DNA from: a virus
DNA: 34,551 bases
Virus record (IMG/VR): IMGVR_UViG_3300042445_000906
Span: 1 to 34,551 of that record
Reading direction: 5' to 3' (one strand)
A program made the translations under genes and the position numbers. The notes beneath the pieces were generated by a model. It did not search any database. It saw only the letters and a list, made by a program, of their open reading frames with translations, and was not told the DNA's origin. Numbering within the stretch: position 1 is the stretch's first letter; each line of letters begins with the position of its first letter. Shown here one piece after another: positions 1 through 34,551 of the stretch.

Positions 1-127
1 AGTATTGTTTTATTTTCTTCGCTCATATTCTTACAAGTTCTACGTTGGTTAATCCTTTACGGTAATCGTTTATTCTGTTAATATAAAAGTAATTACTTAT
101 ACTGAATTCAGGCACATCTAAGTAAAC
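1..127. repeat. Terminal direct repeat, left copy (circular assembly overlap)
   Basis: Bases 1-127 are identical to bases 34425-34551. The repeat covers the first codons of the tape measure gene and the last codons of the 646-residue tail gene, so it lies inside coding sequence rather than at a gene boundary. A length of exactly 127 matches a common largest assembler k-mer, so the simplest reading is a circular or circularly permuted genome cut open at an arbitrary point, with a unit length of 34,424 bp. A true packaged terminal repeat cannot be fully excluded. Confidence 0.95.
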
Positions 128-1963
128 GGGTATACTAAAATCTAATTCGTTTACATCCTTTCCATTTAGTTTAATCGTTGCCGTTATTACCTTTGTACTT
201 TCTAATATCTCATTCAATACCTTGTAGTGATTTGGTATAATACTAGCAAACGTTTCGAATTTACAAAACGGAACGTTGGAAAGTACCTCTGTAGTGGTGG
301 TCGTGTCAGTGTAATTTATAACTCTATATTCAGTGTTTAAAGTTAGTAATCGATACTGTGGTTTCTTCCATTCTTTGTTAATATCCAGTCCTGTTACCTT
401 TGGAATATTTGCGCCTAAATATTTAAACTTTTGCTCGGTTGCTGGGTGTCCAATTTGTACAGCTGTTTTATCAATATCTAGGTTTAAATTTGAGATTGAA
501 AAATACGAATCACCATATTCCTTAGCAACCGTTTCAAACTCTTTAAACTTAAGATAATTCTTTTGAGCGTAGTTCCCAAATGTGTATTTAAGTGAACTAA
601 TCGAATTCACTTTATCACTCCAATTTTTAGCTATCGATTTATTTCTACGTAAATCATCAAAGTTGTTTATTTGAATTGTGCGTAAATAACTATTAGTCTG
701 CAATATAAGCCCTCTTAAATTAAGTATATCTTTAAGAACGTCCTTAACTTTCATTCTGAATATATCACTATACTTTATTGATTGATTAAGACCTATAAAT
801 TTAGATTCCGTGAACACAAATAAATCGTTTGTATTTACTTTCGCACCTATATTTAAAACGCTGTTTTTATTAGTATGCTGTTCAGTGTATACAGTTATTC
901 TTACATAGTATTTTCTAAGTGGGTTAAACGCAAAGTTTTCAGGAGTTTCAACATTAACTACAAATTCTTTTGAATAATTTAATTCTGTATTTTCATTTAT
1001 CAATTCAGATATTCCATGTACATTTCCTAAATCATCTTTTATGTAAGCCTTTATGGTTATATTCTTTTTTTGTTTATTTTGATACCATGCATAATTCCCT
1101 ACTGAATACCAATTTAAGACAACCGTACTAGCGAAACTTAATTTACCATATTTTAAAACTGATGGTTGAAAATAAGTATATGTAGTATATCCCATGTTAG
1201 CTTCAAAAGTATCTAATTTTGGATATACCGCAGTGTTAACAACAGAACTACCAACACCAACGTTGAAACTAGTTTTCCATAATCCATACGCTTTATTTGT
1301 AGCCGTTATAGTAGATGGAATTTCATACTCGAAATAGTCAGGAGTTAAAACCATATTTTCATGGTCATTAGTTGCGATATAAGAGCCTACAAAAGAAAAG
1401 TTAACATAGTCCTCAATCTTTTTAAATACGTCCTTTACACGTAAACAAGGTAGTAAATAATCACACTTTGCAACGTTATCCTTTGTAAAGAATGAATCTG
1501 AATCGCTACGCCAGTCAATCACTGGATAAATATAAGGCTTTGACCTATCATTACTAGCTATGATATTTGATTTATTCCATACAAATGAATCTGCGCCGTA
1601 TAATTCACCTATTGTTTTATCTCCTAATAATTCGGAAAGGTCAAAATTTCCACTAAGAATATTTATATTAAAGTAGTTTTCATCTACTGAATTAATTATT
1701 CCAGTGCCATTTGAAACTAATTCAATGCCGTTTTCTATATAGGTAGCCTTTAATTTTATATATGGTAAATCCGTTGAACTATTTACTAAATGAGACCAAT
1801 CCAAAGCTATCTTATTATGCTGTGTAATCGGTATTTTAATAGTGTTTGAAAACGAACTATTTCGGTTTTGTAACTCCCCTATATTATTTGCACAATAAGT
1901 AATACCAATAGGATTATTATCACTCAACTCAATCAACTTATCGTTAATATATAACTCCCTCAT
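23..1963 (-). CDS. Large tail protein, probable distal tail/baseplate component
   Basis: A 646-residue protein directly upstream of the tape measure across the circular junction. Its stop overlaps the tape-measure start as ATGA when the two ends are joined, and its own start overlaps the previous gene's stop by 4 bases. The N-terminus is a beta-rich region with the pattern NRNSSFSNTIKIP followed by a QHNKIAL segment, which I associate with tail or hub proteins of Bacteroidota phages. No enzymatic motif or membrane segment is visible. Its place between small tail genes and the tape measure suggests a structural tail-tip or hub role. The tail assignment rests on position and size; the exact role is inferred. 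Confidence 0.65.
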   Translation of the reverse strand: MRELYINDKLIELSDNNPIGITYCANNIGELQNRNSSFSNTIKIPITQHNKIALDWSHLVNSSTDLPYIKLKATYIENGIELVSNGTGIINSVDENYFNINILSGNFDLSELLGDKTIGELYGADSFVWNKSNIIASNDRSKPYIYPVIDWRSDSDSFFTKDNVAKCDYLLPCLRVKDVFKKIEDYVNFSFVGSYIATNDHENMVLTPDYFEYEIPSTITATNKAYGLWKTSFNVGVGSSVVNTAVYPKLDTFEANMGYTTYTYFQPSVLKYGKLSFASTVVLNWYSVGNYAWYQNKQKKNITIKAYIKDDLGNVHGISELINENTELNYSKEFVVNVETPENFAFNPLRKYYVRITVYTEQHTNKNSVLNIGAKVNTNDLFVFTESKFIGLNQSIKYSDIFRMKVKDVLKDILNLRGLILQTNSYLRTIQINNFDDLRRNKSIAKNWSDKVNSISSLKYTFGNYAQKNYLKFKEFETVAKEYGDSYFSISNLNLDIDKTAVQIGHPATEQKFKYLGANIPKVTGLDINKEWKKPQYRLLTLNTEYRVINYTDTTTTTEVLSNVPFCKFETFASIIPNHYKVLNEILESTKVITATIKLNGKDVNELDFSIPVYLDVPEFSISNYFYINRINDYRKGLTNVELVRI

Positions 1964-2421
1964 TGTGATTGAATGTTTATATTAGGCATTTCTAATTGTA
2001 TTTCTATAATGCTTTTTATTTGGTCGGTTTGGTATAGTCTAAACGAACCTTTTACAACATGGATATTTAACCATTTAGGTGATTCAGCTACCCATGTTTC
2101 AGGGTTTACTAACATTTCTACACATGGTGAATAAAGCATGGTTTTGATTCCCTCTATATCCTCTATGTCAACTAGTGCATTTACTATCAAAATATTGTTA
2201 GCTTGTGCCGTAATGTCAAATACGTTCCCGGTAGCTGTTTCGAGTTCAGTGTTTGTTTTTACAAAAACGCCTGAATCTGCGGTGTCTATTTGTTTAACCT
2301 GAATTCTATGGAATAGCCAATGTTCACGACCTCCCAAAGTGTTTATCCATGATACGAAAACTGGATTATCCTTGCATCCACTTTCTACCTTAATTGTCTT
2401 TATTTCTGTTACTATCGGCAT
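1960..2421 (-). CDS. Putative minor tail protein
   Basis: A 153-residue protein in the tail block, joined to its upstream neighbour by a one-base TAATG stop/start overlap and to the downstream gene by ATGA, so it is translated as part of one operon. It contains a conserved-looking segment, SWINTLGGREHWLFHRIQ, around residues 24-41, and ends with a short beta-rich region. I do not recognise a named family. A structural role is inferred only from its position among tail genes and its lack of catalytic motifs. Confidence 0.55.
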   Translation of the reverse strand: MPIVTEIKTIKVESGCKDNPVFVSWINTLGGREHWLFHRIQVKQIDTADSGVFVKTNTELETATGNVFDITAQANNILIVNALVDIEDIEGIKTMLYSPCVEMLVNPETWVAESPKWLNIHVVKGSFRLYQTDQIKSIIEIQLEMPNINIQSQ

Positions 2422-3524
2422 TATTCGTAAAGATATGAATCCCTAACAAAAGGGTAGTATATTGGTGTAAAAGTATCAAACGCTCCAAAAACTTCTTGTG
2501 AATAATCTTCTCTCCATTGTACGGGGTTTTTAGTTGTTACATAAACAGAAGTTTCTAACCATAAATCAACGCTTTTTACGGCACTTGTATACGATTGTTT
2601 CAACATTAATCTATTCACAAAACCGCGTTCGGTCATGTTTATTAAATCTGTAGTACTAGCAATCTGCGTTCCGTTTATGTTCTTTGTTATTTCGCGTCTT
2701 GAAACCTCTTTATTCTCTAATTGGTCCGAATAAATAAAGCTTATAGAAAATGGATAGCCTACAAAATAAGTAGGTTTATCAAATACGCTTAAAAATTTAG
2801 CTTTATCCGTTCTTGTTTCATCTATTGTAGGGTTAAAATCCCCCATATTTGCGCTGTAAATATCTTTAATTTGCTTAGTTGAGTTTGACCAATAGAAAAC
2901 ATTATTAGAATTTAATGAAGTAAACGGCACATTTGTAGTAACTCCATCAAATATTTCGCGCCAAATAATATTAAATTGACCACCGTCACCAGCTTGCAAT
3001 TTATTAATCACATTATATGCAAATTTATTCTGAAATACCGCCTGAGTTTGTAGCCATTCGTGAACGTTAACCTTTACTACACCCGTTTCATTTGACGAAC
3101 ACTTTGTAAAGCCTATCGATTTAAACGTATTTGAAGCGTCTACGCTGTATATCTCAATTTCTGCATAGTAACTATTGTATGATTCTATTAAAACAAGTAC
3201 ACCGCCGTTTAATTGAGTATTTGAAATCTTTTCAACTACTAACATGTTAGATTCAATCGTTATAACCTTGGTAGTGTATTTCGTGTTATTTACAATATAA
3301 TTAATATTCTGACCCTCTTTTAAAGCCGTTGGAACCTTACCGATAAAATACAAGTTAGTACAAGGCTTTGAAGTTCCAAAACCAAATTCATAGGATGGAA
3401 TAGCTTTTGAAATCTTAACATCTTGACGTTGGAATTCAAACGTAATAGGATGATGAACGGCATTCCATTTACTGGTTTTCGCCTTAACCTTAACCTGTGG
3501 TAATTTTGTTAGTACTAATCCCAT
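2421..3524 (-). CDS. Putative tail structural protein
   Basis: A 367-residue, mostly beta-strand-like protein with no signal peptide, membrane segment or catalytic motif. Its start overlaps the end of the upstream neck-type gene by 35 bases, and its stop is shared with the next gene as TAATG. This tight packing places it in the tail operon between neck-like genes and the large tail protein. Proteins of this size and place in Bacteroidota phages are usually uncharacterised virion components. Role inferred from context. Confidence 0.55.
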   Translation of the reverse strand: MGLVLTKLPQVKVKAKTSKWNAVHHPITFEFQRQDVKISKAIPSYEFGFGTSKPCTNLYFIGKVPTALKEGQNINYIVNNTKYTTKVITIESNMLVVEKISNTQLNGGVLVLIESYNSYYAEIEIYSVDASNTFKSIGFTKCSSNETGVVKVNVHEWLQTQAVFQNKFAYNVINKLQAGDGGQFNIIWREIFDGVTTNVPFTSLNSNNVFYWSNSTKQIKDIYSANMGDFNPTIDETRTDKAKFLSVFDKPTYFVGYPFSISFIYSDQLENKEVSRREITKNINGTQIASTTDLINMTERGFVNRLMLKQSYTSAVKSVDLWLETSVYVTTKNPVQWREDYSQEVFGAFDTFTPIYYPFVRDSYLYE

Positions 3525-3981
3525 TCGTTACTATGTTGTAAGTTGATACGTAATATTGGTTCGCTAGTAAATTTAGCAAATTATTTATTCTTTGAGATGT
3601 CAAAATGCTATCAAAAATATTATTTCCACCACCACGCTGCCAAAGCAAGGTTCCGTTAACGTGAATTGATTTAGAAATAGCCCAACTCAACTGGTCTTTT
3701 GTAGGTATAACTCCATTCGCTTTTGCCCTTGGTGAAATTCCTTTCTCATCAATCCACTTTCTAATAATTTGCTGAAGTGTTGGACTTCCTTTTCTTGCAT
3801 TTTGTGACGTTGGTTTACGTCCATCGATTAAAACTCTTATGAATGGACTTGCTGAAATAGTTAACGTATCTTCGGTATATTCCGATTCAATAGAACTAGC
3901 GAACCTTCCACTAACTTTTTGAAGTTCTGGTATAATCGTATCGGTAAATTGCTTAAATATTTCTTGATTATTCACAAACAC
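3490..3981 (-). CDS. Putative neck / HK97 gp10-like head-tail joining protein
   Basis: A 163-residue protein. The N-terminal half (residues about 8-50) looks helical, followed by an RKGSPTLQQIIRKWIDEKG segment near 83-101 and a LLWQRGGGNNIFDS segment near 112-125. That layout recalls small phage neck proteins that appear with DUF3168-type tail terminators. It overlaps its neighbours by 14 bases upstream and 35 bases downstream. The following gene pair (147 and 220 residues) sits in the order expected of neck and tail completion genes. The family call is weak and rests largely on neighbourhood. Confidence 0.45.
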   Translation of the reverse strand: MFVNNQEIFKQFTDTIIPELQKVSGRFASSIESEYTEDTLTISASPFIRVLIDGRKPTSQNARKGSPTLQQIIRKWIDEKGISPRAKANGVIPTKDQLSWAISKSIHVNGTLLWQRGGGNNIFDSILTSQRINNLLNLLANQYYVSTYNIVTNGISTNKITTG

Positions 3982-4411
3982 TATCTTCGTTAATCATTCG
4001 TAAGTTAAATGGCATCATAATACCACTCATATTGGTGTCAAATAAGTTTTGAACTTGTACACATTCACCTACTGTAAATTCAGTCACGTAATCCGTTTTA
4101 TTATCTAGTAATATTTGAAATTCACGTTGAGCATTTTCCGCTAATAAATACACACTTTCTTTTTGACTTGCTGAATCATCTAACTCCGATTTAAACAAGA
4201 ACAAAGCCGTACAAATATAGTTACGTTGATAAGCTCCGGTTGAGGTTACAACTGGCTTGTACTTCATAGGCATATCTAGGTAAACACATGGAAGTAACTG
4301 TTCATCTGCCATCATGTTTTGGAATTCAGATTCAGCATGTAAAAACGTGTACGTCTTACTATTTGAATTCATTACAGCTACAACATCAGCTATTAATTGT
4401 CTTATTGTCAT
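3968..4411 (-). CDS. Putative tail terminator / tail completion protein
   Basis: A 147-residue protein with a helix at the N-terminus (MTIRQLIADVVAVMN), then alternating beta and helical segments with YLLAENAQREFQILL near residues 90-104. This arrangement resembles small tail-completion proteins that cap the tail tube. It begins in an ATGA overlap with the 220-residue gene and its end overlaps the neck-type gene by 14 bases. The fold is guessed from pattern and position. An alternative is another head-tail connector. Confidence 0.4.
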   Translation of the reverse strand: MTIRQLIADVVAVMNSNSKTYTFLHAESEFQNMMADEQLLPCVYLDMPMKYKPVVTSTGAYQRNYICTALFLFKSELDDSASQKESVYLLAENAQREFQILLDNKTDYVTEFTVGECVQVQNLFDTNMSGIMMPFNLRMINEDSVCE

Positions 4412-5070
4412 TTTTCTTTTATTATTTCAGAGTAGTTTTTCTCAAATTTACTACTTATATTCATTCTAAACAGTATCAAAAATACTAAATTATAAGGTAA
4501 TAACTCAACTTCTCTATGTGTATAGTTATAATCTCTCGCAATTAAGTCAATCGTATTGAAATCTCCTAGTTGATTAAACATATCTATACCTGCCCGTTTC
4601 TGTTCTTCCGTAGTTTTTGATTCAAGTGCATTATTGTCACGTTCAACTATTGCGTTTATACTTTCTAATAGGTACAAATAAGCGCCGTAAACATCCTCAA
4701 TGTTATCTTGTAATATGATTTGCTCATCTATATCGCTATACACGCTTAAAACCTTTGTAGGACTATCTAAATTTGTAAATGCTTGTATCTTCTTTTCAAA
4801 TGTGCATTCACCAATATCACTAGGTAATTGAATGCCTTTGTAAAAATCTAGTTTTTCTAGTGTTTCAAATGGGTTTTCTTGTAAAAATTCTAAATAAGGA
4901 ACTATACCATTTAAATCTATAAATACTTGTTCGTCTACAGTTAAGCCCGTTAAACGTTCGATTACTTCACTTTCTGAAGCGTCTTTGAAGAAATCTATAT
5001 CACTGCATTTAATATCCCTCCATGACGTTGGTATAGTGAAATCTTTTAGTTTAGTTTTAAATCGTATCAT
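4408..5070 (-). CDS. Conserved late protein following the large terminase (possible tail assembly or connector protein)
   Basis: A 220-residue acidic, largely helical protein that starts in an ATGA overlap with the terminase large subunit gene and ends in an ATGA overlap with the next gene. No catalytic motif or membrane segment is visible. The N-terminal segment FTIPTSWRDIKCSDIDFF, followed by acidic helices, resembles proteins sitting before tape measures in Bacteroidota phages, which may be tail assembly chaperones. Here it is about 4.4 kb upstream of the tape measure. I see no obvious -1 frameshift partner. Function not established. Confidence 0.45.
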   Translation of the reverse strand: MIRFKTKLKDFTIPTSWRDIKCSDIDFFKDASESEVIERLTGLTVDEQVFIDLNGIVPYLEFLQENPFETLEKLDFYKGIQLPSDIGECTFEKKIQAFTNLDSPTKVLSVYSDIDEQIILQDNIEDVYGAYLYLLESINAIVERDNNALESKTTEEQKRAGIDMFNQLGDFNTIDLIARDYNYTHREVELLPYNLVFLILFRMNISSKFEKNYSEIIKEK

Positions 5071-6377
5071 TCTCTTATTAGTCTACTACGTGGCGCTTTT
5101 GCTTTTGGTTTTAACTCGAAATAATACCGCATCATAATACTATCCCAGTGGTCAGGTGAACGTCCTATATTTGCCTTGATTATATCCTTTGAAACTATGC
5201 CTAATCTAGTGTCTTTGTCAATCTCTTTTTGTTTGACTTGTTCCATTTCTTCGCTTACTAAATCTCGAATGGTCCCGTTAGGATTCAATTCGCCACATTC
5301 TCTATTTTGTATTTTTTTAGCCATTAAAATAGAACATTGACTTTTTAGATTCTCGTAGTTCTCACCATTCAAAGCGCGACTATTATTTACAAAGCCCTCA
5401 CATTTCAGCATGTCAACTAAACCACCACCAACTCCATCTTCATCTGCTACAGTATAACTATTCGATATTGAATATTTAGCTTGTAATCTTCTTGCTTCAT
5501 CCTTTGCCTCTGTAATAGTGTTCTTGTCAAAGGTAACAACATCGATACAAACCCATTCATTCCACACTCTAAACACTGTACTATCCTTACCTTTCCTAGC
5601 AACGTCAATGGTCAAATAATGCTTACCATTTGATTTTAAATGTACCGGATTGAAGTAGTCTATAATAGCATTCATTTCAATTAATGTACTAGGGTCATCG
5701 TCGTATTCCCAGTTTCCATAATATAAGCGTTCTTTTGAATTATTATCTAATTGCAATAGTGATTTTAAGTAACTAGGGTGTAAATGTGGGTTGTCTTGAG
5801 GTAGTGCTTGTATAAATTTTCGGTATGGTTTAATAGTTCCGTTCTTCGATGGTTGGTAGAATTCTTTGTAAGTCCAATTTTTAGCAGGGTTAAGAGTACC
5901 TAACATCTTTGGAAGTAGATTATACTCGTTTAGTTTATATCTAATCCTAGACTTTACTATTTGCCATGCTTTATACACTAACTGGTTGCACTCATCTATA
6001 AAAGCCCCAGTTATTTCTAGTGAACCTAGACTATCATAATTCGGGTCACTAGGATATAAGAATAAATCCTTTAATATTATTTCACTTCCGTTTGACCAGT
6101 AGATAACATTTGATTGGGCATTATAATTAAACTCACCCCCTATGTCTAATCTACCGGCTAATTCAAAGAATGTGTTTAAAGTCGTTTCTTTTAATGTTTT
6201 AAGTTTTGACCTACCCATTAACCATCTAGTCCCTGGATAATTTTGACACATTGAAATTAACCATAAACATCCAAACGCTGACTTACCACCTCCTGCTGCC
6301 CCACCGTATAGCACCTCTTCGGTAGTTATGTCATTTAAATAGTAAGTAGCGTGCTCCTGTTTAATTAGTAGTTTCAT
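5067..6377 (-). CDS. terL: Terminase large subunit
   Basis: A 436-residue DNA-packaging motor protein that pumps phage DNA into the procapsid and cuts it. Walker A is visible as GGAAGGGKS (residues 25-33) and Walker B as FIDE (126-129). The C-terminal RNase H-like nuclease has acidic residues at D258 in YLTIDVA, D312 in VADEDG and D409/D412 in SPDHWD. Length is normal for the family. The start overlaps the small-subunit gene by 17 bases, the usual terminase pair. The next gene starts in an ATGA overlap with its stop. Confidence 0.95.
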   Translation of the reverse strand: MKLLIKQEHATYYLNDITTEEVLYGGAAGGGKSAFGCLWLISMCQNYPGTRWLMGRSKLKTLKETTLNTFFELAGRLDIGGEFNYNAQSNVIYWSNGSEIILKDLFLYPSDPNYDSLGSLEITGAFIDECNQLVYKAWQIVKSRIRYKLNEYNLLPKMLGTLNPAKNWTYKEFYQPSKNGTIKPYRKFIQALPQDNPHLHPSYLKSLLQLDNNSKERLYYGNWEYDDDPSTLIEMNAIIDYFNPVHLKSNGKHYLTIDVARKGKDSTVFRVWNEWVCIDVVTFDKNTITEAKDEARRLQAKYSISNSYTVADEDGVGGGLVDMLKCEGFVNNSRALNGENYENLKSQCSILMAKKIQNRECGELNPNGTIRDLVSEEMEQVKQKEIDKDTRLGIVSKDIIKANIGRSPDHWDSIMMRYYFELKPKAKAPRSRLIRE

Positions 6378-6645
6378 TCGGATTTATTCCACTTCCTAAA
6401 TTTATAACATTCTGTATTTTTTCACCCATAGAAGTAATATCGGTTTGTTGTTTTGGTTTACCATACATATATTCAAAGAACATTTTAATAGCCCAATCCT
6501 TACCTAATTCGATTGCTTCTGATAATTTCATTAAGGCAGTTTCTTCAAATGGGGATAGTTTCTCTATTAGCTTTTGTTCTTCAGCTTTAGATGGTCTACC
6601 TCCATTATTCCCTAATACTCCTTTATTATTCTTTCTAGCATCCAT
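6361..6645 (-). CDS. terS: Terminase small subunit
   Basis: A 94-residue protein immediately upstream of the large terminase, overlapping it by 17 bases. The N-terminus carries NNGGRPSKAEE (residues about 13-23), a segment common in small terminases of Bacteroidota phages, followed by a helical middle and a GKPKQQTDI segment at about 61-69. This subunit would recognise the packaging site and recruit the motor. It is the first late gene after a 75-base intergenic stretch with a hairpin and a palindrome, so it may head the late operon. The call rests on size, sequence feel and position. Confidence 0.8.
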   Translation of the reverse strand: MDARKNNKGVLGNNGGRPSKAEEQKLIEKLSPFEETALMKLSEAIELGKDWAIKMFFEYMYGKPKQQTDITSMGEKIQNVINLGSGINPNETTN

Positions 6646-6660
6646 AAAATCAGTTTAAAT

Positions 6661-6670
6661 CAGTTAACTG
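6661..6670. promoter_or_regulatory. Palindrome in late-operon leader, possible operator
   Basis: CAGTTAACTG is a perfect 10-base palindrome, extended by AAAT and AATTT flanks with a one-base offset. It lies 16 bases upstream of the small terminase start on the minus strand. A near-consensus -7 element (TATATTTA on the minus strand, plus-strand 6677-6684) sits just upstream of it, one base off TAnnTTTG and with no clear -33 partner. A late-gene promoter/operator is possible but unproven. Confidence 0.35.
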
Positions 6671-6691
6671 AATTTGTAAATATACAACAAT

Positions 6692-6715
6692 CCCCCGAAT
6701 AATAATAGACGGGGG
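6692..6715 (-). terminator. Hairpin at the early/late junction
   Basis: CCCCCG (6692-6697) and CGGGGG (6710-6715) form a 6-bp GC-only stem with a 12-base loop, a few bases after the stop of the 67-residue gene on the minus strand. The following minus-strand sequence is U-rich but interrupted (GATTGTTGTATATTT), so termination may be partial. Such a site could separate early from late transcription while allowing read-through. Confidence 0.6.
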
Positions 6716-6720
6716 TTATG

Positions 6721-6924
6721 TTACTTTAATTTTTCATTAATCAATATTTCGCGCTCATCATCGGTTAGAACATCGTTTGTTTTGTATGGAAATAGCCTAT
6801 TTAATAGCTCTTTTCTTTCATCACATCCACAATCATCACCTAGAATAAGTTTAGCTACCTTATCGATTTTTGTAGCCTTAAAAACGTTTTCTATTGTATC
6901 ACCTAAACCTTTGTAATTTTCCAT
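6721..6924 (-). CDS. Small conserved phage protein with a CGC-ERKE motif, function unknown
   Basis: A 67-residue protein with the segment DDCGCDERKELLNRLFPY (about residues 30-47). I associate this CxC followed by RKxxLNxLFPY pattern with small proteins near terminases of Bacteroidota phages. The two cysteines could bind a metal or form a disulfide, but nothing proves it. It is the last gene before the early/late hairpin and overlaps the upstream OB-fold gene by 22 bases. Confidence 0.6.
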   Translation of the reverse strand: MENYKGLGDTIENVFKATKIDKVAKLILGDDCGCDERKELLNRLFPYKTNDVLTDDEREILINEKLK

Positions 6925-7178
6925 GCTTGTAAGGTGTTATAAAAAAAGCCCTCTTCTTTTTTGCTTTCGTTATCTTTTAGGTTGTATTCTAACTCAACAA
7001 CATCCCCTACTTGGTTATATTTTAAAACGTTATCTACTTTGGTATCGCCAAATACCTCAAAGTATCCGGATTGTGGGTACTCACCCTCATTTTCTTTTAC
7101 TCTAACGTACAACTTTTTGTATTGTCCCACTTCGATAACTTCGCTCATGTTTGTTATCACTCCTTTAATCTTACTCAT
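6903..7178 (-). CDS. DUF3127-like OB-fold protein, possible ssDNA-binding
   Basis: A 91-residue protein with the strand pattern of the DUF3127 family: an opening KIKGVITNM strand, a middle YFEVFGD strand pair near residues 39-45, a GDVVELEYNL strand near 58-67, and a closing YNTLQAWKITKV. DUF3127 proteins are small Bacteroidota OB-folds proposed to bind single-stranded DNA. It sits in the recombination/metabolism block, overlapping the next gene by 22 bases and the previous by 4. A role in handling ssDNA during phage replication is inferred. Confidence 0.65.
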   Translation of the reverse strand: MSKIKGVITNMSEVIEVGQYKKLYVRVKENEGEYPQSGYFEVFGDTKVDNVLKYNQVGDVVELEYNLKDNESKKEEGFFYNTLQAWKITKV

Positions 7179-7366
7179 AAATCTATTTTAAATTGATTGC
7201 TAATATACGGCTTTTTGTTTGGTTTTTTAACTTTTACTTTTAAATCTAATTCATCCGTTTGTGCATTGTAAACGTATTCCTTTCCATTAATTATACAACT
7301 ACCATAGTATTTAACTATTGATAATTGTGTGTATGATATGTTACTAATCTTTAATGAATGTTCCAT
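7175..7366 (-). CDS. Hypothetical small protein
   Basis: A 63-residue protein with a beta-rich N-terminus (SIVKYYGSCIINGKEYVYNA) and a basic C-terminus (KVKVKKPNKKPY). No family recognised. Its start lies 23 bases inside the MazG-like gene and no later methionine exists, so the overlap is accepted. Its stop overlaps the OB-fold gene by 4 bases. Confidence 0.55.
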   Translation of the reverse strand: MEHSLKISNISYTQLSIVKYYGSCIINGKEYVYNAQTDELDLKVKVKKPNKKPYISNQFKIDL

Positions 7367-7628
7367 TGATTGTTTTTCCGGTTCGGTTCTTAATTACTTG
7401 GTATGCGCTTTCCTCACATTCATCAATATCAAACCCTAATTGTTCGGCTAGGATTCTAATAACTATCCTAATATCCCCCAAAGCATCTTTTTGTTCTTCT
7501 TTGTTTGCTTTAAGTATTGCATTTGCCAATTCGCCAACTTCTTCGGATAGTTTAATAAATTGTTTCGGTGCGTTTTCCGGTTTTAATAACCCTTTTGGTC
7601 GCGCCCATTCTAACACTTTTTCTTTCAT
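7344..7628 (-). CDS. MazG-like nucleotide pyrophosphohydrolase
   Basis: A 94-residue all-helical protein of MazG type. The metal-binding EEVGE stands at residues 29-33, followed by KDALGDIRIVIRIL (47-60), which supplies the second acidic pair (D48, D52) in the form seen in short phage MazG-like enzymes. The family hydrolyses nucleoside triphosphates to monophosphates; in phages it is proposed to adjust nucleotide or alarmone pools. The start overlaps the RlpA-like gene's stop by 4 bases. Family call is good, substrate unknown. Confidence 0.8.
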   Translation of the reverse strand: MKEKVLEWARPKGLLKPENAPKQFIKLSEEVGELANAILKANKEEQKDALGDIRIVIRILAEQLGFDIDECEESAYQVIKNRTGKTINGTFIKD

Positions 7629-7963
7629 ACTTTTTTTACTTTTATTTCTATTCTACCTAGTTTTAAATTTGCAATTCTTTTAAATGCGCCCTCACTTAAA
7701 TCTATATTTTTATCCTTAAATGCGCCGGTATCATTTACTCTAACTATTACGGATTTTCCGTTTTCAATATTTGTAATTTTTAGCTTTGTTCCTAGCTTAA
7801 AATGATTGGATGCACATGTAAGTTTATCCTTATCAAATACCTCACCGGATTTAGTATAGTTTCCATGAAAGGCACTTCCGTACCATGTACAAGTAAAAGA
7901 TGATAGGCAATAGAAACACATGGCTAATTGCAATCCTCGTTTAATAAATTTAACATTTTGCAT
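7625..7963 (-). CDS. RlpA-like double-psi beta-barrel protein with signal peptide
   Basis: A 112-residue protein. Residues 1-25 form a Sec-type signal (basic KFIKRG then a hydrophobic core), with no convincing lipobox. Residues 26-110 match the RlpA-like barrel: TWYGSAFHG, TKSGEVFD (E41), ASNHFKLGT (H54) and VRVNDTGAF (D78), then a closing IDLSEGAF. E41 and D78 correspond to residues essential for lytic transglycosylase activity in bacterial RlpA. The predicted protein is exported and may cut peptidoglycan. It is not in the lysis cassette but among early genes. An alternative start at residue 15 would lose the basic signal end and is less likely. Confidence 0.8.
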   Translation of the reverse strand: MQNVKFIKRGLQLAMCFYCLSSFTCTWYGSAFHGNYTKSGEVFDKDKLTCASNHFKLGTKLKITNIENGKSVIVRVNDTGAFKDKNIDLSEGAFKRIANLKLGRIEIKVKKV

Positions 7964-8085
7964 TTTGTTCTTTTTTCGTTTATAACCCCTTTTCTATTTT
8001 CTCTAAAATTCCATCGAATCGAAAACAATTCTTTACACGTTATTTTTTTATGTAAAGAAAATCGTAAAATCTTTTCACGTTTCAT
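7924..8085 (-). CDS. Possible very basic 53-residue protein
   Basis: A short open frame starting MKREKILRFSLHKK and ending at a TAG inside the RlpA-like signal region (40-base overlap). Its ATG forms an ATGA overlap with the stop of the 83-residue gene upstream, which supports translation. About a third of its residues are Lys or Arg, suggesting nucleic-acid or membrane contact. It otherwise fills a 118-base gap that would hold no gene. The long downstream overlap keeps confidence modest. Confidence 0.4.
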   Translation of the reverse strand: MKREKILRFSLHKKITCKELFSIRWNFRENRKGVINEKRTKCKMLNLLNEDCN

Positions 8086-8333
8086 AAGCCTTTAATTTTA
8101 CCAATTACTTTATGTAGATTTTTACAAATGTAAATGTAATTATCCGATTGTTTCACGTTCATCACACTAGTTAATTGTTCAACATTGTGTTCAAGTAACT
8201 CTATAAAATCCTCGGTTTGTTTTTTATTACGTTGAACAAAAATATTATCGTTTGGTAATTGTTCAAGTAGTTCTAAGGTTACTTGCTGCATACAAAGAAT
8301 TTGTGTTATTGACTTAATTACATCATTATTCAT
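8082..8333 (-). CDS. Hypothetical helical protein
   Basis: An 83-residue, predominantly helical protein with heptad-like stretches (LELLEQLPNDNIF, TEDFIELLEHNVEQL) that suggest a small coiled coil or helical bundle. No known motif. Its start overlaps a 51-residue upstream frame as ATGA, and its stop overlaps a 53-residue downstream frame in the same way. It belongs to the recombination block by position. Confidence 0.6.
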   Translation of the reverse strand: MNNDVIKSITQILCMQQVTLELLEQLPNDNIFVQRNKKQTEDFIELLEHNVEQLTSVMNVKQSDNYIYICKNLHKVIGKIKGL

Positions 8334-8485
8334 ATCTTTTCAAAATTTTCTTTAAAACATTCAACACTCATAACTATATCTAGTCCTTTTTGTGGTCTAA
8401 CTCGGATGAATCCGTTGCCACGAAGTATTAACGTGACAATGGTGTTATCTCTCTTATCTAAGTATATTTTTGATTCTTGCATCAT
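8330..8485 (-). CDS. Small 51-residue protein between the exonuclease and helical protein genes
   Basis: This frame begins with two adjacent ATG codons (8485 or 8482), reads MQESKIYLDKRDNTIV then LILRGNGFIRVRP, and stops at 8330 in an ATGA overlap with the start of the 83-residue gene. Its beginning overlaps the exonuclease C-terminus by about 30 bases. Beta-strand-like and basic, no family recognised. It fills an otherwise empty 120-base gap, and the tight stop/start overlap argues that it is real. Confidence 0.6.
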   Translation of the reverse strand: MMQESKIYLDKRDNTIVTLILRGNGFIRVRPQKGLDIVMSVECFKENFEKI

Positions 8486-9083
8486 AATCATTTAAAAACG
8501 TTCTTGCATTAATTACCTTCTCCTGCATTACTTCTATCATTTCTTTGTCGTATTCCAAGTCAAACGCAAAGAATCGTTGCTCAATTGGTAGGTGTGAGTA
8601 GAAGATATCTTCACCATAATTCGCCTCAGCAGGTGTGTCTAACATTACATAAACTAACTTAGCTTTCTTCAGTCCTAACAAATGCATATACACTTGTAAT
8701 TGCGCTTCGTAATCTTTATTGATTGGTGACGTTACAGCATCTAAAAACGTGGTGTAGTCCCAACTGCATTTAGTGTCGATAACTAACTCATCCGTATAAA
8801 CATCTGGTGTACCTTGGAAATACTCATCGTTGAAATGCACTATATTCTTTTCAAGTATACCTAATCCAAAACGTTCTGCACAAATATCGATAGCTTCATC
8901 TTCGCACATATTACCTTTGCGGAAGTATTTAGAATCTATTTCGTCACGTACTCCAGACTTTTGTTCTGCGTACCATTTCTTTAAGTAAGTTGTCATTGAT
9001 GCACCTAACTTTAATTCGTCTTTGCCGTTTGTTAAGAGCAATCCACCTTGTGATGCTCTATGTCTGTATATCTTATTTTCCAT
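8454..9083 (-). CDS. PD-(D/E)XK exonuclease (YqaJ/Cas4-like recombination nuclease)
   Basis: A 209-residue nuclease. The early acidic motif is EDEA at residues 61-64; the core is GTPD (91-94) followed by VIDTKCSW, giving the D103-x-K105 pair; a late YEAQLQVYMHLL (125-136) supplies the glutamine and helix typical of YqaJ and RecB-like nucleases. Such enzymes resect double-stranded ends in phage recombination. Two genes upstream lies a conserved candidate ssDNA-binding protein, the partner expected for an exonuclease/annealing pair. Start chosen at the ATG two bases after the upstream stop. Confidence 0.85.
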   Translation of the reverse strand: MENKIYRHRASQGGLLLTNGKDELKLGASMTTYLKKWYAEQKSGVRDEIDSKYFRKGNMCEDEAIDICAERFGLGILEKNIVHFNDEYFQGTPDVYTDELVIDTKCSWDYTTFLDAVTSPINKDYEAQLQVYMHLLGLKKAKLVYVMLDTPAEANYGEDIFYSHLPIEQRFFAFDLEYDKEMIEVMQEKVINARTFLNDYDARIKNILR

Positions 9084-9085
9084 AA

Positions 9086-9457
9086 TTATTTTATATTAGT
9101 TAATTCTTTCCCTGTTAACGCAAAGTATAAGTTTTGTAATTGGTGAACGTATTTAATATTGTCGTATGTCCAATCGTAAACTTCACATTTTAATTCCTCT
9201 GAATCATTAAAATAGAAACTAATTATACCATGTTCTTTTTCGGTGTAGTAAATTTTACCTTTTATATATCCAAACTTCAATAACCATTCTTCTGTTAGTG
9301 GTATTGGCTCAAAATATTTACTTTTAGGAAAACTTTCTAAATGATGTATGTTTAAAGATTTTATTTCGCAAATTTCAACGCCTATTTTTTTTCTTAAAAT
9401 TTTTGATAGCTTAGATTCATACACTAAATTTCCAACTCTTAACTCTTTACTTTCCAT
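9086..9457 (-). CDS. Conserved protein of unknown function (ELRVGNLV ... YVHQLQNLYFALTGKEL type)
   Basis: A 123-residue protein with two segments that I know from many uncharacterised Bacteroidota and phage proteins: ELRVGNLVYE at the N-terminus and YVHQLQNLYFALTGKEL at the C-terminus, with PIPLTEEWLLKFGY in the middle. No biochemical role is known to me. It lies between the exonuclease and the putative ssDNA-binding protein, overlapping the latter's stop by 11 bases. Confidence 0.7.
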   Translation of the reverse strand: MESKELRVGNLVYESKLSKILRKKIGVEICEIKSLNIHHLESFPKSKYFEPIPLTEEWLLKFGYIKGKIYYTEKEHGIISFYFNDSEELKCEVYDWTYDNIKYVHQLQNLYFALTGKELTNIK

Positions 9458-9968
9458 TTTCTAATAATTTAGCAACTGCATCTGTTACGTTATACTTTGT
9501 TTTTACTTGTTCAATTGTGTAATTACCACCTTGTAATGCTTTCTTTACCGCATCGAAGTTTGGTGTGTTAGGCTCTAAGTTAGGCAGTGCTTTGAATCCT
9601 CTTACTCTAATACCTCCAACTACTTTACCCATCATTCTTATTGTCTCGTCATGGTATAGCTCGATCTTGTAACCAATCCAGTTACCGATGTTACGACTAT
9701 CCGTTAAAGATAATCCTTTTTCTAGTACCAAGTTATTAGCTATCATTTTACGATTAGAACTATTAACTACCATCGGCATTACGTCTTCTTCAAACTCTAA
9801 GAAGTAACCATCTGTTTTATTACCCGATACATCTATACCTCTTGTAAAGTATGCGTCTTTAATTGTAAGTACGCACTTACCTTTTTCTGCTGTAATTATT
9901 GCAATGTCAACACCAGCCAAATGCGTATGCTTTCTGTGTTTCATGCAATCTATGTTATGCTCTTTCAT
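9447..9968 (-). CDS. Conserved recombination-block protein, putative ssDNA-binding
   Basis: A 173-residue protein beginning with HRKHTHLAGVDIAI, containing KDAYFTRGIDVSGNKTDGYFLEFEE (about residues 38-62, quoted in parts) and RNIGNWIGYKIELY, and ending with a short helical IEQVKTKYNVTDAVAKLL domain. The pattern recurs in Bacteroidota phages close to YqaJ-type nucleases. The beta-rich core followed by a small C-terminal helical domain would suit an OB-fold single-strand binder, but I know of no proof. Its start overlaps the next gene upstream by 14 bases. Confidence 0.6.
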   Translation of the reverse strand: MKEHNIDCMKHRKHTHLAGVDIAIITAEKGKCVLTIKDAYFTRGIDVSGNKTDGYFLEFEEDVMPMVVNSSNRKMIANNLVLEKGLSLTDSRNIGNWIGYKIELYHDETIRMMGKVVGGIRVRGFKALPNLEPNTPNFDAVKKALQGGNYTIEQVKTKYNVTDAVAKLLENGK

Positions 9969-10161
9969 CTTCTTTATTTTTTAAAATTATTTCTATTAAT
10001 TCTTGTTCGCTAAATTCCCACATTAAGTATTGTAGGATGTCCATTGCTAGTGATACTTGTTGTGGTTTAGTGTTGACTTCTTCACCTAATATGTAACCAA
10101 GTCTTTTGATTACTTTTAGATTAGCTTCATGCTTATCCGTTAAGTTTGCTACTATCTTCAT
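9955..10161 (-). CDS. Hypothetical helical protein
   Basis: A 68-residue acidic helical protein (VIKRLGYILGEEVN, SLAMDILQYLMWEFSEQELIEIIL). No known family. It overlaps the following gene by 14 bases and the preceding gene by 29, consistent with operon packing. Confidence 0.55.
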   Translation of the reverse strand: MKIVANLTDKHEANLKVIKRLGYILGEEVNTKPQQVSLAMDILQYLMWEFSEQELIEIILKNKEDERA

Positions 10162-10327
10162 CTTCTTTTAATTCTTTAATGTATTTAACTATTCTATCCA
10201 TTGCAAACACTTGCCCTCCAGCAAACTCATTATATCCATAATCTTCTATATATGAGTCTAGCGTATGTTTGTATCCTCTTATAAATGCTTCAAGTAATTC
10301 TAGTTTATCGTTCATCTTATTTATCAT
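10133..10327 (-). CDS. Hypothetical small protein
   Basis: A 64-residue acidic, helical protein with no recognisable domain; it ends in a KEDEDSSKLNG tail. The start lies 11 bases inside a 37-residue acidic frame upstream, and the end overlaps the next gene by 29 bases. It is one of three small acidic proteins that open this transcription unit. Confidence 0.55.
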   Translation of the reverse strand: MINKMNDKLELLEAFIRGYKHTLDSYIEDYGYNEFAGGQVFAMDRIVKYIKELKEDEDSSKLNG

Positions 10328-10430
10328 TTAATCGTTCGTAATCATAATCTTCATCTATCTCAAAGTAATCGTCTTCAAGATGTGCGTCTAATTGTTGCGA
10401 CCAATAAAGGTCAAAGTTAAAATCTTCCAT
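10317..10430 (-). CDS. Highly acidic 37-residue protein
   Basis: A frame from ATG at 10430 to TAA at 10317, starting MEDFNFDLYWSQQL and continuing through HLEDDYFEIDEDYDYERL. Fourteen of 37 residues are Asp or Glu against two Lys/Arg. It begins 22 bases downstream of an exact TAnnTTTG element, so it would be the first gene of that transcript, and overlaps the next gene by 11 bases. The charge pattern recalls DNA-mimic inhibitors, but that is a guess from composition alone. Confidence 0.6.
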   Translation of the reverse strand: MEDFNFDLYWSQQLDAHLEDDYFEIDEDYDYERLNDK

Positions 10431-10451
10431 ATCATTTTCGTTTTGTTTCAA

Positions 10452-10459
10452 CAAATATA
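10452..10459 (-). promoter_or_regulatory. Bacteroidota-type -7 element for the recombination block
   Basis: The minus strand reads TATATTTG, an exact match to TAnnTTTG, in the 49-base gap between the VRR-NUC gene and the 37-residue acidic gene. The start codon follows 21 bases downstream. No clear TTTG or TTG is present at the -33 distance, so strength is uncertain. Confidence 0.55.
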
Positions 10460-10479
10460 ATACTTTTATTATAATAATA

Positions 10480-10749
10480 TCACATCTCTGTAATTATTTT
10501 TTGAAATTCTTTTAGTGAACGTATTAAATAATATTTAAATCCTTGGTTTTCAAGTAGCTTTTGCTGGTACTTTTGCAATTCTGATTGAACTCCTTTTAAC
10601 GTTTTAAATTCAACAAACACACAAACACCATTTTTCAGCATAATAAGATCGGGAAAACCTGATACAGATACCTTAATAGTCTTGCAACAGTACCACCCTA
10701 ATTTCTTAGCATGATTTATACAACTGCTTTGGATTTTGCTCTCTAACAT
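10480..10749 (-). CDS. VRR-NUC domain nuclease
   Basis: An 89-residue stand-alone VRR-NUC protein of the PD-(D/E)XK superfamily. GFPDLIML (residues 31-38) supplies D34 and VFVEFKT (44-50) supplies the E47-x-K49 pair, followed by the usual Q-rich helix (QSELQKYQQKLL). Length is typical of phage versions. It overlaps the SF2 helicase gene by 7 bases; VRR-NUC nucleases are often encoded beside or fused to SNF2/SF2 helicases in phages, which suggests joint action on branched DNA. Confidence 0.88.
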   Translation of the reverse strand: MLESKIQSSCINHAKKLGWYCCKTIKVSVSGFPDLIMLKNGVCVFVEFKTLKGVQSELQKYQQKLLENQGFKYYLIRSLKEFQKIITEM

Positions 10750-11951
10750 TTCTCGAATTGTTTTAGTGTAAATGTCTTTTTTTGCTTTACTACCTGGTGG
10801 ATTTTCTCAGTTAGTGAATCTTTACCATAAATAAAATATACATCGTTTTCTTTACGTGAGATTGTAGTTAAGCGATCAATCGATTGTATATAATTTGTGC
10901 CACTGAATCCAAAGTTATACATTATCAAACAATCTGCTGCACTTAAATTAATACCCATTGCAGAACTATATTGCTGACCTATGTAGTGCTTATCGGTAGT
11001 ATTAAACTCTTCTATGTCGGTTGTATGATTTGGAAAAGCAAATTGTAATAAATGAAACTCCTCTATATAATAATAGAATATAGCTAGTTTTTTACCTTTA
11101 AAATGTTCACGTATAAACATAGCTTTTGAGTCATCTAATATCATAGCATTCCCCGAATCAAATTTAATAGTACCACTTTCTAGTTGATGAATCTTTGACA
11201 TCATTTTTGTTCCCGTATCTGCTAAAATAACTTCTTTCTTCCCTTCAACTACAAGGTCTTTTTTTAGTTTATCTATTATCTTTTTATTGCAACTATCAAA
11301 ATATATTACTTTCTCATTTACTTTACTTTCAAATCCAGCATTTTCTTGAGTAAACTTTAAAATGTATGGTTGTATTACTGCATCAATTAAATCAATCTTA
11401 GCTGCTGAATAATCATTAATAGTCCCGTAGCTTACATATTTTAGCGTAGGTTGTGTAAATACCTTGGCCCACGCATAAAAGTTCTTATATTCGCTAAATG
11501 GACTATAAGCACTTAAATAAAATTGATGGTACACTTGAGAATATGATTCACTTGCTATTGTGCCTGACAATAATATTAATGGAATTCTTGAAAAACGTGC
11601 TTTAAATTCCTTTGCTTTATTACTTGGCTTTGGAAAAGATGCCATTCCATGTGCTTCATCTTGTACAACTACATCGAAATCATTATCCGTAACCTTAGAA
11701 AGTGATTCGTTATTGATAACAACTAGGTCAAATGTATATCCAAAATCCATGTAATCATTTTGAATTGATCCGATTGCTTTCTTTTTTGTTAAGAATAGAA
11801 CTTTCTTTGCACCAAATAGTCTACACGTTTCTAATGCTGTTGCTGTTTTCCCAGTTCTCACGGAAAAATTTAAGTACACTATCTTCTTATCTCGAAGTAT
11901 TTGAACAGCTTTCTTTGATAAATCTAGTTGGTATTGTCTAAGTTGCTTCAT
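10743..11951 (-). CDS. SF2 DEAD/SNF2-type helicase
   Basis: A 402-residue DNA-dependent ATPase. Motif I is SVRTGKT (residues 30-36), motif II DEAH (98-101) and motif III SGT (129-131). The C-terminal lobe carries YNFGFSGTNYIQSIDRL and an arginine-containing SRKEND stretch fitting motifs V and VI. Compact size is normal for phage SNF2-like helicases. Gene overlaps with VRR-NUC downstream (7 bases) and a coiled-coil protein upstream (14 bases) suggest a replication or recombination complex. Confidence 0.88.
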   Translation of the reverse strand: MKQLRQYQLDLSKKAVQILRDKKIVYLNFSVRTGKTATALETCRLFGAKKVLFLTKKKAIGSIQNDYMDFGYTFDLVVINNESLSKVTDNDFDVVVQDEAHGMASFPKPSNKAKEFKARFSRIPLILLSGTIASESYSQVYHQFYLSAYSPFSEYKNFYAWAKVFTQPTLKYVSYGTINDYSAAKIDLIDAVIQPYILKFTQENAGFESKVNEKVIYFDSCNKKIIDKLKKDLVVEGKKEVILADTGTKMMSKIHQLESGTIKFDSGNAMILDDSKAMFIREHFKGKKLAIFYYYIEEFHLLQFAFPNHTTDIEEFNTTDKHYIGQQYSSAMGINLSAADCLIMYNFGFSGTNYIQSIDRLTTISRKENDVYFIYGKDSLTEKIHQVVKQKKTFTLKQFEKC

Positions 11952-12126
11952 ACTTCTTAATTAAAAATTTAACATGTTTTTTAATATGTTCTAAATCTTT
12001 TAATACATAGTTGAGTTTACCTATTGATTCCAATCGTTCGGGAAACTTATCTATTATCTCGTACATTGAGTTAGATACTTTCTCTATTTCTGCATCTAGA
12101 ATTATATTAGTTATCCTACCATCCAT
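11938..12126 (-). CDS. Small coiled-coil protein
   Basis: A 62-residue protein made almost entirely of helix with hydrophobic heptads (IEKVSNSMYEIIDKF, LNYVLKDLEHIKKHVKFL). No family recognised. It lies between the SF3 and SF2 helicase genes with overlaps on both sides (16 and 14 bases), so an accessory role in replication is possible but only inferred. Confidence 0.55.
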   Translation of the reverse strand: MDGRITNIILDAEIEKVSNSMYEIIDKFPERLESIGKLNYVLKDLEHIKKHVKFLIKKYEAT

Positions 12127-12320
12127 TCTTTTGCTTCTATTTTAGTGTCATACATAATTATATCCGTTCTAATTAAAGAAAGTGCTATGATTGAATTTTC
12201 CAAACTAGAAATTAAATCCGTTCTAGTTGGGTATACTTTTTTGATCCAATCAATAGAATCACTATATTTTGTAGATATACTTTCAATCTTTTTAATTGCT
12301 ATTATACTATCTATTGTCAT
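12111..12320 (-). CDS. Hypothetical helical protein downstream of the SF3 helicase
   Basis: A 69-residue helical protein. I chose the start MTIDSIIAIKK at 12320 because it makes an ATGA overlap with the helicase stop; the longer frame from 12347 would add nine residues inside the helicase gene. No known motif. It overlaps the coiled-coil gene by 16 bases. Confidence 0.55.
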   Translation of the reverse strand: MTIDSIIAIKKIESISTKYSDSIDWIKKVYPTRTDLISSLENSIIALSLIRTDIIMYDTKIEAKEWMVG

Positions 12321-13795
12321 AATCCATGTAATTGTGGTGAATCCCAAATGTCTTCAACCTTATTATTAATACTTTTCTCTGTAATCATAAATTTAAGAAG
12401 TCCTCCAGGAGAACGTGAATCGTATTCATATCCATAAAATTGGCAATACTTCTTAATTGATTGAGTCACTTCCTTTTTAGACTTTGCTAAGAATGATTTT
12501 GATAAACTAAATTTGTATTTATCATAGGTTTCTTGACCGCTCAACCATTCGTTTCTTGGTAATTCTTGACAAAATTCAAATAATTCTTTTCCTAAATCTG
12601 CTTCAAGTTTTTTAATTGGTAAAGATATAGATTTATACGAAACTAAGCCATGATTAAGATACTTCTTTAAACATTCAATCATATAGCAATCAAATCTAGC
12701 CCACTCTAAGTCATCCCAATCTGTAAATAAATAATGTCCAAAGAACTCGTATGGTGTATTATTAGCATTAAAGAATGTGGATAGTTCTAATTCAAACTTT
12801 CGTGCATCGTGAGAGTCCCCATTACCCTTTAAAACGTAGTTTGTAGATATAATAATCTTTGGTGAATCTTCTACAGGTAATTTAATAGTGTCTTTTCCTT
12901 TGTATGTGATGTCAATTCCTTCTGTAATTACACTAAATAAGTTCTCAAATTGGAAGTTCTTTTTAACGTCATCAAATACCAATATCTGACAATCTGTTTT
13001 TACGGATTGATATGGGAAGTCACCACCAAACTTAAATTGTTTACCATCTATTGACTGCAATTTCTTCATGTGTTTAAGACTATTCCAAAATACACCCTTA
13101 CCGCTTCGACCATTTGGTGAGTCACTTATCATTTCGTCGTTAAGAATAATTGCTTTATTGTTACCTGATGTCTTATAAGAATGTATTAAATAACCTATTG
13201 CACTCTGAAACGAATTATATCTATCTACTGCAGAATCGTATTTAATTTTTTCATCTGCAGATGGTGTGCTTTCTAAGTCAAAGCCACCTGATATTTTCCA
13301 GACAAACTTTCTAAATTCTGAATCGTGGTGATCTGAATCTACATACTTTCTTTTAATAACCTGGTTTTCCCAAATATTAAGATTAAAGTCAGAGTAGTTT
13401 TTAAGCTCAGATTTATTTTTAGTAACTTCTAGAACACCATTTTCGTAAAATAAGTATGCAGTGTCTTTTGTATCTTTAAGAACCTTGATTTCCTTACTAT
13501 CAATCATGCTTAAATAATCCCTTTTAAAGAACTTTATATTTGAAGTCATAAGATTATATACATCTTCACTTAATCTCTCTTCTAAGATATGTTTAAGCAC
13601 AAAATCTTTAAGGTCTACTTCATCTACTATCTCTAAAAATATACCATTCTTTTTAATAATATTGAATGTACTATTTGGATTAGGTTTGTTTTTGCTAAAA
13701 TTATTCATTTCTAAGAATCTCTTGAATTTATAATTATTTAAGGATACTTTTCCATCTTGGTTTACGGACCAAAATTTCTCTTCAGGATTAATCAT
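12317..13795 (-). CDS. SF3-type replicative helicase (D5/P4-alpha-like ATPase)
   Basis: A 492-residue protein, the likely replication initiator helicase. Walker A is GRSGKG (residues 229-234), Walker B ILVFDD (271-276) and motif C KIIISTNY (313-320), the set that defines superfamily 3. The roughly 180 residues before the ATPase show no primase motif I can recognise, and the last 100 residues may form a DNA-binding winged-helix region (NEWLSGQETYDKYKFS onward). It begins two bases after the methyltransferase stop. The iteron array about 1.3 kb upstream is a natural target for such a helicase or a partner. Confidence 0.85.
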   Translation of the reverse strand: MINPEEKFWSVNQDGKVSLNNYKFKRFLEMNNFSKNKPNPNSTFNIIKKNGIFLEIVDEVDLKDFVLKHILEERLSEDVYNLMTSNIKFFKRDYLSMIDSKEIKVLKDTKDTAYLFYENGVLEVTKNKSELKNYSDFNLNIWENQVIKRKYVDSDHHDSEFRKFVWKISGGFDLESTPSADEKIKYDSAVDRYNSFQSAIGYLIHSYKTSGNNKAIILNDEMISDSPNGRSGKGVFWNSLKHMKKLQSIDGKQFKFGGDFPYQSVKTDCQILVFDDVKKNFQFENLFSVITEGIDITYKGKDTIKLPVEDSPKIIISTNYVLKGNGDSHDARKFELELSTFFNANNTPYEFFGHYLFTDWDDLEWARFDCYMIECLKKYLNHGLVSYKSISLPIKKLEADLGKELFEFCQELPRNEWLSGQETYDKYKFSLSKSFLAKSKKEVTQSIKKYCQFYGYEYDSRSPGGLLKFMITEKSINNKVEDIWDSPQLHGL

Positions 13796-13796
13796 A

Positions 13797-14408
13797 TTAA
13801 AATAATTTTTGTTGTGATACGTGGTTATTTATTCTTTGCATTGCTTTATCGTAATACTCTTTGTCTAATTCACACGCAGTTAAATCGAAGCCATAATCGT
13901 GGCATGCTATTGCAATACTACCGCTTCCTAAATGCGTGTCGAGTATTTTGTCTCCTAACTTTGCATATTTTTCAATGCAGTATTTATATAATAATATTGG
14001 TTTTTGTGTTGGATGTTGTTTTTTACCATCCTCATCCTCCATTGCTGAATACCTTTTAAATACTCTAACATTTTTATTTATTGAACACCAAGCTAACTCA
14101 GCTTCTGAAAAAGATAAGTTTGGATTTAATTTATCCCATATTACCCAATTATTATTTAATGGTAATGGAAAGTAATTACCACCCCAAATAATTTGATTTT
14201 TACTTACTCTAAATAATTCATTAAAATATTCTGAAGATGGTATTTTATTATCCCAATCTTTACCTTGTTTAAATTTATGTTTCCCACTACCCATTGTCAT
14301 TTTACCAGCATTAATACCATAAGGCGGGTCAACTATTGCAAGGTCAAAATAGTTGTTAGGATAGCGCGCCATTAACTCCATATTATCTTCATTTGTAATT
14401 GTCATCAT
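13797..14408 (-). CDS. DNA methyltransferase (N4-cytosine/N6-adenine, beta-class order)
   Basis: A 203-residue enzyme transferring methyl groups from S-adenosylmethionine to DNA. The catalytic DPPY is at residues 27-30, HPTQKP at 132-137, and the SAM-binding DTHLGSGS at 157-164, so the catalytic motif precedes the SAM motif. The short length leaves little room for a separate recognition domain. No restriction partner is nearby, so it is probably a protective or regulatory orphan methylase. The ATG forms an ATGA overlap with the NUMOD4-like gene. Confidence 0.93.
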   Translation of the reverse strand: MMTITNEDNMELMARYPNNYFDLAIVDPPYGINAGKMTMGSGKHKFKQGKDWDNKIPSSEYFNELFRVSKNQIIWGGNYFPLPLNNNWVIWDKLNPNLSFSEAELAWCSINKNVRVFKRYSAMEDEDGKKQHPTQKPILLYKYCIEKYAKLGDKILDTHLGSGSIAIACHDYGFDLTACELDKEYYDKAMQRINNHVSQQKLF

Positions 14409-14677
14409 ATTATTTTTAAATTATCTACTCTATTATTAAATACGTCTTTATCTATTCTAGTTACTTTCTTAAATGATTCAGATATAAATTTACGTGCTAC
14501 TTCACTTGCTAAAAATACATCTTTTTTACGGGAGTTGTTCTCTAGTGTCAAAGTTACTTTTGTTTTATATTGATTGCATTTGATTGGTTTTAAGTTACGA
14601 TTAGTGTTCCTATTCATAACATTTCCAAAATTACTAATGTAATAATGTTCCTCTAAGTGCTTCCATTCTTCTACCAT
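14405..14677 (-). CDS. NUMOD4-like / degenerate HNH-type DNA-binding protein
   Basis: A 90-residue protein. EEWKHLEEHYYISNFGNVMNR (shown in part; residues 3-23) fits the NUMOD4 motif found in HNH homing endonucleases, and the end (TRIDKDVFNNRVDNLKII) resembles the HNH-associated IDGN-NN-NL pattern but lacks the paired histidines. It may therefore be a DNA-binding relic or a standalone binding protein rather than an active nuclease. It overlaps the lipoprotein gene by 7 bases and the methyltransferase by 4. Confidence 0.72.
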   Translation of the reverse strand: MVEEWKHLEEHYYISNFGNVMNRNTNRNLKPIKCNQYKTKVTLTLENNSRKKDVFLASEVARKFISESFKKVTRIDKDVFNNRVDNLKII

Positions 14678-14895
14678 TCTTGCTCATTAAACATACAATA
14701 ATCATTTCCAGGATGTGCATTAATCCAATCACCAGGATATAAATAAAATTTCTTTAAATTACCTGTGTTAGAATTTCTAATAACAATAGAATGATCCTTT
14801 ACATTATCATCTACAATTAATCCACAAGATGATGGTTCTTTCTGACAGCTAAACAATCCAATTGCTAATGCTGATAATAATACTAATTTTTTCAT
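14671..14895 (-). CDS. Small phage lipoprotein
   Basis: A 74-residue protein beginning MKKLVLLSALAIGLFSCQKE: a short basic end, a hydrophobic core and a lipobox-like LFSC with Cys at residue 17, so a lipoprotein signal is clear. The mature part contains two further cysteines and a FYLYPGDW segment. The frame could open 20 residues earlier at 14955, but that start would destroy the signal and lies inside the leader hairpin, so I reject it. It is the first gene after the replication-operon leader. Small phage lipoproteins sometimes block superinfection; here that is speculation. Confidence 0.75.
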   Translation of the reverse strand: MKKLVLLSALAIGLFSCQKEPSSCGLIVDDNVKDHSIVIRNSNTGNLKKFYLYPGDWINAHPGNDYCMFNEQEW

Positions 14896-14910
14896 AATAA
14901 TTTGTTTAAA

Positions 14911-14998
14911 TAAAAAGCCCCTATTAATCCTAACACATCCTACCTTGTTATTCATAATAGAGGCTCTTAAAATCTCTTTGTTCTTATAATGTAGGATG
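14911..14998 (-). promoter_or_regulatory. Leader with interleaved hairpins: attenuator-like element before the replication operon
   Basis: On the minus-strand transcript, AGCCUCUAUU (14965-14956) can pair with AAUAGGGGCU (14925-14916), ten pairs with one G-U, followed by a UUUUUAUUU run: a standard intrinsic terminator with a 30-base loop. A second perfect 8-bp pairing, CAUCCUAC (14998-14991) with GUAGGAUG (14943-14936), spans the 5' arm of the terminator and uses the terminator loop. The two helices are interleaved, so they form either a pseudoknot or competing states. The element lies between a good promoter and the lipoprotein-methylase-helicase genes. Its trigger is unknown. Confidence 0.7.
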
Positions 14999-15008
14999 AG
15001 AACGTTGA

Positions 15009-15038
15009 CAAATATAATTATTCTTTTTTAATCTACAA
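15009..15038 (-). promoter_or_regulatory. Promoter of the replication operon leader
   Basis: On the minus strand TTG (15038-15036) is followed after 19 bases by TATATTTG (15016-15009). This matches the Bacteroidota -33/-7 arrangement with an exact TAnnTTTG. Transcription would begin just before the first arm of the leader structure and run into the lipoprotein gene about 110 bases further on. Confidence 0.75.
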
Positions 15039-15059
15039 TACTTTTTTTAAAAATAATTA

Positions 15060-15308
15060 CATCTCTACACATCTTTACGCTATCTCTACACCTATCTCTA
15101 CGGGTTAAAGTGTTGATTATAATAGTATTTATGGTTTTTTGTAGAGTTGTAGAGATGAATTTACGATTTTTTTTATTTTCACCTGTTCCGTTTTATATAA
15201 AAGATTGGCATTTTACCTCTACATCTCTACACTTTTACGTTAACCATTGATTTTACTAGGGCTGTAGCTGTAGAGATGACTGTAGAGATGTGGAGAGATG
15301 TAGAGATG
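15060..15308. repeat. Iteron array, probable replication origin
   Basis: Within the 413-base gene-free stretch 14896-15308, the decamer TGTAGAGATG occurs six times exactly in either orientation (starting at 15060, 15148, 15222, 15269, 15281 and 15299), with about seven near copies (15070, 15081, 15093, 15140, 15214, 15262 and 15291). The left cluster reads as the reverse complement at 10-12 base steps; the right cluster reads forward at the same steps, about one helical turn. A/T-rich sequence lies between the clusters. This layout is typical of initiator-binding iterons flanking an unwinding region. No credible gene is seen in it. Confidence 0.8.
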
Positions 15309-15527
15309 TTACTCCATCAACAATCCATTATCATGCATTATCTCACGAATTTTTTCACGAACAAGCTCAGCCATTTGTATTTCTGAACCTTTTTCTGAGT
15401 ATTTATATAAACCTCGATAGTATTGGTCTAGTTCGTCTATTACAAGCGCGTACTTCCATCCGTACAATGCGTACTTTATATCGTCGCTATCTTCTATTGA
15501 GTCAAATTCTAGTGTTACTTTTGGCAT
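15309..15527 (-). CDS. Conserved small phage protein of unknown function
   Basis: A 72-residue acidic protein (VTLEFDSIEDSDDIKYALYGWKY in part, then a LDQYYRGLYKY helix and VREKIREIMHDNGLLME). The pattern of an LEF strand, an ALxGxKY helix and a C-terminal LNENG-like end is familiar from many phages of Bacteroidota, but I know no function. It starts four bases after the upstream phosphoesterase stop, and its stop codon abuts the last iteron. Confidence 0.65.
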   Translation of the reverse strand: MPKVTLEFDSIEDSDDIKYALYGWKYALVIDELDQYYRGLYKYSEKGSEIQMAELVREKIREIMHDNGLLME

Positions 15528-15531
15528 AATC

Positions 15532-16650
15532 TTAGAATAAAGTAGTTAAACGTGCGACTTGACCATGTGTTTTATGGAATATAAAGCCTTCAATTGCTAA
15601 TGGTGAATGTTGATACCCACTTTTATGATGCCATGAATCTGCTGGTGACGGCGAACGTAGCGACTCAATTTGTACGGACATTACATCTTTGCTTGTTTTA
15701 TGGTGTACGTGGTGAGTAAACCAATAACGATGCTTACAATCGTGCCAATGTTGACTAGCTTCGTGGCACATTAATAGTGGAAGGTCATTTTGTTTTGCTC
15801 CATCCCCATGTGTTGTGCCAATTAAGTTCTTTCCGTATGTTGTATATTTACGATGTGATGGTGACCTATCGAATTTTATGTTTGGATGTTCGTTATACCA
15901 GGAGTAGATGCTATCCATTAAAAAGAACCCTGACATCTCGTCGTGGTTGGACACATTATAGACTACTTCTAGGTCTGCAATAGCTACTAAAGTGCTAATA
16001 ATGTCGATGTAAAGTTGTTTAGCCATTAAGAACGCATCGAACCAAAGTAAATGTGTCGACTGTTGGGTCCCCTTTGTTGTTTGATTTCGTGCGTTATCCG
16101 TGTTTAAAACATCGTTACCTACAATAAGTATTATCTTATCTATATTAAAGCCCTTAGACTTGCTTAAAATCGACGCTACACCATCCTTGACGCGTTGTAC
16201 TGCTATCTGTGAATTGTATTCTTCACCTGTTTCGAATGCAGAACACAGCTTATTGACGTGGATATCGGCTGGGTCTATCAGTAAGCAATGTGATTCTTCA
16301 TCTGAATCCGTTCTAATTATCTGAATGTAGTTAGGTTTAATGTCTTTAACCGATGCTATAAAGTCTTCTTTAAAATCTTTATACTTAAATGTGTCAGATT
16401 CACCTTTTACGTTGATGGAATAGTGTTTGCCTTTATACCAATAGTTTTTTATTTTCTCAGGGTCTATTCCTACAGCTTCACATTCATCGAATACACCTTT
16501 ATTTTTGGCTTTATTTATAAGCTCCGAAGTGCGTCTTCTTTTGCTGTCCGTATATTCTAGATTGTTTTCTTTACAGATTTTCTTTGCGATTTCTGTTATA
16601 GTAACTCCTTGCTTGTAGAGTTCTATCATTTCGGTTTTAAATTCAACCAT
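15532..16650 (-). CDS. HTH-containing calcineurin-like metallophosphoesterase
   Basis: A 372-residue protein. Residues 1-52 contain a helix-turn-helix-like stretch (YKQGVTITEIAKKI) with a basic KRRRTSELINKAKNK tail. The metallophosphoesterase motifs follow in order: DIH (129-131), GND (178-180), NHD (235-237), HGD (281-283) and HHVHH (313-317). All metal ligands of the fold appear present, although the usual GHxH begins with H rather than G. Such proteins occur in Bacteroidota phages; a nuclease or phosphodiesterase role in replication is inferred from the neighbouring iterons. It may be expressed from its own promoter after the upstream terminator. Confidence 0.8.
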   Translation of the reverse strand: MVEFKTEMIELYKQGVTITEIAKKICKENNLEYTDSKRRRTSELINKAKNKGVFDECEAVGIDPEKIKNYWYKGKHYSINVKGESDTFKYKDFKEDFIASVKDIKPNYIQIIRTDSDEESHCLLIDPADIHVNKLCSAFETGEEYNSQIAVQRVKDGVASILSKSKGFNIDKIILIVGNDVLNTDNARNQTTKGTQQSTHLLWFDAFLMAKQLYIDIISTLVAIADLEVVYNVSNHDEMSGFFLMDSIYSWYNEHPNIKFDRSPSHRKYTTYGKNLIGTTHGDGAKQNDLPLLMCHEASQHWHDCKHRYWFTHHVHHKTSKDVMSVQIESLRSPSPADSWHHKSGYQHSPLAIEGFIFHKTHGQVARLTTLF

Positions 16651-16653
16651 TTA

Positions 16654-16689
16654 AAATACGTATTGGTACAAATAAGTAACTACGTATTT
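16654..16689. promoter_or_regulatory. Inverted repeat upstream of the phosphoesterase gene, possible operator
   Basis: AAATACGTA (16654-16662) and TACGTATTT (16681-16689) are exact 9-base inverted repeats separated by 18 bases. The spacer holds a minus-strand TTATTTG that weakly resembles a -7 element, with a TTG about 17 bases before it. The first arm ends four bases from the phosphoesterase start. This looks like an operator overlapping a promoter; the HTH of the downstream protein would be one candidate binder. Confidence 0.4.
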
Positions 16690-16710
16690 AGGCAATTGTT
16701 TTTACACAAC

Positions 16711-16739
16711 AAAAAAACCAGCCTTATTTAGACTGGTTT
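16711..16739 (-). terminator. Intrinsic terminator ending the early block
   Basis: On the minus strand AAACCAG (16739-16733) pairs with CTGGTTT (16721-16715) over an 11-base loop and is followed by further T residues (TTTTGTTG). The stem starts inside the last codons of the 38-residue gene, and the stop codon lies in the loop. Strong match to a rho-independent terminator. Confidence 0.85.
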
Positions 16740-16840
16740 AGATATAGTTCAACAAATTGCTCGATTGTTAATCCGATGTGGTTTTCTCCGTTATCTCTAA
16801 AGAACTTGAAGAAGTCTATTAATAATTCTTTTTCACTCAT
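16724..16840 (-). CDS. Small 38-residue protein ending inside the terminator
   Basis: A frame from ATG at 16840 to TAA at 16724, starting MSEKELLIDFFKFFRDNGEN and ending ELYLNQSK. The ATG overlaps the stop of the zinc-ribbon gene as ATGA, and the 3' end runs into the terminator stem, exactly as a last operon gene would. Acidic and helical, no family recognised. Confidence 0.7.
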   Translation of the reverse strand: MSEKELLIDFFKFFRDNGENHIGLTIEQFVELYLNQSK

Positions 16841-17112
16841 CGTTTCAGTATATATTTAATTATTTCTATTTTATTCATTGGTACAAACTCAAATTTTCCG
16901 TTTATACGTTGCATTAATCCTTTATCGTTTTTAGCTCTTTTAAGCGTACATATTCTGCATTCTATAGTTACACCTTTATCGGCTTCTCTTTGATACTTAG
17001 AATCGTTTACATGATACAAAAACAACGGGTAGTTACGTTTGCAAGTAAAGCAACGTTTACAATCCACAATATCCACTATCGCATTCATTAAAGTCTTCAT
17101 CAAATAATTCAA
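16837..17112 (-). CDS. Zinc-ribbon-like small protein
   Basis: Up to 91 residues, with CKRCFTCKRNYP (about residues 18-29) and ECRICTLKRA (about 51-60), giving paired CxxC motifs suited to bind zinc. The middle (FLYHVNDSKYQREADKG) links them. The frame starts 56 bases inside the PAPS-reductase-like gene; starts at residue 5 (17100) or 9 (17088) would shorten the overlap. The close coupling to the PP-loop enzyme suggests joint expression. Function unknown. Confidence 0.65.
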   Translation of the reverse strand: MNYLMKTLMNAIVDIVDCKRCFTCKRNYPLFLYHVNDSKYQREADKGVTIECRICTLKRAKNDKGLMQRINGKFEFVPMNKIEIIKYILKR

Positions 17113-17899
17113 TTTGTAGTTTATGTTTTCTTATTTTATCGTATGATATTCCATTTTTAAAAGTTCTACTTTCATTTTCTTGTCTACAGAACCAATCAAA
17201 TTTCTCTGGATGTTTTTCACTCATTTTTTTAAGTAGTATCTCATTTCTATGAAAGCAACCAATACAATTATTCATGTAAGCAAATCTAACTTCTTTATCA
17301 CTCCAGAAATTCTCTATCTTATCTTTGAAAATTCTATCTTCTATTAATGGGAATTTAGGTTTTTGCCAAGGTGTATTATCCCATTTATTAGAATTACCAG
17401 TTTTAGTTTTGCCAATTATATTTTTAAATGTACTAAATCCTTCATCGTTTGTTTTTAATAGCATTCTTTCAGCTCTAGATACTTCATTCGCTCTAAACCC
17501 AATACGCATTTCTATAGGCTCACCGATTGTGTTTTTCCACCAGTTGAACATAGGAGTTAATTTCATTTCTGTAGTGCAGAATCTTTGCATGATATTAGGT
17601 AAATATAACTTACCATTTCTATTAATTATTTCGTCAAATGATTTTCCTGTTACCCACGTTATTTCACTTCCTATAAATTGCTCTAAATCTAACATTGTAT
17701 AAATTATTGTATCTTCTTCTAGAGTACCTATGAATTCAACACCTAATTTATCACTTACAATTTGTCTAATTTTAGCGTCTTTAAACATACAAGATTTATC
17801 GTTTGTTCTAACTAGTGCAAATAGATTATAATCTGCTTTGTAATTAGCTGCGATATATGCAGATGTTTTACCTCCTGAAATACTATTACAAGTTAACAT
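17057..17899 (-). CDS. PP-loop ATPase of the PAPS-reductase/DndC-like superfamily
   Basis: A 280-residue protein with the PP-loop SGGKTS at residues 8-13. Cysteines are arranged as C37 in KSCMFKD, RFCTTE in the middle, NNCIGCFHRNE and a terminal CDSGYCGL, so an iron-sulfur cluster or zinc site is plausible. Family members activate sulfate or transfer sulfur to nucleic acids using ATP. Free-standing phage versions are common but mostly uncharacterised. No other sulfur-assimilation or Dnd genes are present. A role in modifying phage DNA or host RNA is inference. Confidence 0.75.
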   Translation of the reverse strand: MLTCNSISGGKTSAYIAANYKADYNLFALVRTNDKSCMFKDAKIRQIVSDKLGVEFIGTLEEDTIIYTMLDLEQFIGSEITWVTGKSFDEIINRNGKLYLPNIMQRFCTTEMKLTPMFNWWKNTIGEPIEMRIGFRANEVSRAERMLLKTNDEGFSTFKNIIGKTKTGNSNKWDNTPWQKPKFPLIEDRIFKDKIENFWSDKEVRFAYMNNCIGCFHRNEILLKKMSEKHPEKFDWFCRQENESRTFKNGISYDKIRKHKLQIELFDEDFNECDSGYCGL

Positions 17900-18039
17900 A
17901 CAATTTCTTTTAACTTTTTGATTTGATATTCTTTTAGGTATAATAAATAATTTTCAAAATACCCATAAAAACAATAATAACCCTCCATTTTAAAACCAGC
18001 ATATGTAATTATTACATCCTTATATAAATATTTTTTCAT
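17893..18039 (-). CDS. Small 48-residue Tyr/Lys-rich protein
   Basis: A frame from ATG at 18039 to TAA at 17893: MKKYLYKDVIITYAGFKMEG, then a YYCFYGYFENYLLYL stretch rich in aromatic residues and a basic KKLKEIVC end. It overlaps the upstream 72-residue gene by 20 bases and the PAPS-reductase-like start by 7, filling an otherwise empty 120-base gap. No family recognised. Confidence 0.6.
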   Translation of the reverse strand: MKKYLYKDVIITYAGFKMEGYYCFYGYFENYLLYLKEYQIKKLKEIVC

Positions 18040-18238
18040 AATATATTTCTCCTATTGTTCTTCCTTGTTCGATAGCTTGTTTTTTCAATTCATCGCGTTT
18101 CATTTCGGAATAATTAATTGCTCTTATAATCTGGTTGCGTTCCATTTCTTTTGCTTCAAGTATTAACTCACTTTGAGTAGATGGGAACCATTTGTATTCT
18201 TTTTGTAATTGCTCTACTAAATAGTCTACTGCTGTCAT
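18020..18238 (-). CDS. Small conserved phage protein of unknown function
   Basis: A 72-residue helical protein beginning MTAVDYLVEQLQKEYKW with a central EAKEMERNQIIRAI. This MTAVxxLVEQL ... AKEMExxQI pattern is common in small proteins of Bacteroidota phages and their prophages. No function is known to me. Its start overlaps the previous stop by 4 bases. Confidence 0.65.
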   Translation of the reverse strand: MTAVDYLVEQLQKEYKWFPSTQSELILEAKEMERNQIIRAINYSEMKRDELKKQAIEQGRTIGEIYYEKIFI

Positions 18239-18528
18239 AATTTATCGTATATTGATTTCTCGCTTGGACTTAAATCCTCATATCTTGCACAAAATCCACG
18301 TAACATATTTTCCTCTGAATCATACGCTTCATTCTTGTAACCAATTACGGCACGTTTAAAATACTTTTGTTGTTCCCTTTCTAGACGTATTTTAGCCTGT
18401 ACCTCGCACTTAAATACTTTCGTAGCACGTTTCTTTAACTCGTTTAAAATAGTTACGTTAAACGGCTGTCTATTTAATCTATTTGTAAGTGTTTCTGTAC
18501 TTAATTTTCTCGCGTAATCTGGATCCAT
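18235..18528 (-). CDS. Hypothetical protein, basic and helical
   Basis: A 97-residue protein with a charged helical core (NELKKRATKVFKCEVQAKIR) and an acidic C-terminus. No recognisable motif. The start lies 28 bases within the HTH gene upstream, with no closer methionine after the overlap, so it is kept. Part of the early cluster; possible host-takeover protein by position only. Confidence 0.55.
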   Translation of the reverse strand: MDPDYARKLSTETLTNRLNRQPFNVTILNELKKRATKVFKCEVQAKIRLEREQQKYFKRAVIGYKNEAYDSEENMLRGFCARYEDLSPSEKSIYDKL

Positions 18529-18770
18529 TTTATTTTAGTTTTTTGTTTAATTGGATATAAATTTCTATGAACATGGTAAGCAAATAAATGTTCAATATCT
18601 GAATCTATTTCTAGTTTTTTATTCCTCCAAACATTTTGTCTATTTAAATTCACTATTTCACATATTTCAGGAATAGATTTACCTTGCATTGTTAGCACCT
18701 TAATAGCTACCCGTTTCATTTGTACCCATTCGTAAAGGTTGGGTATTTCTTTATTAAAATATTCTTTCAT
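18501..18770 (-). CDS. Small helix-turn-helix protein
   Basis: An 89-residue protein with a plausible HTH at about residues 26-53: MTMQGKS-like lead then SIPEICEIVNLNRQNVWRNKKL, in which IPEICEIVNLNRQNVW has the helix-turn-recognition-helix spacing. A basic C-terminal tail follows (KQKTKIKWIQITREN). It might regulate early transcription; it is the only DNA-binding candidate in the early block. It overlaps the upstream gene by 4 bases. Confidence 0.6.
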   Translation of the reverse strand: MKEYFNKEIPNLYEWVQMKRVAIKVLTMQGKSIPEICEIVNLNRQNVWRNKKLEIDSDIEHLFAYHVHRNLYPIKQKTKIKWIQITREN

Positions 18771-19006
18771 ATTAATAATTTAAAATCAAAATCTTGTAAT
18801 TCGTTATCTATTAAAATTGAATAGCCTTTATATCTACATTCTTCATTAAAGCATGATAAAACAACTTCAGGCATTAAATCAAAGAATAATAAAATAAGCA
18901 TGTTTCTATTCATAATTAAAAAATTAAAATCACCTTTCAAATAACACCTATGTAATTTTTCATCTATTAGTTTTTTTGCTTTATATTTTATATCAAAAGT
19001 TTCCAT
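18767..19006 (-). CDS. Hypothetical protein
   Basis: A 79-residue protein with a hydrophobic middle (LIMNRNMLILLFFDLMPEVVL, shown in part) that could be a buried helix or a membrane segment, flanked by FDIKYKAKKLIDEK and an acidic end. No family recognised. It overlaps the next gene by 4 bases and the 25-residue hydrophobic frame upstream by 14. Confidence 0.5.
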   Translation of the reverse strand: METFDIKYKAKKLIDEKLHRCYLKGDFNFLIMNRNMLILLFFDLMPEVVLSCFNEECRYKGYSILIDNELQDFDFKLLI

Positions 19007-19070
19007 AAATTTTAAAACAAATTACGATTCCAATTATTATAATTACCAAAATTATTTTCGCTAAACACAT
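18993..19070 (-). CDS. Possible 25-residue single-membrane-segment peptide
   Basis: A very short frame reading MCLAKIILVIIIIGIVICFK followed by IYGNF. Residues 4-19 form a single strongly hydrophobic helix. It starts two bases after the stop of the 46-residue gene and ends 14 bases inside the next, so it could be translated by coupling. The extreme length makes it uncertain. Confidence 0.4.
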   Translation of the reverse strand: MCLAKIILVIIIIGIVICFKIYGNF

Positions 19071-19072
19071 AC

Positions 19073-19213
19073 TTAAAGGCTTGTATAATATTGTGGATAG
19101 TCTTGCGGGAAAACTTTTTCTTTTGCATCTTTTAATCGTTTTTTAATTTTACGTTCTTCTTCAAATTTTGTGATTATGTAATAAATTACGCCACCTAATA
19201 ATAATTCAATCAT
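19073..19213 (-). CDS. Small membrane protein, 46 residues
   Basis: A frame from ATG at 19213 to TAA at 19073. It opens with a hydrophobic segment (MIELLLGGVIYYIITKF) and continues with a charged, mostly basic helix (EEERKIKKRLKDAKEKVF) and an aromatic end. This is a typical layout for a small inner-membrane protein with a cytoplasmic basic tail. It fills most of the 257-base gap between recognised genes. Confidence 0.6.
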   Translation of the reverse strand: MIELLLGGVIYYIITKFEEERKIKKRLKDAKEKVFPQDYPQYYTSL

Positions 19214-19226
19214 AAATTATAGTTTT

Positions 19227-19252
19227 AAAAACGTGCGTTGACCAAGTCGCAC
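19227..19252 (-). terminator. Short terminator/attenuator after the first early gene
   Basis: On the minus strand GTGCG (19252-19248) and CGCAC (19237-19233) form a GC-rich 5-bp stem with a 10-base loop, followed by GTTTTT. It lies 11 bases after the stop of the 80-residue first early gene. The short stem suggests partial termination, which would reduce expression of the following early genes. Confidence 0.55.
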
Positions 19253-19263
19253 CCCTTGTTTGA

Positions 19264-19506
19264 TTAATTTAATCCTGTTTCAATTTTTAATAATTCTAAT
19301 TTTATTTGTAAATTTTTATAATTAGCTATAGCTTCATCAAAATTTTCAAAATTTTTACCATATGTTCTTCTATAGTTACATATTTTATTTACATTAATGT
19401 AGTTGCTATTTCCTTTTACAACAATAACTTCGTATTTAGTGTTTGAAATTGTAAACTCGTAACCTGTGTAACTTGTTTTTTTGTCTTCTGATAAAATCGT
19501 TTTCAT
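19264..19506 (-). CDS. First early protein, function unknown
   Basis: An 80-residue protein, the first gene after the early promoter. KKTSYTGYEFTISNTKYEVIVV forms beta strands (residues about 9-30) and a charged helix follows (NFDEAIANYKNLQIKLELLK). No family recognised. Being promoter-proximal and followed by a weak terminator, it should be the most abundantly transcribed early gene, so it is a candidate host-takeover protein by position alone. Confidence 0.65.
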   Translation of the reverse strand: MKTILSEDKKTSYTGYEFTISNTKYEVIVVKGNSNYINVNKICNYRRTYGKNFENFDEAIANYKNLQIKLELLKIETGLN

Positions 19507-19526
19507 ATTTTCCTTATTTGTTTTAA

Positions 19527-19556
19527 CAAAGATATACTATTTGTTTTAATAAACAA
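19527..19556 (-). promoter_or_regulatory. Main early promoter
   Basis: On the minus strand TTG (19556-19554) is followed after 19 bases by TATCTTTG (19534-19527), an exact TAnnTTTG with correct spacing. The first start codon lies 20 bases downstream (19506). It sits 22 bases from the lysis terminator, so it opens the circular transcription programme. Confidence 0.8.
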
Positions 19557-19578
19557 TACTTTTTAATACATTTTATTT

Positions 19579-19609
19579 AAAAAAATAGCACAATATTTCT
19601 AAAGTGCTA
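19579..19609 (-). terminator. Strong terminator ending the lysis genes
   Basis: On the minus strand TAGCAC (19609-19604) pairs with GTGCTA (19591-19586) across a 12-base loop, followed by seven T residues (19585-19579). It stands 11 bases after the endolysin stop. A classical intrinsic terminator for late transcription. Confidence 0.85.
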
Positions 19610-19620
19610 GTTTTCAATAG

Positions 19621-20031
19621 TTATTTTATAGCTAAAACTTGCTTTCTATTTTTATTTTTATTGTAAGAAATATGCAACCACGAAAAATTATGTTCATTTA
19701 TCACCTGATCAAACTCTAAATTGTCTTTTATGTAGTTAAATAGTTTTTTGTTTTCAGCTATACTACCCGCATCAATATCGATGGCTTTACCGAATCTATG
19801 TTGGGAAGTTTTAACACCTCCTATGGCCTTATTTAATGCTTCATTTCTAAAAAATGAATTAATCCTAATAGGTTTCGCATACCATTCGCGTAAAGGTTCA
19901 AATAATAATTCAGCAACCAAACGCATATTTTCCAATTCAATTGGATTAGGAATGTTTTGTATTCCTCTATTAGTAGCCGTTGGCGATTGCGTAGCTTCTT
20001 TGTATGTTATATGTTTACTTATCTTCTCCAT
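19621..20031 (-). CDS. Endolysin, peptidase M15 family
   Basis: A 136-residue zinc peptidase cleaving peptidoglycan peptides. The zinc ligands are visible in TSQHRFGKAIDID (H78, D85) and WLHISY (W118, H120), the SxHxxGxAxD and WxH signatures of M15A. No signal peptide, so it needs a holin for export. It is the last late gene, with its start 17 bases inside the holin candidate and a strong terminator just after its stop. Confidence 0.9.
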   Translation of the reverse strand: MEKISKHITYKEATQSPTATNRGIQNIPNPIELENMRLVAELLFEPLREWYAKPIRINSFFRNEALNKAIGGVKTSQHRFGKAIDIDAGSIAENKKLFNYIKDNLEFDQVINEHNFSWLHISYNKNKNRKQVLAIK

Positions 20032-20236
20032 TTTCTTCTACCTTTTGAGCGTTATAAACTGCAACTGCACCTAATTTTAAAGATAGCACTTGTAACGCTA
20101 TTTTAATAACTGGTCTATTATCCACTATTCCACTTTCAGCAACAACTAATGAAACCGCACCTAATATAGTTGATACTTTTACACCTAGTTTGTTTTTTTT
20201 AGGGGTTTTTGCTTTAATTCTGTCTATTAATTTCAT
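20015..20236 (-). CDS. Putative holin
   Basis: A 73-residue protein with a basic N-terminus (KLIDRIKAKTPKKNKLG), one or two hydrophobic stretches (VSTILGAVSLVVAESG and IKIALQVLSLKLGAVAVYNA) and an acidic end. This size and layout, immediately before the endolysin with a 17-base overlap, fits a small holin. The segments are only moderately hydrophobic, so the assignment is by context. Confidence 0.6.
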   Translation of the reverse strand: MKLIDRIKAKTPKKNKLGVKVSTILGAVSLVVAESGIVDNRPVIKIALQVLSLKLGAVAVYNAQKVEENGEDK

Positions 20237-20238
20237 AT

Positions 20239-20847
20239 TTATTGATTTAAAATGTTTCCGATTTCGTTTATTTGTTGTTTAAACTCTCTGTAATTAAAGT
20301 TTTTATTAATAGTATCTTTTACAAAGTCTAATCCTATATAAGCTGTAAATCTACCATTCTTAAATACAGGTGCTACTACAATGCTTTTTATTCCTTGGTC
20401 TCTTAAAGATAATCTAGTTGCGTTTTCTCGTATGTCATTTATATCAGAATATACCATCTTGTTAAGCATCACCTCTTGAAGAAAGACAGGAAATAAGCTA
20501 GTAGGTAAATTTTGTAATTGCATAGCTTCAGCAGATATTCCCCTATTACACACTTCAAATGCCATTGATTGGTGGTTCTTATGCTTACCATCATAGAACG
20601 TTATCCCGTTGTGAAATCTAAACACGTAACCTCTATCTGCTTTGTATTTCAACATCAAATCATTTAGCATTTGTTGAATAAGCACGTTATTCATGATGTC
20701 GTCCTTTATCTCGTCTTTGATTTCGTCCTCAACAACCTCAGTAATCAATGGTCGATAGTAGAACAAAATAAAAGCAATTAGCAAAATAATAATTACTTGC
20801 GTTTTCATCTTGCGTAACTGCTCTAATACCCCTCGTAGCTCATTCAT
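20239..20847 (-). CDS. Membrane-anchored GAF-like domain protein
   Basis: A 202-residue protein. Residues 17-34 form one transmembrane helix (QVIIILLIAFILFYY); a charged helix follows to about 60 (VEDEIKDEIKDDIMNN); the rest resembles a GAF sensor domain: ADRGYVFRFHNG, AFEVCNRGIS, then GIKSIVVAPVF and FTAYIGLDFV. GAF domains bind small ligands or mediate dimer signalling. The gene lies in the lysis block, one base from its upstream neighbour (TAATG) and two from the holin candidate. It may control lysis timing or be an accessory holin/antiholin. Function not established. Confidence 0.65.
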   Translation of the reverse strand: MNELRGVLEQLRKMKTQVIIILLIAFILFYYRPLITEVVEDEIKDEIKDDIMNNVLIQQMLNDLMLKYKADRGYVFRFHNGITFYDGKHKNHQSMAFEVCNRGISAEAMQLQNLPTSLFPVFLQEVMLNKMVYSDINDIRENATRLSLRDQGIKSIVVAPVFKNGRFTAYIGLDFVKDTINKNFNYREFKQQINEIGNILNQ

Positions 20848-21077
20848 TATATAAACTCAGTAATTATAGGATTATAATCAATTTCAGGAAGTGTTAACAA
20901 CCATGCATCACATGGAATTGATTCGGCTTGTTGTAAAGTACATCCGTTTACTTCTTCATTCGAGATAAACCAATTGCCGTCTGCATCTAGCTGTGGATTG
21001 AATAATTGACCTTGATAACCCCATACTTTACCGACAAGGATATTTTTTTGTTCTAGTGTTAATTTACGTACTTTCAT
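20847..21077 (-). CDS. Hypothetical protein between receptor-binding and lysis genes
   Basis: A 76-residue acidic protein opening MKVRKLTLEQKNILVGKVW and with NPQLDADGNWFISNEEVNG, ending in an acidic hydrophobic stretch. The QKxxLVGxxxxxxQxFNPxxDADGNWFISxEE pattern recalls small proteins that accompany tail fibres, but no function is known to me. It is tightly linked to the GAF-like gene. Confidence 0.55.
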   Translation of the reverse strand: MKVRKLTLEQKNILVGKVWGYQGQLFNPQLDADGNWFISNEEVNGCTLQQAESIPCDAWLLTLPEIDYNPIITEFI

Positions 21078-21080
21078 ATA

Positions 21081-21791
21081 TTAAAATGTTGGATAAAATT
21101 TACCTGTACCTGTATTATATAATTCACTTACTTCTGCTGATGTCAATTCTCTATCATATAATAGAACTTCGTCGATTTTCATTCCATTGTACATTGGATA
21201 TTCACTACCATTTTTATCACTATATCTAACCCCTAATCTTGTGTATGTATTAGTATCATAAACTGGGTTTTGCGTCCAATTTTGAGTTGTAACTAACGCA
21301 CCATTAATATAAATCTTCACGTTAGTACTTGCCTTACGTGTTACAGTTACATTTATCCATTGATTAGCATAACTATTTATAGGAGCTGTTGTATCATATT
21401 GAGTAGATGAACTTCCGTAACTAATTGTAAATTGATAATTATTAAAATAAACCAATGAATTAATACCCCATTGAGTTATTGGTGTACCTTTCATGTTAAA
21501 ACTTTGGAAAACACCACCTGCGTAATCGAATTTATTAGCTACATAAATCCATTGAGATATAGAGAAATCACCTGTAGGCTTCCACATATTGTCAGGTAAA
21601 TTAACCCAAGCATTTGAGAAGTTCCCTGTAAAAGCATTTCCGCTTTTTCCTGTAGTATACGTTAAACCACCCTGAGCAGTACCATGATTAGTACCTTTAG
21701 AATCATTAGCGTTTGATTCAGCTTTATATACAGCGTATAAACTAGTTGAAAGTGTAGTTGCAACTCCAAATAAATAAGGATTAATTATCAT
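21081..21791 (-). CDS. LamG / concanavalin A-like lectin-fold protein, probable receptor binding
   Basis: A 236-residue protein. After about 20 residues it shows a LamG-like jelly roll: GKSGNAF near 48, FSISQWIYV near 76, INVTVTRKAS, VKIYINGALV, and the closing IDEVLLYDRELTSAEVSELY (about 205-224). Such domains bind glycans and often tip phage tails. It overlaps the upstream fibre gene by 4 bases. Receptor binding is inferred from the fold and position. Confidence 0.8.
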   Translation of the reverse strand: MIINPYLFGVATTLSTSLYAVYKAESNANDSKGTNHGTAQGGLTYTTGKSGNAFTGNFSNAWVNLPDNMWKPTGDFSISQWIYVANKFDYAGGVFQSFNMKGTPITQWGINSLVYFNNYQFTISYGSSSTQYDTTAPINSYANQWINVTVTRKASTNVKIYINGALVTTQNWTQNPVYDTNTYTRLGVRYSDKNGSEYPMYNGMKIDEVLLYDRELTSAEVSELYNTGTGKFYPTF

Positions 21792-23266
21792 ATGCTACGA
21801 GTTCCGATTAATGTAATTTTTAAACCTTTTGCGGTTCCGTTACCTATTTGGTCAATATCTATAGTTATTTCAGAATCATCTGTTAAACTTGTGGTATTTA
21901 TTATACAAGGATTGGAAGCTGTTACACTTGTTTTTTCAGTGTTATCAATAGTTAACCAATTTGAAATAAAAATAGTAGAACCATTTTGATTAATATCCAT
22001 AGTTAAAATAGTTCCACTAGCTTGAGCTGTTGACAAACTAGCTCTTACTTCAGTCAAAGTCATAGCGTGTGGCATTCTAAAAGTAACTTTAGCCGCACCA
22101 GTTGTAAGCGCTGTTGTTTCATCTGAAACCGCTAGTTGAATAATTACGGGTACACTTGTTTTAGATACTTTTGCGTCTATTTGCGTTTGAATAGCACTTG
22201 TAACACCTTTTGCGTAACTTAATTCCGTTAAACTTGGATAGGTTGTCGTACTTAAACTTTTAACATTTTTCGAAGCGTCAAAACTAGCAATAGTACTAGC
22301 CGTTTCAGAACTTAAAATTATTGCAGGACTTGTAACCGTACCCGTAAACGTAGGTGAAGCTATTGGCGCTTTTAATGCTAAATCTGTATCATCTGCAATA
22401 GTTCCGTTACGGTCTTGAAAAGTGTACGTCCTAGCCGCTGTATTTGAGTTTGTAAAGAATGAAGTGAACGTATTTAAAACGTTTTTGAAATTGATTTTAA
22501 ATAAAGTCATTCCAACATAGCCACCCGTCGCATCTTTATTTGTTTGAACTTCCACACCTGTTAGCGCAGAATCTACTAAGTCAGGAATTTGACTAGTTAA
22601 ATAAGCGTCTACCGCCTCTGTAGTTGGATATAATACGCTATTAATTGTCGTAAAATCGTTTACTTTATTATCAACGTCCTCCGCATTTAAAGAGGTTAAC
22701 GTTTGGTCTCCTGAATTTACACCGCTTAAGTTATCTAACTTTATTTTATTAGCTGCATTCAGTAAACCAGCCGCCGTTCTTGACGCTTGTAATAATGTTA
22801 CATCCGTTCCCGTTGAAGACTCTATTACTAGTGAGTTTTCAGTATGTCCACTTATGGATAAGTTAGTAGTAGATGTTAAACCAGCATCTATAAAACTTCT
22901 TATTTCATTTGCTGAAACCTCATCAACACCGCCCTCATCCAATATAGTATCTCTATTCTTTTGATGTGCCAACTCAGTAGGAAATATTTCAATGAAATAA
23001 TCGGTATCTGTTGGCAAATTACCCATCGTAGCGCTCGCATTAATGTATTGGTAAGTTCGTCCATTATACGTACAATATTTTTCAAGAACACTATCATAGG
23101 TAGTACCTACGTTGTAATCTACAATTTCTGAAGACGTTGCAAGGTTTACAAAGTCCTCGTAAATATTGATATTATTACCATCAAAATCCGCAATATCTAA
23201 ATAAGTTCCCTTAGTAGTTAACGGGGCGTGCGTTGCCGTTCTTAATATAAGATTTTCGCTATTCAT
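21788..23266 (-). CDS. Putative tail fibre or appendage protein
   Basis: A 492-residue Ser/Thr/Ala-rich protein. Segments such as ALKAPIASPTFTGTVTSP (about 298-315) and DRNGTIADDTD are typical of phage fibres with repeated short stretches; the last 120 residues look like a beta-sandwich head. No enzymatic motif. It lies between the DUF6712-like connector and the LamG protein, with ATGA overlaps on both sides. Fibre role inferred from composition and context. Confidence 0.7.
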   Translation of the reverse strand: MNSENLILRTATHAPLTTKGTYLDIADFDGNNINIYEDFVNLATSSEIVDYNVGTTYDSVLEKYCTYNGRTYQYINASATMGNLPTDTDYFIEIFPTELAHQKNRDTILDEGGVDEVSANEIRSFIDAGLTSTTNLSISGHTENSLVIESSTGTDVTLLQASRTAAGLLNAANKIKLDNLSGVNSGDQTLTSLNAEDVDNKVNDFTTINSVLYPTTEAVDAYLTSQIPDLVDSALTGVEVQTNKDATGGYVGMTLFKINFKNVLNTFTSFFTNSNTAARTYTFQDRNGTIADDTDLALKAPIASPTFTGTVTSPAIILSSETASTIASFDASKNVKSLSTTTYPSLTELSYAKGVTSAIQTQIDAKVSKTSVPVIIQLAVSDETTALTTGAAKVTFRMPHAMTLTEVRASLSTAQASGTILTMDINQNGSTIFISNWLTIDNTEKTSVTASNPCIINTTSLTDDSEITIDIDQIGNGTAKGLKITLIGTRSI

Positions 23267-23787
23267 GAGCCTATATTTCTAATTTTAAATGCTGTTGATT
23301 TTTCTCTAACTTTTTTGTATAGCGGATAATCTGCAGAATTTCTACATAAATAATCCTTAATATTATTCTCAATAAATGTAGCGCCGCTTCGTGATTGTGA
23401 TACAAGTCTAGAAATAGTCGTTTCATTCACTCTTTCGCTATATTGGTTCGTTTTATGCACTAAACCCGTAGCCGTTGATATAACGTTTGAATTAGATAAA
23501 TAACGAGCGTACGCACAATATATTAAGTATTGTTTAATTCCATCCATGTAGTAGGTATCGTTACCATGTACGTAACTACCACCATTAAATAGAAAACTAT
23601 AATCTACTAAGGAAGGGCTTGACGTAAAATCAGCTAATAAAGCTAGGTAAAATTCATCCCCTAATAATTCTCGTAAATCAAAATTTTGAGCTTCCTGAAT
23701 ATATGGGGTCAATTGCTTCGATTCATTTACATTTAATGAAATCGATTTAACCGCTTGTATGTTTGCTAATGTTATTAATAATGTCAT
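23263..23787 (-). CDS. DUF6712-like head-tail connector
   Basis: A 174-residue helical protein with EAQNFDLRELLGDEFYLALL (about 32-51), the central HGNDTYYMDGIKQYLIYCAYARYL and a C-terminal YPLYKK. This matches my knowledge of DUF6712 proteins, adaptor-like proteins next to portals in Bacteroidota phages. It directly follows the portal gene through an ATGA overlap. It would sit under the portal as first connector ring. Confidence 0.7.
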   Translation of the reverse strand: MTLLITLANIQAVKSISLNVNESKQLTPYIQEAQNFDLRELLGDEFYLALLADFTSSPSLVDYSFLFNGGSYVHGNDTYYMDGIKQYLIYCAYARYLSNSNVISTATGLVHKTNQYSERVNETTISRLVSQSRSGATFIENNIKDYLCRNSADYPLYKKVREKSTAFKIRNIGS

Positions 23788-25124
23788 TGCCCTAGCATTT
23801 GTGTTACTTGTTCTTCGTTTAATCCAAATAATACTTTTAAAGTACCTTTTTTCTGTTCTATTGAAAGTGTTAAATCACTCAAAATAGAGGTTAAGGCTTG
23901 CGTACCACCCACACCCAAAGTAACCGCTAATAAAGTTACATCCGCTTTCGCGTCTACCGCCTCCTCGTCACCATTTGCAATACGAATCTCATTTTTCGTG
24001 TAGTAAGAAAGGTATTCAGGCGCTATTGCCTTTGAGTATTTAAGTGGTAAAATACTAAAATCTTTTGATGGGCAAATGTCGTAATGATAGTTGCTAAATA
24101 ATTCCGTTAAAATTTCCTCAATTACTAGTCTATCATCCGACGTTACGCCGTTGTAATAATCAAACGCATCACTAATTTCTTTTGAAGTTCCCAAAGACCC
24201 AGCAACGCGTAATAAAAGCACTGGTGGAATTAAAAACATTTTTATAATTGAATCCCTAGAGCTGTTTTCTGTATACTCGTAAAGCCCATCGTAATCCTGA
24301 ATCTCAATCTTTTTAAGTTCAATTGATTCCTCATTACTTTCACGTTCTAAAACCATGATACGACCAGCACCCTCACCCCCTTGGAACCCTCTTAAATTTT
24401 CGTCAAATTCATTTGCCTCCTCGTCTGACTCAGTTTTACCCGTAATCAATAAATGACTTGCTAAAAAGTTATCGGTCGCCGTTGAATGTTTGAATTTTTT
24501 AACTTGAGCCTCTGTAAGCATATCCTCTAAAACGGGGTCAAAAGGACAAAGATTATAATCGTCTAGTTCACCATTCCAATAAAATACTTGACCTTTATAG
24601 TTTTCCCAACCTCCGCACGCTTCAACCTGTTCAGCAACGCTTGATGGGTCGTATTTGTCTATGTGTATTATATCGGTAGGTGCAAATTTTTTCTTTTTAA
24701 CGTGTCCCCAATCTTCATAGACTGCAATTTTACCAAAGTTTTCGTTACCCTCTGAAACCAATCTACAATATTCAAAAGGAATAATCGAAAGTTCACGTTT
24801 TTGTAATAATCCATTATAGTTAACGTGTACCGCCACACCTCCATGCGAAGTATAGTAATCAATTAATTTACGGGTGAATTTATCAACGGTTTGTTTTGCG
24901 TTTACCTTATTCTTGTAGAATGTAGTATCTTTTAATCCACCGCCAAAAACAAATTTTCGCTGTAATTTCAAGCAAGTTTTAGCTGTACCCGAATCACTAA
25001 CAATATCAATTACCCGTTGTGGGTACTTATTATCGAAATCATATTTCTGTACGTAAAACGCGGGGTTTTCCTTGCTTGTTATCCGTTGCTCAACCTTTTG
25101 AGCTGTAGATTTTAGTTTTGCCAT
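23784..25124 (-). CDS. Portal protein
   Basis: A 446-residue protein, the ring at the capsid vertex through which DNA passes. Typical portal features are the N-terminal segment about residues from SDSGTAKTCLKLQRKFVFGGG, the DKYDPSS region, the central LLRVAGSLGTSKEISDAFDYY (about 300-320) and the helical C-terminus. Length suits the family. It has one-base overlap (TAATG) with the upstream gene and ATGA with the connector gene. It is located after the capsid gene rather than after the terminase. Confidence 0.8.
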   Translation of the reverse strand: MAKLKSTAQKVEQRITSKENPAFYVQKYDFDNKYPQRVIDIVSDSGTAKTCLKLQRKFVFGGGLKDTTFYKNKVNAKQTVDKFTRKLIDYYTSHGGVAVHVNYNGLLQKRELSIIPFEYCRLVSEGNENFGKIAVYEDWGHVKKKKFAPTDIIHIDKYDPSSVAEQVEACGGWENYKGQVFYWNGELDDYNLCPFDPVLEDMLTEAQVKKFKHSTATDNFLASHLLITGKTESDEEANEFDENLRGFQGGEGAGRIMVLERESNEESIELKKIEIQDYDGLYEYTENSSRDSIIKMFLIPPVLLLRVAGSLGTSKEISDAFDYYNGVTSDDRLVIEEILTELFSNYHYDICPSKDFSILPLKYSKAIAPEYLSYYTKNEIRIANGDEEAVDAKADVTLLAVTLGVGGTQALTSILSDLTLSIEQKKGTLKVLFGLNEEQVTQMLGQ

Positions 25125-25540
25125 TATTTAGGTGCAACTACTTTTTTAACTGCTGGTTTTTTCTTTTTACCATCTTTGAACCAGTCAGGAACTTTATCGA
25201 AAAATTTAACAATTCCTGGGTTTGCATTTAATGCGTTTAAACATTCTGCGTCTGTTGAATGTTCTGAAATTGCATCGTGATTAAAAGATTGTACTAACAC
25301 ACCTTTTTTTAAAAAAAATTCCTTTTCCATTTTTTCAGTTATTTTGTTTATTATGTTATCTCTTTTTAATGCAAAAAATAGGTCTTCTATACATTCGCAT
25401 TTAGCACTTTTATTTAGATGAATTCCAAATAACAAAAAGTTTAATTTATTCGCTTCAATCCATTCTACAGAATTAGGATTTGACCTCCATATTTGTTTGG
25501 TCTTTTCGTAGCTTAAAACTTCTTGTATTTTTTCAGTCAT
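25124..25540 (-). CDS. Hypothetical protein upstream of portal
   Basis: A 138-residue protein with a helical N-terminal half (EWIEANKLNFLLFGIHLN, ECIEDLFFALKRDN) and a Lys/Pro-rich end (DGKKKKPAVKKVVAPK). It starts directly after a terminator-like hairpin, whose T-run abuts the ATG. No family recognised. Position between a structural protein and the portal suggests a virion or assembly role. Confidence 0.5.
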   Translation of the reverse strand: MTEKIQEVLSYEKTKQIWRSNPNSVEWIEANKLNFLLFGIHLNKSAKCECIEDLFFALKRDNIINKITEKMEKEFFLKKGVLVQSFNHDAISEHSTDAECLNALNANPGIVKFFDKVPDWFKDGKKKKPAVKKVVAPK

Positions 25541-25570
25541 AAAAAAAGGGCGCGATTAATTTCACACCCT
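25541..25570 (-). terminator. Terminator after the 191-residue structural gene
   Basis: On the minus strand AGGGTG (25570-25565) pairs with CGCCCT (25552-25547), including one G-U in RNA, followed by TTTTTT directly before the next ATG. It is intrinsic-terminator-like and likely partial, as portal genes lie downstream. Confidence 0.65.
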
Positions 25571-25596
25571 AAAAATAGTATTATTTTTGAATTACA

Positions 25597-26172
25597 CTAT
25601 GACAAAAGTCCGTCAACAACAGCTTTTGATAAAGCATATGAAGTAATAAACAAATTGTTCGGTAATTTAGGTTCTTTATTTAACACTGTAGAGAATGTAA
25701 AATCAAATGCGCCTTGAGTGTCTGCATTGTTTGGGTCACGTTCCAAAGCTGTTAATTCTAAACCTGAAGTTAAACCATAAACCTCGAAAGCTGAATTTCC
25801 AGCCGTACCTTTGAAATAATTCTCAACGATAACAACATAACGACCATCTTTACCTGAGTTAAATTGTTCTTTAATTTCAGGAGCGATATCAAAACCTTTC
25901 ATTTGAACCGAGTGGTCAAACATGTTTTCATACCCTTGTTTTACAAGCATTGCTTTCGGAGCAATAGAGTTGTTTTTACCATCGATTTGGTAAGCTAATT
26001 TCCCTGTTTTTAAAACAATATCCTCAACCGTTGCAACGTTTGTGCCATTGTAAACAATTGAAGCAATATCATCAAAATTAATAATCAAAGCCCTATCTTT
26101 TGTACCCCCTTGTAAAGGTTTAGTACATGACTTTAAAATGTTGCTTGCGATTTGTCCGCATACTGTAGCCAT
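25597..26172 (-). CDS. Structural protein, possible major tail tube protein
   Basis: A 191-residue beta-rich protein following the major capsid gene. Features are an early CGQIASNILKSC, the central FDIAPEIKEQF and EVYGLTSGLELTALERDP, and the closing LNKEPKLPNNLFITSYALSK. Being flanked by terminators on both sides, it would form a highly expressed unit with the capsid gene, which suits an abundant virion protein such as tail tube or decoration protein. No motif decides between these. Confidence 0.55.
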   Translation of the reverse strand: MATVCGQIASNILKSCTKPLQGGTKDRALIINFDDIASIVYNGTNVATVEDIVLKTGKLAYQIDGKNNSIAPKAMLVKQGYENMFDHSVQMKGFDIAPEIKEQFNSGKDGRYVVIVENYFKGTAGNSAFEVYGLTSGLELTALERDPNNADTQGAFDFTFSTVLNKEPKLPNNLFITSYALSKAVVDGLLS

Positions 26173-26195
26173 ATTTTTAGTTTTTTAATGTGAGT

Positions 26196-26224
26196 AAAAA
26201 AAAGGGAGGTTTTACGCTCCCCTT
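26196..26224 (-). terminator. Terminator after the major capsid gene
   Basis: On the minus strand AAGGGGAG (26224-26217) and CTCCCTTT (26208-26201) form an 8-bp stem (one G-U) around an 8-base loop, followed by five more T residues. It is eight bases after the capsid stop. Read-through must occur for the portal genes to be expressed. Confidence 0.8.
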
Positions 26225-26232
26225 AGTTATTT

Positions 26233-27315
26233 CTAGTAAGCTAATTGAACTAGTTCGTCTTGAGCAACTACGGCATCAATTCCGAATGCAAACTTCAAAT
26301 AAGTTTTATTCAAAGTTTTATCATACCAAACGTCTGTTTCACCTAATGAACCAGCCTCTTCAACACCAACTTTTAAGTTTGTTTTAGTTGTTAAGATTGC
26401 ACGGTGAGGTAAATAGTACTTAGTACCGTTTGAAAAGTAATTAGTAATCATTCTATCCCACAATTGGAAAGCAACTACTTCAATACCACCAGATTTTAAC
26501 ACTAATAACCCATTCTCTAAACGTTCAGTTGTGAAAGCTACGTTAGAATTGATTAATTCACGTTCGTATTGGTCATAAACAGATTGAGTAACAACATAGA
26601 TTAAGTCAGTAGCTGAACGTAAACGCATGTCAGCACCATAACGCATATTTTGTAAAGTTGTCGTAGCTACTTTATTTGTAGTATCTGTAGAGTCAAACGC
26701 TTGTAAAGCAAATGAAGCAGCTGCATTTTTAGTTGCGAAACCAGCAGTTTTACGCGCAGCAGTTGCAGAAACGATCGCGAATAATTGTTTCCAAATACCA
26801 TCTATTTTATCAAAGTATGCTAAATCAGTTCCATTTGTAATTACACCAGCAGGCGAGCTATTATAGTTAGCTGCAGAAGTATCACCGAAGTAAGCTAAAC
26901 GATAAACCGTTTCAACGATAGCATCTTTTACTAATTCCTCTAAATAAATCAATAAATCAGTAGAAGTTAAATCGCCTTTTGCAATTCCTTTTTTAAGTCC
27001 CCAAACAAAGAAAGTACTTTTTAATTCAGTCCAACAAAATGGAAGTCTGTCAGAAACGTATGCTGGGTCCCAAAACTTCTCAGTATTTGTAACCGTGTTT
27101 GTAGCATCTGATTCAGAACAAGCGTTTGTTCCTTTTCCTAATAGACCATTTATACGACCTAAAATTACAATTTGTTTTTTTGCTACGATTCCTTCTACTA
27201 TATCGTGGAATTGTGCAATATCAGGTTTTGCGAATGCACCTGTAAATAACGCTTCAGAAATTTCTCTAATTTCTTGTCCGTTAAATGTTAAATCACTTGA
27301 GCTAATTACTGCCAT
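26233..27315 (-). CDS. Major capsid protein
   Basis: A 360-residue protein directly after the prohead protease/scaffold gene, followed by a strong terminator. The sequence starts with LTFNGQEIREISEALF, has DIVEGIVAKKQIVILG near residues 38-53 and a FWDPAYVSDRLPFCWTEL segment, a pattern I know from capsid proteins of Bacteroidota phages with HK97-like fold. Rich in Ala/Thr and without catalytic motifs. The gene context is the main support. Confidence 0.82.
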   Translation of the reverse strand: MAVISSSDLTFNGQEIREISEALFTGAFAKPDIAQFHDIVEGIVAKKQIVILGRINGLLGKGTNACSESDATNTVTNTEKFWDPAYVSDRLPFCWTELKSTFFVWGLKKGIAKGDLTSTDLLIYLEELVKDAIVETVYRLAYFGDTSAANYNSSPAGVITNGTDLAYFDKIDGIWKQLFAIVSATAARKTAGFATKNAAASFALQAFDSTDTTNKVATTTLQNMRYGADMRLRSATDLIYVVTQSVYDQYERELINSNVAFTTERLENGLLVLKSGGIEVVAFQLWDRMITNYFSNGTKYYLPHRAILTTKTNLKVGVEEAGSLGETDVWYDKTLNKTYLKFAFGIDAVVAQDELVQLAY

Positions 27316-27320
27316 TTTTT

Positions 27321-27845
27321 TTATTTTTTAAGGTTAGTTAATTCTGCCTTTCTTTCTGCCATTGTTTTAGCTTTTGTAGGCTCGTCTATTTTTCTGAATT
27401 GTGCAACTGCAACTGGTGGCGTAAAGTTCGAACCTAATTTTGCAAGTTCTTCCATTTTCGCTACTACCGTTTCAGCAACTTCATTTGCTTTTGCAAGCTC
27501 TGTAGTTTGTTCTTCAAACTTTGCTTTTAATTCAGCAAGTTCATTTTGAAGCGCAACCACTTCCGAAGCAACTTCTACTTCTACTTCCGCTTCTACAATC
27601 TCGGAAATCACACCATCAAGAACAACGATTTTTACGCCGTCTTCCGCTAGGTATTCACCATCTGCAGCAACTGAACCATCTTCCAACGTTACAGCATCAC
27701 CAACCATTAAATCCTCGAAAGGAGTCATGATTACACCTTTGTCAGTAACAAGCGTCATAGCTAGTGCCACACGTTCGTCACCTTTCAAAGCCTCTGAAAA
27801 CGCAGACATAGCTAGTGCCAATCTGTCCATTAAAGGTTTTTTCAT
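27321..27845 (-). other. Possible internally initiated scaffold product
   Basis: An in-frame ATG at 27845 (MKKPLMDRLALAM) lies just where the protease fold ends, preceded on the minus strand by AATAAAT, the A/T-rich context seen at other starts here. Initiation there would give a 174-residue scaffold-only protein, as in the lambda C/Nu3 arrangement. This is inferred from layout only. Confidence 0.35.
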
Positions 27846-28421
27846 ATTTATTTGATTTTGGTTATACAATAGAGCAACTGCCCTCTTTTCCATTTTTGGT
27901 AAAACCGAACCTACGAAACCTAGTTTTAAACATTGTTCACTAGTTAACGACGTTTCGATTTTCATTAAACCACTCAAAGCGTCTTTTGATATTCCAGTTG
28001 CTTTTGCATACATGGAAATCATTTCGCTTTCAGTTTCTTTTATTCCTTTTGCGTATTCTTCTAATTGACTAGCGTCACCACTGACACTCTGTAACCATGG
28101 ATTGTGGATTAGGTATGTTGTACCCTCAACAATCATTCTGTTTTGAAGTGGAACCGCTAAATGTATTTCAGTAGCAATTGAAGCGCAAAGAGTTTCCGCA
28201 ATAGTAAAGCAATTAGGAACGGATTTTAAAAATTCAGCAATTGAGCGACCAATTGAAACATAACCGCCCTCTGAATTAATATGTACATGTATAGCGTCCG
28301 ATTGTGCTACATCTTGAATCTGTGAAACTACATCAATAAGTTCAACGCCTTTTGCCGTAACGTTTCCGTTATCGTCATAAGAGTTGCCTATTTGTCCAGT
28401 TATGTATACGTGTCCTATCAT
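27321..28421 (-). CDS. ClpP-type (S14) prohead protease with C-terminal scaffold-like region
   Basis: About 366 residues from MIGHVYITGQIG at 28421; the frame extends to 28481 but those 20 residues lie in the divergent promoter region and disrupt the strand start. The ClpP-like part carries HINSEGGYVSIG, the nucleophile candidate in LCASIATEI, and the histidine in YLIHNPW. The C-terminal half has a VTLEDGSVAADGEY-type barrel repeat and a Glu/Ala coiled coil (ELAELKAKFEEQTTELAKA), typical of scaffolds. It would cleave scaffold and capsid ends during maturation. Confidence 0.82.
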   Translation of the reverse strand: MIGHVYITGQIGNSYDDNGNVTAKGVELIDVVSQIQDVAQSDAIHVHINSEGGYVSIGRSIAEFLKSVPNCFTIAETLCASIATEIHLAVPLQNRMIVEGTTYLIHNPWLQSVSGDASQLEEYAKGIKETESEMISMYAKATGISKDALSGLMKIETSLTSEQCLKLGFVGSVLPKMEKRAVALLYNQNQINMKKPLMDRLALAMSAFSEALKGDERVALAMTLVTDKGVIMTPFEDLMVGDAVTLEDGSVAADGEYLAEDGVKIVVLDGVISEIVEAEVEVEVASEVVALQNELAELKAKFEEQTTELAKANEVAETVVAKMEELAKLGSNFTPPVAVAQFRKIDEPTKAKTMAERKAELTNLKK

Positions 28422-28439
28422 GTAAGTAAAATTAATTCT

Positions 28440-28447
28440 TATATTTG
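28440..28447 (+). promoter_or_regulatory. -7 element of the plus-strand gene
   Basis: TATATTTG is an exact TAnnTTTG on the plus strand, 13 bases before the ATG at 28461, in the 39-base gap between two divergent genes. No clear -33 TTTG is present. It supports independent transcription of the plus-strand gene. Confidence 0.6.
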
Positions 28448-28460
28448 CGTAAAAATTGAC

Positions 28461-28994
28461 ATGAAAATGACAACAATACACGTAATAGGAAAAGGGGAAT
28501 CAAAGGAGTTTTTCAAACACGATGGAAACGTAACTATTGGAGTTAATAATGTTAACGAATGGATTAGAACCGACCACGTAGTAGTAGTTGACCCTATAAG
28601 TGCTTATGATAAAGTCCCTAAAATATACGCAGAATCAGGCGCTATGTTTTGGTCTCAATTAGAGGACAACAAAAACTATGTAAAGAATTTTACTTTAATA
28701 GACTTAGCACGTGGACGTGGCGTACTAGAAGATTTTGACTCTGAGAAATTTGTTTATTCTATTACATCCCCATTTGTAGCCGTTCATTTAGCCTATAAAT
28801 TTGGAGCTAAAAAGATTGTGATGTGGGGCGTTGATTTTAATACACACGAAAATTTTAATACGGATAGTTTACGTAATCGTGCTTTAAAAGACTTCGGCAA
28901 CCTACGTAAAAAACTCAACGAAAGAGGTTGTGAATTATACGTAGGCAACGAAATATCTATGTTTAGTTCAATACTTCCTATACTGGAATCTTAA
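28461..28994 (+). CDS. Rossmann-like MptE/DUF115- or sialyltransferase-like protein, the only plus-strand gene
   Basis: A 177-residue protein. It opens with THVIGKGES-like TTIHVIGKGESKEFF (a GxGxS nucleotide-binding loop), followed by VTIGVNNVNEW, HVVVVDP and the C-terminal SPFVAVHLAYKFGAKKIVMWGVDF. These motifs occur in DUF115/MptE-like and some glycosyltransferase families acting on nucleotide-linked sugars or pterins. I set the start at 28461, 13 bases after a -7 element; the longer frame from 28392 would overlap the protease gene. Its end overlaps the opposing fibre gene by 17 bases. Substrate unknown. Confidence 0.7.
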   Translation: MKMTTIHVIGKGESKEFFKHDGNVTIGVNNVNEWIRTDHVVVVDPISAYDKVPKIYAESGAMFWSQLEDNKNYVKNFTLIDLARGRGVLEDFDSEKFVYSITSPFVAVHLAYKFGAKKIVMWGVDFNTHENFNTDSLRNRALKDFGNLRKKLNERGCELYVGNEISMFSSILPILES

Positions 28995-30849
28995 CACAAT
29001 TCATATTCATATCTGAAACGATTGTATTGTTTGCACTTGATGAATTTTGAACAAATAGCTCAACATAATCATTTGTAGTTAATTCAACAACTATTTGAGT
29101 AGCGCCAAACGATGGAGTTGAACCAGCTGCACATAATATAGTCATAGCACTTTCTGTTATTATAGTTCCGTTTTTAGCTATTCCTATATTTATATTTTGA
29201 GTAGAAACAGAAGTACGAACGTTACAATTAACGGTTACCATAAACGACTGGCTAAAAGCTCCCGTATATATTAATCTATTTGAAGTGGCTGTGCTAAACT
29301 TTGAGTTTGTACTCATTGCTAAAGTAGTTCCAGCCGCTTTAAACCATGAGGCGGTGTTATTTGTTGACGTTGCTGTGGTGTTATCTATCATGTAAATAAA
29401 ACCACGTGTAGACGTATTTGTAATTCCTACACAATTTGCAAATAAAGACTTATTATAAGTAGCATTTAAACCAGTTAAATAAGTTCCACCACCTGAAAAA
29501 TTAATAGTATCTAGTATGTATTTTTCGTCACCAATAGTAGCAAGGTCGGAAGCGTTTAAACCAGTTTCACCACTCAACACAACAAATGACGAATAGATAA
29601 TTCTAAACCTACGCGAAATCGTTAACGTACTAGGTAGTGTTATAACCGTTCCACCACTAGCGCAGTCAAACAAACAATTTGTCATACCGATAGTACCTAT
29701 AGTACCATTGAACGTAAGCCCTTGTGAGTTCAAAAACGCGCTATCATTCATTATAAAGTTTGTGTAATTCGAAACTATACCAACCGTTGCGCAGTTTGTA
29801 AAGTTTACACCGAACCAATCCAAGGCAGTTGTTGAACCATCACCAGTTAAATTTAAAGCCGTCCCGTGTGTAATTGTGATATTTCTAATTGGTAACGAAT
29901 AAGAGGACGTAATTAAAGCCGTTGCGCTACTTAAACCCGTTGATTGAATTATGCAGTTTTCAGACGAACCGCCTATTATAGTCGTATTAATACCACCCAC
30001 TAACCTATCACCCGTTAAATCTACCGTAGTAGTGAAATAATAAGTAACATTATTACCTAGTGTAATCACACCGCTAGACGCTGTAGGTAGGTCTGTTTTC
30101 GCATAAATAAACTTAAATTGACTACCACCAACTACGGGCGTATAACCTAACACTTCAGGAATAGTTGCGTTTTCCCATAGTCCCGTTGAATTATTATAAT
30201 ATACTACATCCTTATCCGCTTCACTTGTAATCTTTACACCATGTAATTCGTTTAATTCGTATCCGTTTTGTATATGTAAAACAATCTTTCCGTTTGTAGT
30301 GTGGGCATACGCAACGTAACCAATGAATACTGAGTGAGCTGGTTCTGCGGGAATAACGTTTGTAAATTCACCAGCGGTTTCAGAAAGCCACAAAGCATCC
30401 CCATCCGTAAAACCAGCCGTATTAATATTATGTAAAGTTCCATGAGTAACTACATACCCATCTGAATTATTTGCTATTGCCGTTCTAGTAACTCCGATTG
30501 TTTTACTAGAAGATATTTCTAAACTTGCATCCGCTAGTAATATGTTTGGATTTTGACCAGTTGCACCGCTTATGTAAACTACCTTAGTTTTTGCTATTGA
30601 GTAACCACTTGAATTACGCGCTATAAATTCTAATTTTTCGGAACTATCTACAACCCCATCGCTATCGGTATCATAAACCGATTGCATCATGTCACCGCCT
30701 AAACCAGTAGGCGAAACATTTTCCCATTTTCCACTAGTTGAATTATATTCAATTACTTGACCATTTGCAGGCGCTGAAATAACAACATCTTGTAAAGTGT
30801 CTAAATAAGGGGTTACGTATAAACTAGCCTTTGCTGAATTCTGTGCCAT
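28978..30849 (-). CDS. Tail fibre / tail spike-like structural protein
   Basis: A 623-residue protein. The N-terminus has GQVIEYNSTSGKWENVSP, and a similar DVVYYNNSTGLWENATIP recurs near residue 213, repeats common in phage fibres. The middle (about 240-450) has regularly spaced short strands (NNVTYYF, LVGGINTTIIGG, IRNITITHG) that suggest a beta helix; the last 130 residues form a separate beta domain. No catalytic residues recognised. Probably a fibre or spike that binds the host. Confidence 0.7.
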   Translation of the reverse strand: MAQNSAKASLYVTPYLDTLQDVVISAPANGQVIEYNSTSGKWENVSPTGLGGDMMQSVYDTDSDGVVDSSEKLEFIARNSSGYSIAKTKVVYISGATGQNPNILLADASLEISSSKTIGVTRTAIANNSDGYVVTHGTLHNINTAGFTDGDALWLSETAGEFTNVIPAEPAHSVFIGYVAYAHTTNGKIVLHIQNGYELNELHGVKITSEADKDVVYYNNSTGLWENATIPEVLGYTPVVGGSQFKFIYAKTDLPTASSGVITLGNNVTYYFTTTVDLTGDRLVGGINTTIIGGSSENCIIQSTGLSSATALITSSYSLPIRNITITHGTALNLTGDGSTTALDWFGVNFTNCATVGIVSNYTNFIMNDSAFLNSQGLTFNGTIGTIGMTNCLFDCASGGTVITLPSTLTISRRFRIIYSSFVVLSGETGLNASDLATIGDEKYILDTINFSGGGTYLTGLNATYNKSLFANCVGITNTSTRGFIYMIDNTTATSTNNTASWFKAAGTTLAMSTNSKFSTATSNRLIYTGAFSQSFMVTVNCNVRTSVSTQNINIGIAKNGTIITESAMTILCAAGSTPSFGATQIVVELTTNDYVELFVQNSSSANNTIVSDMNMNCVKIPV

Positions 30850-30851
30850 AA

Positions 30852-31160
30852 TTATGTAGTGTAAAAAAGATTAAATGAGAGTGTACCTAGCGTCGCGTAA
30901 ACCTCAACTATGTCCGTGGTTTGTAGTGTCAATCCAGCTGTTAAAACAAAAGTATCATTACCATCAATTGGTAAATCAAAATAGATATAATGACTATCGC
31001 TCAACGTTGCGCCTAGTGGTCGTATAGCAATTCTAAACGATGTCATAGAACCGCTTAGATTAGTTACAATTATACTACTTATAACCGTGTCAGCTGTAGC
31101 CTCTAATAGCGTCGTTGCTGTGGTCGCCGTTGGTTTTATTCTTGCATTCCCTAAACTCAT
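30852..31160 (-). CDS. Small beta-rich virion protein
   Basis: A 102-residue Thr/Ser-rich protein with alternating hydrophobic strands (VISSIIVTNLSG, FRIAIRPLG, HYIYFDLPI, FVLTAGLTL, DIVEVYATLG), fitting a compact jelly roll. It lies two bases upstream of the fibre gene and overlaps the preceding gene by 4. It could be a fibre-attachment or tail-decoration protein. Confidence 0.6.
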   Translation of the reverse strand: MSLGNARIKPTATTATTLLEATADTVISSIIVTNLSGSMTSFRIAIRPLGATLSDSHYIYFDLPIDGNDTFVLTAGLTLQTTDIVEVYATLGTLSFNLFYTT

Positions 31161-31438
31161 GAGCCTATAAACATTAAATTTAATTTGTAGTCACCCGTTG
31201 CCGTTGTTGTTTTTAAGTTTGAGCCGTTTAAAAATATGGATTCAAATTTAGTTTCAGAATCATACGACATCCCATATCTATTTTCTATAATTGAAAACTC
31301 AACATCAAAACTACCTAATTTATCGGATTGGAAATTGAACCTATTAGAACTATCTAAAATTTTAGCTATTGAAATATTTTCGTTTAAGTCAAATAAATCA
31401 TCAAAGAAAATGTATTTTAATTCGCTGTAAATTCTCAT
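31157..31438 (-). CDS. Hypothetical tail-region protein
   Basis: A 93-residue protein with FDDLFDLNENISIAKIL early and GSFDVEFSIIENRYGMSY in the middle. Beta-rich and slightly acidic; no family recognised. ATGA overlaps on both sides place it in the fibre operon after a small HTH gene. Confidence 0.5.
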   Translation of the reverse strand: MRIYSELKYIFFDDLFDLNENISIAKILDSSNRFNFQSDKLGSFDVEFSIIENRYGMSYDSETKFESIFLNGSNLKTTTATGDYKLNLMFIGS

Positions 31439-31665
31439 TTATTTTCAAATTTCGCTATTACTCTGTAAACAATCCGCTCGCTTACATTAAACACGTCCGC
31501 AATATCCGTTATTGCTTGAGTTTTACGAACCCCATTTTCCATTTGAAAAGTGTAGGATTTGTAAATTTTATACCACATTAACACGTTAATTGATACTAAA
31601 CCGCCTTGTATTAAATCACGAAGTTCACCGCTATCATGAAGTCTTTCTAAAATATCTATATTCAT
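31435..31665 (-). CDS. Small helix-turn-helix protein embedded in the tail genes
   Basis: A 76-residue protein from the ATG at 31665 (MNIDILERLHDSGELRD). The C-terminal part TQAITDIADVFNVSERIVYRVIAKF has HTH spacing with NVSERIVYRVI as recognition helix. The longer frame from 31704 would overlap the tape-measure end by 26 bases and skip an exact -7 element, so the shorter start is preferred. A DNA-binding protein among tail genes suggests late regulation or packaging; unproven. Confidence 0.6.
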   Translation of the reverse strand: MNIDILERLHDSGELRDLIQGGLVSINVLMWYKIYKSYTFQMENGVRKTQAITDIADVFNVSERIVYRVIAKFENK

Positions 31666-31670
31666 GCCTA

Positions 31671-31678
31671 CAAATATA
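31671..31678 (-). promoter_or_regulatory. Possible -7 element before the HTH gene
   Basis: The minus strand reads TATATTTG, an exact TAnnTTTG, in the 13-base gap between the tape-measure stop and the ATG at 31665. The distance of five bases to the ATG would give a leaderless or nearly leaderless message. A TTG lies 23 bases before it. Suggestive only. Confidence 0.35.
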
Positions 31679-34450
31679 TTAAAAAATCGCTTTACTTTCC
31701 ACAACCGCTACATTCATTTGAGCCGTACTAATATCTTGAACCGAAACGACTGGATTAGGCATGTTTCTAACCGCTTTCATAAACGCGTTTTGTTGTGTGT
31801 ATTGATTGTCTATTTGACCAGTTATTGAGTTCATAATTACGCCCCCATTTGCAAACTTAACCGCCCCACCTTTTGCCATTAAAGGTACACCACCAGTCGA
31901 TTGATTTATATTAGATAAATGACTAATTAAAGGCGTAGCACGTTTGTTTAAAATAAAGAAACTTTCATCCTTTTCTACTTCTATTCTAGTGCCATCTTCA
32001 AATACTCCTTTTGTACCTCCGTCCGAATGTGATTTACCACCGAATACACCACCTTTAGCAAACTTTGGAGTAGGCTGTGAAGCAATTAAACCAACTTGAA
32101 TAGCACCTAAAACACCCGAAAGTATAGATAGTGGAACATTTGGAAGTGACGCGGTAACACTAACTGCCGTGTTCATAATCGCTTTAATTATATTCGCAGC
32201 CTTTTCCTTTTCAAACGCCTCTTTTTTTAGTTTAGATTCCTTTGCTTTAAAGTCTTTATCTAGTGCCTCTTTTTGTGTTTTAAATTGAGCCTCTGAAATA
32301 ATACCAGCGTCTAACTGAGATTGCAATAAGGCTTGTTTTTCATCGTTTTTGTTTTGTTCGTCGTTCAATTCGTTTGCTATTCTATTTTGTGCAATTTGGC
32401 TCAAAGCATCCGTTAATTGTACCGCGCTATTCAAAGCAATAGTAGTTTCTTTTTGTAACTTTTTTTGTTGCTCTGTTAGTTCGTTTTCTGTTTTTGTTTT
32501 GTAGGTTTCTTGACTTATTTTTAAAGTTTCCTGACTTGCTTTTTTTTCAATAGCCTCCTTTTCCTTTGCTGTTTTTTGACCCTCCGCAATTTCTAAAACT
32601 GCATTTTCTTGAATTATTTTTATTCGTTCCGCTTGTAATTCTTTAAATGTCGCTAATTTATCAGCTTCGGTTGTGGCTTGCAAATGTTTTGTTTCCGCGT
32701 CAATTAATCTTATTTCTTGGTCGGTCTTTTTAGCTGTTTGAATTTTACTTTTCGCTAAATCCTTTTCAGATTTTTCAATTTCTGAATTTCTTTCTTTAAC
32801 CGTGTTTGTGTATTTATTCTCGATTTCCTTTTTTGCTAGGTCATATTTTCTAAACTCAGCAAGTTGTAAAGCGCTACCCGTTTTTAAATCTTTTATTGAT
32901 TCTTCATAATTAGATTTTGCACGTTTTAAATCATCATCTTTTTGTTCTTCATCCAAAGAATTTAAAGCCGCTACTTTACGTTTATTAATTTCTAAAATTT
33001 CATCCGCATTACCTTCCGCGTTATCTAATTCAAATTTAAAATTTGCTTCTAATTTTTGCCTACGTAAATCGTTTGAACTATCTTCATTATCTAGTAAAGT
33101 GTCATTTAATCTTTTTTGTAATTCAGCTATTTTATCATTATGTTCTTTTTGATTAGACAACGCCTTTCCGTTTTCTGTTTTTTGCTTTTCTCTAATAGCA
33201 TTTGCGCCCTCAGATTTTAACAATAAAACTTCCGCTTCGTGTTTATCCATAGATTTTACTAGTTCTTTATTACTAGCATATAAAGCGTCTAAAGTTTCTT
33301 GATAATTTTTCACCCTTTCTTCATCATCCGTTTTATTCTTTTGAGCCGTTATTTTAGTAATATCTTTTAAATTTTTTCTAAATTGTGCAACCTCGTCATT
33401 TTGAAAATCTTTTAAGGCTTTAAGCTTCATTTTATTTAGAGTTTCAATAGACGCGCCCTCTAATTCTGCACGCCTTATTTGAAGTTCAGAAATTTCACGA
33501 GCCGTATCGCGTTGGTCTTGCATCGCGCTAATATTGTCGCGTATTGCTTTAGTGTGTTTTTCTTGTGCTTTTAATTGCTTTTCGTTAATATGGTCGCTCC
33601 ATAATTTCAAAGCTCCTACAATAGCAACTATTGCGCCCACCATTAAGAACATAGGGTTTGCTAGTATTGCTTTCCCTAAACTAAGTAAAGCGCTACCCAT
33701 ATTTTTTAAACCGCCTACAACCTCTTTAAATGTCATTCCCTTAGAAATAACTGCCATCTGTTTCATTTTTTCAGAAACACCGGCAAAATCTAAGTTCATT
33801 AAGTCATCTTTAATTAACCCTAGGTTATTGGATAGTTTTTCAAAGCCTGAGCCACCTGAAGACGCTTTTACATTCTCATTTACTTCCTTTATTTTATCCC
33901 CTAGTTTACCCGCCTTTTCGCTTGCTTGTTGGTATTCTTCTGAGCCAGCGTCTAAACCAACCATTTCACCTTTTAAGTCGCGTAATTGTTTCTTTAATTC
34001 TTGTAAAGAAGTTCCATAATTACCAACGTTTCTACGTGTATCGCCGATTGCGCCCTCTTGTTCTTTTAAGCTATCTGAAATTGCTTTATTACTCGCTTGT
34101 AATTGCTTACCTATCGCGCTATTTTCTCTTTGTTCTTGAGATAAAGCGTTATAGGCAGTCGTACCCAAAGCCAAAGCCTCACGCATTTCATTAATTGACC
34201 CTTTGTTTGTTTTGTTTAACTTCTCATTTATTACTAGAGCCTTTGCCGTATCGTTTAAAACCTTAGTTTGTTGACGAATTTCAGCGTTTAATTTAGCGTA
34301 TTCTACCGTGCCTTGTTTGTTTTCACCTTTTAAGATTGCTTGTTTTATCTTAAGTTCTTCTAATTTCTTAGACGCTTCCTCACTAGACTTTTTTAAATCT
34401 GCAGTATCTAAGGTTACTTTTAAAAGTATTGTTTTATTTTCTTCGCTCAT
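31679..34450 (-). CDS. Tail tape measure protein
   Basis: A 923-residue protein, the longest gene, as expected for a tape measure that sets tail length. Residues 1-200 and 300-760 are Lys/Glu/Gln-rich coiled coil; a hydrophobic segment at about 261-283 (NPMFLMVGAIVAIVGALKLW) could insert into the host membrane. The C-terminus has Gly/Lys stretches (KFAKGGVFGGKSHSDGG, LMAKGGAVKFANGGV) common in tape measures. The start overlaps the terminal repeat; joined to base 1, it forms an ATGA overlap with the 646-residue tail gene. Confidence 0.88.
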   Translation of the reverse strand: MSEENKTILLKVTLDTADLKKSSEEASKKLEELKIKQAILKGENKQGTVEYAKLNAEIRQQTKVLNDTAKALVINEKLNKTNKGSINEMREALALGTTAYNALSQEQRENSAIGKQLQASNKAISDSLKEQEGAIGDTRRNVGNYGTSLQELKKQLRDLKGEMVGLDAGSEEYQQASEKAGKLGDKIKEVNENVKASSGGSGFEKLSNNLGLIKDDLMNLDFAGVSEKMKQMAVISKGMTFKEVVGGLKNMGSALLSLGKAILANPMFLMVGAIVAIVGALKLWSDHINEKQLKAQEKHTKAIRDNISAMQDQRDTAREISELQIRRAELEGASIETLNKMKLKALKDFQNDEVAQFRKNLKDITKITAQKNKTDDEERVKNYQETLDALYASNKELVKSMDKHEAEVLLLKSEGANAIREKQKTENGKALSNQKEHNDKIAELQKRLNDTLLDNEDSSNDLRRQKLEANFKFELDNAEGNADEILEINKRKVAALNSLDEEQKDDDLKRAKSNYEESIKDLKTGSALQLAEFRKYDLAKKEIENKYTNTVKERNSEIEKSEKDLAKSKIQTAKKTDQEIRLIDAETKHLQATTEADKLATFKELQAERIKIIQENAVLEIAEGQKTAKEKEAIEKKASQETLKISQETYKTKTENELTEQQKKLQKETTIALNSAVQLTDALSQIAQNRIANELNDEQNKNDEKQALLQSQLDAGIISEAQFKTQKEALDKDFKAKESKLKKEAFEKEKAANIIKAIMNTAVSVTASLPNVPLSILSGVLGAIQVGLIASQPTPKFAKGGVFGGKSHSDGGTKGVFEDGTRIEVEKDESFFILNKRATPLISHLSNINQSTGGVPLMAKGGAVKFANGGVIMNSITGQIDNQYTQQNAFMKAVRNMPNPVVSVQDISTAQMNVAVVESKAIF

Positions 34451-34551
34451 ATTCTTACAAGTTCTACGTTGGTTAATCCTTTACGGTAATCGTTTATTCT
34501 GTTAATATAAAAGTAATTACTTATACTGAATTCAGGCACATCTAAGTAAAC
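34425..34551. repeat. Terminal direct repeat, right copy (circular assembly overlap)
   Basis: Exact copy of bases 1-127. It contains the first nine codons of the tape measure gene and a second copy of the 3' end of the 646-residue tail gene, which is therefore truncated here. Not a separate gene fragment in the circular genome. Confidence 0.95.

Follow-up and report, generated by a model that had tools for sequence, protein, structure and literature searches.

What controls entry into the lipoprotein/methylase/helicase operon of a Flavobacterium-type phage? The question is raised by a short stretch of IMG/VR record IMGVR_UViG_3300042445_000906, of which positions 1 to 34,551, the whole stretch analysed here, are referred to as the window. 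An earlier note placed interleaved hairpins at 14911-14998: a good intrinsic terminator between a strong promoter and the operon, together with a perfect 8-bp pairing that encloses the 5' arm of the terminator and uses bases from its loop. It proposed that the two helices must either compete or make a pseudoknot and, by analogy with the P4 immunity leader, that the element could act in copy control or immunity. The pairing is present exactly as the note described it, but it turns out to be one copy of a larger family in Flavobacterium phages. The interpretation is only partly supported: an attenuator-like leader is upheld, whereas competing helices and a P4-like role are not.

Architecture of the leader

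The element lies on the minus strand. Its promoter is a Bacteroidota -7 box, TATATTTG, at 15016-15009, matching the TAnnTTTG consensus (PMC7366714), with a -33-like TTG (15038-15036) 19 nt upstream. The promoter model of the earlier note was wrong, as a sigma-70 scan found no excess of promoters. The same scan found no terminator, because its loop limit is 8 nt.

Five nucleotides after the box begins a hairpin missed by the note, P1 (15003-14980), in which the 5' arm 15003-14999 (GUUCU) pairs with the 3' arm 14984-14980 (AGAAC). Its 14-nt loop starts with the sequence X, CATCCTAC in DNA and CAUCCUAC in RNA, at 14998-14991. An A-rich linker (14979-14969) is followed by an intrinsic terminator (14968-14913) with a G+C-rich helix, P2 (14968-14955 with 14926-14913; core GCCUCUAUUA/UAAUAGGGGC), and a U-tract at 14916-14912. 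Within it lie an internal loop, UGAA (14954-14951) / GGAU (14930-14927), with a possible tandem G.A, and an apical helix, P3 (14950-14946 with 14935-14931). The 10-nt apical loop holds all of X', GTAGGATG in DNA and GUAGGAUG in RNA, at 14943-14936, which is the exact complement of X.

Folding without pseudoknots returns P1, P2 and P3 as described, with X and X' both in loops, and the terminator hairpin has an energy of -22.9 kcal/mol (z = -2.4). The 8-bp pairing is therefore a loop-loop (kissing) contact. As P1, P2, P3 and X:X' use different bases, the helices need not compete, and the kiss is compatible with the terminator. The predicted leader RNA spans about 92 nt (15003-14912), with an inferred 5' end near 15003-15005 and an inferred 3' end in the U-tract. 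The first gene behind it encodes a 74-aa lipoprotein (14895-14671, minus strand), whose ATG lies 17 nt after the U-tract.

Recurrence beyond chance

The 8-mer alone is not unusual in the window. However, the architecture is. Relatives were retrieved through two neighbouring proteins, and in many of them the leader sits at the same place between the exonuclease gene and the operon, with quite different loop sequences that stay complementary. A scan anchored on 12,682 promoter-like boxes gave 50 hits at a score of >=36, against 2 in dinucleotide shuffles, and 22 against 0 at >=40. A strict version applied to 23 phage sequences gave 29 hits against 1 in shuffled DNA. This version missed the window's own copy, because its U-tract is partly counted as stem, while a scan without that filter found it. 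In the same set, 23 of 32 TAnnTTTG boxes followed by a strong terminator and an ATG carry the kissing partner, and at least two of the other nine are the same elements seen from a second box. The scan rules were written after the first examples had been seen and are not independent of the data, although the shuffled controls were scored by the same rules.

About 50 curated copies keep the architecture while using 32 different X words. Each X pairs with its own X' over 6-11 nt, whereas swapped partners usually match over 3 nt. Some copies are imperfect; for instance, the copy near position 565 of L008 has one mismatch in X:X' (L and G numbers denote individual loci examined here). P1 begins 5-6 nt after the -7 box in 36 of 50 copies, so the RNA must start at or next to P1. 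A TTG at comparable spacing occurs in 30 of 50, AAGAA, AAGGAA or a similar linker motif in 40 of 50, and GA on both sides of the internal loop in 23 of 50. In the distant copies at L049 (about 4649-4758), L050 (about 4717-4810) and L055 (971-1065 and 2838-2930), the linker contains an additional hairpin. A longer linker for longer terminators was not seen, as the correlation is negative.

X is variable but not free, and many X words begin with G. Some recur in unrelated phages: GTAGTGC in the L006, L075, G014 and FCV-1 copies, and CATCCTAC in the window and L293. A wider listing of such recurrences (GTAGTGC, GTCGTCG, CATCCTAC) comprises L006, L075, L306 and L350; L139, L320 and L055; and the window and L293.

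Covariation of the kissing loops

The earlier note had named covariation of both stems in related phages as a test, and it is found in both stems and in the interleaved pairing. Three MAFFT alignments of separate subfamilies, not fitted to the structure, were counted. The kissing helix was paired in 89.3, 95.8 and 90.8% of cells, with changes on both sides at 6 of 7, 6 of 8 and 5 of 7 pairs, or 17 of 22 in total. Whole-structure covariation scores were 0.60, 0.58 and 0.44, compared with 0.18-0.22 for shuffles and at most 0.18 for slid partners. P1 pairs are 87-93% kept across the three alignments and covary in two of them; P2 and P3 are also kept and show covariation, so all four helices are selected together. 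Supporting this, closely related cultured phages carry compensated differences: GTGAGACG/CGTCTCAC in hemulen6-1, GTGGAACG/CGTTCCAC in snusmum6-1 and GTGAGAAG/CTTCTCAC in morran9-1.

Genomic context and mobility

All 50 copies are followed by an ATG ORF, at a median of 21 nt after the terminator and within 50 nt in 49 of them. The genes differ: 11 of 46 are NUMOD4-HNH, 2 are GIY-YIG and 1 is a helicase, with lipoproteins, DUFs and unknown small ORFs making up others. Of 78 viral NUMOD4-HNH relatives, 23 carry the leader directly upstream (1 in shuffles), but only 3 of 80 do so in bacterial genomes. The HNH gene of Polaribacter phage P12002L has no convincing leader. A search of 296 Flavobacteriales genomes with a model of the element (R1) gave 5 weak hits, about the number expected by chance and none with a convincing kissing pair, although this search was shallow (only 15 candidates per genome were scored) and does not prove absence.

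Phages carry one to three copies, and copies in one phage have different X words. Leaders and genes also recombine as modules. For example, the window's lipoprotein is 96% identical to that of L062, which stands behind a leader with a different X (GGTCCAG), while L118 has the window's leader with another lipoprotein. In cultured phage FCV-1, the leader fills the gap between RusA and the HNH gene. In FCOV-F13, homology to FCV-1 is lost from near the RusA gene and resumes 24 nt before the HNH stop, so promoter, leader and HNH gene are absent together. Between snork6-2 and morran9-1, homology breaks just upstream of the leader's promoter.

Proposed mechanism

The reading favoured here, with moderate confidence, is that the element is a portable promoter that fires straight into a kissing-clamped terminator, acting as a cis attenuator for accessory genes and, in this lineage, for the lipoprotein/methylase/helicase operon. 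In this view, P1 forms first. P3 then emerges, and its loop kisses the P1 loop over 7-9 bp before the 3' arm of the terminator has been made. The kiss would hold P3, nucleate P2 and make termination efficient, so that most transcripts would end as RNAs of about 90 nt, and the gene or operon behind would be expressed by read-through when the kiss is not made or is broken. The cassette would move with accessory genes, homing endonucleases above all, and give each a private promoter and brake.

The sequence analysis itself establishes the architecture, the kissing pairing (through covariation), the position at the promoter and before an ATG, the modular gain and loss with genes, and the presence of different X words in one phage. 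In contrast, termination, the direction of the kissing effect and read-through as the mode of expression are inferred from sequence alone, without transcript, term-seq or reporter data. Some considerations weigh against this model. A kissing complex compatible with the terminator gives no built-in alternative state, so a regulator has to be assumed, whether a protein, RNA polymerase state or a second RNA. Furthermore, a leader terminator would be polar on operons such as this one unless it is leaky or controlled. The element also departs from a classical attenuator with mutually exclusive helices: no bases are shared, no general sign of an antiterminator formed by upstream bases was seen, and the P2 5' arm is on average only 37% paired before its 3' arm is made.

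Alternative explanations

A possible but unlikely alternative is that the RNA of about 90 nt is itself the product, a stable phage small RNA acting on another RNA or a protein, with the gene behind it a bystander that lives on read-through. The promoter at +1, the compact structure and the intrinsic terminator would fit, and X words vary as a targeting sequence might. However, every curated copy is closely followed by an ATG ORF, of very different families, and X varies freely as long as X' follows, which points to an internal partner. In the genomes of 17 phages, X and X' are not enriched elsewhere in the own genome (22 seen against 37.5 expected), so no trans target in the phage is indicated. 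If anything the words are rarer than expected; avoidance of off-target pairing is possible but weakly supported. A role as guide or partner of HNH proteins (IscB-like) was rejected, as the downstream families differ.

Only slightly less likely is a constitutive boundary cassette, like the PeSLs of T4-type phages, that insulates inserted genes and gives recombination a place to shuffle them, with the kissing loops only making a robust, unregulated terminator. The modular recombination of gene and leader and the PeSL precedent (PMC4503421, PMC3950731) speak for this. Against it, a merely strong terminator does not need a covarying kissing partner at a fixed place next to the transcription start, and a constitutive stop would starve the gene behind it.

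P4-like immunity or copy control, in which RNA from one phage copy pairs in trans with the leader of another and causes termination before the replication genes, is not supported and appears doubtful. The position before the methylase/helicase operon in this lineage, the complementary loops and the differences in X between most phages and between copies in one phage are in its favour. However, in other phages the element precedes homing endonucleases, lipoproteins and small ORFs, each element has only one complementary pair, without a second or third segment, and identical X words occur in unrelated phages. These observations do not disprove trans action. A more speculative possibility, also considered unlikely, is that the kissing words are addresses: each cassette's terminator would be set by its own RNA in cis and, once copies accumulate, in trans, so that every accessory gene senses its own dosage or a co-infecting sibling without cross-talk to other cassettes in the same phage. 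This would be an orthogonal, self-diversifying RNA regulatory system carried by mobile phage genes.

Chance complementarity or a protein-bound DNA operator, suggested by the 8-mer alone not being rare and by the inverted repeat in DNA, is made very unlikely by the covariation within one transcript over three subfamilies, the shuffle controls and the absence of a constant sequence in X for a protein to read, with P1 and P3 stems framing it.

Relation to described systems

No match to the window was found in Rfam 15 at the gathering threshold, and seven copy-bearing loci searched at E<=1 gave only two weak matches, well below gathering score and outside the element. No description was found in the literature either, in a search that reached few subscription papers.

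The closest precedents are the PeSLs (promoter early stem-loops) of T4-type phages (Arbiol 2010, Comeau 2014; as presented in PMC4503421 and PMC3950731), which likewise combine a promoter and a stem-loop terminator in a small cassette near accessory genes and are associated with gene shuffling. As far as those accounts tell, PeSLs are a promoter and a simple stem-loop, with no covarying loop-loop pairing. The present element is PeSL-like rather than a PeSL: it occurs in Bacteroidota phages with genomes of about 30-47 kb, its promoter is TAnnTTTG rather than a T4 early sigma-70 promoter, and a second hairpin with a complementary loop is constant. Homing endonucleases of phage T4 are also limited by RNA structure or an intrinsic terminator at the 5' end (PMC2988022). 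However, the I-TevI leader hairpin hides the ribosome binding site and the mobE/segF terminators lie inside the coding region, and neither has kissing loops or moves with other kinds of gene.

The P4 immunity leader (CI RNA) also combines short complementary segments with early termination before an operon, but uses several segments (seqA, seqB, seqC) and a processed trans-acting RNA; here there is one pair inside one RNA, before many kinds of gene. In the window lineage the element does precede replication genes, while most kinds of downstream gene elsewhere are not replication genes. The plasmid attenuators of pT181/pIP501 and the RNAI/RNAII kissing of ColE1 share loop-loop contacts of 7-8 nt and, in pT181/pIP501, a terminator controlled by RNA pairing. 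Their partners are separate antisense RNAs that control replication, whereas here both loops lie in one leader with no antisense promoter known. Finally, abiF RNA / RCd22 (PMC12373285) is a phage-encoded non-coding RNA tied to a downstream gene that it regulates, but it is bound by its one cognate protein, while this element has no common protein partner.

Promoter-terminator attenuator cassettes are already known, and what distinguishes this one is the constant, covarying kissing pair, which appears to define an undescribed RNA family with unusually clear proof of a tertiary contact by natural covariation. It provides a defined leader in cultured phages (FCV-1, snork6-2, morran9-1, hemulen6-1 and phage 11b) of a phylum where few RNA regulators are known. 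It also offers an answer to how homing endonucleases and other inserted genes can be kept quiet where the Shine-Dalgarno hiding used in T4 may not be available. A set of naturally orthogonal kissing terminators would also be useful as parts for Bacteroidota genetics.

Other features of the window

Between the exonuclease gene and the leader promoter (15060-15308) lie nine copies, with at most 1 mismatch, of CATCTCTACA on both strands, and 10 occur in the whole window against 1.5 expected. These are iteron-like and may represent a replication origin or regulator binding sites. Just behind the lipoprotein gene, a 90-aa ORF (14405-14677) contains only a NUMOD4-like part of an HNH homing endonuclease, and is perhaps the remnant of a leader-HNH cassette. 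A stretch at 19523-19564, upstream of ORF 19506-19264, is 81% identical to the leader's promoter region but has no kissing leader, and was read as a second promoter of the same type. The ORF at 17057-17899 matches phrog_424, phosphoadenosine phosphosulfate reductase.
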